Below are positions 1 to 64,000 of a stretch of DNA of 64,000 nt, one piece after another. A model generated the notes under the pieces. That model saw only the letters and a list, made by a program, of their open reading frames with translations. It made no database searches and had not been told where the DNA came from. Origin of the DNA: Comamonadaceae bacterium (lineage in GTDB: Bacteria > Pseudomonadota > Gammaproteobacteria > Burkholderiales > Burkholderiaceae_C); assembly GCA_947445115.1 (NCBI GenBank), contig CANFCG010000009.1, positions 1 through 64,000 of the forward strand, written 5' to 3'. A program made the translations under genes and the position numbers. The first letter of the stretch is position 1; each line of letters begins with the position of its first letter.

Positions 1-59
1 AATCCACCCGAGGTGAGGGCAACCAAAATCAGATGCCAGTTTTCGATAAAAAATTTCAC
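1..59 (-). CDS. Rhodanese-like sulfurtransferase, N-terminal fragment (runs off the window)
   Basis: Reading the minus strand from a GTG at 57-59 gives 19 open codons to the window edge, beginning (M)KFFIENWHLILVALTSGG. This short cytoplasmic N-terminus leading into a membrane segment ending in TSGG resembles the start of the membrane-anchored rhodanese-domain proteins found near grxC and secB in Burkholderiales. Only the N-terminal anchor is present, so the catalytic Cys domain cannot be seen. A weak purine stretch (GAAAG) lies about 8 bases upstream of the GTG. The gene is divergent from the SnoaL-like operon, and the two share the 60-168 spacer. The identification rests on recall of the N-terminal pattern and is moderate. 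Confidence 0.5.
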   Translation of the reverse strand, partial: MKFFIENWHLILVALTSGG

Positions 60-103
60 GCTGTCGCTTTCTAAAAAAAGGCAAAAAATCTTGCACAGCC
101 CCC

Positions 104-117
104 ATTTTAGAATGCAC
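104..117. promoter_or_regulatory. Candidate back-to-back -10 element in a divergent spacer
   Basis: The 14-mer ATTTTAGAATGCAC reads TAGAAT on the plus strand (108-113) and TAAAAT on the minus strand (104-109), so it could serve as a -10 box in both directions between the rhodanese-like gene and the SnoaL operon. The same 14-mer occurs in the mfd/ispDF spacer at 20062-20075. I see no convincing -35 hexamer on either side. The promoter role is inferred. Confidence 0.35.
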
Positions 118-168
118 CGAGACACAACCCAAGCGATAGCCAAAATATCCCTAAAAGAAAGAAACACC

Positions 169-795
169 ATGAGCACCGAAAATCTACAAAGCGAGCTACT
201 CATTCGGCAAATGGTGGAGCGCTGGGCGGTCTGGCGTGACGCAGGCGATTGGGAGCGCTTTGCGACCGTCTGGCACAAAGACGGTGTGATGATGGCGACG
301 TGGTTTCAAGGGCCGTTCAAAGAGTTCATCCGCGTGACACAAGAGGGCTGGGTCAAGGGCGTGAGCATTCTGCACTTTTTGGGCGGTTCGGCGATTGAGT
401 TGTCAAAGGACGGCACGCGTGCGATTGCGCAAACCAAGATGACGATTTCGCAGCGCGGCATGGTGGAGGGCGAGGACGGACAAGTCTTGTGCGACGTGGT
501 CTGCACAGGGCGCTTCTATGATTTCGTCGTCAAAGAGCAGGGCGAGTGGAAGCTCTTGCATCGCCAACCCATCTACGAAAAAGATCGAATTGACCCTGTG
601 GATTCAAGCGCCACCCTCAAGCTGGATAAAGAAAAACTGGCGACCTTCCCAGAGGGTTACCGCCACCTTGCTTATATTCAAACCCGCATCGGCTACACGG
701 TCAAGATGGACATGCCGATGCTCAAAGGCGATGCCGTGCAAAGCCTTTACCGGCGTGGGGCTGCGTGGTTGGCGGGTGGTGAGTTGGTGCGATGA
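169..795 (+). CDS. SnoaL/NTF2-like domain protein
   Basis: This 208-residue protein has the SnoaL-like (NTF2 superfamily) cone fold signature: an N-terminal helix with LIRQMVERWAVWRDAGDWE, a hydrophobic strand series, and a GRFYDFVVKEQGEWKLLHR strand pair near residues 110-130. A roughly 65-residue C-terminal extension (EGYRHLAYIQTRIGY) follows. The start at 169 is preferred because AAAGAAAGA lies just upstream and the fold begins there; an in-frame ATG at 13 would add unrelated residues. NTF2-like proteins may be small enzymes (hydratases, isomerases, dehydratases) or binding proteins, and no substrate can be read from the sequence. The stop overlaps the next start in ATGA, so it is translationally coupled to the Bug-type receptor. 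Confidence 0.75.
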   Translation: MSTENLQSELLIRQMVERWAVWRDAGDWERFATVWHKDGVMMATWFQGPFKEFIRVTQEGWVKGVSILHFLGGSAIELSKDGTRAIAQTKMTISQRGMVEGEDGQVLCDVVCTGRFYDFVVKEQGEWKLLHRQPIYEKDRIDPVDSSATLKLDKEKLATFPEGYRHLAYIQTRIGYTVKMDMPMLKGDAVQSLYRRGAAWLAGGELVR

Positions 796-1781
796 ACTAT
801 TGCCTAACCCGCCGCCAAGCCATAGCCAGTATGGCCTGCACGTGTGCCATTCCTTTTGCGACGGCGCAAAGTAGCTTTCCAAACAAGCCGCTCAAAGTCA
901 TTGTCCCCCAGCCACCTGGCGGAGGATTTGACTTTGTCGGGCGTATGCTGGGCGAGCGCCTAGGCAAGCAGCTTGAGCAAAGCATCGTTGTGGAAAACCG
1001 GCCTGGTTCGGGCACGCTGGTCGGGACAGATTTGGTGGCGAAGGCCACGCCCGACGGCTACACGATGCTCGTGGGCTCGGTCTCCAACATGGCGCTGAAT
1101 ATGGGTTTGTACGCGAACCTACCTTACGACAGCCTGCGTGATTTTGAATTAGTAGGTTTAGCCAGCAGCTACAGCTACACTTTGATTGCGCGCAAAGATT
1201 TTCCGTTTGCCTCGCTTAAAGATTTGATTGCTTTTGCCAAAGCGAATCCTGGCAAGCTGAGCTACGCATCGGGCGGCAATGGCTCGGGGCAGCATGTGCT
1301 GGCGGCTGCGCTGTGGTACTTGGCGGGCGTGGAACTGATTCATGTGCCGTACCGAGGCGCGCAAGCGGCATATCAAGATTTGCTAGGTGGTCGCGTCGAT
1401 GTATTTTTTGATTTGGCACCTACCGCTCGCGTGCAAGTGGACGCGGGCAATGTGCGGGCACTGGCGACATCAGGCGCCAATCGCAACACGATGCACCCTG
1501 ATGTGCCAACCCTTATAGAGACTGGCGTGACGGGCAATGCGGGGTTGGAGTTAGAGTCGTGGTTTGGTTTGTTCGTGCCTAGCAAAACGCCTGTAGGTGT
1601 GCTGCAAAAACTGCGAGCGGAGCTGGCAAAAGTAATCGAAGCACCAGAACTTGTGGCGATGTTTTCTAAGGCGGGCGGCAGATCGCTTGCTTTAAGCGTG
1701 GAGCAAGCCAACACTTTGATCAAGCGCGATGTCGAACGCTGGAAAAAATTAATTAAAGCCATGGGAATAAAACCAGAATGA
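792..1781 (+). CDS. Bug/TctC-family periplasmic solute-binding protein
   Basis: This 329-residue protein has an N-terminal signal of about 26 residues with a twin-arginine-like TRRQAIA motif, then the Bug-family opening (KPLKVIVPQPPGGGFDFVGR). Further on are the family blocks GSGTLVGTDLVAKATPDGYT and HVPYRGAQAAYQDLLGG. Bug proteins bind carboxylated or aromatic organic acids in the periplasm; some feed the TctAB membrane partners, while many, as here, have none nearby. The gene overlaps both neighbours by 4 bases (ATGA), placing it in the middle of a three-gene operon with the SnoaL-like protein and the alpha/beta hydrolase. The ligand may be the hydrolase product or substrate, which is inference. 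Confidence 0.9.
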   Translation: MNYCLTRRQAIASMACTCAIPFATAQSSFPNKPLKVIVPQPPGGGFDFVGRMLGERLGKQLEQSIVVENRPGSGTLVGTDLVAKATPDGYTMLVGSVSNMALNMGLYANLPYDSLRDFELVGLASSYSYTLIARKDFPFASLKDLIAFAKANPGKLSYASGGNGSGQHVLAAALWYLAGVELIHVPYRGAQAAYQDLLGGRVDVFFDLAPTARVQVDAGNVRALATSGANRNTMHPDVPTLIETGVTGNAGLELESWFGLFVPSKTPVGVLQKLRAELAKVIEAPELVAMFSKAGGRSLALSVEQANTLIKRDVERWKKLIKAMGIKPE

Positions 1782-3883
1782 AACTGCTACCTGCCCGCCA
1801 AGCCTTATCCACATTGACCTTCGGGCTTGCCCTGCTGGTAAGCACCTACCCATCTGCTGCGCGGGTCACTCGCATTGTGATTGATGAGACGTTGCCGTCA
1901 GCCAGTAACTCAGCCTACGAAGAAGTCGCAGGCCGTGCGTTTGGCGAACTCGACCCCAAGCTCAAGCAAAACGCCATCATTCAAGACCTCAAGTTAGGAC
2001 TTGATAAGGACGGTAAGGCGCGTTATGTCGCGTCATTCTTAATTCGCAAGCCCAAGGACATGAGCAAGGCCAGCGGCCTCATGTGGCACGAAGTGCCGAA
2101 TCGTGGCAATGTGTACGCGACTACGCCCGAAGAGTTTGCGTTTGGCGATATCATGCTGGCCAGTAGTTGGCAGGGCGACAACAGCGGCTGGACGGCGGTC
2201 CGTCCTACGGCCAGTGTCGCTGGGAGACAGTTCTTGCAATTGCCCATTGCCAAAGACCACTTGGGAAAGCCTGTTGTTGGGCGCGTGATGGGGCGCATTG
2301 TGAATCGCTCGGGTAGCGATTCGCAGCCGTTGATTGTTCAATCAAACCCCGTGCCCTACAAGCCCGTGAGTTTGGATACGCGCAAGGCTAGACTCACATC
2401 GCGCACAGGCGAGAGCATGGATGGCAAGGTGTTTGGCGAGGTGACGATTGCACCCACAGATTGGGCGTGGGCCAAATGCGATGTTCAACATCCGTTTCCA
2501 GGCACACCAGACGCGACCCAGATTTGTTTGAAGAGTGGCTTTGACGCCGCCAAGCTGTATCAAGTGACGTACGCCGCAGCCGATGCTTATGTACTGGGCA
2601 TGGGATTTGCCGCTTGGCGCGATGTGGGTGAGTTTTTTAAAACCGCCACGGCCGATGATCAAGGCATGGCGAGTCCGTTGGCGGGCGCTATTCACTACAG
2701 CGTTGGTCGCGGCGTATCCCAGTCGGGTAATTTCTTGCGCGGCTGGCTGCATCTGGGCTTCAACCAAGCTGAAAACGGTAAGCCGGTCCACGATGGCATG
2801 TGGCCCATCATCGCGGGGCGGCGCATTTCGCTCAATACCCGCTTTGCACAGCCTGATGGCGTGCTAGAGCTGTATCAGCTAGGCAGCGAAGGCCCCCAGT
2901 GGTGGTTACCTGCCAAAGACAAGATTCGCGACCCCAAGGGTAAAGCGGTGGGCATCTTGGATCGCTGTCTAGCAACCAACACTTGCCCCAAAATCATCGA
3001 ACACTTTGGCTCGGCCGAAGTGTGGGCTTTGAAACTCACGCCAGAGTGGGTAGGTACAGATGCAAAAGCAGACTTGCCGCTACCTGATAACGTGCGCCGC
3101 TATTACATTGCCAGCTCCAACCACAATGGCGGCGCAGGTGGTTTTGATACCAGCTTGCCAGGCGTGGGGTTGCCAAAAACAGGTGTGATGTGCCCAGGCA
3201 ATAACTTTGGACAAGGCGTGCTGCCAGCCAATCCTGTGCCGCATACGCAGACGGTCAACGCGATCAGGGCACACTTTCGAGGTTGGGTGATGAAGGGGGT
3301 GATTCCGCCCAATAGCCGTTATCCAACTCTGCGAGAAGGCATGCTGGCTGTGGCCTCCAAGGAAGGTATTGGCTTTCCAACGCTGCCAATGCTTCGCCCA
3401 ACGATTCCGGAGGCCGACTTCATCATGCCCGTGCTGGACTACGATTTAGGCGTTCAATTTAACTATGCCGATGGATCAGGCAAGGTGTCTAACGTGCCGT
3501 CAAAAATCAAGCGTGTACTCAAGATGCTGGCGCCTAAAGTTGATGCCGATGGCAATGAGCTGGGCGGTGTCCCCGTCGTGCTTTTGGATGCACCACTTGG
3601 CACTTATCTGGGTTGGAATGTGACGGCGGGCGGAGCGAGGCCATTCCATAAAGATCAAGTCTGTAATTACGCGGGCGGCATGATTCCGTTTGCAAAAACC
3701 ATGGCAGAGCGTAAAGCAATGAATGACCCGCGTTTGTCACTAGAGGAGCGCTATGGCTCGCATGACGGCTACGCAGCTGCTGTGACCAAAGCCACGGAGC
3801 GTGCAGTTGTTGAGGGGTTTTTGTTGCCAGTGGATGCGGTTGCTTTGATTGCCGCTGCTAAGGCCAGCGCAGTGTTGCGCTAA
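1778..3883 (+). CDS. Exported alpha/beta-hydrolase domain protein (Abhydrolase_10 type)
   Basis: This 701-residue protein has a signal peptide of about 28 residues (cleavage near PSAA). The nucleophile-elbow-like block GVSQSGNFLRGWL lies at residues 312-324; the Ser of SQS is the likely nucleophile, as in the Abhydrolase_10 family, whose members are mostly uncharacterised hydrolases or esterases. The following HDGMWPIIAGRR and the C-terminal HDGYAAAVTKATERAV blocks fit that family. Translation is coupled to the upstream Bug gene by an ATGA overlap. With a periplasmic hydrolase and a periplasmic receptor in one operon, cleavage of an ester or amide outside the cytoplasm followed by product capture is plausible but not shown. 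Confidence 0.75.
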   Translation: MKLLPARQALSTLTFGLALLVSTYPSAARVTRIVIDETLPSASNSAYEEVAGRAFGELDPKLKQNAIIQDLKLGLDKDGKARYVASFLIRKPKDMSKASGLMWHEVPNRGNVYATTPEEFAFGDIMLASSWQGDNSGWTAVRPTASVAGRQFLQLPIAKDHLGKPVVGRVMGRIVNRSGSDSQPLIVQSNPVPYKPVSLDTRKARLTSRTGESMDGKVFGEVTIAPTDWAWAKCDVQHPFPGTPDATQICLKSGFDAAKLYQVTYAAADAYVLGMGFAAWRDVGEFFKTATADDQGMASPLAGAIHYSVGRGVSQSGNFLRGWLHLGFNQAENGKPVHDGMWPIIAGRRISLNTRFAQPDGVLELYQLGSEGPQWWLPAKDKIRDPKGKAVGILDRCLATNTCPKIIEHFGSAEVWALKLTPEWVGTDAKADLPLPDNVRRYYIASSNHNGGAGGFDTSLPGVGLPKTGVMCPGNNFGQGVLPANPVPHTQTVNAIRAHFRGWVMKGVIPPNSRYPTLREGMLAVASKEGIGFPTLPMLRPTIPEADFIMPVLDYDLGVQFNYADGSGKVSNVPSKIKRVLKMLAPKVDADGNELGGVPVVLLDAPLGTYLGWNVTAGGARPFHKDQVCNYAGGMIPFAKTMAERKAMNDPRLSLEERYGSHDGYAAAVTKATERAVVEGFLLPVDAVALIAAAKASAVLR

Positions 3884-3908
3884 GATGCGTCTATCTCGCT
3901 GTGGTGAG

Positions 3909-3993
<85 letters not shown>

Positions 3994-4015
3994 ATTTCAG
4001 GAAATCAAGCGGCAG

Positions 4016-4021
4016 ATTGTA
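4016..4021 (-). promoter_or_regulatory. Candidate -10 box for tRNA-Leu
   Basis: On the minus strand TACAAT lies 22 bases upstream of the tRNA 5' end, a usual distance for a tRNA promoter. No good -35 hexamer is visible at 16-18 bases. Confidence 0.3.
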
Positions 4022-4070
4022 CCAGCCCCTCTGTTTTACGGGGGCCTCAATCGTCTATTAACCTCTAATT

Positions 4071-6347
4071 ATGAAAACAAAAATCGAAAGCTCACCAGAA
4101 TCCGCAGGATTACTCTCGGAATTTAAAGGCACCGTGCTTGGGCACCGCGATGGGCATGGCTTTGTCCAGCGTGATGATGGCGGTGCCGATGTGTATTTGG
4201 CCATGAATGAAATGCGCGCCGTGCTGCACGGCGACAGCGTGCTCGTACGCATCCAACGGCTTGATCGCAAGGGCCGCCCAGAGGGGCATGTGCTTGATAT
4301 TTTGAATCGCCCCGAGCGGTCCATCATTGGGCGCTTGCTAAACGAAGGCGGAGTTTGGGTCGTCGCGCCCGAAGACAAGCGCTACGGGCAAGATATTTTG
4401 ATTCCCAAGCTCACTAAAGCACAGGCCGATGAATGGGTGGGCAAAGTCGTAGTTATTACCTTAACGGAGAAGCCCGCACTCTTTGCACAACCCATTGGCA
4501 AAATCACCGAAGTGCTAGGCGCTGCAGATGACCCGGGCATGGAAATTGAAATTGCCGTGCGCAAATTTGATGTGCCGCATCTCTTTAGCGAGGCGTGCTT
4601 AAAAGCCGCCAAAGCACTACCCGATAAGGTGTTGCCAAAAGATAAAAAGGGTCGCATCGATTTAACCGACGTGCCACTTGTCACCATTGATGGCGAAGAT
4701 GCACGCGATTTTGACGATGCTGTGTATGCCGAGCCTGCGGTGATTGGCAAGGGCAAAAAGCCCAACGCCTGGCGCTTGCTGGTGGCGATTGCTGATGTGA
4801 GCCACTACGTGGAGACGGGCGCGGCCATTGACATCGATGCGTATGAACGCGCGACCAGCGTGTACTTTCCGCGCCGCGTGATTCCGATGCTGCCCGAAAA
4901 ACTGTCGAACGGCTTGTGCTCGCTCAACCCCGAAGTCGAGCGCTTGTGCATGGTTTGCGACATGCTCATCACCAACGAAGGTGAGCTGCACGCGTATCAG
5001 TTTTACCCTGCTGTGATGTTTAGCCACGCGCGGTTTACCTACAACGAAGTCGCCGCCATTTTGACCAACACCAAAGGCTTGGAAGCGACGAAGCGAAACA
5101 CTCAGAACCCACTGCTGGTGCCGCATCTAGAGCATTTGCATGATGTGTACCGTGCGTTGCTCAAGGCTCGTAACGTGCGCGGTGCGGTAGATTTTGATAC
5201 GGTAGAAACGCAAATTATTTGCGACGAAAACGGCCGCATCGAGCGCATTGTGCCGCGCAAGCGCAACGATGCGCATCGTTTGATCGAAGAGTGCATGCTG
5301 GCTGCCAACGTGTGCTCGGCCGACTTTATTGCTCAGTCTAAGAACCCTGGACTCTTTCGCGTGCACGAAGGCCCGACGGCTGAGAAAAAAGAAATCCTAC
5401 GTAACTATTTAAAAGCCATTGGCGTGATGGCGACCTTGAGCGCAGAGCCGATTCCAGCCGAGTTTCAAGCGATTGCCAATGCGACCAAAGAGCGCCCTGA
5501 CGCGGCGCAAATCCACACCATGCTGCTCAGATCCATGCAGCAAGCGATTTATACGCCGATTAATGCGGGGCACTTCGGGCTAGCTTTTGATGCGTACACG
5601 CACTTCACCAGCCCCATCCGTCGTTACCCCGATTTGCTGGTGCATCGCGTCATCAAGGCGACGCTGAACGAGACCACCTACAAGCTGCCGAATCTGCCAA
5701 CGCCTACGCAAGCGCATACTAAACTGAACCAGTGGATGGCGAAGCGAAAACCACCTGCTTCACCGCAAGGCACGCCAGATAAAGCTTCCAAGAAGTTAAC
5801 GAAGCAGCAACTCGCCGACCAAGAAGCCTGGCAAGCCGCAGGACTGCACTGCTCGGCGTGCGAGCGCCGCGCTGATGAGGCCAGCCGCGATGTCGAGCAA
5901 TGGCTGAAATGCAAATACGTGAAAGAGTTTTTGGGTGAGGAGTTCACGGGCGTCGTCAGCACGGTGACCAGCTTTGGATTGTTTGTGACGCTCGATCAAA
6001 TGTTTGTGGAAGGCCTCATCCACATCACCGAACTGGGTGGCGAGTACTACCGATTCGACGAAGCGCGGCAAGAGCTGCGTGGTGAGCGCACGGGTATCAG
6101 ATACGCTGCGGGTACGCCTGTGCGTGTGCAAGTGGCCGGCGTGGATTTGGATGCACGCAAGATTGATTTCAAGCTGCTTAAAGACGACTTGGTGGTGGAT
6201 AGCAAACGCGGCGAGCCTAGATCAGATAAGCAAGAGTTAGGAAAATTCTCGACGGGGCGTGAAACCAAGCCCTCTAGCAAGCCTAAGTTCGCGCGCGCTT
6301 CACCCGTAACAACTCGTCCAAAATCAAGCAAATCGCGCCACAAGTAA
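4071..6347 (+). CDS. rnr: Ribonuclease R
   Basis: Predicted to be a processive 3'-to-5' exoribonuclease that degrades structured RNA and takes part in rRNA and tmRNA quality control. The 758 residues begin almost directly in the cold-shock/OB domain ([24 protein letters not shown]), followed by the RNB catalytic domain with the metal-binding block [11 protein letters not shown] at residues 207-217. A C-terminal S1 domain lies around 624-705 ([17 protein letters not shown]), then a basic Lys/Arg/Ser tail. E. coli RNase R has about 813 residues and an N-terminal helix-turn-helix that appears absent here. The Shine-Dalgarno is weak. The 3' end overlaps convergent lspA by 65 bases. Confidence 0.95.
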
Positions 6348-6780
6348 TGGCGCTATCGGCCACGTTAAACGCGGGGAAGTGAATCCCTGCGGCGTGGAAA
6401 TCGAGAAAGTCCACTACATAGCCGTGCCAAATGCGGTCGATCACATTGCCAATGGCGCCGCCCAAAATGAGTGCGAGTGCAGTCGCAAACAAACGCTGCG
6501 ATCCCGCAGAGCGGAGCAACCACACGATCACAATGGCAGCAAACCCAGCGATACCCGTAAAGAACCAGCGCTGCCAACCATCGGCACCTGCTAAAAAGCT
6601 AAACGCAGCGCCCGTGTTGTGAACCCGCACGACGTTAAAAAAAGAGGTGACGCGCGTGAAGTCGCCAATGGTGAACGCACTGACAATAAGCACCTTGGTA
6701 AATTGATCGAAGATAACGACGATGAGTGCAATGCAAAGCCACATCCAGAGAGGGCTACGAGAGGTTTTGAAAGCGGCCAT
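6283..6780 (-). CDS. lspA: Lipoprotein signal peptidase (signal peptidase II)
   Basis: This inner-membrane aspartyl protease removes signal peptides from diacylglyceryl-modified prolipoproteins. At 165 residues it is of normal family length, with four hydrophobic segments. The signature blocks are NTGAAFSFL (55-63), [10 protein letters not shown] with catalytic Asp115, and PAFNVADS with catalytic Asp142. Its ATG directly follows the ileS stop codon (no spacer), so it is the last gene of the ribF-ileS-lspA operon. Its last 65 bases are antisense to the basic tail of rnr. Confidence 0.97.
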
Positions 6781-9699
6781 TTAAGCAAAGCTCCTAGTTT
6801 CACCAGCACCAAACAAGTTGCTCACGCAGCGTCCACAAATCGTCGAATGCGCAGCAACGCTACCCACATCAACCACGTAATGCCAGCAGCGCTCGCATTT
6901 CGCATCCTCGGACGCGAAGACTGAAATCGCTAGCGCATCGCCTTTGACTAACATGACCTTTGATGCAATGAAAACAAACTTAAGGTCACCATCTAAGCCG
7001 CTCAGTAACTCGTAGTCTGCTTCGTTACAAGCCACGTGGATATTGGCTTGCAGCGATGACCCCACGTTCCGTTCGGCGCGTAGCACTTCGATTTCTTTGT
7101 TGACTAGAGCCCGGATGTCGTTGATTCGTTGCCATTTAGCTTTTAACCCTAGGGCAAGCTCAGAACTAACGATCTCGAAGTCGGAATACGTTTCAAGAAA
7201 AATCGACTCAGAGTTGCCCACAACCTTCCAAGCCTCTTCTGCCGTAAAGCTCAGGAATGGTGCCATCCAGCGCAGCATTGCCTGCGTGATGTGATACAGC
7301 GCAGTTTGGGCGCTGCGGCGCTCTTTGGAATTGGCCTTCGTGGTGTAAAGACGATCTTTCAAGATGTCTAAGTAGAAGCTGCCCAAATCTTCGGAGCAAT
7401 AAATTTGCAGTTTGGAAACGACAGGATGGAACTCATACACCTTGTAGTGCGCGAGGATGTCGCTCTGGAGCGAAGCCGCACGGGATAAGGCGTAGCGGTC
7501 GATTTCTAACATCTCATCAAACGGCACGGCATCTTTAACCGCATCAAAGTCAGACGTGTTCGCCATCAAGAATTTGAGCGTATTGCGGATGCGGCGGTAA
7601 GTGTCCACCACGCGCGCCAAAATTTTGTCGTCGCCCGCAATGTCGCCCGAGTAGTCGCTGGATGCCACCCACAAGCGGATGATTTCTGCGCCCAGTTTGT
7701 CCCACGTCACTTGCGGCTCGATGCCGTTTTTAAGTGACTTGCTCATCTTGATGCCCTTGCTATCGACCGTGAAGCCGTGCGTGAGCAGTCCGCGGTACGG
7801 TGCGCGGCCATACATGGCGCATGCAGTGAGCAGTGATGAGTGGAACCAGCCGCGGTGCTGGTCGTGGCCTTCTAGGTACAGATCGGCTTCGGGGCCCGCT
7901 TCGTGTCCTGCGCTCTTCCCGTTGATTGCGTGCGAATGCTTGAGCACCGTGGTGTGCGTTGTGCCTGAGTCAAACCACACTTCCAAAATATCGGTGGATT
8001 TGAAGTAGTGCTCTGCGTCCGCTGCTCCGATGATGGATTCAGGTGATGCGGCGCTCCATGCCTCAATGCCGCCTGCTTCAATCATGTTGGCGGCGGTGTC
8101 CAAAATCGCTGGCGTATCGGGGTGCAATGCTCCTGTGTCTTTGTGGATGAACAACGCCAAAGGTACGCCCCATGCGCGTTGGCGGCTAATGCACCAGTCT
8201 GGGCGGCCTGCAATCATGTCGCGCAAACGCGTGCGTCCGTTTTCTGGGTAGAACTGAATGGCGTTTGGATCGCCTTGTTCGCCAATGGCTTTGAGTGCGA
8301 TTTCGCGCAAAGATTCTTTGGGAGCAGGACATTCGGCTGTGTCGATAGCAAACACGCCAGCGGTCTGTTCTGTCGCATGATCCATGCGGATAAACCACTG
8401 CGCCGCCGCGCGGTAGATCACGGGTGATTTGTGGCGCCAGCAATGCGGATAACTGTGCTCAATGGTTTTAGTCGCCATCAAGCGACCCGCAGCGTCTAGC
8501 GCGGCAATCACGTTTGGCACAGCTTTCCAAATGTGTTGTCCCGCAAACAGCGGAAAGTCTGCCGCATACGCGCCATTGCCTTGCACGGGATTCAAAATTT
8601 CTTTGTACGGCAGGCCGTTTTTGACGCAAGAGTTAAAGTCTTCTACGCCGTAAGCAGGCGCGCTGTGCACCACGCCTGTGCCATCGCCATCGCCCACGTA
8701 GTCGGCAACGTAAATAGGGGAGAGACGGGCGTAGCCCGCATCGGTATCAAACAGCGGATGTTTGAAATTGATGTTTTCTAAAGCCGATCCCTTGCAAGTA
8801 CCGACTACTGTGCCTTCCAAGGCATAGCGCTCTAGGCAGTCCGTAGTGCGTGCCTTAGCGAGCAGCAGCAATCCACGTTTGGTTTGCACGAGGTCGTAGT
8901 CAAGTTCCGGGTTGACATTGAGCGCTTGATTGGCTGGAATCGTCCATGCGGTCGTTGTCCAAATCACCGCGAAAGCCTTGTCTGATAAAGCCGCTAGAGC
9001 AAATGCCTTGGCAAGCTTCTCAGGCTCAGCACATTCAAACGCCACATCTAGCGTTTGCGATTTCTTATCTTGATACTCAATTTCAAACTCGGCTAGCGAC
9101 GAGCCGCAATCAAAGCACCAGTACACGGGCTTTTGGCCGCGGTAGACAAAGCCGCGCTCCATCACGCGTTTAAACGCCCGTAGTTCTTCGGCTTCGTTTT
9201 GAAAATCCATCGTCTTGTACGGATGATCCCATTCGCCCAGCACGCCAAGGCGTTTGAAGTCCGCCATTTGGCCCGCAATTTGCTCGGTGGCAAATGCGCG
9301 GCCTTTGGCCTGCATATCGGCACGGGCAAGGTTGCGACCGTGCAGTTTTTCAATGGCGTTTTCAATTGGTAAGCCGTGGCAATCCCAGCCGGGGATGTAG
9401 GCCGCGTCATAACCGTCTAGTTGACGCGCCTTCACGATCATGTCTTTCAAAATTTTGTTGACCGCATGTCCCATGTGGATTTGCCCATTGGCGTAGGGCG
9501 GGCCGTCGTGCAAGATGAATTTGCCCTTGCTGCAGTTATGACGCGCCGCACGTAGTTTTTTGTAGATGCCTTTGTCTTCCCACTCCTTAGTCCATGCGGC
9601 TTCGCGCTTTGGCAGGTCGCCGCGCATTGGGAAGGGCGTATCAGGCAGATTGAGCGTGGAGCGGTAATCTTGCTTGGCTGGCGTAGCTTCAGTGGTCAT
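6781..9699 (-). CDS. ileS: Isoleucyl-tRNA synthetase
   Basis: Charges tRNA-Ile with isoleucine in the cytoplasm. The 972-residue protein has the class I signatures HMGH (75-78) and KMSKS (651-655), the editing CP1 insert between them, and a C-terminal zinc finger (CERCW...CGRC) in the last 40 residues. The start [19 protein letters not shown] is chosen because the family begins with this DYRSTLNLP block; an in-frame upstream codon at 9858 would only read back through ribF. The 5' end overlaps the 3' end of ribF by 11 bases. Confidence 0.97.
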
Positions 9700-10678
9700 A
9701 GGGAATGGTCGTGGAGATTGAGGGGATTCGAGAGAAAAATTCTTGTGCCAATCGGATGTCATTGGCAATGCCTGCCTTGAGCGATTCCAGCCCATCGTAG
9801 GGCAGCTCGTCGTGCAGTTTGCGCAGCAATTCAATTCGAATGATTTTACCGTAACCACCCTCGCGCCCCAGCGCAGCAGGCCAGTCCATGCAATAGGTTT
9901 CTAGGAGGACGCGGCCGCCGTTGACGTCAGTCGGATCGAGAGCAGGGCGAGTCCCAAAATTAGCAACGCCTTGCAACGGCTTCTCACTGAGTCCAAACAC
10001 GCGCACCATAAAAATGCCTTGCGCAGCAGGCTGCTGATGTTTGAACGCGATATTGAGCGTGGGCACGTCCAAGGTTCGCCCTAGCTTTGCGCCATGAATG
10101 ACATGTCCGCTGATTGAGTAGGTCCGCCCCAGCAAGGCTGCGGCATCCGTCAAACGTCCGTCTGCTAAAGCGCTGCGGACGGCACTGCTGGAAATCCTCA
10201 TTCCGTGGACTTCTACAGATGGCATGGCTGCGAGGCCATAGCCCGCTTGGCCTGCAAGGGCGGTGAGTAGCTTGAAGTCACCCGCTCGTTTGGCGCCAAA
10301 TTTGAAATCGTCACCAATCAGCAGAAACTTGGTTTGCAAACTGCCGACCAACATATCCATCACAAACGACTCGGGACTCATGCTGGCAAGGCGTTGGTTA
10401 AAAGGCAGGATCAACACGCGGTCGATTCCGCAAGCTTGGATGGCGACGAGTTTGTCGCGCAGCGTGCTGATGCGTTTGGGTGCGGTGCTGGGCGAAAAAT
10501 ATTCCCGTGGATGCGGCGCAAACGTCATCACGCACGTGGCAAGGCCGCGTGCATCCGCTTCTTTTTTAAGCTCGCGCAGCATCGCTTGGTGTCCTAAATG
10601 GACGCCGTCAAAGTTACCAATCGTGAGGGCGCAAGGCGGTTGATGAGAGGGGTGTGGCAGGCCACGAAAAATGCGCAT
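9689..10678 (-). CDS. ribF: Bifunctional riboflavin kinase / FAD synthetase
   Basis: Converts riboflavin to FMN and then FAD. The 329-residue protein has the N-terminal FAD synthetase nucleotidyltransferase domain ([17 protein letters not shown], residues 19-35, and the ISSSAVR block near 165) and the C-terminal riboflavin kinase barrel ([20 protein letters not shown] and GVANFGTRP). It is the first gene of the ribF-ileS-lspA operon and divergent from the HNH gene. No FMN riboswitch is visible in the 110-base spacer. Confidence 0.96.
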
Positions 10679-10789
10679 AGGGCTTGATTATCCCCAATGA
10701 AAAGATGTCACGCTAATGGGTTATATTGCGAGGTGGTCGATGCAGGTTTCGGTGATGTTCCTTGTTGGTTTTTCAAAGGGGAGTGGCGC

Positions 10790-11347
10790 GTGAAAGTATT
10801 GAAGCTGTCGGGCGGCGGATTGCCGCAATCGTGGATTAGCCTAGAGCAAGCCGTGCTGCACTACGCAGCAGGCGAAGTGCGCTGGGACACAGGCGTGCCT
10901 GTGGCAACTTTTCGCGGTGGCACCAACGCCATCACGGGGATTCAATCTTGCATCACGATTAGCTCCATCATCGGCACTAAGGGTGTGCCAAAAATTAACC
11001 CCTTCACCGCCAAACCCGGCATCACTAATAGCAAACTCTTTATGCGCGATCGCAATCTGTGTGCGTATTGTGGTGATCAATTCTTGACCGAGCTACTCAC
11101 CCGCGAGCACATCATCCCCTACGGGCAAAAAGGGCAAGACGTGTGGATGAATGTGGTGACGGCCTGTAAAAGCTGCAACCACCGAAAAAGCAACCGCACA
11201 CCCGAGCAAGCCCATATGCCACTACTCTACACGCCTTATGTTCCCAGCCTTTGGGAAGACTTCATCTTGCGTAACCGCAAAATTTTGGCAGATCAAATGG
11301 AGTTTTTAATGGTGCATTTGCCTAAGAATTCGCGGCTGCATGCTTGA
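10790..11347 (+). CDS. HNH endonuclease family protein
   Basis: This 185-residue protein has a complete HNH/McrA-like zinc-nuclease core: CAYCGDQF, then TREHIIPYGQKG with the catalytic His, then MNVVTACKSCNHRK. The two CxxC pairs would bind a structural zinc. The GTG at 10790 is chosen over the upstream ATG at 10697 because AAGGGGAG sits about 6 bases before it and betaproteobacterial homologues start VKVLKLS. No methyltransferase, toxin/immunity or phage gene is adjacent, so it is an orphan chromosomal nuclease of unknown target. It is divergent from ribF. Confidence 0.85.
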   Translation: MKVLKLSGGGLPQSWISLEQAVLHYAAGEVRWDTGVPVATFRGGTNAITGIQSCITISSIIGTKGVPKINPFTAKPGITNSKLFMRDRNLCAYCGDQFLTELLTREHIIPYGQKGQDVWMNVVTACKSCNHRKSNRTPEQAHMPLLYTPYVPSLWEDFILRNRKILADQMEFLMVHLPKNSRLHA

Positions 11348-11352
11348 GATGG

Positions 11353-11372
11353 ATCCCCGACTACGCGGGGAT
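11353..11372. repeat. REP-like hairpin, copy 1 (over the GT41 stop codon)
   Basis: A perfect 7-bp inverted repeat, ATCCCCG / CGGGGAT, with a 6-base loop. Its flanks (TGG before, GAC after) match those of copy 2 at 12450-12469 when that copy is read on the opposite strand. It covers the TAG stop of the TPR/GT41 gene (11361-11363) and lies 5 bases after the HNH stop, between two convergent genes. It has no U-tract, so it is not a classical terminator. Confidence 0.7.
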
Positions 11373-13286
11373 GACAGATGAGACCGCGGCTTCAAAATCC
11401 CGCGCAAACTGTGCACCGTTAAATAGCGCTGTTTTTGTCACTTGCTCACGAAGCCCTCTGCGCAAGGCTTGCAGCTCAGTGGCGTGACTCGCACAATAGA
11501 CGGCCTTAGACACATAGTCGTCTTCTGATGCCGCGATCCAGTCCGTCAATCCCGCCGCTGTCAGCAGGCTCACGCCTTGGCGCGAGATCATGGTGTTGCC
11601 GCCCATGGTGATGGTGGGTACGCCCATCCACAGCGCTTCGGCGGTGGTGGTGCCACCAGGGTAGGGGTAGCTGTCTAGCAAGATGTCGATACCTGAGTAG
11701 CTGGCGAGGTAGTCGCCTCGGCCTAGTGGCGACAACAGGTCCACGCGGTCGATGGGCATGCCGTGTGCGGCGCATTTTGTTTTGAATCGCTCAATCACCT
11801 CGGTTTCGCGGAATTGTTTGGTACGAATCGCTAGTCGTGCGGTGGGAATGTCGTTCAAAATGCGTGTCCACAGCTTGAGTGAAACGTCGGATAGTTTGGC
11901 GAGAATCTGCATTGAACCAAATGTGATGTAGCCGTTGGTAGATGAGGGCTGCGGAGCAACATCGGGCGCATGCTCGGGGGGCATCATGCACAGGCGTGTA
12001 CTGGGTAAAAAGAGTGGTTTCTCGCTAAGGTAGGGCGAGCCGTCAGCCTGCATCACGGGCGGCATGGCGGCGTGGTCAGTCAGCAAATAGTCCATGTTGG
12101 CCAAACCCGTCGTGTCGTGCCAGCCCAGCCACGTGATTTGCACGGGCGCGGCCCTGCTGGCAAACAGGGGCAAGCGGTGTAGGGCGGTGTGACCCGATAA
12201 ATCGAAGAGGATGTCGATGTGTTTGCTAGCGATGAGCGCTTTCGCGATCTCGTCGCTTTGACCTGCGATATTTGTCCAGCTTGTTGCAAGCGTTCGCAAT
12301 CTTGCCGCAACCGCATCGCTGGCTTCAAAGTTAGAAAACACGTGCCATTCAAAGCGCTCACGATTCACGTGGCGCAGCAAGTTTTCGGTGAAATAGCCAA
12401 CAGGATGATCTTTGAAATCGCCTGAGACAAATCCAATTTTTATCTTGCCATTCCCGCGAAGGCGGGAATCCACTGCGGTCTGCGGCGCATCAGCGTTCAA
12501 AAAATGGCCTGTCGCTCGCACAGCCAGCGCGTGCATATCGCGTGCCGTCGTGCTGGGCACGTAAGCCAAATTAAATAGTTTGGCGGTGGGTGGCAGAGGG
12601 CTTTGCGGTGCAAGCGAATCGGCAAGATCAAAGCAGCGCATGGCGTCATCCAACTCGCCCGCTTGCGCCAGCAAATGCCCCAGCGACATATGCGCATCGG
12701 CGTAGTCAGGGTTGATCGCAACCGCTTGACGCAGCAACGTTTCAGCCTCTGGGTGCCTGTGCTGAAGACTGAGCAAATGTCCGAAGTTGTAGAGCGTCCC
12801 TACATGCGCTGGATTGATCGCTAAGGCTTGCTGGTATTGGCTTTCAGCTGCGCCCCAATCGCCTAAATCTTGCAGATGCGCCCCCAAGTTGCCGTGAATG
12901 TTGTCCGTGCCAACGCCTTGTGTAATCGCGGTGCGGTAAAGCTCGACAGCAGATTGAATGCGGCCCGTTTGGTAATAATGAAACCCCATTTGCAGCCAAT
13001 AATCGCCGCGTTCTTGCAGCCGCTGCACGCACACGCTGCGATTGCTTTTTCCTTGCTCATTGTCGGGGTGCGCGAGTAATAGTTGATCGAAGAGATCGAT
13101 GGCTTGCTCTAATTTGCCGATGTCCATTGTCATGACGGCTAACAGATTGAGTGCATACGGATGGGGCGGCATAGCCGCCAAAATTTCGGCGCAAAGCCGC
13201 GCAGCTGTGGCGGTGTCGGCGGCGTGATACGCCGCGACAGCTGCGTGCGTGCGAGTGTTGATATCGTGATCGGAGAGTTGCGTCAT
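11361..13286 (-). CDS. TPR-repeat glycosyltransferase, family 41 (SPINDLY/OGT-like)
   Basis: The 641 residues have two halves. Residues about 10-250 are tandem tetratricopeptide repeats (for example NIHGNLGAHLQDLGDWGAAESQYQQALAINPAH). Residues about 280-641 are a GT41 catalytic region with KIGFVSGDFKDHPVGYF, ILFDLSGHTALHRLPLFASRAAPVQ, WLGWHDTTGLANMDY, GSMQILAKLS, and the UDP-sugar-binding end block SYPYPGGTTTAEALWMGVPTI. The family transfers GlcNAc or related sugars to protein Ser/Thr; the acceptor here is unknown, and no flagellar or adhesin gene is adjacent. A REP-like hairpin is translated in the linker (residues about 272-280, VDSRLRGNG), and another covers the stop codon. Confidence 0.9.
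   Translation of the reverse strand: MTQLSDHDINTRTHAAVAAYHAADTATAARLCAEILAAMPPHPYALNLLAVMTMDIGKLEQAIDLFDQLLLAHPDNEQGKSNRSVCVQRLQERGDYWLQMGFHYYQTGRIQSAVELYRTAITQGVGTDNIHGNLGAHLQDLGDWGAAESQYQQALAINPAHVGTLYNFGHLLSLQHRHPEAETLLRQAVAINPDYADAHMSLGHLLAQAGELDDAMRCFDLADSLAPQSPLPPTAKLFNLAYVPSTTARDMHALAVRATGHFLNADAPQTAVDSRLRGNGKIKIGFVSGDFKDHPVGYFTENLLRHVNRERFEWHVFSNFEASDAVAARLRTLATSWTNIAGQSDEIAKALIASKHIDILFDLSGHTALHRLPLFASRAAPVQITWLGWHDTTGLANMDYLLTDHAAMPPVMQADGSPYLSEKPLFLPSTRLCMMPPEHAPDVAPQPSSTNGYITFGSMQILAKLSDVSLKLWTRILNDIPTARLAIRTKQFRETEVIERFKTKCAAHGMPIDRVDLLSPLGRGDYLASYSGIDILLDSYPYPGGTTTAEALWMGVPTITMGGNTMISRQGVSLLTAAGLTDWIAASEDDYVSKAVYCASHATELQALRRGLREQVTKTALFNGAQFARDFEAAVSSVIPA
12450..12469. repeat. 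REP-like hairpin, copy 2 (inside the GT41 gene)
   Basis: A perfect 8-bp inverted repeat ATTCCCGC / GCGGGAAT with loop GAAG, lying inside the TPR/GT41 coding sequence. It preserves the frame and is translated as part of DSRLRGNG in the linker between the TPR half and the catalytic half. It shares core and flanks with the copies at 23919 and 36065. Confidence 0.8.
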
Positions 13287-13302
13287 CCCCTGATTGTCGA
13301 GG

Positions 13303-14253
13303 CTATTTTTTGAGTAAACGCTTGCGGCGAATCACATCAATCCACACGGCAATAATGACGACGGCGCCAATGGCCATCATCTGTTTGAACTGCGAAATTT
13401 CCATCAAGTTCATGCCGTTACGCACCATAGTGATGAGAATCGCGCCCAAGAGGCTTCCCCAAATAGAGCCGCGTCCGCCAAAGAGCGACGTGCCGCCCAA
13501 AATCACGGCAGCAATGGCATCAAGCTCAAACATGCCAGCCATCTTTCCGCTGGATGAATCCATACGTCCCATCAGCACCACCGCGCCAAGTGCGCAGCTG
13601 ATACCCGAGATGACATACACCCACAGTTTGTAGCTGCGGATGTTGATGCCCACCTGCCTAGCGCCCATTTCGTTGGAACCCATGGCATACACATAGCGGC
13701 CAAGCTTGGTGCTGGACAACACAAAAGCCATCGCCACAAAATAAACGCCCGTCACGGCAACAGGCATAGGAATGCCCAGAACAGTGCCGTAGCCAATAAA
13801 GGGGAGGGGATCGGGCAATCCTGCGTTATCAAAACCGCCCGTGGCTTCAAAGGCAAGGCCGCGCCACAGCGTGAGCCCACCTAACGTGACGATAAATGCA
13901 GGGATGCCCACATAAGCCACCAAGTAACCATTGAAGAGGCCCACAGCGATGCCAATGGCCAACGCGGCAGTCATGGCCAAATAAGGATTGATCCCCAATT
14001 TAATCATCATGTGTCCCGCAACGGCACCGGCAAGAGCAGTGAGCGCACCAACTGCCAGATCGACGCCACCTGTCAAGATGACGAAGGTCTGGCCGCCAGC
14101 CAGCAAAGCAATCACGGAGGCTTGAACCAGAATGTTGCTGAGATTGCCCGTGGTTAAGAAGTAGGGTGACGCAAGGGTCAACACGGCTCCGAGTAACAAC
14201 ACAGCAACCAACGCGCCATACCAATCCTGCCTTGTGACTGCTTTGAGGTCCAT
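13303..14253 (-). CDS. Monosaccharide ABC transporter permease (RbsC-like)
   Basis: This 316-residue membrane protein of the BPD_transp_2 type has about eight to ten hydrophobic segments. The hallmark QTFVILTGGVDLAVGALTALAG lies near residues 55-75, and GMFELDAIAAVILGGTSLFGGRGS lies toward the C-terminus. It forms the inner-membrane channel of a ribose/fructose/fucose-type importer. It is 3 bases downstream of the periplasmic receptor gene and probably co-transcribed with it. The matching ATPase is encoded divergently at 15396. The substrate cannot be assigned from the sequence alone. Confidence 0.9.
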   Translation of the reverse strand: MDLKAVTRQDWYGALVAVLLLGAVLTLASPYFLTTGNLSNILVQASVIALLAGGQTFVILTGGVDLAVGALTALAGAVAGHMMIKLGINPYLAMTAALAIGIAVGLFNGYLVAYVGIPAFIVTLGGLTLWRGLAFEATGGFDNAGLPDPLPFIGYGTVLGIPMPVAVTGVYFVAMAFVLSSTKLGRYVYAMGSNEMGARQVGINIRSYKLWVYVISGISCALGAVVLMGRMDSSSGKMAGMFELDAIAAVILGGTSLFGGRGSIWGSLLGAILITMVRNGMNLMEISQFKQMMAIGAVVIIAVWIDVIRRKRLLKK

Positions 14254-14256
14254 GCT

Positions 14257-15213
14257 TTATTTCGCTTTCATGAATTGAGCCACACCAGAGTCTTTCGCGA
14301 ATTTGTCCACGTTGCTCGGCAATACAAGGAATGAGCCAGTGTCGATGCGCTCAGCCACTTTTTGCTTGTTGGCGGCTGCAATCGCGGTTTCAACACCGAC
14401 TTGGCCCATCTTGGCAAGCATTTGCGCAGCGTTGGCTTGTTGCCAGCCTTGCTTCATCATATCTAGGCCGCCTGGCGAGCCGTCAAAACCTGCGATTTTG
14501 ATTTCGCCAGCTTTTTTGCCAGCCGATAACATCGCTGCTTTAGCGCCCAAAGCGCCGCCGTCCCATGCGCAAGCAATGATTTTGGCTGCTGGATTGGCAC
14601 GCAGCGCGGCTTCAACACCGTTTTGCGCCATGGTTTGATCCCATGTCGTTGGCACAACCACAATTTTTACGTTCTTACGAACCGCATTCAGGCCATCTTC
14701 AAAACCTTTTTTACGTTCTTGACCTGTGGATTGACCTTGGTCGCCCGTCACATAAATCACCGTGTCGCCGTCCTTGATTTGCTCACCCGCCCATTTACCT
14801 TGAACCATGGCGGCTTTGACGTTATCGGTGGCGACAAAGCTAGTAATTTTTGCGCCTGACACGCCTGTATCTACGGCCACAACAGGAATGCCCGCTGCCA
14901 TGGCTTTATTGATAGCGGGTGCGATACCTTTACTGTCCACGGGGGCAATCGCAATGGCGCTGACCTTGCGGGTAATCATGTCTTCCACAATGGCGAGTTG
15001 CTTGGACAGATCGCCCTTTTCAGCAGCTAAGGTGATAAATTTCACACCGGCTTTTTCGCCAGCCGCTTTTGCGCCGCCGTTAATCAAAGTCCAGCCTTCA
15101 TTGGTATTGCCATTGGTGATGTAAGCAATCGTCGTCTCAGCCATGGCGAGTGACATAAAGCCAGCAGTCATCGTACCGATTAGCACAAGTTTGAGTGAAT
15201 GTTTCAATTTCAT
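14257..15213 (-). CDS. Periplasmic sugar-binding protein (Peripla_BP_4, RbsB-like)
   Basis: The 318-residue receptor has a signal peptide cleaved near AMA-ETT (about residue 25). Its two-lobe binding fold shows AIAPVDSKGIAPAINKAMAAGIPVVAVDTGV and IIACAWDGGALGAKAAMLSAG. It would capture a monosaccharide and deliver it to the permease encoded 3 bases downstream. An AAGGA ribosome site precedes the ATG on the minus strand. It is divergent from the ATPase gene across a 182-base spacer. Confidence 0.9.
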   Translation of the reverse strand: MKLKHSLKLVLIGTMTAGFMSLAMAETTIAYITNGNTNEGWTLINGGAKAAGEKAGVKFITLAAEKGDLSKQLAIVEDMITRKVSAIAIAPVDSKGIAPAINKAMAAGIPVVAVDTGVSGAKITSFVATDNVKAAMVQGKWAGEQIKDGDTVIYVTGDQGQSTGQERKKGFEDGLNAVRKNVKIVVVPTTWDQTMAQNGVEAALRANPAAKIIACAWDGGALGAKAAMLSAGKKAGEIKIAGFDGSPGGLDMMKQGWQQANAAQMLAKMGQVGVETAIAAANKQKVAERIDTGSFLVLPSNVDKFAKDSGVAQFMKAK

Positions 15214-15395
15214 AGGGGGTCCTTACAAATTAAAGTTAAAAATTAAAAAAGTCTTTGATTGTCCAGCTAAGTTTCGGTTTTGCTGTGCTCGCATTACACC
15301 AGATATGCTATTAAATCAACATAGTGTATTTACTAATGCATGAAAACGAAAAATAGAGGATCATCATCCAGCGCCAAGGTAACTTTAGGAACTCC
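15214..15395. promoter_or_regulatory. Divergent control region of the sugar transporter
   Basis: This AT-rich 182-base spacer separates the divergent receptor/permease and ATPase/FucU transcripts, so it should hold both promoters and any operator. I see AT-rich stretches around 15235-15250 and 15300-15335 but no palindrome strong enough to name as an operator. No regulator gene is encoded nearby. Confidence 0.4.
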
Positions 15396-16178
15396 ATGCA
15401 ATACAGCACACCCATATTGACCGTTCACGGTTTGACCAAGCATTACGGTGGCGTTCGCGCCTTGAGCGATGCAGGATTCGAGCTCGCACAAGGCGAGCAC
15501 GCCGCCATCGTGGGTGACAACGGCGCGGGTAAAAGCACTTTTGTTCGTTTGATTACGGGTGCTGAAATGCCTAGCTGCGGCGAGATCACTCTAGATGGCG
15601 GGCCGGTGAGCTTTCGTTCGCCGCTGGATGCGCGGGAACAGGGCATTGAGACCGTTTATCAAACTTTGGCGCTTGCCGAAGATTTAGACGTGCCGGCGAA
15701 TATTTTTTTAGGTCGTGAGCTGACGTACAACAACTGGGGGCCGTTTTCGGTTCTCAAAAGCCGTGCCATGCGAGAGCAGTCGGTAGACATGCTGCAAACC
15801 ACAGGCGTCAAGATTCAAGATATGAGCGAATCGCTGCGTGGCATGTCAGGCGGACAGCGCCAGTGCGTGGCCATTGCCCGTGCAGCTGGATTTGCCAAAA
15901 AGCTCATTATTTTGGATGAGCCGACGGCAGCGCTTGGCGTGCAAGAAACCGCGCGGGTCGAGACCATCATCAAAGGACTGAAAGAGCGTGGTGTGCCGCT
16001 GATCATCATTAGTCACAATTTGCGGCAAGTCTTTGATTTGGTAGACCGTATTTGGGTGTTTAGACAAGGTCGCATCATTGGCAGCCGTCTCACCAAAGAA
16101 ACGAACCCCGAAGAGATCGTGGCCTTCATTACGGGTGCAAAAGAGATGTCGTCAGTGTCGGAGGCGACTACATGCTAA
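15396..16178 (+). CDS. Sugar ABC transporter ATP-binding protein (single-domain, FrcA-like)
   Basis: The 260-residue ATPase has Walker A GDNGAGKST (40-48), the ABC signature MSGGQRQ (about 150-156), Walker B LIILDEP (170-176) and a switch His in IIISHNL. It carries one nucleotide-binding domain, about half the length of tandem RbsA/MglA-type subunits, so two copies probably assemble with the permease. It is encoded divergently from its presumed permease and receptor and overlaps the FucU gene by 7 bases. Confidence 0.9.
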   Translation: MQYSTPILTVHGLTKHYGGVRALSDAGFELAQGEHAAIVGDNGAGKSTFVRLITGAEMPSCGEITLDGGPVSFRSPLDAREQGIETVYQTLALAEDLDVPANIFLGRELTYNNWGPFSVLKSRAMREQSVDMLQTTGVKIQDMSESLRGMSGGQRQCVAIARAAGFAKKLIILDEPTAALGVQETARVETIIKGLKERGVPLIIISHNLRQVFDLVDRIWVFRQGRIIGSRLTKETNPEEIVAFITGAKEMSSVSEATTC

Positions 16179-16621
16179 AAGGAATCGACCCTATTCTCAC
16201 ACCTGAGTTGCTCATGCATCTATGCGCCATGGGCCATAACGAATGGGTGGCAGTGGTGGATGCCAATTTCACGGCTGATTTTTTGGCTCGGCGCTCGCAG
16301 CCTGCGATTCCTGTGGTGCGCATGGTGGGGCTTGGGTTGGAGCGCGTGTTAAAAGCTGTGTTGTCAGTCATGCCGTTGGCGGACGACGTGCCGTTTGCCG
16401 CAAACTATATGCATGTAGGGGGAGCAGCGCATGGCTATCAAAATGCGGTGCAGCAAGCCGTTGTCAGTTTGGTACGCGAGGAATCTAGCGGCGCCGCAAA
16501 AGTCGAAGCCATTGAACGCTTTGCGTTTTACGAGCGCATCAAAACAGTGAGTCTGATTATTCAAACCGGCGAGACGGCAGCCTACGGCAACGCCTTATTT
16601 TGCAAGGGTTTTGTCGGCTAG
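16172..16621 (+). CDS. fucU: RbsD/FucU-family sugar mutarotase
   Basis: This 149-residue protein opens with MLKGIDPILTPELLMHLCAMGHNEWVAVVDANF, the characteristic RbsD/FucU start containing the conserved His of MGH and the Asp of DAN. It continues with a family-like C-terminus (AYGNALFCKGFVG). FucU interconverts anomers of L-fucose and related sugars, which suggests a fucose-like or ribose-like substrate for the ABC transporter. It overlaps the ATPase gene by 7 bases. Its TAG stop (16619-16621) shares the palindrome CTAG with the stop of convergent mfd. Confidence 0.9.
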   Translation: MLKGIDPILTPELLMHLCAMGHNEWVAVVDANFTADFLARRSQPAIPVVRMVGLGLERVLKAVLSVMPLADDVPFAANYMHVGGAAHGYQNAVQQAVVSLVREESSGAAKVEAIERFAFYERIKTVSLIIQTGETAAYGNALFCKGFVG

Positions 16622-19600
16622 ACCAGCTGTAAGCCCTTCAAAATATCGCGCACCATGTGGGCGCGGTCAGTTGCTTTCTCAATCGCTTTTTCAATCCGCA
16701 ATTTGTCATTTCCAGCCAATTTGATGTGACGATTGCGCTGCATCAAATGAATGATGCTTTGTGGATTAACGGGTGCGTTCGGTTTAAATGTAATGATAAT
16801 GACCCCAGGCGCAGCATCGATTTTGTGCACGCCGTAGGGCTCGCACAGCACGCGCAGGCGGTGTGTGTCGATGAGGGCTTGCGCTTGGTCGGGCAGCTTG
16901 CCAAAGCGATCGACTAGCTCTTCCAGCAAGCTACTCACTGCGTCGTTATTTTTTGCGGTGGCGAGCTTCTTGTAAAACGACAAGCGCAAGTGCACATCGC
17001 CGCAGTAGTCTTTGGGCAGCAGCGCTGGCGTGTGCAAATTGATTTCGGTCGTGGCGTGCAGCGGACGCATCAGGTCGGGTTCTTTTCCTGCTTTGAGTGC
17101 CCGCACCGCCTCTGCCAACATTTCGTTGTAGAGCTGAAAGCCCACTTCCAGCATGTTGCCGCTTTGGTTGTCGCCCAGCACTTCGCCTGCGCCGCGAATC
17201 TCTAGGTCGTGCATCGCCAAGTAGAAGCCAGAGCCGAGCTCTTCCATGCCTTGAATCGCGTCCAGCCTTTGCTTGGCTTGCTTGGTGAGGCTTTCAATAT
17301 CGGGCACCAGCAAGTACGCATAGGCTTGGTGGTGACTACGCCCGACGCGTCCGCGCAGTTGATGTAACTGCGCGAGGCCAAACTTGTCGGCGTGGCTCAT
17401 GACGATGGTGTTGGCGGTGGGCACGTCGATACCTGTCTCGATGATGGTCGAGCACAAAAGCACATTGAAGCGCTGCGCCACAAAGTCGCGCATCACGCGC
17501 TCCAATTCGCGCTCGGGCATTTGACCGTGAGCGATTTGGATGCGGGCTTCGGGCAGCAGCTCGGTGAGCTGTGCAAGGCGGTTTTCCATCGTCGCCACAT
17601 CGTTGTGCAAAAAGTAGCATTGCCCGCCGCGTTTGATTTCTCGCAAGAGGGCTTCGCGCATGACGCTTTTGTCTTCACTACGCACAAAAGTTTTGATTGC
17701 TAAGCGACGCTGCGGTGCAGTGGCAATGACCGACAAATCGCGCATCCCTTCCAGCGCCATGCATAGTGTGCGTGGGATCGGTGTGGCGGTGAGCGTCAGC
17801 ACGTCCACCTCGGCGCGTAGCGACTTCATCGCTTCCTTGTGCCGCACGCCAAAGCGGTGCTCTTCGTCAATGATGAGGAGGCCAAGGTCTTTGAAATGCG
17901 TGTCTTTGGACAAGAGTTTGTGCGTGCCCACAACGATGTCCAGCGTGCCGTCCGCAATGCCTTTTTGTGCTGCGGAGATCTCTTTGGCGGTGCGGAAGCG
18001 TGACATTTCCGCAATGCGAATCGGCCATTTGGCAAAGCGATCTGTCAGCGTTTGAAAGTGCTGTTCGGCAAGCAAAGTGGTGGGCGCAAGGATGGCGACT
18101 TGTTTACCGCCCAGCACTGCGATAAAGGCGGCGCGTAGTGCGACTTCGGTTTTGCCAAATCCCACATCACCGCAGACCAGCCTGTCCATGGGGCGCGGCG
18201 AAATCATGTCTTGCATCACCGCGTGAATGGCGGCTTTTTGATCGGGCGTTTCTTCAAAGCCAAAGTCGTTGGCAAAGATTTCGTACTCTGTGGGTTGGAA
18301 GCGAAAGGCAAAGCCCTCGCGTGCGGCGCGGCGTGCGTAAATGTTGAGCAGTTCGGCGGCACTATCCCGCACTTGCTGAGCGGCCTTGCGCTTGGCTTTG
18401 TTCCATTGGTCGGAGCCCAAGCGGTGCAGCGGCGCTTCGTCGGGGCTGACGCCCGTGTAGCGACTAATGAGATGAAGCGCTGCAACGGGCACGTAGAGCA
18501 CGGCTTCGTTCGCGTACTCCAAATGCAAAAACTCTTGCTTGTTGTTGGGATCATCTTTGTCGGTGGATGCCAGCCCGAGATCGAGATGCACCAACCCACG
18601 ATAGCGCCCAATGCCGTGCGAGGCATGCACCACGGGGTCGCCAATGTTGAGCTCGGCCAAATCTTTAATCAGCGCGTCTAAGTCGGTCGTTTTTTCCTGT
18701 CCGCGCTTACCGCGCCGCTGGGTGGGACTGCTCGCAAACAATTCGGTTTCGGTGACGAAATCAATATGGAACTCATCCCAAGCAAAGCCTGCATACAGCG
18801 ATGCTGTCGCAATGCCAATTTTTTCATCGCTTGTTTGGAATTCTTCTAAAGACGCAAAGCCCACGGGCGAGATATGCGAGGCTCGCAAGAAATCAAGCAA
18901 CGATTCTTGCCGACCTTTGCTTTCGGCCAATAACAAAACGCGGTGCGGACTAGAGAGCAGATGCGCCTTGAGATTAGCCAGTGGCTCATCCACAGCGCGG
19001 TTAGCGGCAAGAGAGGGGAGTGTTGAAGGACTGTCGCCTTTCAGAGAAAGCGCAGCATACTTCTTAGTCTCTTGATAAAACGCATCTGTGGGTAAAAACA
19101 AATGCTCAGGCGCCAGCGCAGGCCGATCAGGGTCATTTCGCAAAATCCGATAACGATCCGTCGTGTCCTTCCAAAACTGTTGCAGCGGTGCTTCTAAATC
19201 GCCATGCAGTACCAAGGTCGCGGACTCACCCAAATAGTCAAACACCGTCGCCGTGCTTTCAAAGAACAGCGGCAGGTAGTACTCGATGCCCGCCGTGGCA
19301 ATGCCGTTGCCCATCTCTTTGTAGATGCGGCTCTTGGTCGGGTCGCCTTCCAAGAGTTCACGCCAACGGTTACGGAACGTGGCGCGTGCCGCCTCGTCCA
19401 GCGGAAACTCGCGCCCGGGCAAGAGCCGTAGCTCAGGCACGGGATAGAGCGAGCGCTGCGAGTCGGGATCAAAGCTGCGGATGGAGTCAATCACGTCATC
19501 GAACAAATCCACGCGATACGGCATCACCGAGCCCATGGGGAACAAATCAATCAAACCACCGCGCACGGCGTATTCACCGGGGCTGACGACCTGCGCCACG

Positions 19601-20052
19601 TGGTTGTAGCCCGCGAGCGTGAGCTGTGCTTTTAGCTTGGCTTCTTCAAGCTGCTGCTTGGCTTTGAAGTGAAACGTATAGCCCGCCAAAAAGGACGGCG
19701 GCGCAAGGCGATAGAGCGCCGTGGTGGCAGGGATGATGACCACATCAGCCTCGCCATTTTTAATACGCCACAGTGTGGCGAGCCGCTCCGAAATCAAATC
19801 TTGATGCGGCGAGAAGCTGTCATAGGGCAGGGTCTCCCAATCGGGGAAGAGCGTGCAGCGCAAATCGGGGGCGAAGAACGGCAGCTCCACCATCAAACGC
19901 TGCGCGTCAGCCGCGTCAGCGCACACGATAGCCGTGATTTTGTGCTCTGCTTTGTCTCGAATCGCTAGTTGTGAAATGAGTAGTGCATCGCCAGAGCCTG
20001 CGGGTTTGGCAAGCGAAAACCGCTGCCCCGCTTTTAGTTTTGGTAAATCCAT
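16618..20052 (-). CDS. mfd: Transcription-repair coupling factor
   Basis: Mfd pushes stalled RNA polymerase off DNA lesions and recruits UvrA. The 1144-residue protein has the UvrB-like N-terminal region, the polymerase-interacting domain around residues 480-540 (GDPVVHASHGIGRYRGL), a RecG-type translocase with Walker A GDVGFGKTE (628-636) and DEEH (729-732), and the C-terminal TRCF domain. It is divergent from ispDF with only 25 bases between the start codons. Its TAG stop overlaps that of fucU. Confidence 0.97.
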   Translation of the reverse strand: MDLPKLKAGQRFSLAKPAGSGDALLISQLAIRDKAEHKITAIVCADAADAQRLMVELPFFAPDLRCTLFPDWETLPYDSFSPHQDLISERLATLWRIKNGEADVVIIPATTALYRLAPPSFLAGYTFHFKAKQQLEEAKLKAQLTLAGYNHVAQVVSPGEYAVRGGLIDLFPMGSVMPYRVDLFDDVIDSIRSFDPDSQRSLYPVPELRLLPGREFPLDEAARATFRNRWRELLEGDPTKSRIYKEMGNGIATAGIEYYLPLFFESTATVFDYLGESATLVLHGDLEAPLQQFWKDTTDRYRILRNDPDRPALAPEHLFLPTDAFYQETKKYAALSLKGDSPSTLPSLAANRAVDEPLANLKAHLLSSPHRVLLLAESKGRQESLLDFLRASHISPVGFASLEEFQTSDEKIGIATASLYAGFAWDEFHIDFVTETELFASSPTQRRGKRGQEKTTDLDALIKDLAELNIGDPVVHASHGIGRYRGLVHLDLGLASTDKDDPNNKQEFLHLEYANEAVLYVPVAALHLISRYTGVSPDEAPLHRLGSDQWNKAKRKAAQQVRDSAAELLNIYARRAAREGFAFRFQPTEYEIFANDFGFEETPDQKAAIHAVMQDMISPRPMDRLVCGDVGFGKTEVALRAAFIAVLGGKQVAILAPTTLLAEQHFQTLTDRFAKWPIRIAEMSRFRTAKEISAAQKGIADGTLDIVVGTHKLLSKDTHFKDLGLLIIDEEHRFGVRHKEAMKSLRAEVDVLTLTATPIPRTLCMALEGMRDLSVIATAPQRRLAIKTFVRSEDKSVMREALLREIKRGGQCYFLHNDVATMENRLAQLTELLPEARIQIAHGQMPERELERVMRDFVAQRFNVLLCSTIIETGIDVPTANTIVMSHADKFGLAQLHQLRGRVGRSHHQAYAYLLVPDIESLTKQAKQRLDAIQGMEELGSGFYLAMHDLEIRGAGEVLGDNQSGNMLEVGFQLYNEMLAEAVRALKAGKEPDLMRPLHATTEINLHTPALLPKDYCGDVHLRLSFYKKLATAKNNDAVSSLLEELVDRFGKLPDQAQALIDTHRLRVLCEPYGVHKIDAAPGVIIITFKPNAPVNPQSIIHLMQRNRHIKLAGNDKLRIEKAIEKATDRAHMVRDILKGLQLV

Positions 20053-20061
20053 AAGTAATCA

Positions 20062-20075
20062 ATTTTAGAATGCAC
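20062..20075. promoter_or_regulatory. Candidate bidirectional -10 element between mfd and ispDF
   Basis: The same 14-mer as at 104-117 (ATTTTAGAATGCAC) occupies most of the 25-base spacer. TAGAAT (20066-20071) faces ispDF and TAAAAT (minus strand, 20062-20067) faces mfd. If both are used, transcription would begin at or within a few bases of each start codon. No clear -35 is visible, so this is inference. Confidence 0.35.
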
Positions 20076-20077
20076 AC

Positions 20078-21283
20078 ATGACGAAAAAAAATTCGGAGTC
20101 CAAATTTTTCGCACTTATCCCTTGCGCAGGTGCTGGATTACGTGCAGGCGGCGACGCGCCCAAGCAATACCAAACGATGGCAGGCAAGCCGATGGTGCTG
20201 CACACGTTAGATGCTTTTGCGAAGGTAGATCGCATCACTAAGACGGTCGTCGTGGTCTCGCCAGATGATGCGGTGTTTAGGGCGTTCAATGCTGATGTTG
20301 ATGTCCTTCTCTGCGGCGGTGCAACGCGCGCTGACTCGGTTAAAAATGGGCTGCAAGCCTTATTGAATAAGGGCTGTAGCAGCGTCGATTGGGTGCTGGT
20401 GCACGATGCGGCACGGTGCATGATTACGCCCGAGCAGATCAATCACCTGATCGACGAATGCCAGCATGACGCAGTAGGCGGTCTCTTGGCTTGCCTTGTG
20501 GCGGATACGCTGAAATCCTCGGGTGAGGGGCGGGTCACTGCGACAGTGACTAGAGATCGTAAATGGGCCGCACAGACACCACAAATGTTTAGGGTAGGTG
20601 CTCTGCAAGCCGCTCTGGATAAGGCTTCGCAGGCAGGTATTGCTGTAACTGACGATGCTAGCGCGATGGAGGCGATGGGCCTGCAGCCCAAGCTGGTCAA
20701 GGCTTCCAGTCAAAATTTTAAAGTGACCTATCCCGAGGACTTCGCCTTGGCTGAAGCGATTTTGAACAGTAGGAATAAAACCATGGGCAATTCCCGTACA
20801 AATCCCCCTGCATTCAGAATTGGCGAAGGCTGGGACACGCATCAATTAGTCGAAGGCCGGCCGCTTGTTTTAGGCGGCGTCACGATTCCCTTTAGTAAAG
20901 GCTTACTCGGGCACTCCGACGCAGACGCACTGTGTCACGCCATTACCGATGCGCTTTTGGGCGCGGCGGCGCTGGGCGACATAGGTAAACATTTTCCCGA
21001 TACCGACTTGCGTTTCAGGGGCGCGAACTCGGTGCAGCTACTCAAGCATACGGCGCTGCTTTTGCGAGAGGCCGGCTGGCAGATTGGCAACGTGGACAGC
21101 ACTGTCATCGCACAAGCGCCAAAGCTAGCGCCCTTCATTGATGCGATGCGAAAAAATTTAAGCGAAGCGCTGGGGTTGGATATATCGCAAGTCAACGTCA
21201 AAGCCAAGACTGCCGAGACAATGGGGCCTGTGGGCGAGGGGTTGGCTATGGAGGCACGGGCGGTGGTCGTTGTGAGTCAATAG
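20078..21283 (+). CDS. ispDF: Bifunctional IspD-IspF fusion (MEP pathway)
   Basis: One uninterrupted 401-residue frame encodes two consecutive MEP-pathway enzymes. Residues 1 to about 230 are 2-C-methyl-D-erythritol 4-phosphate cytidylyltransferase ([17 protein letters not shown] near the N-terminus; [18 protein letters not shown]-like [10 protein letters not shown]). Residues about 245-401 are the 2,4-cyclodiphosphate synthase ([10 protein letters not shown] with metal ligands Asp253 and His255; [32 protein letters not shown]). Betaproteobacteria usually have two adjacent genes. An internal ATG at 20783 (Met236) preceded by AGGAA could also yield free IspF. The IspE step is not encoded in this window. 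Confidence 0.93.
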
Positions 21284-21327
21284 ATTTTTCGTTTTTATGG
21301 CTAGTGAGTTTAAAACGGTTTGGGCGC

Positions 21328-21333
21328 TATAAT
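21328..21333 (+). promoter_or_regulatory. Candidate -10 box of the rpsB operon
   Basis: A perfect TATAAT lies 128 bases upstream of the rpsB start. No strong TTGACA is seen 16-18 bases upstream. It would give a leader of about 120 bases containing two small hairpins. Confidence 0.5.
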
Positions 21334-21340
21334 TGAGCGG

Positions 21341-21375
21341 CTTTGCTACTTGGCAAAGTAAATCTGCGAGCAGAT
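21341..21375 (+). promoter_or_regulatory. Paired hairpins in the rpsB leader
   Basis: Two adjacent stem-loops lie just downstream of the predicted transcription start: CTTTGC / GCAAAG (21341-21358, 6-base loop) and ATCTG / CAGAT with loop CGAG (21362-21375). Ribosomal protein S2 represses its own operon through the leader in enterobacteria. Whether this pair is an S2 operator is inferred from position only. Confidence 0.35.
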
Positions 21376-21460
21376 CCATTCAAGGTGTTTTTTACCGACT
21401 AGCGCGGCATAAGACTCGAATCTGTTTTAGACCTTAACCTTTGATTTTATTGGAATAATT

Positions 21461-22201
21461 ATGTCAGTATCCATGCGCGATATGCTAGAAGCAGGCGTCC
21501 ATTTCGGACACCAAACACGTTTCTGGAACCCCAAGATGGCCCCGTTTATTTTCGGTCATCGCAACAAAATTCACATTATCAACTTGGAAAAATCGTTACC
21601 GATGTTCCAAGACGCAATGAAATTTGCCAGTCAAACTGCTGCCAAGCGCGGTACGATTTTGATGGTTGGCACTAAGCGCCAAGCACGCGAATTCATTGTT
21701 GAAGAAGCTGGTCGTGCTGGCATGCCTTTTGTGAGCCAGCGTTGGCTTGGTGGCATGCTGACCAATTTCAAAACCGTTAAAACATCGATCAAGCGTCTGA
21801 AGGATATGAAGGCGCAGTTAGAGACCGGTCTTGATGCCCTCAGTAAAAAAGAGCAGCTTACATTTAGCCGCGAAATTGCAAAGCTTGAGCGTGACATTGG
21901 CGGTATTCAAGACATGAGCGAATTGCCAAGTGCGATTTTTGTGATTGACGTGGGCTATCACAAGATTGCTTTGCAAGAAGCGGCTAAGTTGGGAATCCCA
22001 GTCATTGGCGTGGTGGATACTAACCATTCACCTGTTGGCATCCAATACGTGATTCCAGGTAATGATGACTCGTCTAAAGCGGTTCAGCTGTACGCCCGTG
22101 GTATTGCGGACGCGATTTTGGCTGGCCGTGCAAACGCAGTGCAAGAAGTTGTCACTGCTGTTCAGCAAAATGAAGACGAATTTGTTGAGGTGCAAGAATG
22201 A
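21461..22201 (+). CDS. rpsB: 30S ribosomal protein S2
   Basis: The 246-residue small-subunit protein begins [26 protein letters not shown], the S2 signature, with the second family block [47 protein letters not shown]. The core is about the usual length. GGA precedes the ATG by 6 bases. It heads a long cluster, and its stop overlaps the tsf start in ATGA. Confidence 0.98.
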
Positions 22202-23085
22202 CCCAGATTACAGCAAGTATGGTTGCAGAGCTCCGCGCCAAGACTGACGCGCCCATGATGGAGTGCAAGAAAGCATTGACTGAAGCCGCTGGTGATATGG
22301 AAAAGGCAGAAGAGCTGCTCCGCGTCAAGCTGGGCAGCAAGGCGAGCAAAGCAGCTAGCCGCGTGACAGCTGAAGGCGTGGTGGTGATCGCAACGACTGC
22401 TGATGCGGGTGCGATGTTAGAAGTGAACTGCGAAACGGACTTCGTGACTAAAAACGATAGCTTTTTGGCTCTTTGCCAAGCGGCTGCCGATTTGATCGCT
22501 AAGCATAATCCAGCTGATATCGCTGCTTTATCAGCTCTGCCTTATACGCTTGACGGTTTTGGGCCGACGCTTGAGGATGTGCGCCGTGGCTTGATTGGCA
22601 AGATTGGCGAGAACATGAGTTTGCGTCGCTTTCAGCGCTACACAGGTTCTAGTTTGGCAACCTACCTGCACGGTACACGCATTGGCGTGGTGGTGCAGTA
22701 TGCTGGTGACGAGACGGCGGCTAAAGACGTGGCGATGCATATTGCTGCGATGAAGCCTGTGTCAATGACCAGCGCTGAAGTGCCACAAAATTTGATTGAT
22801 AAAGAGCGCTCGGTGGCGACGATTAAGGCTGCCGAGTCCGGCAAGCCTGCTGAAATTGCTACCAAGATGATCGAAGGCTCGGTTCAAAAATATTTGAAAG
22901 AGGTCAGCTTGTTTGATCAGTCGTTTGTTAAAAATGATAAATTGACGGTTGCTTCGATGCTCAAATCTGTTAATACAACGATGTCGGGCTTTACGCTTTA
23001 CGTGGTTGGCGAAGGCATTGAGAAGAAGGTAGATGACTTTGCTGCTGAAGTAGCCGCCCAAGTGGCTGCCGCTAAAGGTCAATAA
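22198..23085 (+). CDS. tsf: Elongation factor Ts
   Basis: EF-Ts is the guanine nucleotide exchange factor that recycles EF-Tu. The 295-residue protein has the N-terminal UBA-like module ([22 protein letters not shown]) and the TDFVTKN motif near residue 80 that enters the EF-Tu GTPase domain, followed by the core dimerisation region. Its start overlaps the rpsB stop by 4 bases. A strong terminator follows at 23102. Confidence 0.98.
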
Positions 23086-23101
23086 AACTGCTACTGACAT
23101 C

Positions 23102-23131
23102 AAAAAAAAGCGCACGCAGTGCGCTTTTTTT
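23102..23131 (+). terminator. Rho-independent terminator after tsf
   Basis: A perfect GCGCAC / GTGCGC stem with a 3-base loop (23110-23124) is flanked by an A-run and a T-run that extend the pairing. It ends the rpsB-tsf transcript and separates it from pyrH. Confidence 0.93.
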
Positions 23132-23176
23132 ATAATCTAAAAATACAATTCACTCAAGCACATACAGGAGCACTCT

Positions 23177-23908
23177 ATGACAAGTTCAGCCACTAGCAGC
23201 ACGCCTTACAAACGCATTTTGCTAAAACTCTCGGGTGAGGCTTTAATGGGGGATGATGCCTTTGGCATCAATCGCGCAACCATTGTGCGTATGGTTGAAG
23301 AAATTGCGGAAATCACGCGAATGGGCGTTCAAGTCGCAGTGGTCATTGGTGGTGGAAATATTTTTCGCGGCGTGGCCGGTGGCTCAGTCGGAATGGACCG
23401 TGCCACAGCGGATTACATGGGGATGCTGGCGACTGTCATGAATGCATTGGCGCTAGGCGACACAATGAATAAAGCGGGTCTAACTGCCCGCGTGATGTCT
23501 GCCATTGCGATTGAACAGATTGTCGAGCCTTATGTGCGTCCCAAAGCCTTGCAGTATTTAGAAGAGGGCAAGGTCGTGATTTTTGCGGCTGGTACAGGCA
23601 ATCCATTTTTTACAACTGATACGGCGGCGGCTTTGCGTGGCGCAGAAATTGGTGCAGAAGTTGTTTTGAAAGCAACTAAGGTGGATGGTGTGTATAGCGC
23701 GGATCCTGCAAAAGACCCTAACGCCACGCGTTATGCCACGATCACATTTGACGAAGCGATTAGTCGCAATTTGGGTGTGATGGATGCGGCTGCCTTTGCC
23801 CTGTGTCGCGATCAAAAATTACCTATCAAGGTGTTTTCTATCTTCAAGCACGGCGCGCTCAAGCGCGTGGTTGAAGGAAGTGACGAAGGCACACTGGTGA
23901 CTGTTTAA
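23177..23908 (+). CDS. pyrH: UMP kinase
   Basis: Phosphorylates UMP to UDP in pyrimidine nucleotide synthesis. The 243-residue amino-acid-kinase-fold protein has [14 protein letters not shown] at the N-terminus, [10 protein letters not shown] (near residues 55-65), and the ATP-binding [15 protein letters not shown] and [13 protein letters not shown] blocks. AGGAG lies 7 bases before the ATG. It is the first gene after the tsf terminator and is likely to have its own promoter. Confidence 0.97.
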
Positions 23909-23918
23909 TCAATGGGTC

Positions 23919-23938
23919 ATTCCCGCGCAGGCGGGAAT
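23919..23938. repeat. REP-like hairpin, copy 3 (pyrH-frr spacer)
   Basis: A perfect 8-bp inverted repeat ATTCCCGC / GCGGGAAT with loop GCAG, starting 11 bases after the pyrH stop. It ends 12 bases before AAAGGA, the frr ribosome site. A hairpin here could modulate mRNA stability between the two genes. Confidence 0.8.
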
Positions 23939-23962
23939 CTACGTATTTAAAGGATAAAAAGC

Positions 23963-24523
23963 ATGAGCATTGAAGACATTAAAAACAACGCTGCAACGAA
24001 GATGGGTTTGTCCATTGAGGCGCTCAAAAGTAATCTAGCAAAAGTTCGTACGGGACGTGCAAATCCTGCCATGCTCGACTCCGTGCAAGTGGACTATTAC
24101 GGATCGCCCGTGCCTTTGTCGCAAGTGGCTAATTTATCTTTGCTTGACTCGCGCACCATTAGCATTCAGCCTTGGGAAAAAGGCATGGGCCCGAAGATTG
24201 AAAAAGCCATCCGTGAATCTGATTTGGGTTTAAACCCTTCCAGCATGGGTGATCTCATCCGCGTGCCGTTGCCACCCATGAGTGAAGAGCGTCGTAAAGA
24301 GATGACAAAGCTTGCGCGCAACGAAGGTGAAGCCGCCAAAATTGCTGTGCGTAATCTGCGCCGCGATGCGAATGAGTCGGTTAAAAAGTTGGTTAAAGAC
24401 AAAGATGCTTCGGAAGACGATCAAAAGCGCTGCGAGGTGGATGTGCAAAAATTCACAGATGCGCGAATGACCGAAGTGGATGCCTTGGTTACTGCCAAAG
24501 AAAAAGACATTTTGGCGGTTTGA
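23963..24523 (+). CDS. frr: Ribosome recycling factor
   Basis: With EF-G, RRF splits post-termination ribosomes. The 186-residue protein matches the family (usually 185) throughout: [33 protein letters not shown], the [15 protein letters not shown] hinge, and the [16 protein letters not shown] helix. AAAGGA lies about 8 bases upstream of the ATG. The TGA stop is immediately followed by the TTG start of uppS. Confidence 0.98.
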
Positions 24524-25255
24524 TTGGCTGAATCACAGCTCGTTCCACATCACGTTGCCATCGTCATGGATGGTAACGGACGTTGGGCAAAAAAACGATT
24601 CCTCCCCCGCCTTGCGGGACATAAACAAGGTGTAGAAGCCTTACGATCTTGCGTGCAAGATTGTCGAACCCGTGGTGTGCGGGTGCTTACAGTTTTCGCA
24701 TTTTCTTCAGAAAATTGGAGCCGCCCGGCAGATGAGGTGTCGGGTCTCATGGAAATTTTGGGCTTGGCGGTCGTTCGTGAAATCAAAGCATTGTCGGAAA
24801 ACGGTGTCAGGCTTTACTTTGTGGGCGATCGCTCGGCTTTATCTTCCAAACTCATCGCTGCTTTGGTTGATGCGGAGCGGAAAACTGCCGAGAATGAACA
24901 ACTTGTTTTGAATGTTTGCCTGAACTATGGCGGGCGCTGGGATATTGCGCAAGCCGCATCCCGCTTGGCTTCTAGTGGGGCGCTCATTACTCCCAAAAGT
25001 CTTGATGGCGCAATGGCGATGGCACATGTGCCTGACCCCGATCTTTTTATCCGCACCGGCGGCGAACAACGTTTGAGTAATTTTCTTCTGTGGCAAACGG
25101 CGTATTCAGAGCTTTATTTTTCTGATTGCCTGTGGCCTGATTTTGGTGCTAATGACTTGGACGCTGCGATAGCCGCATATAGTGGCCGTGAACGCCGCTT
25201 TGGCAAAATCTCTGAGCAAATGATCTCCATACCGAAAGCTACTCATGCTGATTAA
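24524..25255 (+). CDS. uppS: Undecaprenyl diphosphate synthase
   Basis: This cis-prenyltransferase makes the C55 lipid carrier for peptidoglycan and LPS. The 243-residue protein has HVAIVMDGNGRWAKKR with catalytic Asp16, FAFSSENWSRP, and the C-terminal DLFIRTGGEQRLSNFLLWQ and YSELYFSDCLWPDF blocks. The start is a TTG directly abutting the frr stop. No ATG or GTG lies in a suitable place ahead of the catalytic loop, so translation probably relies on coupling. It overlaps cdsA by 11 bases. Confidence 0.94.
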   Translation: MAESQLVPHHVAIVMDGNGRWAKKRFLPRLAGHKQGVEALRSCVQDCRTRGVRVLTVFAFSSENWSRPADEVSGLMEILGLAVVREIKALSENGVRLYFVGDRSALSSKLIAALVDAERKTAENEQLVLNVCLNYGGRWDIAQAASRLASSGALITPKSLDGAMAMAHVPDPDLFIRTGGEQRLSNFLLWQTAYSELYFSDCLWPDFGANDLDAAIAAYSGRERRFGKISEQMISIPKATHAD

Positions 25256-26099
25256 ACGCATCATCACTGCCGTGGCTTTGCTCGCTATTTTGTTGCCCGC
25301 ATTATTTTTAGGCTCTCCTAACTTGTTTAACGGTCTTGCTCTCATTTTGATTGCGGCTGGTGTGTGGGAATGGTCGCGCCTGAATGGTTGCCGTCAAATA
25401 CAAGCCATTTTTTTTGCGCTGGACTCATTGGCAATTTGCGCCGGATTGATGTACGGAGGACTGACACGCTATCCCATGCCGCAGCTTTGGTTATTGGTTG
25501 CTGCTGTGTGGGTGTTGGCATCCAGTTGGCTACTCAAAAACGGCGTGGAAAGTTGGTCTCGTATTCCAAAATTAGTTCGTCTGCTTGTGGGTTTTGTACT
25601 GATCTGTACTGCCTGGCTTGCGCTCGCACAGTTGCGTGAAATGGGCATTAACGTCATGCTCTCAACGCTACTTTTGGTATGGGCCGCTGATATTTTCGCC
25701 TATATTGCGGGCAGAATTTTGGGTGGAAAATTGTTTGGCACTCGAAAATTAGCCATCACTATTAGCCCAGGCAAGACTTGGGAGGGCGTGCTCGGAGGCT
25801 TTATTGGTGTATGCGCCGTGGCGATGCTGTGGCTTTCGATCGATCAGCGTTTTGCGGTCGATAGTCCGAGTCTCTATACGATCTTTGTTGTGAAGTTTGG
25901 CCTCTTATCCTTTATTGCACTTGTCTTTTGCACAGCGATGGCGGTGGTTGGTGATTTGATTGAATCTCTAGTTAAGCGTAGCGCAGGCGTCAAAGATTCC
26001 AGCGGCTTATTGCCTGGCCACGGTGGCGTGCTTGACCGTGTCGATGCACTATTGCCTGTATTACCGTTGGCCATGTTTTTTGTGAGTATTGCCACATGA
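25245..26099 (+). CDS. cdsA: Phosphatidate cytidylyltransferase
   Basis: This inner-membrane enzyme makes CDP-diacylglycerol for all phospholipids. It has 284 residues, about eight hydrophobic segments, and the family signature near the C-terminus (VKRSAGVKDSSGLLPGHGG then LDRVDALLP). It starts 11 bases inside uppS, and its stop overlaps the dxr start in ATGA. Confidence 0.95.
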   Translation: MLIKRIITAVALLAILLPALFLGSPNLFNGLALILIAAGVWEWSRLNGCRQIQAIFFALDSLAICAGLMYGGLTRYPMPQLWLLVAAVWVLASSWLLKNGVESWSRIPKLVRLLVGFVLICTAWLALAQLREMGINVMLSTLLLVWAADIFAYIAGRILGGKLFGTRKLAITISPGKTWEGVLGGFIGVCAVAMLWLSIDQRFAVDSPSLYTIFVVKFGLLSFIALVFCTAMAVVGDLIESLVKRSAGVKDSSGLLPGHGGVLDRVDALLPVLPLAMFFVSIAT

Positions 26100-27295
26100 T
26101 GCTGGATCGTACGCGCAAGCAAAAAGTGACGATCTTGGGCTCGACGGGCTCGGTTGGCGCGAACACGCTGGACGTGATTGCACGGCATCCGGATCGGTTT
26201 GAAGTATTTGCATTAACTGCTTCGACGAAATGGGAGTTGTTGCTCAAGCAGTGTGCAGAGTTCAAACCCATGTTTGCGGCGATGGTTGATGCCGAAGCAG
26301 CAGCAAAATTAGCTGAAAGACTCAAAGCCGAAGGACTTCATACGCATGTGCTGGTTGGCACGCAGGCCTTATGCGACGTGGCTCGCGAAGAGCGAGTCGA
26401 TACGGTCATGGCAGCCATCGTCGGCGCAGCAGGTTTGGCCCCATGCATGGCGGCTGCACGTGCGGGTAAGCGGTTGCTGCTGGCAAACAAAGAGGCGCTG
26501 GTCATTGGTGGCGATATTTTTATGCGTGCCGTAGTTGCGGGCGGCGCGACACTCTTGCCGATTGATAGCGAGCACAGTGCCATTTTTCAATCGTTGCCTG
26601 ATGACCGTGCCACTTGGGGCGATCGGATTGATAAGATTATTCTCACTGCTTCTGGCGGTCCATTTCTCAATCGTGATGTATCCACCTACGGATTGATTAC
26701 GCCAGACGAAGCCTGCGCGCATCCGAATTGGGTGATGGGTCGAAAAATATCGGTCGATTCCGCCACCATGATGAATAAGGCCTTGGAGGTGATCGAGGCG
26801 AGATACTTGTTTGGTGTGGCGCCAGAGCAGATTGAGGTCGTGATTCATCCACAAAGCATCATTCACTCCATGGTGCAATACAAAGATGCGTCCGTTGTGG
26901 CACAGCTAGGAACGCCAGATATGCGTGTGCCAATTGCGTATGGCTTGTCATACCCGGATCGAATCAAGAGCGGCGCTGCAAGCCTTGATTTCAAAGGCCT
27001 AGCGAGTATGACCTTCCTGGAGCCAGATCTGGCAAGGTTCCCCAGCTTGCAACTGGCTTGGAGCGCTATGGCTGTACCGTCAGGCACGATTTTAATGAAT
27101 GCTGCCAATGAAATTGCTGTCGAGGCGTTCTTGGCTGGGCGCATTCGTTTCGATCAAATTCACACGCTTAATGCTGAAATTGTGGTCAGTTTGAATTGCC
27201 CCATTGCTAGTAGCATCGAGGAGGTTGTCATTATTGACGGTCTAGCTCGGCAGGTGGCACAGCTAACATGCAACCGACTTGCTAACGAAAAATGA
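26096..27295 (+). CDS. dxr: 1-deoxy-D-xylulose 5-phosphate reductoisomerase
   Basis: Catalyses the second, committed MEP-pathway step with NADPH. The 399-residue protein has the nucleotide-binding loop ILGSTGSVGANTLDVI near residue 14 and the metal/substrate region IDSEHSAIFQ (about 160) and ASGGPF. The later blocks HPNWVMGRKISVDSATMMNK and VIHPQSIIHSMVQY are also present. Start and stop overlap cdsA and rseP by 4 bases each. Confidence 0.97.
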   Translation: MMLDRTRKQKVTILGSTGSVGANTLDVIARHPDRFEVFALTASTKWELLLKQCAEFKPMFAAMVDAEAAAKLAERLKAEGLHTHVLVGTQALCDVAREERVDTVMAAIVGAAGLAPCMAAARAGKRLLLANKEALVIGGDIFMRAVVAGGATLLPIDSEHSAIFQSLPDDRATWGDRIDKIILTASGGPFLNRDVSTYGLITPDEACAHPNWVMGRKISVDSATMMNKALEVIEARYLFGVAPEQIEVVIHPQSIIHSMVQYKDASVVAQLGTPDMRVPIAYGLSYPDRIKSGAASLDFKGLASMTFLEPDLARFPSLQLAWSAMAVPSGTILMNAANEIAVEAFLAGRIRFDQIHTLNAEIVVSLNCPIASSIEEVVIIDGLARQVAQLTCNRLANEK

Positions 27296-28422
27296 GCCTA
27301 TTAATTTCTATTGCGGCTTTTCTGTTTGTGATTGCGTTACTCATCACGATTCACGAGTGGGGGCACTACCGTATGGCGACTCTTGTGGGCGTCAGAGTGA
27401 TTCGATTTTCGGTAGGGTTTGGTAAGCCCTTGCTCACATGGACGCCTAAGCGGCAACCGCTTTTAGGTGGCGTGCCTCAGACCACTGAGTTCGTGATTGC
27501 TGCGCTACCGTTTGGCGGCTATGTCAAGATGCAAGACGAGCGCGAGCCCGATCAACCTGCAATAACCGAAAGCGATCTACTGCACTCGTTTAACCGAAAA
27601 CCATTGTGGGCAAGGGCTGTCGTTGTGTTCGCGGGGCCATTTGCCAACTTCGTTTTAGCAATTGCACTCTTTTCACTCGTCAATTGGATGGGGATGACAC
27701 TCCCCCAGGCTAGGTTAACGCAAGTCTTGCCAGATGGCGCGGCAGCGGCAGCGCATTTGCAAATAGACGACTTGGTACTATCGGTGGATAAACAAAAAAT
27801 TACGGATAGTTTTCAACTGCGCGAGCTTATCCGTAAGTCCAATTTAGGCGTGTCACAAAAATGGCAAATTGAGCGCGGCGGTGTTGTGCAGACGTTGCTT
27901 GTGATGCCAAGGGTTGAGAGCGAGACTAGTGAGTTTTTAGGGAAATCTCAAGTCGGGCGTATCGGGGCCGTTATAGGATCATCTAAAGCGATGGTGGATG
28001 TACGTTACGGACCCATTGATGGCTTGGCGCTTGGCGCGCTCAAAACATGGGATTTGAGCGCACTTACCTTGCGAACATTAGGAAAGATGCTGGTTGGCGA
28101 GGCTTCGCTGAAAAACCTAACGGGCCCGGTGACCGTTGCCGAATACTCAGGTAAAACAGCGGTCATAGGACTGACTACTTTCATGTTATTTTTGGGCTTG
28201 ATGAGCGTCAGTTTAGGGGTGCTGAATTTGTTGCCGCTTCCGATGCTGGACGGTGGGCATCTGATGTATTATCTTTGGGAGTGGCTGACTGGTAGGGCGG
28301 TGTCTGATGCTTGGCTGGATAAGCTCCAACGAGTTGGCTTTGCATTTCTTATTTTTTTGACCCTCCTAGCGCTTTACAACGACCTCGTACGATTGCTTGG
28401 GCTTCATAGTTTTTTTGCTTAA
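27292..28422 (+). CDS. rseP: Site-2 intramembrane metalloprotease RseP, short form with one PDZ domain
   Basis: RseP cleaves the anti-sigma factor RseA and remnant signal peptides within the membrane. Zinc-binding HEWGH is at 21-25 in the first membrane helix, FVIAALPFGGYVKMQDERE follows, and the third ligand block MLDGGH lies in the C-terminal helices. The protein has 376 residues, whereas E. coli RseP has about 450 with two tandem PDZ domains. Only one PDZ-like segment (TQVLPDGAAAAAHLQIDDLVLSVD) is visible here. The frame is intact and overlaps dxr by 4 bases, so this is a real short form and not a frameshift. Confidence 0.93.
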   Translation: MSLLISIAAFLFVIALLITIHEWGHYRMATLVGVRVIRFSVGFGKPLLTWTPKRQPLLGGVPQTTEFVIAALPFGGYVKMQDEREPDQPAITESDLLHSFNRKPLWARAVVVFAGPFANFVLAIALFSLVNWMGMTLPQARLTQVLPDGAAAAAHLQIDDLVLSVDKQKITDSFQLRELIRKSNLGVSQKWQIERGGVVQTLLVMPRVESETSEFLGKSQVGRIGAVIGSSKAMVDVRYGPIDGLALGALKTWDLSALTLRTLGKMLVGEASLKNLTGPVTVAEYSGKTAVIGLTTFMLFLGLMSVSLGVLNLLPLPMLDGGHLMYYLWEWLTGRAVSDAWLDKLQRVGFAFLIFLTLLALYNDLVRLLGLHSFFA

Positions 28423-28428
28423 TTATTT

Positions 28429-30708
28429 ATGCGTTCATTTTTTAAAATAGTGGCCTTAGCTTCATGTTTGTTTTTCGCTGGGCAAGCCGCCGCCGTGGAG
28501 CCTTTTGTAGTCAAGGATATCCGCGCCGAAGGCTTGCAGCGGGTTGAAGCTGGAACGGTTTTTGCCACCTTGCCTTTTCGTACGGGTGATACTTTTACGG
28601 ACGACAAAGGCTCTGCTGCAATTCGAGCTTTGTTTGCCCTTGGTCTTTTTAAGGATGTTCGCTTGGAGAGCAAAGATGGCGTGCTCATCGTTGTCGTGGA
28701 AGAGCGCCCGACCATTGCTGAACTCACTTTTGTTGGGACTAGAGAGTTTGATAAAGATAACTTGACGAAGGCGCTAAAAGATGTCGGCTTATCGGCCGGC
28801 AGAGCCTACGACAAAGCGCTCGCAGATCGGGCTGAGCAAGAGCTCAAGCGTCAATACATTGGTAAAAGTTTATATGGCGCTGAAGTGGTGACAACGGTGA
28901 CTCCAATTGAGCGAAACCGAGTGAATTTGACTTTTACGGTGGTGGAGGGCGAAGTTGCCAAGATTAAAAGCGTGCACATTGTTGGGGCGCAGGCTTTCAG
29001 CGAGTCAACTTTAAGGAGCCAATTTGATTTAGACACCACAGGTGCCATGAGTTGGTATACCAAGAGTGATCGCTATACCCGCACTAAATTTAATGCAGAT
29101 TTAGAAACGCTGCGATCGTACTATTTGACGCGTGGTTATTTGGAGTTTGCTATCCATTCGACGCAGGTTGCGCTCTCTCCCGATAAACAAAGTGTAGATA
29201 TCACTATCTCAATTACGGAGGGACTACGTTATGTTGTGTCTGCTGTTGAGTTAAAAGGCAATTATTTAGGAAAAGACGAAGAATTCAAGTCACTCGTTAA
29301 AGTTGTGGTGGGTCAGTCTTACAACTCTGAGTCAGTGGGTTTAACGACAAAGTCCTTCACTGATTTATTCGGCAAATTCGGTTTTGCTTTTGCGCGCGTG
29401 GAGGCCATTCCCGACATTGATAAATCAAAGGCACAAGCCAAAATTATTTTTGCGGCAGACCCTGCACGCAGAGCGCAGGTACGACGCATCAATATTATTG
29501 GAAACTCTAAAACACGAGACGAAGTGATTAGGCGCGAATTTCGCCAATACGAGGCATCTTGGTATGACGGGGACAAAATAAAACTGTCACGCGATCGAAT
29601 TGACCGACTTAGTTATTTTAAAGAGGTCAAAATTGATACCCAAGAAGTGGCGGGTGTTCAAGATCAAGTTGATATTAATTTGACCGTTGTTGAAAAACCA
29701 ACGGGGAGTTTGACCTTGGGCGCTGGATTTTCAAGCACAGAAGGATTGACTCTACAGTTTGGTATTCAGCAGGATAACGCCTTTGGAACAGGGCAATTTT
29801 TGGGTATAAACGTCAATACAAGTAAATATAACCAAATTTATTCACTCAGTACCACGGATCCTTATTTCACCAAAGAGGGTGTCTCCCGCACCTTAGCGAT
29901 TTACCAGCGTCGCGCTCGTCCATACACTACGATTGGTGGCGACTATCAATTAACGACAACCGGTGTCAGTGTTAATTTTGGCATTCCAATTTCTGAACTG
30001 AATCGTATTTTTTTGGGCGTAGGCGCTGAACAAATTAAGATTGACACTGGAACCAGCATTCCTGCGTCTTACTTGGCCTATGCGGATACGTTTGGTTATA
30101 CCAGTCGCAGTTATCCGTTTACGTTAGGTTGGTCGCGCGATGATCGCGATAGCGCTTTGATCCCAACAAAGGGAAATTATCAGCGCTTGAACAGCGCATT
30201 GTCTAAAGCCGGCGATGCGCAGTACACCAGCAACACCTATCAATTCCAAGAGTACTTACCGTTAAGCAAGCAATTGACTTTTGCCTTTAATACGGAGTTG
30301 GGGTGGGGGCGAGGTTTAGGCGGGCGTCCATTCCCTGTGTTTAAAGACTTTTACTCCGGTGGTTTAGGCACGGTTAGGGGGTTTGCGCAAAGTAGTTTAG
30401 GACCACGTGACGTGACGGGTGCTTATATTGGTGGCCCCAAAAAAATCACATTGAATGCCGAGATCAATATGCCATTCCCAGGAGTTGGCAACGATCGAAG
30501 TTTAAGGCTCTATACTTTTTATGACGCTGGTAATGTATTTGGTGAAAATCAGCGCTATGATTTTTCTCAATTGCGCTCCTCGATTGGCGTAGGGTTGAGT
30601 TGGATATCGCCTATTGGCCCCTTACGATTTGCGATTGCTAACCCCGTCAGGGCTTACTCTGGCGATAGAATAGAGAGATTCCAATTCCAAATTGGTACGG
30701 CCTTTTAA
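28429..30708 (+). CDS. bamA: Outer-membrane protein assembly factor BamA
   Basis: BamA is the central subunit that inserts beta-barrels into the outer membrane. The 759-residue precursor has a signal peptide of about 22 residues (cleavage after AAA), five POTRA repeats through about residue 420 (the first beginning FVVKDIRAEGLQRVEAGTVF), and the C-terminal 16-strand barrel. The lid-lock-type block GGLGTVRGF is near residue 645, and the protein ends in a barrel-type Phe (QIGTAF). It starts 6 bases after rseP and precedes skp. Confidence 0.97.
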   Translation: MRSFFKIVALASCLFFAGQAAAVEPFVVKDIRAEGLQRVEAGTVFATLPFRTGDTFTDDKGSAAIRALFALGLFKDVRLESKDGVLIVVVEERPTIAELTFVGTREFDKDNLTKALKDVGLSAGRAYDKALADRAEQELKRQYIGKSLYGAEVVTTVTPIERNRVNLTFTVVEGEVAKIKSVHIVGAQAFSESTLRSQFDLDTTGAMSWYTKSDRYTRTKFNADLETLRSYYLTRGYLEFAIHSTQVALSPDKQSVDITISITEGLRYVVSAVELKGNYLGKDEEFKSLVKVVVGQSYNSESVGLTTKSFTDLFGKFGFAFARVEAIPDIDKSKAQAKIIFAADPARRAQVRRINIIGNSKTRDEVIRREFRQYEASWYDGDKIKLSRDRIDRLSYFKEVKIDTQEVAGVQDQVDINLTVVEKPTGSLTLGAGFSSTEGLTLQFGIQQDNAFGTGQFLGINVNTSKYNQIYSLSTTDPYFTKEGVSRTLAIYQRRARPYTTIGGDYQLTTTGVSVNFGIPISELNRIFLGVGAEQIKIDTGTSIPASYLAYADTFGYTSRSYPFTLGWSRDDRDSALIPTKGNYQRLNSALSKAGDAQYTSNTYQFQEYLPLSKQLTFAFNTELGWGRGLGGRPFPVFKDFYSGGLGTVRGFAQSSLGPRDVTGAYIGGPKKITLNAEINMPFPGVGNDRSLRLYTFYDAGNVFGENQRYDFSQLRSSIGVGLSWISPIGPLRFAIANPVRAYSGDRIERFQFQIGTAF

Positions 30709-30723
30709 CTATTATTTTTCGAT

Positions 30724-31230
30724 ATGAAGCGCATTACTCAATTTTTAGTCGTTGCTGGTGTGACCTTGGTATTTTCAAGTTTAGCTACCGCACAAGAATT
30801 CAAAATCGGCTTTGTCAATACAGACAGAATTTTTCGCGAAGCGAATTCGGCTTTGACTGCGCAAACAAAACTTCAGCAAGAATTTTCGAAACGAGAAAAG
30901 GACTTAACAGGGCAGGGCGATGGTTTGAAAGGAATGTCGGATAAGTTAGAGCGGGATGCGCCAACGTTAACCCCCTCCCAACTTAGCACTCGTCAAAAGC
31001 AACTTGCTGAGCAAGATCGTGATTTCCAGCGTAAGCGTCGTGAATTTCAAGAAGACTTAAATGCGCGGAAAAATGAAGAGCTTCAGGCTGTGCTTGAGCG
31101 TGCGAACCGCGTTGTCAAGCAAGTGGCTGAAGCCGAAAAATATGACCTCGTCTTGCAAGAGGCAGTCTACATTAATCCTAAGCACGACATCACAGACAAA
31201 GTGGTTAAAGTTTTGAATGCGAAGCCTTAA
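30724..31230 (+). CDS. skp: Periplasmic chaperone Skp/OmpH
   Basis: Skp escorts unfolded outer-membrane proteins to BamA. It has 168 residues, a signal peptide cleaved near TAQ-EF (about residue 23), and then the family opening [25 protein letters not shown]. The rest is a long charged coiled coil ([20 protein letters not shown] and [19 protein letters not shown]), the tentacle region of the jellyfish trimer. It lies between bamA and lpxD and overlaps lpxD by 14 bases. Confidence 0.95.
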
Positions 31231-32221
31231 TGCCACTAGTCTTGCTTCCATTGTCAGTGCGCTAGGCGGCGATTGTATTGGTTCTTCTGAGCTGCTCATT
31301 TCCCGAATCACGTCTTTAGAAAATGCCATATCCAGTGACATTTCTTTTTTAAGTTCTCCGAAATACGCTTCGCAATTTGCTTCCAGCCAAGCGGGCTGTG
31401 TCATTGCAAGGAGAGCTGACTGGCAAACTGCAAAAGCGGCTGGCTTTAAAGGTGCGGGAATTCTCACAGATGATCCCTATTTGTACTTTGCCAAACTGAC
31501 CCAATGGTGGAAGCGTCAGACACAATTGGGTGGTGCTACAACAAGCTTGATTCATCCTACGGCCGTCATCGGCCAACGCGTCCAGCTAGGTGCGGAAGTC
31601 CAGATTGGTGCGCTATGCGTCGTTGAAGATGATGCCGTCATTGGCGCTCGCTCTATTTTGAAGCCTCGCGTGACTTTGGGATCTGATTGTCATGTTGGCG
31701 AAGATTGCATCCTTCATAGCGGCGTGGTTATTGGTGCGGATGGCTTTGGTTTTGCGTCAAACAAAGTCACCGGTGAGTGGGTCAAGATTGAGCAGCTGGG
31801 TGCCGTTCGTATTGGTAGTTTTGTTGAAATCGGCGCCAACAGCTGCATTGATCGCGGCGCGCTCGAGGATACCGTTTTAGAGGACGGAGTGAAATTAGAC
31901 AATCTTATTCAAATTGGTCATAACGTCCATATTGGCAAACATACGGCATTGGCGGGATGTGTTGGTGTGGCGGGTAGCGCCAAGATTGGCGCGCATTGCA
32001 CAATCGGCGGCGGTGCTGTTGTGTTAGGACATTTAAGCTTGGCAGATCATGTTCATATATCAGCTGCTAGTGTGGTGACGCGTTCCATCCGAAAGGCTGG
32101 AAATTACACCGGTATTTTCCCATTGGACGACAATGCATCATGGGAAAAAAACGCTGTTACTTTGAAGCAATTGCACAGTCTGCGTGACCGAATTAAAAAA
32201 CTTGAAAACCTTAGAAAGTAG
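31217..32221 (+). CDS. lpxD: UDP-3-O-acylglucosamine N-acyltransferase
   Basis: Adds the second 3-hydroxyacyl chain in lipid A synthesis. The 334-residue protein has an N-terminal uridine-binding domain ([11 protein letters not shown] and [11 protein letters not shown]), then a left-handed beta-helix of hexapeptide repeats ([25 protein letters not shown]). The catalytic His lies in the [14 protein letters not shown] block, and a C-terminal helix completes it. It starts inside skp. Confidence 0.96.
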
Positions 32222-32228
32222 ACCTACT

Positions 32229-32681
32229 ATGCAAATGGATATCCATCAAATTTTGAAAAAATTACCGCATCGTTATCCCTTTCTGCTGGTCGATCGAGTG
32301 TTGGAGTTGGAGCCAGGTAAACATATTCGTGCACTCAAAAACGTCTCTATGAATGAGGAGTTTTTTCAAGGTCATTTCCCGCATCGCCCTGTGATGCCGG
32401 GCGTTTTAATGTTGGAGGCCTTGGCTCAAGCTGCCGCGCTTTTATCATTTGAGACACTGGGTGTGACTCCTGATGATGAAACCATGTATTATTTTGCGGG
32501 TATTGATGCAGCGCGTTTTAAGCGCCCTGTCGAGCCCGGCGATCAGCTTATTTTGGACGTAGCACTTGACCGTATGAAGGCGGGTGTCTTCAAATTTAAG
32601 GCTCGTGCTTGGGTTGGTGATGCGCTTGCAGTTGAAGCTGACTTGATGTGCACAATGAAAAAAATTACTCCCTCCTCTTGA
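32229..32681 (+). CDS. fabZ: (3R)-hydroxyacyl-ACP dehydratase
   Basis: Dehydrates 3-hydroxyacyl-ACP in fatty-acid elongation. The hot-dog-fold protein has 150 residues, starting [18 protein letters not shown]. The catalytic pair is His49 in [11 protein letters not shown] and Glu63 in LMLEALAQ. The start at 32229, 8 bases after the lpxD stop, fits family length; an in-frame ATG at 32184 would overlap lpxD, and one at 32235 is also possible. The lpxD-fabZ-lpxA order is the usual lipid A arrangement. Confidence 0.96.
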
Positions 32682-32689
32682 GGTGAACG

Positions 32690-33514
32690 ATGACCTCTGC
32701 ATTGATTCACTCTACCGCCATCATCGACCCAGCTGCACAACTGGATCGCAGTGTGAGCGTCGGTCCGTATACCGTCATTGGACCCAAGGTGACGATTGGT
32801 GCGGGTTCCATTGTTGGCGCGCATTGCGTGATTGAGGGACGGACCACCATCGGCAAAGATAACCACATCTTTCAATTTAATTCGATTGGTGCCATTCCGC
32901 AAGATAAAAAATATGCTGGCGAGGATTGCGAGTTAGTCATTGGGGATAGAAATACGATTCGCGAATTCTGCACTTTGAATATTGGCACCGCAACGCCTGG
33001 GCAGAATCCGGCCAGTAATGGCATTGGTAAAACTAGCATCGGCAATGACAACTGGATCATGGCTTACGTGCACGTGGCGCACGACTGCACCATTGGTAAT
33101 AACACCATCTTCGCCAATAACTCGCAGCTAGCAGGGCATGTCGAAGTGGATGACTGGGTCATTCTTGGCGGCTTTACAGTGGTGCACCAATTTGTGCGCC
33201 TAGGTGCGCATAGCATGACCGCGATGTGCTCGCTTCTGTTTGCCGATTTGCCGCCTTACGTCATGTGCCAAGGACAGCCTGCTGCGGCGCGTTCCATGAA
33301 TTTTGAAGGCTTGCGTCGTCGTGGTTTTACGCCTGAGCGCGTGGCTGCCGTGAAAAGTATGTACAAGCTGTTGTATCGCAGCGAGCTCAGTCTCGATGCA
33401 GCTTGCGAGCAAATCGACGCTTTGAAAGCGGCAACGCCAGCGGCTGCTACTGACGTGGCGATGCTCGTAGACTTTCTGCGAAGTGCACCAGCCAATCGCG
33501 GCATCGTCAGGTAA
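32690..33514 (+). CDS. lpxA: UDP-N-acetylglucosamine acyltransferase
   Basis: Catalyses the first lipid A step, 3-O-acylation of UDP-GlcNAc. The 274-residue left-handed beta-helix protein has [18 protein letters not shown] repeats, the catalytic His131 in [14 protein letters not shown], and a C-terminal helical domain beginning near [16 protein letters not shown] lies just before the ATG. Confidence 0.97.
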
Positions 33515-33517
33515 TAA

Positions 33518-34657
33518 ATGAAGATTGCGTTGGTTGCAGGCGAGACCTCTGGCGACTTGCTAGCGGGACTCCTCATCGATGGTTTAAAAGCTCAATGGTC
33601 AGATCTGCAAACCTTTGGCATCGGCGGCGCACGGATGGCGGAGCGAGGTTTTTCTGCTTGGTGGTCGTCCGATAAATTAGCTGTACGAGGTTATATCGAG
33701 GTGCTGCGTCATTACCGCGAGATTGTGGGTATTCGTCGCCAGCTAAAAGCGCGTCTTTTAAAAGCTCCACCTGATGTCTTCATCGGAGTGGATGCACCTG
33801 ATTTCAATTTAGACTTGGCGCATGACCTGCGCGAGCAAGGTGTCAAAACGATTCAATTTGTGAGCCCTTCTATTTGGGCGTGGCGCGGCGAGCGTGTTGA
33901 GAAGATTAAAAAAAGCGTTGATCATGTGCTGTGCATTTTTCCGTTTGAACCCGCGATTTATGCCAAGCACGGCATCTCGGCCAGTTACGTTGGGCATCCG
34001 CTAGCCAATGTGATACCGCTAGAGCCCAATCGGAATCGGGCTCGCGAGGCATTAGCTCTGCAGTCCATGGATGTCGTTATTGCAGTTTTGCCTGGTAGCC
34101 GGACATCCGAAATTGAGTATTTGGGTGTACCGTTTGCCCAAACGATTAAGCGATTGCTTCAAGCGAGGCCTCTCCTCAAAGTGCTAGTGCCTGCCGTGCC
34201 GTTGTTGCAAAGCAAGATTACCCAGCAATTGACACAGACACTCAGTGCAGCGCAATTGCTGCAAGTGCAAGTGTTGCAAGGCCAATCACACCTTGCCCTG
34301 ACCGCCTGCGATGTTTCCTTGGTTGCAAGCGGTACTGCCACACTAGAGGCGGCGCTGTTTAAGCGTCCCATGGTCATTGCCTACAAGATGCATGCTTTGA
34401 GCTGGTGGAAGATGCGCCGCATGAAATATCAGCCATGGGTTGGTTTGCCGAACATTTTGTGCCATGACTTTATCGTGCCTGAGTTTTTGCAAAGCGACGC
34501 AACACCAGATGCGTTATCGACTGCGGTGTTGGCTTGGCTGGATGATCCCGTTCGTAGTAAAAATGTTACGGCGCGTTTTACCGATTTGCATCATGAACTC
34601 TTGCGCGATACGCCCCGTATCGCAGCAGAGGATGTTGCGAGGGTACTTGCCGCATGA
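33518..34657 (+). CDS. lpxB: Lipid-A-disaccharide synthase
   Basis: This GT19 glycosyltransferase joins UDP-2,3-diacylglucosamine and lipid X. The 379-residue protein has [12 protein letters not shown] at the N-terminus, [36 protein letters not shown], the [12 protein letters not shown] diphosphate block, and [20 protein letters not shown]. It is 3 bases after lpxA and overlaps rnhB by 4 bases. Confidence 0.97.
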
Positions 34658-35277
34658 AGCTCAAAACTAAGGCCTTGTCGCTGCTGGCTGTGCAGCCGCA
34701 CCTTGTGTGGGATAAACCAGGATTAATCGCGGGCGTGGACGAAGCTGGGCGTGGACCGCTAGCGGGTCCTGTTGTCGCTGCCGCTGTGATTTTGAATGAT
34801 CTGCATCCCATCAAAGGTTTGGATGACTCCAAAAAATTAACGGCCAAACGACGCGAAAAACTCTTTGATGAAATAATGGCAAAAGCATTGTGCTGTTCAG
34901 TTGCAGAGGCATCAATTGAAGAGATTGATCGGTTGAATATTTTGCAAGCCACCATGCTTGCCATGCAGCGTGCTGTGGCGGGTTTACGCTTGCCACCCAC
35001 CAAAGTGCTGGTGGACGGCAACCGAGTCCCCGTATTACCCATGCTTGCGGAAGCTATTGTGAGCGGTGATGCGCTTGTGCAGTCGATTTCTGCCGCTTCC
35101 ATACTGGCGAAAGTGACGCGGGACCGCTGGTGCGAAAAAATTGACGCAGAGTACCCTGCATATGGCTTTGCAAAGCACAAGGGCTATGGTACAGCGCAGC
35201 ATCTGGCAGCGCTTAAAGCGCATGGTGCTACGCCGCTACATAGGCGTAGCTTTGCGCCTGTGAGGGCGGTGCTGTGA
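34654..35277 (+). CDS. rnhB: Ribonuclease HII
   Basis: Cuts RNA in RNA-DNA hybrids and at misinserted ribonucleotides. The 207-residue protein has the signature [20 protein letters not shown] with the acidic pair Asp29-Glu30, [13 protein letters not shown], and the later catalytic block [16 protein letters not shown]. Its start overlaps lpxB, and its TGA overlaps the GTG start of the next gene. Confidence 0.97.
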
Positions 35278-36074
35278 ACATTCAAACAATCACCTCTGGC
35301 AGTAATCCAACGGTCAAAGCTATTAAACGACTCGCGCAAAGCGCAAGCAGCTACAAAGACACGGGACAAATCTGGCTAGAGGGGGAGCATCTGTGCGATT
35401 CGTATTTGCGTTCTAGTAGCAACTTGACGCTGCAAACTGCCGTGTTAAGTCAGAGCATCTCATCGCCATGGTTAAGCCGTCTTCAAGCATTCGCGTGTGA
35501 AACGATTCTGATGCCCGATGCACTGTTTGCGCAATTGAGCGGATTACCTTCCTCTGGGGGGCTAGGTTTCGTGCTCCGAGCGCCTGAGCAAATGAACACG
35601 ATTCAAAAATCCGCTGATACGGTGATTCTAGATCGTGTGCAAGACGCTGGTAATGTAGGCTCCATCTTGCGAAGTGCCGCTGCGTTTGGCGTGACCCAAG
35701 TCTTGGCGTTGCAAGGCACAGCACTACTTTGGTCGCCCAAGGTTTTAAGAGCTGGTATGGGGGCGCATTTCGCATTGCATTTAGTTGAAAATTTGACAGT
35801 CAATGAGATTGAACTGGATGTTCCTATTCTCGCAACGCATGTTCATGCGGGTGAGTTGCTGCATGTTCTTCAAGCTGAAAAACGATTGCCAAATCCAAGC
35901 GCTTGGATCATGGGGCATGAAGGTCAAGGTGTCTCGCAGGCCTTGCTGGATAAGGCTTCTATAAAGGTGAAGATTCAGCAATTGAGCGAAGAGTCACTCA
36001 ATGTGGCATCAGCAGCAGCTGTGTGCTTGTACGCAAGCTCAATAGTTTTAAAAACGATCCCCTCATTCCCGTGA
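35274..36074 (+). CDS. SpoU/TrmH-family RNA 2'-O-methyltransferase
   Basis: The 266-residue SPOUT-class protein carries the three family motifs: [22 protein letters not shown] (motif 1), [11 protein letters not shown] (motif 2) and [15 protein letters not shown] (motif 3). These form the knotted SAM site. An N-terminal substrate-binding portion ([16 protein letters not shown]) resembles 23S rRNA methyltransferases of the TsnR/RlmB type, but the target nucleotide cannot be assigned. It starts at a GTG overlapping the rnhB stop. The last three codons and the stop lie in or next to a REP-like hairpin (copy 4). Confidence 0.9.
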
Positions 36075-36084
36075 AGGCGGGAGT
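36065..36084. repeat. REP-like hairpin, copy 4 (supplies a stop codon)
   Basis: A degenerate copy, ATTCCCGT / GCGGGAGT with loop GAAG: six Watson-Crick pairs plus two G.U wobbles. It contains the TGA stop (36072-36074) of the SpoU-family gene and lies 18 bases from the end of the convergent TPM gene. Confidence 0.7.
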
Positions 36085-36091
36085 CCAAGGC

Positions 36092-36610
36092 TTATAGGAC
36101 TACGGGCGCATCAGGCAATTCGTTAGCGTGCGCCGATTTTTCTGGAAAATGTTGAACAAGTAAATCCGTGACTTCATCAATTGCCAAGTTCAAACCACGC
36201 TCAAAATGACCGGTTTGAAATGCGGCTCGCATGCGAATCATCGTTTGCATCCACACTTCCGAAGAGGCATGCAAGTTGAGTCCATGATCCGCAACGAGTT
36301 CAATTTTTCGCTCTGCCAATTGCAAATAAATAAGCACCCCATTATGGTGTTCAGTATTTCCAACCCCCAACTTTTTGAATAGTTCAATAGCACGGTCACG
36401 CACTGGCAAGCCATGCCATATATGACCTAGCGGCAAGGCAGCCTCGACGCACAGACGGATTTGTCCGTTGTGGTGCAGTTCGCTGTGATGGATTTTTGTC
36501 TGCAACCTTGCCTGCGCACTGGCAGGTACGGCACGCTTGGCATCGCGTGCACTGTAGCCACTGTGTTTGACTAGGCGTTTGAATGTTTGGATGAGCGTTT
36601 GTTGTTTCAT
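36092..36610 (-). CDS. TPM-domain protein, second copy
   Basis: This 172-residue protein begins MKQQTLIQTFKRLVKHSGYSARDAKRAVP. A TPM (TLP18.3/Psb32/MOLO-1) domain follows, recognisable from NGVLIYLQLAERKIELVADHGLN and the amphipathic helices after it. No signal peptide is visible. The ATG at 36610 is preferred over longer frames that run back into the Gly-rich end of the upstream gene. It is the last gene in the lemA / TPM / TPM series; such sets are common near lemA, and their role is not established. Confidence 0.82.
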   Translation of the reverse strand: MKQQTLIQTFKRLVKHSGYSARDAKRAVPASAQARLQTKIHHSELHHNGQIRLCVEAALPLGHIWHGLPVRDRAIELFKKLGVGNTEHHNGVLIYLQLAERKIELVADHGLNLHASSEVWMQTMIRMRAAFQTGHFERGLNLAIDEVTDLLVQHFPEKSAHANELPDAPVVL

Positions 36611-36626
36611 GACGATGCCCGCTCCC

Positions 36627-37391
36627 TTACCAATTGCCCGACGCACCGCCGCCACCAAAATTGCCGCCGCCGCCCGAACTGAATCCGCCACCCCCGCCGC
36701 CAGAGTTGTAGCCTGCGCCTCCGCTTCTAGACATGGACATGAGAATAAGCATGGTGTTGCCAAAGCCAAAAAATCGGATCGCTAATAAAAACAAAATGAC
36801 GATGCCAATCAAGGCAAATAGATTTGGCGACACGTCACCAAGCTGCATTGACGCAGGGTCAGTTTTGCTGACGGGCGCACTGCTAGCATCGCCTGCAATC
36901 CGTGCTGAAATTTGGGTGATACCCGCTTGCAAGCCTTGTCCATATTGGCCTTGCTTGAATGCAGGCGCGATGTTATTTTCAATGATGTCGCTTGCTGCAA
37001 GATCTGGAATGGCGCCTTCTAGCGACTTGGCAATCTCGATGCGTAGCTTATGGTCATTCTTCGCCACAACGATGAGCACACCGCCGCCAACGTCCTTACG
37101 CCCAATCTTCCAAGCATTTGCGACGCGGTTGCTGTAGCTAAAAATATCTTCAGGTTGCGTCGTCGCCATCATCAGTACGACGATCTGCGCACTTTGCGTT
37201 TCTTCAATGGTTTTGAGCTGGGCTTGCAAGCCGCTCATTTCAGTCTCGGAGAGCGTTTGTGTTTGGTCAATGACTCGCGAGGTCAATGGGGGTATGGCTT
37301 GCAGGCCAGTGGGTGTGGAGGGCGAAGGTGCTTGCGCCCAAGATGTGAGTGCGAAAACCCAGCCGATGGCAACCAGTGCCAGCTTGCGCAT
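36627..37391 (-). CDS. TPM-domain membrane protein (YgcG-like)
   Basis: This 254-residue protein has a signal peptide cleaved near WAQ-AP (about residue 20). A periplasmic TPM domain (LTSRVIDQTQTLSETEMSGLQAQLKTIEE, IVVLMMATTQPEDIFSYSNRVANAWKIG) is followed by one membrane helix near residues 190-215. The glycine-rich tail has GGGGGG and SGGGG runs. Gly-rich tails of this kind are typical of YgcG proteins encoded after LemA. The ATG at 37391 lies 4 bases past the lemA stop. Confidence 0.87.
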   Translation of the reverse strand: MRKLALVAIGWVFALTSWAQAPSPSTPTGLQAIPPLTSRVIDQTQTLSETEMSGLQAQLKTIEETQSAQIVVLMMATTQPEDIFSYSNRVANAWKIGRKDVGGGVLIVVAKNDHKLRIEIAKSLEGAIPDLAASDIIENNIAPAFKQGQYGQGLQAGITQISARIAGDASSAPVSKTDPASMQLGDVSPNLFALIGIVILFLLAIRFFGFGNTMLILMSMSRSGGAGYNSGGGGGGFSSGGGGNFGGGGASGNW

Positions 37392-37395
37392 GGCG

Positions 37396-37995
37396 TTACT
37401 TCTTGTCGAAGTTGACGGCTGGAGCTTTCGATATTTCCGCTTCATTGGTAACCGTGAAGCTAGGTTTGACGGCGTAGCTCATCACCATGGCGGTGAAGTT
37501 GGTGGGAACACTGCGGACCAAAATGTTGTAGTTTTGCACGGTTTCAATAAAGCGATTACGTGCTACGGTGATGCGGTTTTCTGTGCCTTCTAACTCCACA
37601 CGTAAATCATGGAAAGCCGCATTGGCTTTGAGGTTGGGGTAGTTCTCCGTTACCGCCATCAAGCGCGAGAGCGCGCCGCCCAGCTCGCCTTGTACGGCCT
37701 GGAACTTCTTAAACGCTTCGGGGTTGTTGAGCGTCTCAGGAGACACCTGCATCGCCGTCGCTTTAGAGCGAGCTTCGATGACTTGAGTCAGCGTCGATTG
37801 TTCGAAGTTCGCTTCACCTTTGACCGATGCGACGATGTTAGGAATCAAGTCTGAACGGCGTTGGTATTGATTTAGAACCTCCGCCCAAGCTGACTTGCTT
37901 TGTTCGTCCAGCTTCTGGAAATCGTTATAGCCACAGCCCGTGAGGGTAAGAGCTACAAGCGCAGCAAGAAATACAACAAAGGTGCGGATGATCAT
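37396..37995 (-). CDS. lemA: LemA-family lipoprotein
   Basis: The 199-residue precursor has a lipobox LTGC with acylated Cys21, then the LemA helical-bundle core (FQKLDEQSKSAWAEVLNQYQRRSDLIPNIVASVKG and ENRITVARNRFIETVQNYN). LemA proteins are membrane-anchored with poorly understood envelope roles. The gene is 20 bases after adk on the same strand and 4 bases before the YgcG-like gene. Confidence 0.93.
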   Translation of the reverse strand: MIIRTFVVFLAALVALTLTGCGYNDFQKLDEQSKSAWAEVLNQYQRRSDLIPNIVASVKGEANFEQSTLTQVIEARSKATAMQVSPETLNNPEAFKKFQAVQGELGGALSRLMAVTENYPNLKANAAFHDLRVELEGTENRITVARNRFIETVQNYNILVRSVPTNFTAMVMSYAVKPSFTVTNEAEISKAPAVNFDKK

Positions 37996-38015
37996 GGCGA
38001 ACTCCTAAAAATGGT

Positions 38016-38669
<654 letters not shown>

Positions 38670-38745
38670 TCAGAACTTTCTCAGTTTTATTTTTAGATTT
38701 TACAAAAATTTACACCTTGCAAAGCATAGCACGGACGCACCTCAT

Positions 38746-39546
38746 TTATCTGACAAAAATGGCACGAACTCGCTCCAAGTCTTCCGGTGTATCCACGCCA
38801 ATGCCCGCAATGGCTTCGCTCACGTGCACAGCAATGCGCTCTCCGTGCCACAGAACACGTAGTTGCTCAAGGGCCTCCAGTTGCTCAATCGGGGCTTGTG
38901 TCAAGCTTGGAAATTGTTTTAAAAATCCAACGCGATAGCCATAAATGCCAATATGACGTAGCGGTAGATCGGCCAAACCAACACTCACGGACGCCTTATT
39001 GGGCGTGGCCTGCGGGGTTATTTTTAGTGCCGTGCGTTGGTTGTCGCGGTCATAGGGGATGAGACTTCGGCTGAAGTAGAGCGCTGTGTTTTTAGCATCT
39101 AAAACGACTTTCACAATGTTGGGGTTGTGCCACTCGGATTCGTTTGTGATCGCGTGCGCCGCTGTGCTCATGGCGCAGTCAGGACGGGCAATCAAGCAAG
39201 CGGCAACTGCATTGATGAGTTCAGGATCAATGAGCGGTTCGTCGCCTTGCACATTGACCACGATGGCATCGTCCGCCAAGCCTAGCTGTAGGCAAGCTTC
39301 GGCCAGTCGGTCACTGCCAGATGGGTGATCGGCCCGAGTCATCACAACGGCGGTTTGATGCGCTTGACAGGCCGCAGAAACGTCTAGGCTATCAGTTGCG
39401 ACAACCACTTGTGATGCGTTTGATAGCGTCGCCTGCCGTGCAACGCGCACGATCATCGGCAGACCCGCAATATCAGCCAGCGGCTTGTTTGGCAGGCGCG
39501 TCGAGGCAAGTCTTGCCGGAATGAGGACGGTAAAAGAGGAAGTCAT
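38746..39546 (-). CDS. kdsB: CMP-Kdo synthetase
   Basis: Activates Kdo for LPS inner-core assembly. The 266-residue protein begins [26 protein letters not shown], the nucleotide-binding signature, with [14 protein letters not shown] near residue 100 and RHIGIYGYR later. The ATG at 39546 is chosen; a TTG 27 bases upstream would lie inside the Trm112-like gene. Confidence 0.96.
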
Positions 39547-39556
39547 TGCGGTCAAG

Positions 39557-39745
39557 CTAGCGCTTCTCTTCAATCTCAGCTACCGTTAAGGCCCGAGCTT
39601 CGTTTTCTAACATGACGGGAATGCCGTCCCGCACGGGGTAAGCCAAGCGGGCACTATGGCTAACCAGCTCTTGTGTACTCGTGTTGTAACGGAGTGGCCC
39701 TTTGGTGACAGGGCAGACAAGTATTTCTAATAGTTTGGTATCCAT
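39557..39745 (-). CDS. Trm112-family small protein (UPF0434)
   Basis: This 62-residue protein has the family pattern [17 protein letters not shown], then [18 protein letters not shown]. Only one Cys (in CPVTKG) remains at the usual zinc-ribbon site. It may act as a small methyltransferase partner or accessory protein; no partner is implied here. It sits between lpxK and kdsB, its usual place. Confidence 0.92.
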
Positions 39746-39758
39746 GGGTGGTAATCTT

Positions 39759-40733
39759 TTAACGAGTGGTCAGTGCCTTGATCGTAGCGTCAAGGATGGC
39801 TAAAAATGTGGTGTCGAGTTCAACTACGAGTGGTACAGCCAATATCTGCCAAGCCAATGGGGGATAGCTTGCCCACAGTTTGAAAGCATCTTTCTCGGTG
39901 CATAACCAAAGCGCATTTTTATCAGGGGCTGGGCAGAACTTAGTAAAACTGTCGTGATCTGCATATGCCGTGGCGGAAGCAAGTTGAAGTCCTTTGCCAC
40001 GTAGCATGTCAAAAAATGTGTCTGGTTTTGCGATGCCAGCGATGGCGTGTAGCGGTCTGTCACTTAAGGTGAGTAGACCAGCCAGCGGATGCAGATGCCC
40101 GGTGTTGTCAATGGCATGGTCGGCTAGACGCCTAGGTACGCTTTGCAGCGTTAGATGAATGGGGCTGAGCGCCTTGCGTGGCCAAGGCTCGCGTAGAGGC
40201 CCCGCAGGCAACAACCAGTTGTTGCCCGTGCCGCGTTCGTCAAAGACGACAACCTCGACGTCGCGTCCCAGCGCTCGGTGTTGCAACCCGTCGTCACTCA
40301 CAATGACGTTGCACTCTGGATGCCCTGCTAGCAATACCTTGGCAGCCTGTACTCGGTCGCAAGCCACGGCCACTGGCACTTTGCAGACATGCGCCATTAA
40401 AAGTGGCTCGTCGCCCACGTCCAAAGCGCTGTTGCTCGTAGTGACGAGCTGACAATCTTTAGCCTTGCGACCATAGCCACGCGAGACAACGCCTGGCTTG
40501 TAGCCCATAGCTAGCAAGCGTTGCACGAGCTCTATGACGATGGGTGTCTTTCCCACACCGCCCGCCATCACGTTGCCGACGATGACAACAGGGACAGATA
40601 GCTTGTGCGTTTTAAAAACGCTCCAGTCGTAGAACTTGGCGCGAATAAAGCGGATGCAGCCGTAGATCTTTGAGATTGGCCAAAGCAAGAGAGCAACAGG
40701 ATGACGGTGGCTTTGCCAGTGACGTGGGGGCAT
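39759..40733 (-). CDS. lpxK: Tetraacyldisaccharide 4'-kinase
   Basis: Phosphorylates the lipid A precursor at the 4' position on the inner leaflet. The 324-residue protein has a hydrophobic N-terminal region ([13 protein letters not shown]) and a P-loop [12 protein letters not shown] (53-64). Next come [11 protein letters not shown] and [23 protein letters not shown]. It is 17 bases after exbD. Confidence 0.96.
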
Positions 40734-40750
40734 GGGTGACTAGGTGTTTG

Positions 40751-41167
40751 TTATTGGCTTTGCTGCGCAGCAAAAGTGACTTGTGACAAGCCAGCGGCTC
40801 TGGCGGCTTCCATTACCGTCATCACCGATTGGTGGCTTGCCAGTGCATCCGCGCTAATGATGACGACCGTATTTTTAGCGTCACCAGAGGCTTGTAGCAG
40901 CAATTGCTTGACTGGCTCCAAGCCTTTGCCTTCCACGGGTTGCTTGCCTACGGCGTAGCGACCATCGCTACCCACGGACACAATGATTTCTTTGGGGTAA
41001 TCTTTAGCTTGCCCACTGTCGGCGGTCGGGAGTTTGACCTGTAGCTCGGTGAACTTGCTGTACGTAGTCGAGAGCATCAAAAAAATGAGCACCACAAGGA
41101 GCACGTCGATAAACGGGATCAAATTGATCTCGGGCTCGTCCGTTTTACCGCGTTTAGAAAAATTCAT
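40751..41167 (-). CDS. exbD: ExbD/TolR-type biopolymer transport protein
   Basis: This 138-residue protein has a short cytoplasmic N-terminus, then INLIPFIDVLLVVLIFLM (one membrane helix with the conserved Asp that takes part in proton flow), then a periplasmic domain ending AARAAGLSQVTFAAQQ. It partners ExbB to couple proton-motive force to TonB-type transport or Tol-like functions. No TonB gene is in this window. Confidence 0.93.
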   Translation of the reverse strand: MNFSKRGKTDEPEINLIPFIDVLLVVLIFLMLSTTYSKFTELQVKLPTADSGQAKDYPKEIIVSVGSDGRYAVGKQPVEGKGLEPVKQLLLQASGDAKNTVVIISADALASHQSVMTVMEAARAAGLSQVTFAAQQSQ

Positions 41168-41184
41168 AGGGCTCTTGCAATGGT

Positions 41185-41820
41185 TTACTCTGGACGGCAG
41201 TGCACTTTGATGTGCTGATAGAAACGTTCGCTGGATTGCTCAAGCGACAGCGCCATTGCGTCAGATTTTGCTTTGAAGTAGCGCCAAAAAATAAGGCAAG
41301 GAATTGCCACGATGAGGCCAAAGGCTGTGTTGTACAGTGCGACTGAAATGCCGTGCGCCAGCATGGCGGGATTGGTACCAGTCGACGCGCCCGTGGGGTT
41401 TTGCGCGCCAAAAATCTCAATCATGCCGATGACCGTGCCTAGCAATCCCAGTAGCGGGGCAACGGAGGCAATGGTTGCCAATGCTGAGAGGTATTTTTCT
41501 AGCGTCTGCACGCCGTGACGCCCTGCAACCTCAATCGCGCTTTTTAGTCCTTCTGGGTTAGGGCGAGGTTGCGCCAAAAGCGCACGGAAGCCCGATGCGA
41601 GCACCATGCCGAGCACCGAGCTATCCTCCATCTGCTGAATGGTTTCAGGTGCGGGGAGATTTGGGCGCGAAATACTCATTGCTTCATCCAATAATTTAGG
41701 TGGCGCAATACGCTTGCCACGAAAAAACATAAAGCGCTCAAAAACCAAGGCCAATGCGACAATGGAGCAAATCACCAAAGGCCAAATCGGCCAGCCCGCT
41801 GCTTGAAGAATAGTGAGCAA
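41185..41820 (-). CDS. exbB: ExbB/TolQ/MotA-family proton channel
   Basis: The 211-residue protein has three membrane segments: one near the N-terminus (IWPLVICSIVALALVFERFMFF) and two in the C-terminal half (LATIASVAPLLGLLGTVIGMIEIF and LVAIPCLIFWRYF). The MotA/ExbB block GLLGTVIGM is clear. It heads the exbB-exbD-lpxK-Trm112-kdsB-adk series and is divergent from xseA. Confidence 0.93.
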   Translation of the reverse strand: MLTILQAAGWPIWPLVICSIVALALVFERFMFFRGKRIAPPKLLDEAMSISRPNLPAPETIQQMEDSSVLGMVLASGFRALLAQPRPNPEGLKSAIEVAGRHGVQTLEKYLSALATIASVAPLLGLLGTVIGMIEIFGAQNPTGASTGTNPAMLAHGISVALYNTAFGLIVAIPCLIFWRYFKAKSDAMALSLEQSSERFYQHIKVHCRPE

Positions 41821-41878
41821 AGTTGTCTCCGTTAAAAATAGCTGCCAAATTAATACCTAAATACTTGCCAATTCTCGC

Positions 41879-43150
41879 ATGACATCCTTTGATCTTTTTG
41901 CAGAGCCTGAACCTGTACCTCCCGTCGTGGTCTCAAGCCGGTCCGTAGTCGTGCCGATGCAGCGCCAAGCTTGGCGCGTTGGGGCACTCTGTCTTGCGAT
42001 TGCGGATAGCTTGCAGGCACGGTTTAATCCCGTCACGGTGCGCGGAGAGATCTCTAATTTCTCCCGCGCCTCCAGCGGACACTGCTACTTTACGCTCAAA
42101 GACGAGGCAGGGCAGCTGCGCGCAGCCATGTTTAAACGCGCCGCTACTAGTTTGAATTTCGCTGCACAAGACGGGCAGCAAGTTGAAGTGACGGGCAAGC
42201 TTGGGGTATATGAGCAGCGCGGGGAGTTGCAATTGGTTGTGGAGTCAATGACTCGCGTCGGGCAGGGCTCGCTTTTGGAGGCGTTTATGCGCCTAAAAGC
42301 AAAACTAGATGCTGCAGGACTTTTTTCGTCTGAGCGCAAAAAGCCGATAAGCCTGTATCCACGCGGCATTGGCGTAGTCACCTCGCCAAGCTCTGCCGCA
42401 TGGCACGATGTGATGACCGCTTTGCAAAGGCGCGTGCCGCATATCCCCGTGATGCTTTCTCCGTCTGCTGTCCAAGGTGTCGATGCACCAGCCGTGTTGG
42501 CTGCGGCGCTGAATCTGCTGTACGAGCAAATTGACGAAGGCAAGGCGCAGCTTGATGTGATTTTACTGGTGCGCGGAGGTGGCTCGCTAGAAGATCTATG
42601 GGCGTTTAACGATGAGCAGCTGGCATACACCATTGCCCAAAGCCCTGTCCCCGTGATTTGCGGCGTGGGGCATGAAACCGATTTTTCAATTGCCGATTTT
42701 GTCGCAGACGTACGAGCGCCTACGCCAACAGCCGCCGCGGAGCTTTGCGCAGCGCCTGTCTCGCAGGCCTTATCGATATTGACTTTGCAGGTTGTCAGGC
42801 TGCAAAGCACCATGCGGCAAGGCTTGGAGCGAAGAGAGCAGATGTTGGATGTGGCGACAAGACGGCTTATGCAGCCTAGCGATCAACTACGCAAGCAATT
42901 TGACAGACTTCATCAGTTTGGTCATCGACTCCAGTTAGTCGTTCAAGCGCAGATGCAAAAACAGCAGAGCACTCTCGTGCAGTGTCAGACGCGCCTCGGT
43001 CTATTGCATCCGAAAAAAGTGCTGGATCGCGGCTTTGCTTGGGTCAGTGATGAGGCTGGACATGTCGTGAAGGATGTAGCAGCGCTTCACGTAGGACAAG
43101 TGTTGGCATTGCATCTCGCTAAAGGTGTGCGGCAGGTCAATGTGGTTTAA
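41879..43150 (+). CDS. xseA: Exodeoxyribonuclease VII large subunit
   Basis: Degrades single-stranded DNA together with XseB. The 423-residue protein has the N-terminal OB fold (VRGEISNFSRASSGHCYFTLKD) and the catalytic domain with GIGVVTSPSSAAWHDV, LVRGGGSLEDLWAFNDE, and PVICGVGHETDFSIADFVADVRAPTPTAAAEL. The long helical C-terminus binds XseB. No xseB is in the window. It is divergent from exbB and followed by a terminator. Confidence 0.97.
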   Translation: MTSFDLFAEPEPVPPVVVSSRSVVVPMQRQAWRVGALCLAIADSLQARFNPVTVRGEISNFSRASSGHCYFTLKDEAGQLRAAMFKRAATSLNFAAQDGQQVEVTGKLGVYEQRGELQLVVESMTRVGQGSLLEAFMRLKAKLDAAGLFSSERKKPISLYPRGIGVVTSPSSAAWHDVMTALQRRVPHIPVMLSPSAVQGVDAPAVLAAALNLLYEQIDEGKAQLDVILLVRGGGSLEDLWAFNDEQLAYTIAQSPVPVICGVGHETDFSIADFVADVRAPTPTAAAELCAAPVSQALSILTLQVVRLQSTMRQGLERREQMLDVATRRLMQPSDQLRKQFDRLHQFGHRLQLVVQAQMQKQQSTLVQCQTRLGLLHPKKVLDRGFAWVSDEAGHVVKDVAALHVGQVLALHLAKGVRQVNVV

Positions 43151-43166
43151 CTAAGATTTACGCTAT

Positions 43167-43195
43167 AAAAAAGCCGCTCATGGAGCGGCTTTTTT
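43167..43195. terminator. Bidirectional terminator between xseA and the PuuD-like gene
   Basis: Stem GCCGCTC / GAGCGGC with a 3-base loop (43173-43189), flanked by six A and six T, so it works on both strands for the convergent xseA and PuuD-like genes. Confidence 0.93.
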
Positions 43196-43222
43196 ATTAA
43201 GACACAGACAGACGCCGAGTTA

Positions 43223-43789
43223 TTAAAAACTGCCGTAGCGCTGCGCAACCATGCAAAAGATCATTGGGATGGATAGCATTGTGTTAAAGCGAGAAGTGAG
43301 CATCGCCATGCGCGCAGCTTTTGCTTTTTCAGCAGCTTCAACAACCACAATGCCTAGCGCTTTCTTTTGGTTTGGCCAAATGATGAACCACACATTGAAA
43401 GCCATCAAAAGCGCCAGCCACATGCCAAGACCGATAGGGGTAAACGGTTGGAAGGTCAGTGCAGCCATCAAATAGCCCGAAGTTGCGGCGACCAATAAGC
43501 CAGTCACGACAGTTGCAAGCGCAGCCCAGCGGAACCAAAACAACGCCGTCGGTGCAATGACTTTGCTAATGGCTGGTTTTTGGTCATCAGGAATTTTTGG
43601 CATAGAGGGAATTTGCACAAAATTGAAATACCAAAGCAAGCCAATCCACATCACAGCAGAGATAACGTGCAATGACATTGCAATGCCTGCATGATTGACT
43701 TTTCCGCCTGTTGCAAGCAACAAGATTAAAGCCAAGATGGCAACGCCCGCTAAAACGGTACGGCCTAGAGATTGAAAAATAGCACCCAT
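43223..43789 (-). CDS. PuuD-like membrane protein (urate oxidase N-terminal domain family)
   Basis: This 188-residue protein has four to five membrane segments and the PF06181-type pattern: GIAMSLHVISAVMWIGLLWYFNFVQIPSMPK, TALFWFRWAALATVVTGLL, MAFNVWFIIWPNQKK, and a C-terminal SRFNTMLSIPMIFCMVAQR. Conserved His and Trp residues suggest heme ligation. It matches the membrane portion of PuuD urate hydroxylase and lacks the C-terminal cytochrome c (no CxxCH). Urate oxidation is possible but unproven. No purine-catabolism genes are adjacent. Confidence 0.75.
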   Translation of the reverse strand: MGAIFQSLGRTVLAGVAILALILLLATGGKVNHAGIAMSLHVISAVMWIGLLWYFNFVQIPSMPKIPDDQKPAISKVIAPTALFWFRWAALATVVTGLLVAATSGYLMAALTFQPFTPIGLGMWLALLMAFNVWFIIWPNQKKALGIVVVEAAEKAKAARMAMLTSRFNTMLSIPMIFCMVAQRYGSF

Positions 43790-43879
43790 GTGAGTCTCCT
43801 AAAAAAATCGAAAGATTGAAAAACGAACCGATTAATTCTAGGGGGTTTCCGAGCGGTTGTCAGAAACTAGGGTTTAGAT

Positions 43880-44329
43880 TTAAGGTTGAAAGGGTGCGCC
43901 GCCCAGTTTCGTGCCTGCTTTAAGGCCTTTTTTGACAAACCAGCCTTGATTCATCTCCAAGACAAAGCGAACTGGCTTGACTGAACAATGCGAGTTCGTG
44001 GTTTGAGGTTGCATATCGACCAAGTTGACGATCACGCCATCGTCAGCGACAAATGCCGCAGTCAGTGGTAGCAGCGTATTTTTCATCCAAAAGCACTGCT
44101 TGCTAGGCTCTTCGAAGATAAAGAGCATGCCTTCTGACGGAGGCATGACAGAACGAAACATCAGTCCGATTTCACGTTGCTCTGGTGTTTGAGCAACTTG
44201 GGCATTAATTTGGAACATGCCAGCGGCAAGTGCTGTCCTTTGCAGCTGCATCTGTGGCGTTTGAGCCAAGCTTGCTATCGAAGTCCAGACAAGATTAGAT
44301 GCGAGAAGAATTGAGTAGATTTTTTTCAT
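43880..44329 (-). CDS. DUF192-family exported protein
   Basis: This 149-residue protein has a signal peptide (cleavage near SLAQ, about residue 22) and the DUF192 core: INAQVAQTPEQREIGLMFRSVMPPSEGMLFIFEEPSKQCFWMKNTLLPLTAAFVADDG, then a C-terminal beta segment (RFVLEMNQGWFVKKGLKAG). The function is not established. It is separated from the upstream small Ala-rich gene by a terminator, so it is probably transcribed separately. Confidence 0.9.
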   Translation of the reverse strand: MKKIYSILLASNLVWTSIASLAQTPQMQLQRTALAAGMFQINAQVAQTPEQREIGLMFRSVMPPSEGMLFIFEEPSKQCFWMKNTLLPLTAAFVADDGVIVNLVDMQPQTTNSHCSVKPVRFVLEMNQGWFVKKGLKAGTKLGGAPFQP

Positions 44330-44346
44330 ACAAGAATGATAGGCGT

Positions 44347-44382
44347 AAAAAAACCGCCGACTCTCGCGAGTGGCGGTTTTTT
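44347..44382 (-). terminator. Terminator after the small Ala/Lys-rich gene
   Basis: ACCGCC-g-ACTC paired with GAGT-GGCGGT around loop TCGC, with one bulged G, A-runs and T-runs on both sides. It ends 12 bases after the small gene (minus strand) and precedes the DUF192 gene. Confidence 0.88.
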
Positions 44383-44394
44383 GCTTTGGGCGAA

Positions 44395-44670
44395 TTACTT
44401 CGCAGCAGCAGGAGCGGCAGCAGCTTTGTCAGCAGATGCTTTCTTAGTTGCTTTTTTAGCGGCTTTCTTTTCTGCTTTAGCGGCTTTCTTTTCTGCTTTA
44501 GCAGCAGCTTTGTCGTCTGCCTTAGCAGCAGGAGCGGCAGCAGCTGGCTTAGCAGCAGCAGGAGCTGCAGCAGCAGCAGGAGCTGGCTTAGCAGCAGCAG
44601 CTGGAGCGTCAGCAGCGAAAGTTGTAGCAGCGAAGAGACCAGCAACCAAAGCGGCGATGAGTTTGTTCAT
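44395..44670 (-). CDS. Small Ala/Lys/Pro-rich exported protein with a repeat tail
   Basis: The 91-residue precursor has a signal peptide cleaved near TFAA-DA (about residue 20). The rest is almost entirely Ala, Lys, Pro, Glu and Asp, with the heptad AEKKAAK repeated (a perfect 21-bp tandem repeat at DNA level, 44461-44502). AAAGGA precedes the ATG. Similar low-complexity alanine-rich exported proteins occur in betaproteobacteria; the function is unknown. The basic tail might bind polyanions. The low complexity also makes long frames on the other strand, which are rejected. Confidence 0.75.
   Translation of the reverse strand: MNKLIAALVAGLFAATTFAADAPAAAAKPAPAAAAAPAAAKPAAAAPAAKADDKAAAKAEKKAAKAEKKAAKKATKKASADKAAAAPAAAK
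44461..44502. repeat. 21-bp tandem duplication in the Ala-rich gene
   Basis: Two identical 21-base units back to back (44461-44481 and 44482-44502), encoding the AEKKAAK heptad on the minus strand. Such repeats can vary in number by slippage. Confidence 0.9.
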
Positions 44671-44698
44671 GATGAGTTTCCTTTAATTAACGTTACTT

Positions 44699-44725
44699 AA
44701 AAAATCCCCCAAAAAATTTCGGAGG
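44699..44725 (-). promoter_or_regulatory. Attenuator-like hairpin in the Ala-rich gene leader (weak)
   Basis: On the minus strand CCTCC pairs with GGGGG (one G.U) around a 10-base loop and is followed by six T, resembling a weak intrinsic terminator between a candidate TATAAT (minus, 44772-44777) and the ATG at 44670. Support is structural only. Confidence 0.25.
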
Positions 44726-44817
44726 TAGTGCTCTAACGGCGGCAAAAAAGCTTTGGTTGACAGCGGGGCAAATTATATTTGATAAAAGATGTCATCTCCC
44801 CTTGGTAATAAATTAAA

Positions 44818-45651
44818 TTAGTACACCAATCGCTCGGGTTTGAGCTCTTGCAAGATGGTCGTGGCGATTTCTTCAATTGATTTGGTCGTAGTCGATAGCC
44901 AGCGGATGCCGGCTCGCCGCATCATCGCCTCTGCCTCTGCCACTTCCATGCGGCAATTGGCGAGATCTGCATAGCGCGAGTTAGGGCGGCGTTCATTCCT
45001 GATTTCACTCAGACGAACGGGTTGAATTGTCAGGCCAAAGAGTTTTTTCTTATGTGGCATTAAGGCGGGCGGCAGGTGCTGCCGCTCAAAATCCTCTGGG
45101 ATAAGGGGGTAATTACTTGCTTTGAGTCCATACTGCATAGCCAAATACAGTGATGTGGGTGTTTTTCCACTACGGCTTACGCCTACCAAAATGACATCAG
45201 ATTGCTCTAAGTCGGTATTGCTTTGTCCATCATCGTGAGCAAGACTAAAGTTAATGGCCTCAATTCGATCGTTGTAAGCCTTGCTTTTGCTCACATCGCT
45301 AAATCGCCCAATTCGATGATTGCTTTTGATTCCCAGCTCAGCCTCAAGTGGGTTGACGAACGTGCCAAACATATCAAGCATCATGCATTTTTGCTTACAA
45401 CCCTCGTTGATAACCTGGAGTACCTCCATATTGACTAGGGTTGTAAATACAATGGGTTTGCTGTCGTCGCCATCACTATCGGCCGTTCGATTTATTTCTC
45501 GAACAGCCTGGTAGGCCTTCTCCACCGTATCAGTAAATGGAAGTCGAATATGAATGGTATCGATCGCAAATTGGGCAAGAATCGCATTACCGAAAGTTTC
45601 TGCCGTAATGCCAGTGCCATCGGATACGAAAAAGATAGTTCTATTGCTCAT
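44818..45651 (-). CDS. ppsR: PEP synthase regulatory protein (kinase/pyrophosphorylase)
   Basis: Inactivates PEP synthase by ADP-dependent phosphorylation of a Thr and reactivates it by phosphorolysis. The 277-residue protein begins [21 protein letters not shown], carries P-loop GVSRSGKT (157-164), and ends with the family block [23 protein letters not shown]. It is divergent from its target ppsA. Confidence 0.95.
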
Positions 45652-45762
45652 GGTGTGTTTTATTAATCTCCCAATCTTCTCGTTTTGACGCTGCCCGAGT
45701 CTACAATAACTGCGTCGTTTGGCTATTTTTTGTTTTTTTCTTATTTATTTATGGGCCTCAAT

Positions 45763-48159
45763 ATGTCTCAACTCTTTGATTCCAATGCATTAGTCGTACC
45801 TTTTGAACTATTAAGAAACAGTGATGTGGAGTCAGTAGGTGGCAAAAACGCCAGCTTAGGCGAGATGATCTCTCAGCTGCCAAGTGGCGTTAAAGTGCCC
45901 ACAGGATTTGCGACGACAGCGTATGCGTTTCGTGCGTTTTTAAAACACGAAGGACTAGACGACAAAATCAATGGCAAGCTGAACGCCTTGGACACCGAGG
46001 ACGTGAATGCACTAGCTCGCGTGGGTGCCGAGATTCGTGCCATGGTCGAAGTGCAGCCATTTCCAGCGGATCTTGAGCAGGCGATTCGCGAGGCTTTTAC
46101 AAAACTCAGTGCCGGAAATGCTGAAGCATCTTTCGCCGTGCGCTCGTCTGCAACTGCAGAAGATCTGCCAGATGCTTCGTTTGCTGGCCAACAAGAAACC
46201 TTTTTGAATGTTGTTGGCATTGAGACCGTGCTGCACAAAATGAAAGAAGTCTTCGCATCTTTGTACAACGACCGCGCCATCAGCTACCGCGTTCATCAAG
46301 GGTTCGCGCATGCCGATGTGGCGTTATCAGCAGGCGTGCAGCGCATGGTTCGTTCAGATCTTGGCGCTGCGGGCGTCATGTTTACGATGGATACGGAGAG
46401 TGGTTTTGATCAAGTCGTATTTATTACCAGCAGCTATGGCCTTGGTGAAACTGTAGTGCAGGGAGCCGTCAATCCTGACGAGTTTTATGTGCATAAACCA
46501 ATGCTCAAGGCCGGCAATCGCGCTCTGATTCGCCGCAATTTGGGGAGCAAACTGATTCAAATGGTCTTTGCAACGCCTGAGGAAAAAGCCGCCAGCGGTA
46601 AATTGGTGCGCACGATTGATGTGTCACTGGCGCAGCAGCATGCTTATTCGTTGACCGATGCCGATGTAGAGCAACTTGCCAAGTACGCTGTCATTATTGA
46701 AGATCATTACGGTCGCCCCATGGACATTGAGTGGGGCAAGGATGGTACGGACGGCGGCATCTACATTTTGCAAGCACGCCCTGAGACAGTGAAGAGCCAA
46801 GCCAAAGGCAAAGCAGAAGTGCGCTACAAACTTTTGACGAAAGGCATGGTGCTGGCTGAAGGTCGTGCGATTGGTCAAAAAATTGGCACTGGCATTGTCC
46901 GAAAAGTCGCCAGCATCAGCCAAATGGACGAAGTCCAAGTGGGTGATATTTTGGTCACGGACATGACGGATCCGAACTGGGAGCCTGTCATGAAACGCGC
47001 CAGCGCGATTGTGACTAACCGCGGCGGCAGAACTTGCCACGCGGCGATCATTGCGCGTGAACTGGGTATTCCTGCCGTGGTGGGTTGCGGCGACGCGACC
47101 GAGCGCCTCCAGACAGGTACGCTCGTCACCGTTAGCTGCGCCGAGGGGGATACGGGCTTTATTTACGAAGGTAAATTGGAGACTGAGCTGACGGAAGTCG
47201 AGCGCGGCACTATGCCCCCCATTAAAGCCAAGATCACGATGAACATCGGTAATCCGCAGTTGGCATTTGATTTTTGCCAGCTACCCAATTCGGGCGTGGG
47301 TTTGGCGAGACTTGAGTTCATCATCAATAACAACATCGGCGTGCATCCGAAGGCGATTTTGGATTACCCTGACATTGATGCCGATTTAAAATTGGCCGTG
47401 GAGGTCGCTTCTCGTGGCCATGCTTCGCCGCGGGCGTTTTATGTGGACAAAGTGGCTGAGGGCGTTGCCACGATTGCAGCCGCTTTCTGGCCTAAACCTG
47501 TCATTGTTCGACTCTCTGATTTCAAATCGAACGAGTACCGCAAGCTCGTTGGTGGCAGCCGCTACGAGCCGGAGGAAGAGAATCCAATGCTCGGGTTTAG
47601 AGGTGCGGCAAGATACGTTAGCAAAGAGTTTGGCGAAGCATTTGCGATGGAATGCGAGGCTTTGAAGCGCGTTCGCAATGAAATGGGGCTCACGAACGTA
47701 GAAATCATGGTGCCTTTTGTACGTACCTTAGGGCAGGCAAGATCTGTGAGTTTGATGCTTGAGAAATGTGGTCTTGGGCGCGGTGTGAATGGCCTGCGTC
47801 ACATCATGATGTGCGAAGTGCCGAGTAATGCTATCCTTGCGCCGCAATTTTTAGAGTATTTCGATGGCTTCTCTATTGGTTCGAACGACCTAACGCAGCT
47901 GACTCTTGGACTTGATCGTGACTCTGGTCTTGAGCTCTTGGCCAAAGACTTCGACGAGCGTGATCCTGCAGTTAAAGCCATGCTAGAGATGTCGATCAAG
48001 GCTTGCTTGGCACAAAACAAATATGTGGGGATTTGTGGCCAAGGTCCTAGCGATCACCCCGACTTCGCACGCTGGTTGGTTGATCTAGGTATCACGTCTA
48101 TTTCGCTGAATCCAGACTCGGTGGTTGCGACTTGGAAGATGCTTGCAGCGCATGAGTAA
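45763..48159 (+). CDS. ppsA: Phosphoenolpyruvate synthase
   Basis: Converts pyruvate + ATP to PEP + AMP + phosphate for gluconeogenesis. The 798-residue protein has the N-terminal ATP-grasp region ([11 protein letters not shown] and [26 protein letters not shown]), the swivelling phospho-His domain with [19 protein letters not shown], and the PEP-binding C-terminal barrel ([16 protein letters not shown]). The ATG at 45763 matches the family start MSQLF; an ATG at 45751 is also possible, and neither has a strong Shine-Dalgarno. It is divergent from ppsR and overlaps clpS by 8 bases. Confidence 0.96.
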
Positions 48160-48487
48160 ACCGATCACACCTGTGATTTCTCCTGATGAGGACGGGACGG
48201 TAGTTCTAGAGCGCCGTACCGACCAAGCGAAGCCGCCGCAGATGTATCAGGTTGCGCTGTTAAACGACGACTACACGCCCATGGAGTTTGTGGTGTTTGC
48301 GATTCAAGAGTTTTTTGGCAAAGATCGCGATACGGCTATTGGCATCATGCTCAAAATTCACGTGGAAGGAAAAGGCCTTTGCGGTGTATTTTCTCGTGAT
48401 GTTGCTGCGACCAAGGTCAATACAGTCATGGAGGCTGCACAAAATGCAGGCCACCCCTTGCAAGCGGTCTCTGAGCCCATAGATTAG
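48152..48487 (+). CDS. clpS: ClpS adaptor (N-end rule)
   Basis: Delivers N-degron substrates to ClpAP. The 111-residue protein has the family core [31 protein letters not shown] and a C-terminal strand series ending [11 protein letters not shown]. The ATG overlaps the ppsA stop by 8 bases, and the gene immediately precedes its partner clpA. Confidence 0.96.
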
Positions 48488-48530
48488 TCACGTATAGTTA
48501 CGTTTAGAAGCATTTTCAGAAAGTTAAGCC

Positions 48531-50846
48531 ATGATTTCCCAAGAGTTAGAAACCAGTATTCAGATGGCTTTTGCAGAGGCTCGTAAAGCCCGCCACGAGT
48601 TCATTACCGTTGAGCACTTGCTGCTTGCCATGCTAGACAACCCCAGCGGCAAAGAAGTGCTGGAGGCGTGTGCCGCCAAAATCGATGATCTACGTAAATC
48701 GCTGACAGACTTCATCCAAGAAAACACGCCTATCGTGGCAGGCACGGACGATGTGGATACGCAGCCCACGCTGGGCTTTCAGCGCGTGATTCAACGAGCC
48801 ATCATGCACGTGCAATCTACGGGCACTGGCAAAAAAGAAGTTCAAGGCGCAAACATTTTGGTGGCAATTTACGGTGAAAAAGATTCTCATGCCGTCTTTT
48901 ATTTGCACCAGCAAAGCATTACACGCCTTGATGTGGTGAACTTTATCGCGCATGGTATCAAAAAGACGGACAAGCCTGAGCCGCAATCCGCCGGCACGGA
49001 GGGCGAGGAAGAGCCGGGCAAAGCAGGGGAGAAGAGCGATAAATCTTCACCACTCGATACGTATTGCCAAAACCTAAATCAGATGGCGAAAGATGGAAAG
49101 ATTGATCCACTCATTGGCCGCGAGCACGAGGTCGAGCGTGCGATTCAAATTATTTGTCGCCGCCGTAAAAATAATCCACTATTGGTGGGTGAGGCGGGCG
49201 TTGGTAAAACGGCAATTGCAGAAGGCCTTGCTTGGCGCATTACGCAAAATGAAGTGCCCGATGTGTTGGCGGATGCGGTTGTGTATTCGTTGGATACGGG
49301 AACACTGCTTGCGGGAACCAAATATCGCGGTGACTTTGAGGCACGCTTAAAGGGCGTATTGAAGCAACTCAAAGAAAAACCAAATGCCGTTTTGTTTATT
49401 GACGAAATACACACCATCATCGGTGCGGGATCGGCTTCGGGCGGAACGCTTGATGCATCTAACTTGCTCAAGCCAGCGCTCGCGAATGGTCAGCTCAAGT
49501 GCATTGGTGCCACAACCTTTACCGAATACCGAGGCATTTTTGAAAAAGATGCTGCGCTATCTCGTCGCTTCCAAAAAATCGACGTCAACGAACCGACGGT
49601 GGAACAAACTACCGAGATTTTGAAGGGACTGAAGTCTCGTTTCGAAGAGCATCACAACGTGACCTACACAGTCGATGCGCTGCAGGCGGCTGCGGAGCTA
49701 TCCGCTAAGTACATCAATGATCGCCACTTGCCAGACAAAGCGATTGACGTGATTGACGAGGCAGGCGCTGCACAGCGTATCGCCAAGCCTGAATTGCGTA
49801 AAACGATTATCGACAAAGCCGAGGTTGAGGCCATTATTGCCAAGATTGCACGTATCCCGCCTGCGAATGTGTCTAATGATGACCGCAGCAAGTTGCAAAC
49901 CCTAGAGCGTGATTTAAAGAACGTTGTTTTTGGCCAAGACAAAGCCGTGGATGCGCTCGCGTCTGCCGTCAAGATGGCACGCTCGGGCATTGGTAAAACT
50001 GACAAACCGATTGGTTCGTTCCTGTTCTCAGGTCCAACGGGAGTGGGTAAGACCGAAGCCGCCAAGCAGCTTGCTTACATCATGGGCATTGAACTCATTC
50101 GCTTTGATATGAGCGAGTACATGGAACGTCATGCGGTGAGCCGATTGATTGGTGCGCCTCCAGGCTATGTGGGCTTTGACCAAGGTGGTTTGCTAACGGA
50201 GGCCATTACCAAGAAGCCACACTGCGTGCTGCTCTTGGACGAGATTGAGAAAGCGCATCCTGATGTGTTCAATGTACTTTTGCAGGTGATGGATCACGGC
50301 ACGCTAACCGATAACAACGGACGCAAGGCGGACTTTAGAAACGTCATCATCATCATGACGACAAACGCTGGCGCTGAGACGATGAACAAGGCCACGATTG
50401 GCTTTACCAATGCACGCCAAGCGGGTGATGAAATGGCGGACATTAAGCGTTTGTTTACGCCAGAGTTCCGAAATCGTTTAGATGCGATGGTGAGTTTCAA
50501 AGCGCTGGATGAAAACATCATCATTCGTGTGGTTGATAAGTTCCTACTTCAATTGGAAACGCAATTACAAGAGAAAAAAGTTGAAGTCTCATTTAGTGAC
50601 GCATTGCGTAAGCACCTAGCGAAGAAGGGCTTTGACCCACTCATGGGCGCGCGTCCGATGCAACGCTTGATTCAAGACACGATTCGTAAGGCTTTGGCTG
50701 ATGAACTCTTGTTTGGCCGCCTGACAAAAGGCGGTAGCTTAGATGTGGACATTGATGACACGGGCGAAGTGGTCCTGAACATTGCTTCGCTCGATGAGCC
50801 TCCAGCTGGTAAACCGAAAAAGAAAGCATCACAGACGGTGCAATAA
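48531..50846 (+). CDS. clpA: ATP-dependent Clp protease ATP-binding subunit ClpA
   Basis: AAA+ unfoldase that feeds ClpP. The 771-residue protein has an N-terminal double Clp repeat, first Walker A GEAGVGKTAIAEGLAW with VLFIDEIHTIIGAGSASGG, and second Walker A GPTGVGKTEAAKQLAY with DMSEYMERHAVSRLIGAPPGYVG. An IGF-type ClpP loop is suggested by KATIGFTNAR. ClpP is not in the window. A terminator begins at the stop codon. Confidence 0.97.
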   Translation: MISQELETSIQMAFAEARKARHEFITVEHLLLAMLDNPSGKEVLEACAAKIDDLRKSLTDFIQENTPIVAGTDDVDTQPTLGFQRVIQRAIMHVQSTGTGKKEVQGANILVAIYGEKDSHAVFYLHQQSITRLDVVNFIAHGIKKTDKPEPQSAGTEGEEEPGKAGEKSDKSSPLDTYCQNLNQMAKDGKIDPLIGREHEVERAIQIICRRRKNNPLLVGEAGVGKTAIAEGLAWRITQNEVPDVLADAVVYSLDTGTLLAGTKYRGDFEARLKGVLKQLKEKPNAVLFIDEIHTIIGAGSASGGTLDASNLLKPALANGQLKCIGATTFTEYRGIFEKDAALSRRFQKIDVNEPTVEQTTEILKGLKSRFEEHHNVTYTVDALQAAAELSAKYINDRHLPDKAIDVIDEAGAAQRIAKPELRKTIIDKAEVEAIIAKIARIPPANVSNDDRSKLQTLERDLKNVVFGQDKAVDALASAVKMARSGIGKTDKPIGSFLFSGPTGVGKTEAAKQLAYIMGIELIRFDMSEYMERHAVSRLIGAPPGYVGFDQGGLLTEAITKKPHCVLLLDEIEKAHPDVFNVLLQVMDHGTLTDNNGRKADFRNVIIIMTTNAGAETMNKATIGFTNARQAGDEMADIKRLFTPEFRNRLDAMVSFKALDENIIIRVVDKFLLQLETQLQEKKVEVSFSDALRKHLAKKGFDPLMGARPMQRLIQDTIRKALADELLFGRLTKGGSLDVDIDDTGEVVLNIASLDEPPAGKPKKKASQTVQ

Positions 50847-50876
50847 AAAAAGCGACTCTATTGAGTCGCTTTTTTT
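50845..50876. terminator. Bidirectional terminator between clpA and rimO
   Basis: A perfect 8-bp stem AGCGACTC / GAGTCGCT with loop TATT, preceded by six A and followed by six T. It lies between convergent clpA and rimO. Confidence 0.95.
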
Positions 50877-50894
50877 GATCTTGCAAAGATCAAA

Positions 50895-52295
50895 TTAGAT
50901 TGGCGCAGCTATTAAATCGTGGCCATCCACGCCAACTATGCGGGCACGTGTGAACTCCCCGACTTTTAGCTGCTTACTAATTTTTTCAGGAGGCAATAAC
51001 TTCACCACGCCATCAATTTCTGGTGCGTCAGCATAAGTTCTGCCCACACCACCTTTTTTGCCAAGACCTGGCGCGCTGTCAATCAGTACTTGCATGGTCG
51101 CGCCAATACGCGATTGAAGTTTGGTGCTAGATACTTCTTCGGCGACCGCCATAAATCTTGCTCGGCGCTCTTCGCGTAGTCCAATCGGCAGCATGCCTTC
51201 AATCTTGTTGGCTTCTGCGCCTGTCACGTTGGAATAGGCGAAGCAGCCGGCACGGTCGATTTTGGCCTCAAGCATAAAGTCCAGCAGATGTGAAAATTCT
51301 TCTTCGGTTTCACCAGGAAATCCCGCGATGAAGGTCGATCGGATGACGATCTCGGGACATGCTTCGCGCCATACCGCAATACGCTCCAAGTTGCGCTCAC
51401 CACTAGCCGGGCGTTTCATGCGCTTTAAAACATCAGGGTGGCTATGCTGAAGTGGCACATCTAAATACGGTAAGACCAAGCCTTCGGCCATGAGTGGGAT
51501 GACCGCATCCACGCTGGGGTAGGGGTACACATAATGCAAGCGAACCCAAGCGCCATATGGCTTGGCGAGCTGTCCTAGCTCGGCAACCAAATCCAACATG
51601 CGCGTTTTGACTGGCTTGCCTTCGAAAAATCCTGTGCGATATTTAACGTCTACGCCATATGCCGACGTATCTTGACTAATGACGAGTAGTTCTTTCACGC
51701 CACCTGCAAACAAGGCTTCGGCTTCTTTGAGCACATCGCCAATCGGGCGACTTACTAGATCGCCGCGCATCGATGGGATGATGCAAAACGTACAGCGATG
51801 GTTGCAGCCTTCGCTAATTTTTAGGTACGCGTAATGCTTAGGTGTCAACTTGATGCCAAAGCTGGGTGTCAAATCGACAAACGGATCGTGCCTCTTCGGT
51901 AAATGCAGATGCACCGCATCCATCACTTCTTGCGTGGCGTGAGGGCCTGTGACGGCCAGCACGCTTGGGTGCATCTTTCGAACGAGATTTTGATCTGTCG
52001 CTCCGCCGCTGGTGTCCGCACTGCCGTCTACGGCTTTAGAGCCCAAGCACCCAGTCACGATGACTCTGCCATTCGCTGCAAGTGCTTCGCCAATCGTATC
52101 TAAACTTTCTTTGACGGCATCGTCAATAAATCCGCAGGTGTTGACGATGACTAAATCGGCGCCTTCAAATGTTTTACTAGTCTCGTAGCCTTCTGCCGAT
52201 AGCTGAGTGAGGATGAGCTCGGAGTCGGTCAGGGCTTTAGGGCAACCCAGGCTAACAAATCCCACTTTTGGCGCTCTGGCCGTTGTCACACTCAT
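50895..52295 (-). CDS. rimO: Ribosomal protein S12 methylthiotransferase RimO
   Basis: Radical-SAM enzyme that methylthiolates S12 Asp88. The 466-residue protein has MTTase cysteines Cys18, Cys54 and Cys83, the radical-SAM cluster Cys165-Cys169-Cys172 in CNHRCTFC, and a C-terminal TRAM domain ending [14 protein letters not shown]. The start [18 protein letters not shown] is chosen over a longer frame that reads into phaR. It overlaps phaR by 4 bases. Confidence 0.96.
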
Positions 52296-52774
52296 GGTTT
52301 TTTCATTCCAAATAAATTCATCATTTGCTCTTGCATGCCGCTGAGTTGATTCGTCCAAGCCTCTGGTTTAAAGACTTGCGTCACAGGCGTCAGCGGCGTG
52401 GATTGCGCGGTAAATTGTTTTTGCATATCGGCAAAAGCTTGCATGTTTTTTTCTAAATAATTGCCCATAAAACCCTGCATGGCATGACCATAGGTACGAA
52501 TTAAATTACCAAGTACGGCCTCACTAAATAAAGGTGCGCCGCCAGCTTCTTCTTCCAAAATAATTTGTAACAGCATTGCCCTTGTGAGGTCTTCATCTGT
52601 CTTGGCGTCGCGCACTTTGAATGCTGCTCCAGCCATCACTAGGCGTTTGATATCCGAGAGCGTAATGTAGTTCGACGTCAGCGTGTCATACAGCCGGCGA
52701 TTGGGGTATTTTTTAATCACACGTTCCTCGCTAGGAGGGGACGCTGCTTCTACTTTTTTGTTTTTAGTGGCCAC
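52292..52774 (-). CDS. phaR: Polyhydroxyalkanoate synthesis repressor PhaR
   Basis: Binds PHB and DNA and represses phasin and PHA genes in Burkholderiales. The 160-residue protein has the N-terminal PHB_acc_N domain ([29 protein letters not shown]) and two PHB_acc repeats ([15 protein letters not shown] and [16 protein letters not shown]). Its presence suggests the organism stores PHB, although no synthase is in the window. Its end overlaps the rimO start by 4 bases. Confidence 0.95.
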
Positions 52775-52814
52775 TGTTTCATCCTGCTAAAAAGAGGGTT
52801 GTGCCAGCAGAAAC

Positions 52815-52891
52815 TGGTAGGCGGTATTGGAATCGAACCAACGACCTCCTCGATGTCAACGAGGCGCTCTAACCATCTGAGCTAACCGCCT
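52815..52891 (-). tRNA. tRNA-Val (anticodon GAC)
   Basis: Minus-strand cloverleaf with acceptor AGGCGGT / ACCGCCT, discriminator A and encoded CCA. The D-arm is GCTCAGATGGTTAGAGC, the anticodon stem CCTCG / CGAGG encloses loop TTGACAT (anticodon GAC), and the T-arm is GTTGGTTCGATTCCAAT. It lies just downstream of the iron operon, on the same strand. Confidence 0.95.
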
Positions 52892-52928
52892 AGAGTCTGA
52901 TACTTCAACTTAATGAAGCAAGTTTGCT

Positions 52929-52934
52929 AGTATA
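52929..52934 (-). promoter_or_regulatory. Candidate -10 box for tRNA-Val
   Basis: TATACT on the minus strand, 37 bases upstream of the tRNA 5' end. The -35 is not clear. Confidence 0.3.
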
Positions 52935-52948
52935 GCAGAGAATCAGAA

Positions 52949-53692
52949 TTAAAACTCGTATTCTGTTTGAACTCGAAGTATCGTTGCAGGCGAGGCAGTC
53001 GTTGTGCCATGCAAGAGTGCTGCGTTCCATTTAACTTTTTGTTTCGGCGCTAAGTTAATAGCACCAAAAATAGCGGGGCCAAATTGATGGATTTGATTCG
53101 ATGAACTATCCCAGTTGTAAGGCCTTCCCACAGATCCGAAGGCTTGTGCGCCCCATTCAAACTGAGTCGATTGACGATACTTGAGCTGCATTTGGTACTG
53201 TAGCACGGTATCAAATGAGGCGCTCGCTTGCACATGTTTTTGGATCAATACGTTTAAATTTCCTTGGATCTGCCCCCACTCCTTTTGAATGAGTGGACCA
53301 TAGGTGATTTCGTAACCTTCCGTACGATCCTTGGGGCGTTCGATCTCTAGTAAAAATCCAAGATCAATGGGATGCTTGCCTGTCTCGAGCAATTGAAATT
53401 TATTCTCCCACTCCCATGCGTCAAAGGCATTGGTTTCGCCAGGGAGGGCTTGATATTTTGCATAGATCTCTGTGAACCACCACGAGTTAACTCCCAGGCC
53501 TAAACCCAAAGAAGCGGCCGATTGGCGTGTACCATCTTTATTTTTTTGCCCCCCCCACTTGAAATCAATTTCACGTTCGCCCTCCTCAACGTTGGCCATG
53601 CGAACGTAATCGTTGGGGGCGGCGTACACCGTACTCATCGAAATCAGCGCCGAGCAGGCAAGCAGCGGCCCAAGCGCCTTAAAGCATTTCAT
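52949..53692 (-). CDS. Predicted outer-membrane beta-barrel protein (iron operon)
   Basis: This 247-residue precursor has a signal peptide cleaved near VYAA-PN (about residue 25). It is rich in alternating hydrophobic and aromatic strands (ASLGLGLGVNSWWFTEIYAKYQAL, NLNVLIQKHVQAS) and ends in Phe, as outer-membrane barrels do. I do not recognise a named family. It is 23 bases downstream of the FTR1 permease on the same strand, so it is probably part of the same Fur-controlled transcript and might be an iron-related porin or scaffold. That role is inference. Confidence 0.65.
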   Translation of the reverse strand: MKCFKALGPLLACSALISMSTVYAAPNDYVRMANVEEGEREIDFKWGGQKNKDGTRQSAASLGLGLGVNSWWFTEIYAKYQALPGETNAFDAWEWENKFQLLETGKHPIDLGFLLEIERPKDRTEGYEITYGPLIQKEWGQIQGNLNVLIQKHVQASASFDTVLQYQMQLKYRQSTQFEWGAQAFGSVGRPYNWDSSSNQIHQFGPAIFGAINLAPKQKVKWNAALLHGTTTASPATILRVQTEYEF

Positions 53693-53715
53693 ATTTATCC
53701 TTTAGATTGAATTGG

Positions 53716-54531
53716 CTATTTTTTTAAAGCCATACGCTTGGCTTGCTGCGTTGCAAGAGCAATGAGGGCGATAGCGCCGGCATAAAACAGGAGCTGTAGA
53801 GGGGAAGGCCTTGCGTCATAGCCTACCAAGGCACGAAAGATCGCCCCTATCGCTGAATCCATGGGTAAAACGGACGATGTATCCCATAGTGGCTCTGTCC
53901 ATCGCTGAATTAAGCCCGATTGCGTTAGTGCTCTTGCTAATTGAGCCGCCAAAGCCCCTGCCATGACGAGTACCCAGGCGTTTGTCACGGTAAAAAAATG
54001 CTGGACTTTGATTCTGGACAGCCCTGCATAAACCAGAGCGCCGCAAACCACGCCAGAGACTAATCCAATACCAACGCCCACCAACATCGAACGGCCATCT
54101 TGTGCTGAGCCTGACATAAAACCTGAAACAAAAATGACGGTTTCGCTACCTTCGCGCAAAACAGCAAGCGCCACCGCTATTGCAAGCGCCCATAAGGTGC
54201 CAGAGCCACTCTTTGCCACATATCCCAATTGCTTAGCTGTTTGAACGGTCTCTTGGGTATGTGTTGACACCCAAACACAGTGCCAAGTCAACATGAGCAA
54301 TGCAATAGAGATGATGCTGATGTTGAGAAAATCTTGCCCAAGACCTTCACCTAATGCACTAATGCGCTCCATGGCGAATGCCAAGCCTACTGCGCCAAGG
54401 CTACCAGCGACCACGCCCAAACTGAGCCACTGGGTGCGGCGTAGTAATCCACGTGTGGCGGCTGCGATGATTCCGACAAATAAGGCGGCTTCAAGCGTCT
54501 CACGAAAAACGATGAGTGCAGTCGCAAACAT
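53716..54531 (-). CDS. FTR1-family iron permease
   Basis: Transports iron across the inner membrane. The 271-residue protein has seven hydrophobic segments and both iron-exchange REXXE motifs: RETLE (10-14) in the first helix and REGSE (126-130) in the fourth. It resembles the EfeU/FtrC permease. It is 2 bases after the cupredoxin gene, which supports an Ftr-type ferrous iron system. No P19/FtrA or FtrD polyferredoxin gene is present. Confidence 0.92.
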   Translation of the reverse strand: MFATALIVFRETLEAALFVGIIAAATRGLLRRTQWLSLGVVAGSLGAVGLAFAMERISALGEGLGQDFLNISIISIALLMLTWHCVWVSTHTQETVQTAKQLGYVAKSGSGTLWALAIAVALAVLREGSETVIFVSGFMSGSAQDGRSMLVGVGIGLVSGVVCGALVYAGLSRIKVQHFFTVTNAWVLVMAGALAAQLARALTQSGLIQRWTEPLWDTSSVLPMDSAIGAIFRALVGYDARPSPLQLLFYAGAIALIALATQQAKRMALKK

Positions 54532-54533
54532 AA

Positions 54534-54875
54534 TTACTCCACGACCACAACGCCTTTAGCGGTTGCTTCGTTGTATTCGCCAAAAAACTCATAACGACCA
54601 GGCTTCAATGGGCCAATATAAATGGTGGCTTTTATTCCGCTAGGAACGACTTTCTCTCGGTTTAACTTATGGCTTTCAAACTCTTCGGGCGTACTGTCTT
54701 GGTTGTGCACGACTAGTTTAATTCGCTGATTCGCAGGCACTTTGATTTCGGTGGGTTCGAAGCGATGATTCTTGATGACAAGCAAAACCTCAAGCTCTGC
54801 TGCAAAGCTTTGCAAAGAGCCCAAGAGGAGAAGGGATGCAAGAAGCGATCGGATAAATACGGGGCGAGTTAGCAT
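54534..54875 (-). CDS. Periplasmic cupredoxin-like protein (FtrB-type)
   Basis: This 113-residue precursor has a signal peptide cleaved near SFAA-EL (about residue 26), then a cupredoxin fold (VLLVIKNHRFEPTEIKVPANQRIKLVVHNQDSTPEEFESH and GPLKPGRYEFFGEYNEATAKG). It has no cysteine, so it cannot form a type-1 blue copper site, as in other FTR1-associated members. In Ftr systems this protein is thought to work with the permease in Fe(II) uptake. The ATG at 54875 (GGAG upstream) is preferred over a TTG at 54881. Confidence 0.88.
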   Translation of the reverse strand: MLTRPVFIRSLLASLLLLGSLQSFAAELEVLLVIKNHRFEPTEIKVPANQRIKLVVHNQDSTPEEFESHKLNREKVVPSGIKATIYIGPLKPGRYEFFGEYNEATAKGVVVVE

Positions 54876-54911
54876 TTTCAAAACTCCAGTTTTTTGGGAT
54901 GCGTCAATTGT

Positions 54912-54932
54912 AATTGAGAATTATTCTCAATT
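54912..54932 (-). promoter_or_regulatory. Fur box
   Basis: A perfect 21-bp palindrome: 10-bp half-site AATTGAGAAT, one central T, then ATTCTCAATT. This matches the GAGAAT-N-ATTCTC core of Fur boxes. It lies 36 bases upstream of the cupredoxin start, with a TTGCCA (minus strand, 54941-54946) as possible -35, so Fur binding would block the promoter when iron is plentiful. Confidence 0.88.
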
Positions 54933-54973
54933 CTGGACGATGGCAAAAAATGTGAGTTTTTCAATTATTGTCA

Positions 54974-56146
54974 TCAAAATGAACGCGGCATCCTTAAGAC
55001 ATGCTCGGCAACGTAGGACAAAATTAGATTTGTTGAAATCGGTGCAACTTGGTACAGGCGTGTCTCGCGGAACTTACGCTCGATATCGTATTCGGCTGCA
55101 AAGCCAAAGCCTCCATGAGTTTGTAGTGCCGCCTCTGCGGCTTCCCAGGACGCCTTGGCGCACAAATACTTGGCCATATTGGCTTCTTTGCCACAAGGCT
55201 GGTGCCTATCAAATAACTCTGCGGCGCGATAGCGCATTAAGTTCGCCGCTTCAGTCTCGATCAGAGCGGCGGCCAAGGGGAATTGCACGCCTTGATTTTG
55301 TCCAATTGGACGGTTGAACACAATGCGCTCATTGGCGTACTGAGTTGCTTTTTCCAAAAGCCAGTACGCATCGCCAATGCACTCAGCAGCAATCAAGGTG
55401 CGCTCAGCATTTAAACCATCCAAAATGTACCGAAAACCTTTGCCTTCCTCGCCAATTAAGTTTTCAGCAGGAATCTCTAAGTTGTCAAAAAACACCTCGT
55501 TGGTTTCGTGATTAACCATATTTCGTATGGGTTTGACCGTCATACCACTTTGCATTGCCTTGGCAATGTCAACCATGAAAATCGAGAGCCCTTCTGTTTT
55601 GCGCTGCACATCCGCAATCGGTGTGGTACGCGCCAGCAAAATCATCCAATCCGAATGCTGAACACGCGAAATCCAGACCTTTTGCCCGTTGACGATGTAA
55701 CGGTCACCGCCAATGGATTTCACTGCTGTGGTTTTAAGCTGCGTGGTATCCGTGCCGGTTGTAGGCTCAGTAACGGCCATTGTTTGCAGACGCAGTTTGC
55801 CAGTTGCAATATCAGGTAGCCAGCGCTGTTTTTGAGCCTCGGATCCGTGGCGCAAGAGCGTCCCCATGTTGTACATCTGCCCATGGCAAGCGCCCGCATT
55901 GCCTCCGCTTCGGTTGATTTCTTCCATGATGACACTGGCCTCAACGAGTCCAAGGCCGCTACCCCCAAAGGCTTGTGGGATAAGGGCTGCCAGCCATCCT
56001 GCTTCGGTGAGCGCATTGACAAAAGCTTCGGGATAAGCCCGTGCTTCATCAACGCCTTGCCAATAGGGACCGTCAAAAGGTTTGCATACAGCACGAACGC
56101 CATCGCGGATGTCCGCGTGGCGTTCGTCAAATGAGGAAATGCTCAA
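54974..56146 (-). CDS. Acyl-CoA dehydrogenase family protein
   Basis: FAD-dependent alpha,beta-desaturation of an acyl-CoA is predicted. The 390-residue protein has the FAD block MAVTEPTTGTDTTQLKT near residues 126-142, KVWISRVQHSDWMILL, and the C-terminal LQTHGGFGFAAEYDIERKFRETR. Where many family members have IYEGTNEIQ with the catalytic Glu, this one reads LYQVAPISTNLILSY, so the catalytic base must lie elsewhere. It overlaps the Bug gene by 4 bases and ends the operon. Confidence 0.9.
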   Translation of the reverse strand: MSISSFDERHADIRDGVRAVCKPFDGPYWQGVDEARAYPEAFVNALTEAGWLAALIPQAFGGSGLGLVEASVIMEEINRSGGNAGACHGQMYNMGTLLRHGSEAQKQRWLPDIATGKLRLQTMAVTEPTTGTDTTQLKTTAVKSIGGDRYIVNGQKVWISRVQHSDWMILLARTTPIADVQRKTEGLSIFMVDIAKAMQSGMTVKPIRNMVNHETNEVFFDNLEIPAENLIGEEGKGFRYILDGLNAERTLIAAECIGDAYWLLEKATQYANERIVFNRPIGQNQGVQFPLAAALIETEAANLMRYRAAELFDRHQPCGKEANMAKYLCAKASWEAAEAALQTHGGFGFAAEYDIERKFRETRLYQVAPISTNLILSYVAEHVLRMPRSF

Positions 56147-57129
56147 TCTGCAAACTGTGCAGCCGCGCGAATCACGGGGCCGTATTTGTCAATTTCTGTT
56201 TTAAGCCAAGACTCTAGGCCTGCCGGCGTGAGCTTGCTCGCTGGTACGGGCTCAGTTCCCAGATCGGTCAGGCTTTTGATGACGTCTGGATCTTTGAGTG
56301 CATTTTTAATCATGCCATTGAATTTGTTGGTGATCTCTGTTGGTGTGCCTTTAGGTGCATAAACGCCATGCCAAACGACAACTTCAAAGTCTTTCAGTCC
56401 GCTTTCAGCCAGCGTAGGTACTGCAGGCAATGCTTTAATGCGTTTAGCTGTTGTAACTGCATAAACTTTGACTGTACCGCCTTTGATTTGTCCTAACGTA
56501 TTAGTCGTTTGATCACACATCAAATCAATTTGACCACCCAAAAGCGCATTCATCGCAGGGCCTGTGCCACTAAACGGAACCGTCGTCAGATCAGTGTCCA
56601 GCGCCTTTTGAAGCATCATTCCGCATAAGTGAGAAACAGCACCTAAGCCCGCATTGCCAAGATTGATTTTGGTTTTGTTCGCTTTTACGTAAGTGATTAG
56701 CTCTTTGATATTTTTGGCTGGAAAATCTTTACGTGCAACAAGAGTCATGGGCACATCGACGACTTGGCTGACATATTCAAAATCGGTGAGTGGGTTAAAG
56801 CTTAGTTTGCGATACAGCGCTGGTGCAGTGGCCATACCGTTGTGGTGCAAAAAGAAGGTGTAGCCATCAGGCTTAGCGTTTTTAACGTAAGCCGCGCCAA
56901 CTGTACCGCCAGCTCCAACTTTGTTTTCCACGATCACAGAGTTTCCCGTTGATTTGGTCATGCTAGCTGCAAGTGAGCGCCCGACCACGTCGGTGGGACC
57001 ACCTGCGGCAAATGGAATGACTAAACTAATTGGCTTGGATGGCCAAGCTGCTTGAGCTAAAGCACTAACGGTGATTAGGCTGGATACGGCTATTACTCCA
57101 GCAGCAACGAGGGTTTTTGACAGTTTCAC
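56143..57129 (-). CDS. Bug/TctC-family periplasmic solute-binding protein
   Basis: This 328-residue receptor has a signal peptide of about 26 residues (cleavage near ALAQ-AA) and the family blocks WPSKPISLVIPFAAGGPTDVVGRSL, VENKVGAGGTVGAAYVKNAKPDGYTF, and TVPFSGTGPAMNALLGGQIDLMCD. It probably binds the carboxylic acid used by the CoA-transferase and dehydrogenase in the same operon. It lies 40 bases after the CaiB gene. Confidence 0.92.
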   Translation of the reverse strand: MKLSKTLVAAGVIAVSSLITVSALAQAAWPSKPISLVIPFAAGGPTDVVGRSLAASMTKSTGNSVIVENKVGAGGTVGAAYVKNAKPDGYTFFLHHNGMATAPALYRKLSFNPLTDFEYVSQVVDVPMTLVARKDFPAKNIKELITYVKANKTKINLGNAGLGAVSHLCGMMLQKALDTDLTTVPFSGTGPAMNALLGGQIDLMCDQTTNTLGQIKGGTVKVYAVTTAKRIKALPAVPTLAESGLKDFEVVVWHGVYAPKGTPTEITNKFNGMIKNALKDPDVIKSLTDLGTEPVPASKLTPAGLESWLKTEIDKYGPVIRAAAQFAD

Positions 57130-57169
57130 GGTTACTCCAATTTAAAAAATAGGTTGATTTATGTAAAGG

Positions 57170-58360
57170 CTAAGGATACCCAAGTTCCGCCAGAATTTTG
57201 TAAGTATGTTCCCCAATGGTAGGAACCGCATCCATCCGTGCATCCGTGGTATTTCTGCGTCCTACAGGCCATAACGCGGGTAAGTCTCCAGCGGTTGACG
57301 CCACGGTTGTCCAGGCCCCGCGAGCCGCCAATTGCGGATGCGCCCACAGTCCTGCCATGTCCCTGACTTGCGCGTTCGCAATGCCAGCAGATTCCAGTCG
57401 CTCCACGACCTGATCGGCAGTGAGATGTGCAAACACTGTATCAATCTCGGCTCGAAGTGCACCGCGTGCCGCACTTCGTTTTGGATTGGTGTCAAAGCGC
57501 GAGTCCAAAGCCAGCAGGGGCTGCAAGAGCACTTGCTCGCAAAAGATGCGCCATTCGCGCTCGTTTTGTAGCCCAAGCATGAGTATGGATGGGCTGCCGA
57601 CAGCATGCCCCACATCGAACGAGCCATACGGGAAAATCGTTGCGTGACTTGCGCCCGCACGCGGCGGTGGTGTTTGCCCATCCAGCGCGTAATAAAGCGG
57701 AAAACCCATCCACTCGGTCATAGCCTCCAGCATCGACAGATCGATGTGACGCCCCGTGCCGTATGGGCTTGTAGGCGATTTAGTTTTATCTCGCTCAATC
57801 AGCGCCGCCAAGATATTGGTGTACGCGTACATGCCCGCCGCAATATCAGCAATTGAGATGCCTGCCTTCGCCATCTCATCTGCTGAGCCCGTCGTGGACA
57901 CAAAGCCTGCTTCACTTTGGATAAGGAGGTCATAAGCCTTTTTATGCTCGTAGCTGCCACCAGCACCGTAGCCCGAAATATCACAAACGATAAGCGAGGG
58001 CTTGACTGCGTGCAGTGCCTCAAAACCAAGCCCCATGCGGCTTGCAGCCCCAGGTGCTAGGTTTTGCACGACGACATCCGCTTTTTCAAGGATGAGTTTT
58101 TTAAGAATCGCTAGCCGCTCAGGATCTTTCAAATCGAGGCACAAACTCTCCTTGCTGCGGTTTGTCCACACAAAGTGCGACGACAGCCCACGAGCCCGCG
58201 TGTCGTAGTGTCGCGCAAAGTCACCACCCTTGCCATCACCCGAATCAGGGCGCTCCACCTTGATGACACGAGCACCCAAATCCGCCAATTGCCGCGTCGC
58301 AAACGGTGCTGCAATCGCGTGTTCTAGCGAGACAACCGTGATACCTTCTAGCGGCCTCAA
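57170..58360 (-). CDS. CaiB/BaiF-family CoA-transferase
   Basis: Family III CoA-transferase that moves CoA between carboxylates through an aspartyl intermediate. The 396-residue protein has MRPLEGITVVSLEHAIAAPFATRQLADLGARVIKVERP and the catalytic Asp144 in KKAYDLLIQSEAG, with DISGYGAGG just before. Its start overlaps the hydratase gene by 4 bases. The acyl substrate is unknown; neighbours suggest a branched or dicarboxylic acyl-CoA. Confidence 0.92.
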   Translation of the reverse strand: MRPLEGITVVSLEHAIAAPFATRQLADLGARVIKVERPDSGDGKGGDFARHYDTRARGLSSHFVWTNRSKESLCLDLKDPERLAILKKLILEKADVVVQNLAPGAASRMGLGFEALHAVKPSLIVCDISGYGAGGSYEHKKAYDLLIQSEAGFVSTTGSADEMAKAGISIADIAAGMYAYTNILAALIERDKTKSPTSPYGTGRHIDLSMLEAMTEWMGFPLYYALDGQTPPPRAGASHATIFPYGSFDVGHAVGSPSILMLGLQNEREWRIFCEQVLLQPLLALDSRFDTNPKRSAARGALRAEIDTVFAHLTADQVVERLESAGIANAQVRDMAGLWAHPQLAARGAWTTVASTAGDLPALWPVGRRNTTDARMDAVPTIGEHTYKILAELGYP

Positions 58361-59250
58361 GTTGTAAATCTCATGGTTGCCTTCATCGACACATGCCCCT
58401 CAAAATCTTTCACCCATAGTTTCATCGAATCGCCCGCGCGTTCACCCGCACAAATCTCAAACGGATGCAAATCAAACACGGGTTTCAGCGCTCTAAATTC
58501 AAACGAAGCAATTCGTGCATCGGGATCCAGCTTCTTGCCAAGCCCCGCCAGCAGCGTCGCCATCAGCGGGCCGTGAACGATGAGGCCTGGGTAGCCTTCC
58601 ACCTCAGTCACGTACTTGCGGTCGTAGTGAATGCGGTGGCCGTTGAAGGTGAGGGCGGAGTAGCGGAATAAGAGCGGGTCAGTCGGGTGGATGATTTCGC
58701 TGTGACTGGCTACAGGCGCTTGCTCGTAAGCCACGCTGGCTGTGGCCTTGGGGCTTGCATTGCTGGCAGAGCTTACTGGGTTTGGCCTGTAAACAATGTC
58801 GTGGAACTCGCGCAGCGCCAGCCCATTTTGATTGCTGACCTCGTGCCGAACCCTCACAAAACACAGTGACCCCGTGCGCCCAGATTTCACCGTCACATCA
58901 TCAATCGTCGAAGTCCGCGTGATCTTGTCACCCAACGCCAAATCATGAAAAAACTCAAGCTGTCCCGCAGCCCACATGCGGCGCGGCAGCGGCACAGGCG
59001 GCAAGAAGCCACCGCGCTTGGCGTGGCCATCCTCGCCTAGCTCTGATTGCTGAGGCGAGGGCAGGAAGTACAGCCAATGCCACAGTGGAGGAAGCGAGTC
59101 AGATGCCTGTGAAGCCATATCCAGCTTGGCCTGTGGCAAGTCCATTGTCGCCCGCATCATGCGCAGCGGCGCGGCGGTGATGATGTCCGTTTCAGTTTGG
59201 GACTTGCCAATCCAAGTGCGCAGAAAATCAGTGTCTAAGTTTGTATCCAT
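58357..59250 (-). CDS. MaoC/FAS1-like acyl-CoA hydratase (mesaconyl-C4-CoA hydratase-like)
   Basis: The 297-residue double hot-dog protein has an N-terminal FAS1-like dehydratase half (LPPLWHWLYFLPSPQQSELGEDGHAKRGGFLPPVPLPRRMWAAG) and a C-terminal MaoC half with the catalytic His/Asp region FNGHRIHYDRKYVTEVEGYPGLIVHGPL. Homologues hydrate mesaconyl-C4-CoA or similar. It heads the acyl-CoA operon, 31 bases after guaB on the same strand, with no terminator between them. Confidence 0.85.
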   Translation of the reverse strand: MDTNLDTDFLRTWIGKSQTETDIITAAPLRMMRATMDLPQAKLDMASQASDSLPPLWHWLYFLPSPQQSELGEDGHAKRGGFLPPVPLPRRMWAAGQLEFFHDLALGDKITRTSTIDDVTVKSGRTGSLCFVRVRHEVSNQNGLALREFHDIVYRPNPVSSASNASPKATASVAYEQAPVASHSEIIHPTDPLLFRYSALTFNGHRIHYDRKYVTEVEGYPGLIVHGPLMATLLAGLGKKLDPDARIASFEFRALKPVFDLHPFEICAGERAGDSMKLWVKDFEGHVSMKATMRFTT

Positions 59251-59281
59251 AGACCTGATTTTATGAAGTTAACGATCGGAT

Positions 59282-60772
<1,491 letters not shown>

Positions 60773-60811
60773 TTATAGAAAGTAGCTGTTGAGGCGTGTA
60801 TACGAAGTAGT

Positions 60812-61771
60812 TTATTGAGCAATAAATCCAGCTAACTCTTGCGGCAATTCCGCAAAAATCGTCATCGCCTCGCCTGTACTCGGATGCGCCACTTGCAATC
60901 GCCATGCGTGAAGAAACATACGCTTGAGTCCCAGCTTGGCAAGCTGTTTGTTCTTGTCGAAATCGCCGTATTTATCATCCCCCGCAATCACGTGCAGGGC
61001 ACTTTGCAGGTGGACGCGGATTTGGTGCGTGCGGCCTGTTTTGATGGTGACTTCTAGCAGGGTGGTGTCGCCAAAAGTCCTATGGGATATGACCTCTCTT
61101 ACTTTGACTAGCGTCACCGACTTCATGCCATTGGGGTCATCTTTTGCCACGACTCGTACGCGGCGTTCTTCGTTGCCATCCAAATATTTATAGAGCGGCG
61201 CGTCAATAACTTTTTTGTTGGCGGGATAGTTGCCCAGCACTAGCGCCAGATAGGTCTTGCCCGTTTCGCGCTCTTTAAATTGAGCTTGCAGATTCGTGAG
61301 TGCACTGCGTCGTTTTGCAATCAAGAGGACGCCTGATGTCTCGCGGTCTAATCTGTGGACTAGCTCTAAGAATTTGGCGTCTGGCCTTGCGCGCCTCAGC
61401 TGCTCAATCACGCCAAAGCTCACGCCCGAGCCGCCATGTACCGCTGTGCCCGAGGGCTTGTCTATTGCCATGAAGTAGTCGTCTTCAAACAAAATGGGGA
61501 ACTCTTTGCCAGGTGCGGGTTTGTCTAGTTTTTCTTGAATCGAGTCTGACACGCGCACTGGCGGCACGCGGATGATGTCGCCAAATTTCACTTTGCTGCT
61601 GCTGTCTGCGCGGCCTTTGTTGATACGCACTTCGCCACTGCGGATGATGCGGTGGACGTGTGTTTTGGGCACGCCTTTTAAAATTTTGAAGAGGTAGTTA
61701 TCCAGCCGCTGGCCTTCTGACCCTTCATCGATGGTGAGGTTTTGAACGCTGGGTATTTGTGGTGTGGTCAT
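60812..61771 (-). CDS. rluC: 23S rRNA pseudouridine synthase (RluC-type)
   Basis: Isomerises uridines (955, 2504 and 2580 in E. coli numbering). The 319-residue protein has an N-terminal S4 RNA-binding domain (QRLDNYLFKILKGVPKTHVHRIIRSGEVRINKGR) and the RluA-type catalytic block LVHRLDRETSGVLL with Asp142. C-terminal blocks KTGRTHQIRVHLQ and MFLHAWRLQVAHP are intact. It follows lolB by 3 bases. Confidence 0.95.
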   Translation of the reverse strand: MTTPQIPSVQNLTIDEGSEGQRLDNYLFKILKGVPKTHVHRIIRSGEVRINKGRADSSSKVKFGDIIRVPPVRVSDSIQEKLDKPAPGKEFPILFEDDYFMAIDKPSGTAVHGGSGVSFGVIEQLRRARPDAKFLELVHRLDRETSGVLLIAKRRSALTNLQAQFKERETGKTYLALVLGNYPANKKVIDAPLYKYLDGNEERRVRVVAKDDPNGMKSVTLVKVREVISHRTFGDTTLLEVTIKTGRTHQIRVHLQSALHVIAGDDKYGDFDKNKQLAKLGLKRMFLHAWRLQVAHPSTGEAMTIFAELPQELAGFIAQ

Positions 61772-61774
61772 GTT

Positions 61775-62281
61775 TTATTGCTCTAGCACGACTCGGAGTT
61801 CTATACGTGGCAAGGGTCGCAGACGAACCGCAACTAGCCGACCCTCCGTAAGCCTTGTCAAATCTGCCTCCCAGCCCATCGCTGCCTCGCGTGCCTTATC
61901 TTGCTTGCCTTGCAGCCAATTGAATAAGTTAGATGCGGGAATGTCTGCATTCGTTATAGATTGCAGCGCCATGCTGAGATCTGGAAAGCTTCGCCCCATC
62001 TTTCCATCGGTGAGAGTGGCAAATCCAGCACCCCAAGTCAGTTGCGCCGCTTTGCCTCCCAACGGCGTAAAGAGGTCGAGTTGGCCTACCTCGGGATTGC
62101 CAGAGAGCGTAAATCCTGCGCTGGTTTGCTGTTCGGGGGCTGTGTCAGTCGCGTCAATTTTGATGCTGAGGCGACCAGCCCATGCGGGCACTTCAGTCGT
62201 GCTGATGGGCTTGGGCGGGCTAGCGCAGCCCGTCAGCACGATGCCAAAAGCAATGGCGAGAATCCATGCCCACACTCTCAC
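61775..62281 (-). CDS. lolB: Outer-membrane lipoprotein LolB
   Basis: LolB receives lipoproteins from LolA and inserts them in the outer membrane. The 168-residue precursor has lipobox LTGC with acylated Cys19, then the unclosed barrel (WAGRLSIKIDATDTAPEQQTSAGFTLSGNPEVGQLDLFTPLGGKAAQLTWGAG). The start overlaps the end of the TPR gene by 4 bases. In many proteobacteria ispE follows lolB; here rluC does. Confidence 0.92.
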   Translation of the reverse strand: MRVWAWILAIAFGIVLTGCASPPKPISTTEVPAWAGRLSIKIDATDTAPEQQTSAGFTLSGNPEVGQLDLFTPLGGKAAQLTWGAGFATLTDGKMGRSFPDLSMALQSITNADIPASNLFNWLQGKQDKAREAAMGWEADLTRLTEGRLVAVRLRPLPRIELRVVLEQ

Positions 62282-63801
62282 AAGCTCACACCCAAGCGCT
62301 TGAGTGTCTCCAAAAGCGTGGGGTTATCGCTATTGATGGTTTGCGCTTCCTTCCACATTTTTCGCGCTTCGTCTGTACGGTTCATTTGCCACAGCACTTC
62401 GCCCATGTGGGTACCAATTTCAGCATCAGCACGTGTTTTATAAGCGGCTTGAAAGGCGGTCAGTGATTCGTCTAAACGTCCCATGCGGTACAGAGCCCAT
62501 GCCAAACTGTCCACAATGTACGGGTCACCTGGGGTGATGGCGAGTGCTTTCTCTATCAAAGATTTTGCCTCTTCAAGGCGCTCGCTACGGTCGGCTAGCG
62601 AATAACCAAGTGCGTTGTAAGCCACGGCGCTATTGGGCTGCAAGGCGATGACTTGCTTGAGAAGCTCTTCCATTCGAGTATAGTTTTTGGCTTTTTCATG
62701 TAGCGTTGATAGCTCGTACATGAGGCTCGTATCCTTGGGTTCCTCGGCTAGCGCTTTGTCCATTAAGGCAATGGCGGCGGGCAGTTGGTTGTAGTCGCGC
62801 AAGAGCTGCATCTCACCCATTAACTTGGCTCTGGCTTGCTCTTGAGTTTGCTCGGGCAGCTGTTGAATCAACGTCCTCGCCTCGGCTACTTTGCCCTGCT
62901 TGGCAAGAATCGACGCTCGGCGCAATTGCGCCGCCAAGCGCTCTTTGTCATCCTCGATTTTGCTGAGCCAGTTTTGCGCCACGTCATAGTCTTTGCGGTT
63001 CTCAGCCAATTGCGCCAAGCCCAAATACGCTTGAACGCGCCCTGCATGGTTGGTGGCTAAATTAGTTTTTTCAGCCAGGCTTAAAAAGTTTTGAAAAGAC
63101 TTGATGGCTTCTGCAAATACGTTTTCTTGCAGCTCCAGTGCGCCCTTCAGCAGCCAACCATCAATTGAGTTGGGCGATTCGACGGTCAATTTTTGAAGCT
63201 GCACGAGTGCATCGGGAAAGCGCGACGCGTCAATTTGAACGCGTGCAATCGTCAGTCGTGCTGCCGCAATGGTTGATGCAGAAAATGCTGAGGCCTGGGT
63301 GTAAGGTGTCAATATGCTGGACAACTCATTGACGGAAGCTTGTTTGTCGGGGATGCGTGAAAAATAGCGTGTCAAGCTCAAAATCACGCCAGCACGATCT
63401 TCCTCAGGCGTTAGTTTTAAAAATTCACGAAGCGGCGGCAGTGCATTGGCGTATTGACCTTGCGCATAGTTAATTTGAAATAAATAATTTTTTGCCAATG
63501 CAGATGAAGGCAGAGTTTTTGCCCATTCGGCTGCCACGACGCGTGCCGTATCGCCGTCACGTGCATCGAGCGGTATGCGTGCAGCTCGTTCAAATAATTG
63601 GTCTGTTGGCGTTTGGCGGGCAAGGTTTAAGTAGATCCCAAACGCATCGGCGATTTTGCCCTCGTAGCTGGCAATCTCGGCCTGAAGCACTTCGTAGAAC
63701 ATGCCCGCATTCATATTGCTGTTGTCCGCATCAGCGCGTTTGGGCGATTGAGCAAGCGCAGCAGTGCTTAAAAAAACGAGACTCAGGAGAAGGTGTTTCA
63801 T
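62278..63801 (-). CDS. Exported tetratricopeptide-repeat protein
   Basis: This 507-residue precursor has a signal peptide cleaved near ALAQ-SP (about residue 18). TPR repeats cover the length, for example [28 protein letters not shown]-like helices and the C-terminal [49 protein letters not shown]. It probably scaffolds an envelope complex. Its coupling to lolB suggests a lipoprotein or outer-membrane role. An ATG at 63810 is equally possible as start. It is divergent from mutM. Confidence 0.9.
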
Positions 63802-63822
63802 AGTAGCCATGATAATTCAAGG

Positions 63823-64000
63823 ATGCCTGAATTACCCGAAGTTGAAGTCACCCGTTTATCGTTTGCTGACCGCATTGCGGGCGCAAAAATTCTTGCCGCG
63901 CAGATGGGAAAGCCACTTCGCTGGCCTTTTGATGCGGAAAGCGGCGTCAAGCCGTCAGAAATCGTAGGGCGGTGCGTGCTGACTGTGCGCCGACGAGGCA
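63823..64000 (+). CDS. mutM: Formamidopyrimidine-DNA glycosylase, N-terminal part (runs off the window)
   Basis: The frame begins [18 protein letters not shown], with the N-terminal catalytic Pro2-Glu3 that forms the Schiff base, and stays open for 59 codons to the window edge. MutM excises 8-oxoguanine. The start is fixed by the required N-terminal Pro. AAGG lies directly against the ATG, an unusual spacing. Only 12 bases separate the start from the divergent TPR gene if that gene starts at 63810 (21 if at 63801). Confidence 0.93.

Follow-up and report, generated by a model that had tools for sequence, protein, structure and literature searches.

A presumed cupredoxin-FTR1 operon behind a Fur-like box, ending in a predicted, unnamed outer-membrane barrel: a putative dedicated route for ferrous iron

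The window, by which we mean the whole stretch of 64,000 nucleotides analysed here, belongs to a Comamonadaceae genome of 2.34 Mb that is 97.2% complete. Read along the minus strand, on which all three genes of interest lie, a palindrome of 21 bp (54912-54932) is followed by a gene for a periplasmic cupredoxin (54534-54881), a gene for a 271-aa inner-membrane permease of the FTR1 family (53716-54531) and a gene for a 247-aa protein (52949-53692), presumably the last of the operon. Then come tRNA-Val (52815-52891) and a PhaR-type gene; PhaR-type and acyl-CoA dehydrogenase genes are the neighbours recognised with Pfam. The cupredoxin and FTR1 genes are 2 nt apart, the FTR1 and third genes 23 nt apart, and AAGGAT stands just ahead of the third gene. 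Because the gaps are so short and the third gene has this element, we infer that the three genes are probably on a single transcript. A promoter scan found no sigma-70-like site above chance ahead of the third gene, and the promoter and terminator scan of the locus gave nothing above chance.

The palindrome, AATTGAGAATTATTCTCAATT, is a perfect inverted repeat round a central T with the core TGAGAAT-N-ATTCTCA, and it is of the Fur 7-1-7 type. With up to three mismatches allowed, the 64-kb window contains no other match, 0.00 being expected from 100 dinucleotide shuffles. Its score is 14/14, and none of 300 shuffles was as good. It resembles the Fur consensus and is presumed to be the operator. 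Fur binding at this site and repression with iron are inferred from that likeness, as there are no binding data.

The cupredoxin matches Cupredoxin_1 (E=1.4e-31) and FtrB of Brucella (8vuk, E=1.3e-10). It has 115 residues if counted from a TTG; the start is likely the ATG at 54875, which has a better placed GGAG. Is it an iron carrier or a copper oxidase? Its E67, E69 and E76 correspond to E84, E86 and E93 of FtrB, that is, all three iron-binding Glu are present, whereas the copper residues D118 and H121 of FtrB are not kept and are G101 and N104 in the window protein. Among 81 cupredoxins linked to the barrel described below, E84 and E93 are invariant (81/81), and position 86 is E in 70 and D in 11. 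Position 118 is G in 72 of the 81, position 121 is N in 49 and H in 24, and H56 is kept in 67. No Cys was found in any of the 81, the first 15 residues of the match being left out of the count. Since the iron-binding Glu are kept while the copper residues are mostly replaced, the residues of the window cupredoxin point more to an iron carrier than to a proven copper oxidase. In one study, the FtrB of five-component systems called 'Cluster III' has H56, often G118, and D at position 86 (PMC11966278); the window cupredoxin differs in having E there.

The permease matches PF03239 (Pfam, E=6.1e-29) and carries two RExxE motifs, RETLE and REGSE. Against the EfeU equivalog model of NCBIfam it reaches 124.8 bits, and the cut-off of 255 is not met. 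There is a second FTR1 gene in the genome (G000:C8:9936-10598, which is L002:1402-2163 on the minus strand), preceded by TGAGAATGATTCTCA; with 119.1 bits against 255, it was ruled out as EfeU. The head-to-head neighbour of this second gene, with a Fur-like box between the two, is an MbnH/MauG-like di-heme gene (L002:2280-3512), the MbnH/MauG-like call resting on weak matches below the cut-off. A shorter-matching kind of FTR1, like this second copy, is present in all five genomes of the genus. A preliminary description of this DNA had reported a perfect 21-bp Fur-type palindrome ahead of the three genes, a cupredoxin without Cys and an FTR1 with both RExxE motifs. The palindrome and both motifs were found as described, and the cupredoxin sequence contains no Cys.

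What, then, is the third protein? It had been described as an unrecognised outer-membrane protein ending in Phe, with a profile search, a beta-barrel prediction and a count of neighbourhoods beside FTR1 proposed as checks. The protein matches no Pfam family at E<=1 and nothing in NCBIfam or PHROGs, and its family profile has no match at E<=10 among PDB sequences. A Pfam scan of 35 members gave only weak matches, with OMP_b-brl in 6 (best E=0.001), Porin_7 in 2 and three families once each, and a known family was therefore rejected. AlphaFold2 run with 33 sequences gives a 12-strand barrel behind a low-confidence N-terminus, with a mean pLDDT of 91.0 and a pTM of 0.83. The C-terminus is EYEF, and a signal peptide of about residues 1-24 ending in VYA (53621-53692, minus strand) was assigned by eye in the low-confidence start of the model. 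In agreement with the preliminary description, the third protein is confidently predicted to be a 12-strand outer-membrane barrel, of a family that has no name.

Among the fold matches listed, the best are FapF (5o65; Z 21.3, 2.3 A, 207 residues) and the COG4313 channel (4rl8; Z 20.7), followed by KdgM (4pr7; Z 18.6), autotransporter barrels and NanC, and the copper protein PcoB (Z 12.0) is also among them; barrel families outside these matches are not excluded. The COG4313 channel, FapF and KdgM share the 12-strand channel fold with the window barrel, but their identity in the structural alignment is 9-11% and there is no sequence-level PDB match. The proteins closest in fold are transporters of polypeptides, of hydrophobic compounds or of sugars. 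What might pass through the window barrel? With inward positions assigned by hydropathy alternation, 72 strand positions face in (33 homologues). Twelve inward positions are acidic in at least 70% of the 33 homologues (E41, D43, E75, E94, E96, D110, E116, E118, E128, E138, E244 and E246), and eight are conserved as basic, one of which is Ala in the window protein. The twelve conserved acidic positions suggest, and do not show, that the barrel prefers cations.

The barrel is not a local ORFan, an idea ruled out by homologues in many genomes. Among 100 near relatives, 10 have a member of the family by single-sequence search, and the profile detected the family in 45/369 genomes of the class and 56/398 of the phylum. 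Strong homologues, defined as E<=1e-28, occur in 36 genomes of the class set; in the proposed count of neighbourhoods, FTR1 adjoins 32 of the 36 and the cupredoxin 33. In G474 and a few others Pfam no longer recognises the degraded FTR1, which was detected with a purpose-built profile. The four strong homologues without FTR1 comprise a barrel alone (G144), two cupredoxin-barrel pairs (G411 and G134) and one barrel at a contig end (G445). Nine weaker hits of the class set, eight of whose loci were inspected, have FTR1 beside them in no case. For 29 loci of the genome_contigs set, picked by likeness to the window protein, all three genes are present in 18, the cupredoxin and barrel in 3 and the barrel alone in 8. 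The acyl-CoA dehydrogenase, PhaR and RimO proteins of the window's flank were matched in none of these 29 loci (E<=1e-5), so that trio and flank are not conserved together.

The solo and cupredoxin-only copies rule out a barrel strictly bound to FTR1. At the same site in another genome of the genus (G004:C15, L045), the RimO/PhaR flank and the cupredoxin-FTR1 pair are kept and the barrel gene is absent. The barrel profile has no match in that genome, which is 78% complete, and a single-sequence search found no barrel in G001-G003. The barrel is dispensable, as cupredoxin-FTR1 occurs without it in the same genus. One explanation is that the barrel is a broad-specificity porin of iron starvation, admitting reductants, small chelates or nutrients, and is merely co-regulated with an FTR1 uptake that does not depend on it. 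The solo copies, the cupredoxin-FTR1 pair without a barrel and the absence of metal ions from the cargo of FapF, the COG4313 channel and KdgM agree with this. Yet FTR1 beside 32 of 36 strong homologues, together with 22 genomes in which both proteins are encoded in one frame, is more than shared regulation needs, and we consider such a porin unlikely.

The trio travels on mobile DNA. Near-identical copies of it (L024, L026, L042 and L059) are hosted by Cupriavidus, a Burkholderiaceae MAG and a conjugative Hydrogenophaga plasmid, and their barrel gene is broken by an in-frame TAG; that of L035 likewise has one. Solo barrels of family f239 (L136, L145 and L146) are found near response-regulator genes and near cytochrome-like genes encoding PVFARKYGxxCxSCH.

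The most surprising part of the finding is the reading frame shared by FTR1 and the barrel. A single unbroken frame encodes both in 22 genomes from nine families (f7, f42, f132, f150, f164, f173, f188, f239 and f285); f239 has 11 of them. Nine come from the class set, 12 from the phylum set, and one is G065. The frame has 511-526 codons in 21 of the 22 and 486 in L127, which is cut by a contig end. The cupredoxin is just upstream in 21; for L123 none was found in its short stretch of sequence. Permease and barrel are connected by a loop that has 1-7 Lys/Arg and 0-1 Asp/Glu within 22 residues, followed by a hydrophobic stretch and, by pattern match in 21/22, an Ala-x-Ala type site; L068 ends in QLHA. 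This linker looks like an internal signal peptide. In the AlphaFold2 model of one fusion (mean pLDDT 85.7, pTM 0.58), the FTR1 part is helical, residues 273-289 form a helix of their own and there are 12 strands; Pfam recognised FTR1 alone in the three fused proteins scanned.

Did the fusion occur only once? On a tree of 108 rows, 20 of the 22 fused rows fall within one set of 38, and 10 changes are required to account for the fused label, of which well-supported branches force at least 6. A single origin was rejected on these grounds. The fusion thus arose or was undone several times, and joining and splitting may both have happened. Repeated joining of the permease with the barrel speaks for one shared route. 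A signal peptidase presumably cuts the product into permease and barrel, an inference without cleavage data. Separate synthesis of the barrel from an internal start is not excluded; an in-frame ATG is present in the linker of 9/22 fusions, and a start of any kind with a good Shine-Dalgarno in 1/22. A precedent would be FbcH, the cytochrome b-c1 precursor of Bradyrhizobium, where an internal signal peptide links a polytopic inner-membrane protein to an exported protein. The present case differs in that its exported part would be an outer-membrane barrel and its cleavage has not been shown. If one chain is indeed cut in two, it would be a bacterial polyprotein with parts in the inner and the outer membrane, and the two transporters would be made in a fixed 1:1 ratio.

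Is there any regulation common to these loci? For each locus, the highest-scoring 15-mer in the 375 bp before the first matched domain was taken and judged against 300 shuffles (p<=0.05). Duplicate versions of a locus and those with short flanks had been removed beforehand, and L020 and L123 have too little upstream sequence. Fur-like boxes were found in 25/34 trios, 18/21 fusions, 6/7 cupredoxin-barrel pairs and 14/28 solo copies, leaving 9 trios, 3 fusions and 14 solo copies without one; only 1/18 of the loci linked to two-component genes has a box. A smaller locus set gave 34/47 for non-linked loci with cupredoxin, 7/13 for solo copies and 0/13 for linked loci.

The 18 linked rows form one clade with support 100/98, and kinase sequence lies upstream in all 18 (L078 was judged in its longer version, L106). 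This clade serves as an inner control, since the box is gone where the kinase is present. Both RExxE motifs are lost in 8/18 of its FTR1 proteins (L043, L044, L066, L111-L113, L149 and L150) compared with 0/57 elsewhere, and these RExxE-less trios are possibly iron sensors rather than importers. The RExxE of an Fe2+-sensing kinase was tried as a sign in the linked kinases and rejected, the only instance being REPSE in L044 and its near copy L105. Could the whole module be a sensor, with barrel, cupredoxin and FTR1 reporting external iron to a regulator and uptake being secondary? The upstream kinases, the near absence of boxes and the loss of RExxE motifs in this clade would all fit. But no such kinase adjoins the window locus or the other classes in the loci inspected, and those classes keep both motifs in 57/57 FTR1 proteins and often have Fur-like boxes. 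We regard a general sensing role as quite improbable.

A further question is whether the barrel is tied to iron where FTR1 is missing. Seven Burkholderiales loci with a solo barrel (L018, L019, L021, L028, L032, L033 and L037) all have boxes scoring 12-14 of 14 just upstream, and their genomes have FeoB in 7/7 and FTR1 in 0/7. As the seven are one clade, they count as few events. No box precedes the solo copy L015, whose genome has no FeoB match, or the solo copies L006, L050 and L051, which belong to the window's own family. In G763, a 100% complete genome with no FTR1 match, feoA-feoB is the head-to-head neighbour of a cupredoxin-barrel pair that has a box of 13/14. A head-to-head feoAB also accompanies the trios of L013 and L014, which have the shortest tree paths to the window. 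Such feoAB neighbours amount to three distinct loci only. FeoB is found in 10/11 genomes without FTR1 against 10/21 with it (Fisher p=0.023, 32 genomes, kinship uncorrected); the window genome gave no match to FeoB_C. Transport of another metal such as copper or manganese, or export, could also be imagined, as PcoB is among the fold matches and TMEM165/GDT1 and dmeF genes are found close to the mobile copy in Hydrogenophaga. The Fur-like boxes, the feoAB neighbours, the FtrB-type Glu and the lack of Cys in 81 cupredoxins fit instead the import of iron under starvation, and we give this other possibility very little credence indeed.

The reading we prefer, and consider reasonably probable, is a Fur-controlled route for ferrous iron, from a dedicated outer-membrane channel to a Glu-rich cupredoxin and then to FTR1, or elsewhere to FeoB, with transport and Fur binding both inferred. 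Iron-loaded Fur would occupy the palindrome at 54912-54932 and keep the operon off, and in low iron the three proteins would be made. The 12-strand barrel would pass ferrous iron through a lumen lined with conserved Glu and Asp. In the periplasm the cupredoxin may bind the iron with E67, E69 and E76 and hand it over to FTR1, perhaps with oxidation to Fe(III), and FTR1 would carry it inward through its RExxE helices. The barrel would then be an exchangeable outer-membrane module, working elsewhere with FeoB instead of FTR1. Passage of iron through the barrel, the direction of transport and the iron oxidiser are inferred. The tie between barrel and iron is supported by synteny, by the frames shared with FTR1, by the boxes before solo copies and by the feoAB neighbours. 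A wider claim can be made only tentatively: that the barrels are an unnamed, widespread family of ferrous-iron-specific channels working with a Glu-rich cupredoxin and FTR1 or FeoB, and that in at least 22 genomes the permease and barrel are one polyprotein split by signal peptidase.

Ferrous iron is usually taken to cross the outer membrane by diffusion through general porins, and how it gets across is seldom asked about. A barrel with Fur-like boxes and with FTR1, cupredoxin or feoAB as its neighbours would make a dedicated Fe(II) gate a recurrent feature in Proteobacteria, and it offers a gene that can be tested.

How does the trio compare with known systems? FtrABCD of Brucella, Bordetella and Burkholderia and FtrAPBCD of Rubrivivax gelatinosus resemble the window in having an FtrB-related cupredoxin followed by FTR1, with the iron-binding Glu of FtrB kept (PMC11966278). 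The trio differs from FtrABCD in its third gene, a barrel, in the copper residues D118 and H121, which are mostly replaced, and in the lack of P19 and of a Fer4_5 polyferredoxin. The preliminary description had noted that P19 (FtrA) and a polyferredoxin (FtrD) are lacking at the locus and had held that homologues elsewhere in the genome would refute a variant system. None was found: there are 0 matches to P19 (PF10634) in the 97.2% complete genome and 0 to Fer4_5 (PF12801) among 39 candidates scored. Of the features of FtrABCD, FTR1 (FtrC) and the FtrB-type cupredoxin are thus met, while the copper residues, FtrA and FtrD are not. Two genomes with the trio also have a P19-cupredoxin-FTR1-polyferredoxin locus (L052 in G126, L053 in G103); since they carry both, the trio is not simply a broken FtrABCD. 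The third gene had been suggested to be either a channel dedicated to ferrous iron or a stand-in for the missing parts. The first suggestion stands, by association only; the second found no support, as no likeness of the barrel to P19 or a polyferredoxin was found and these two genomes have both systems.

In L052 (G126:C3) the order is P19, an OprB-family porin, cupredoxin, FTR1 and polyferredoxin, so an unrelated barrel lies inside an Ftr cluster. Should this porin be FtrP, two different barrel families would each have given rise to an outer-membrane partner for FTR1, and the notion would in part have been published already. A cupredoxin-FTR1-barrel operon or an FTR1-barrel fusion was not met with in the literature searched, which was limited to titles, the starts of abstracts and open-licence texts. 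EfeUOB is like the trio in its RExxE-bearing FTR1-type permease and the cupredoxin fold of EfeO type; it is unlike it in that the window FTR1 scores below the EfeU cut-off, no EfeO or EfeB lies beside the trio (in the operon only) and a barrel is present. For an outer-membrane protein serving ferrous iron there is a precedent in FupA of Francisella, which does so beside FeoB and is an exception to the general-porin view (PMC4905997, PMC7432831).
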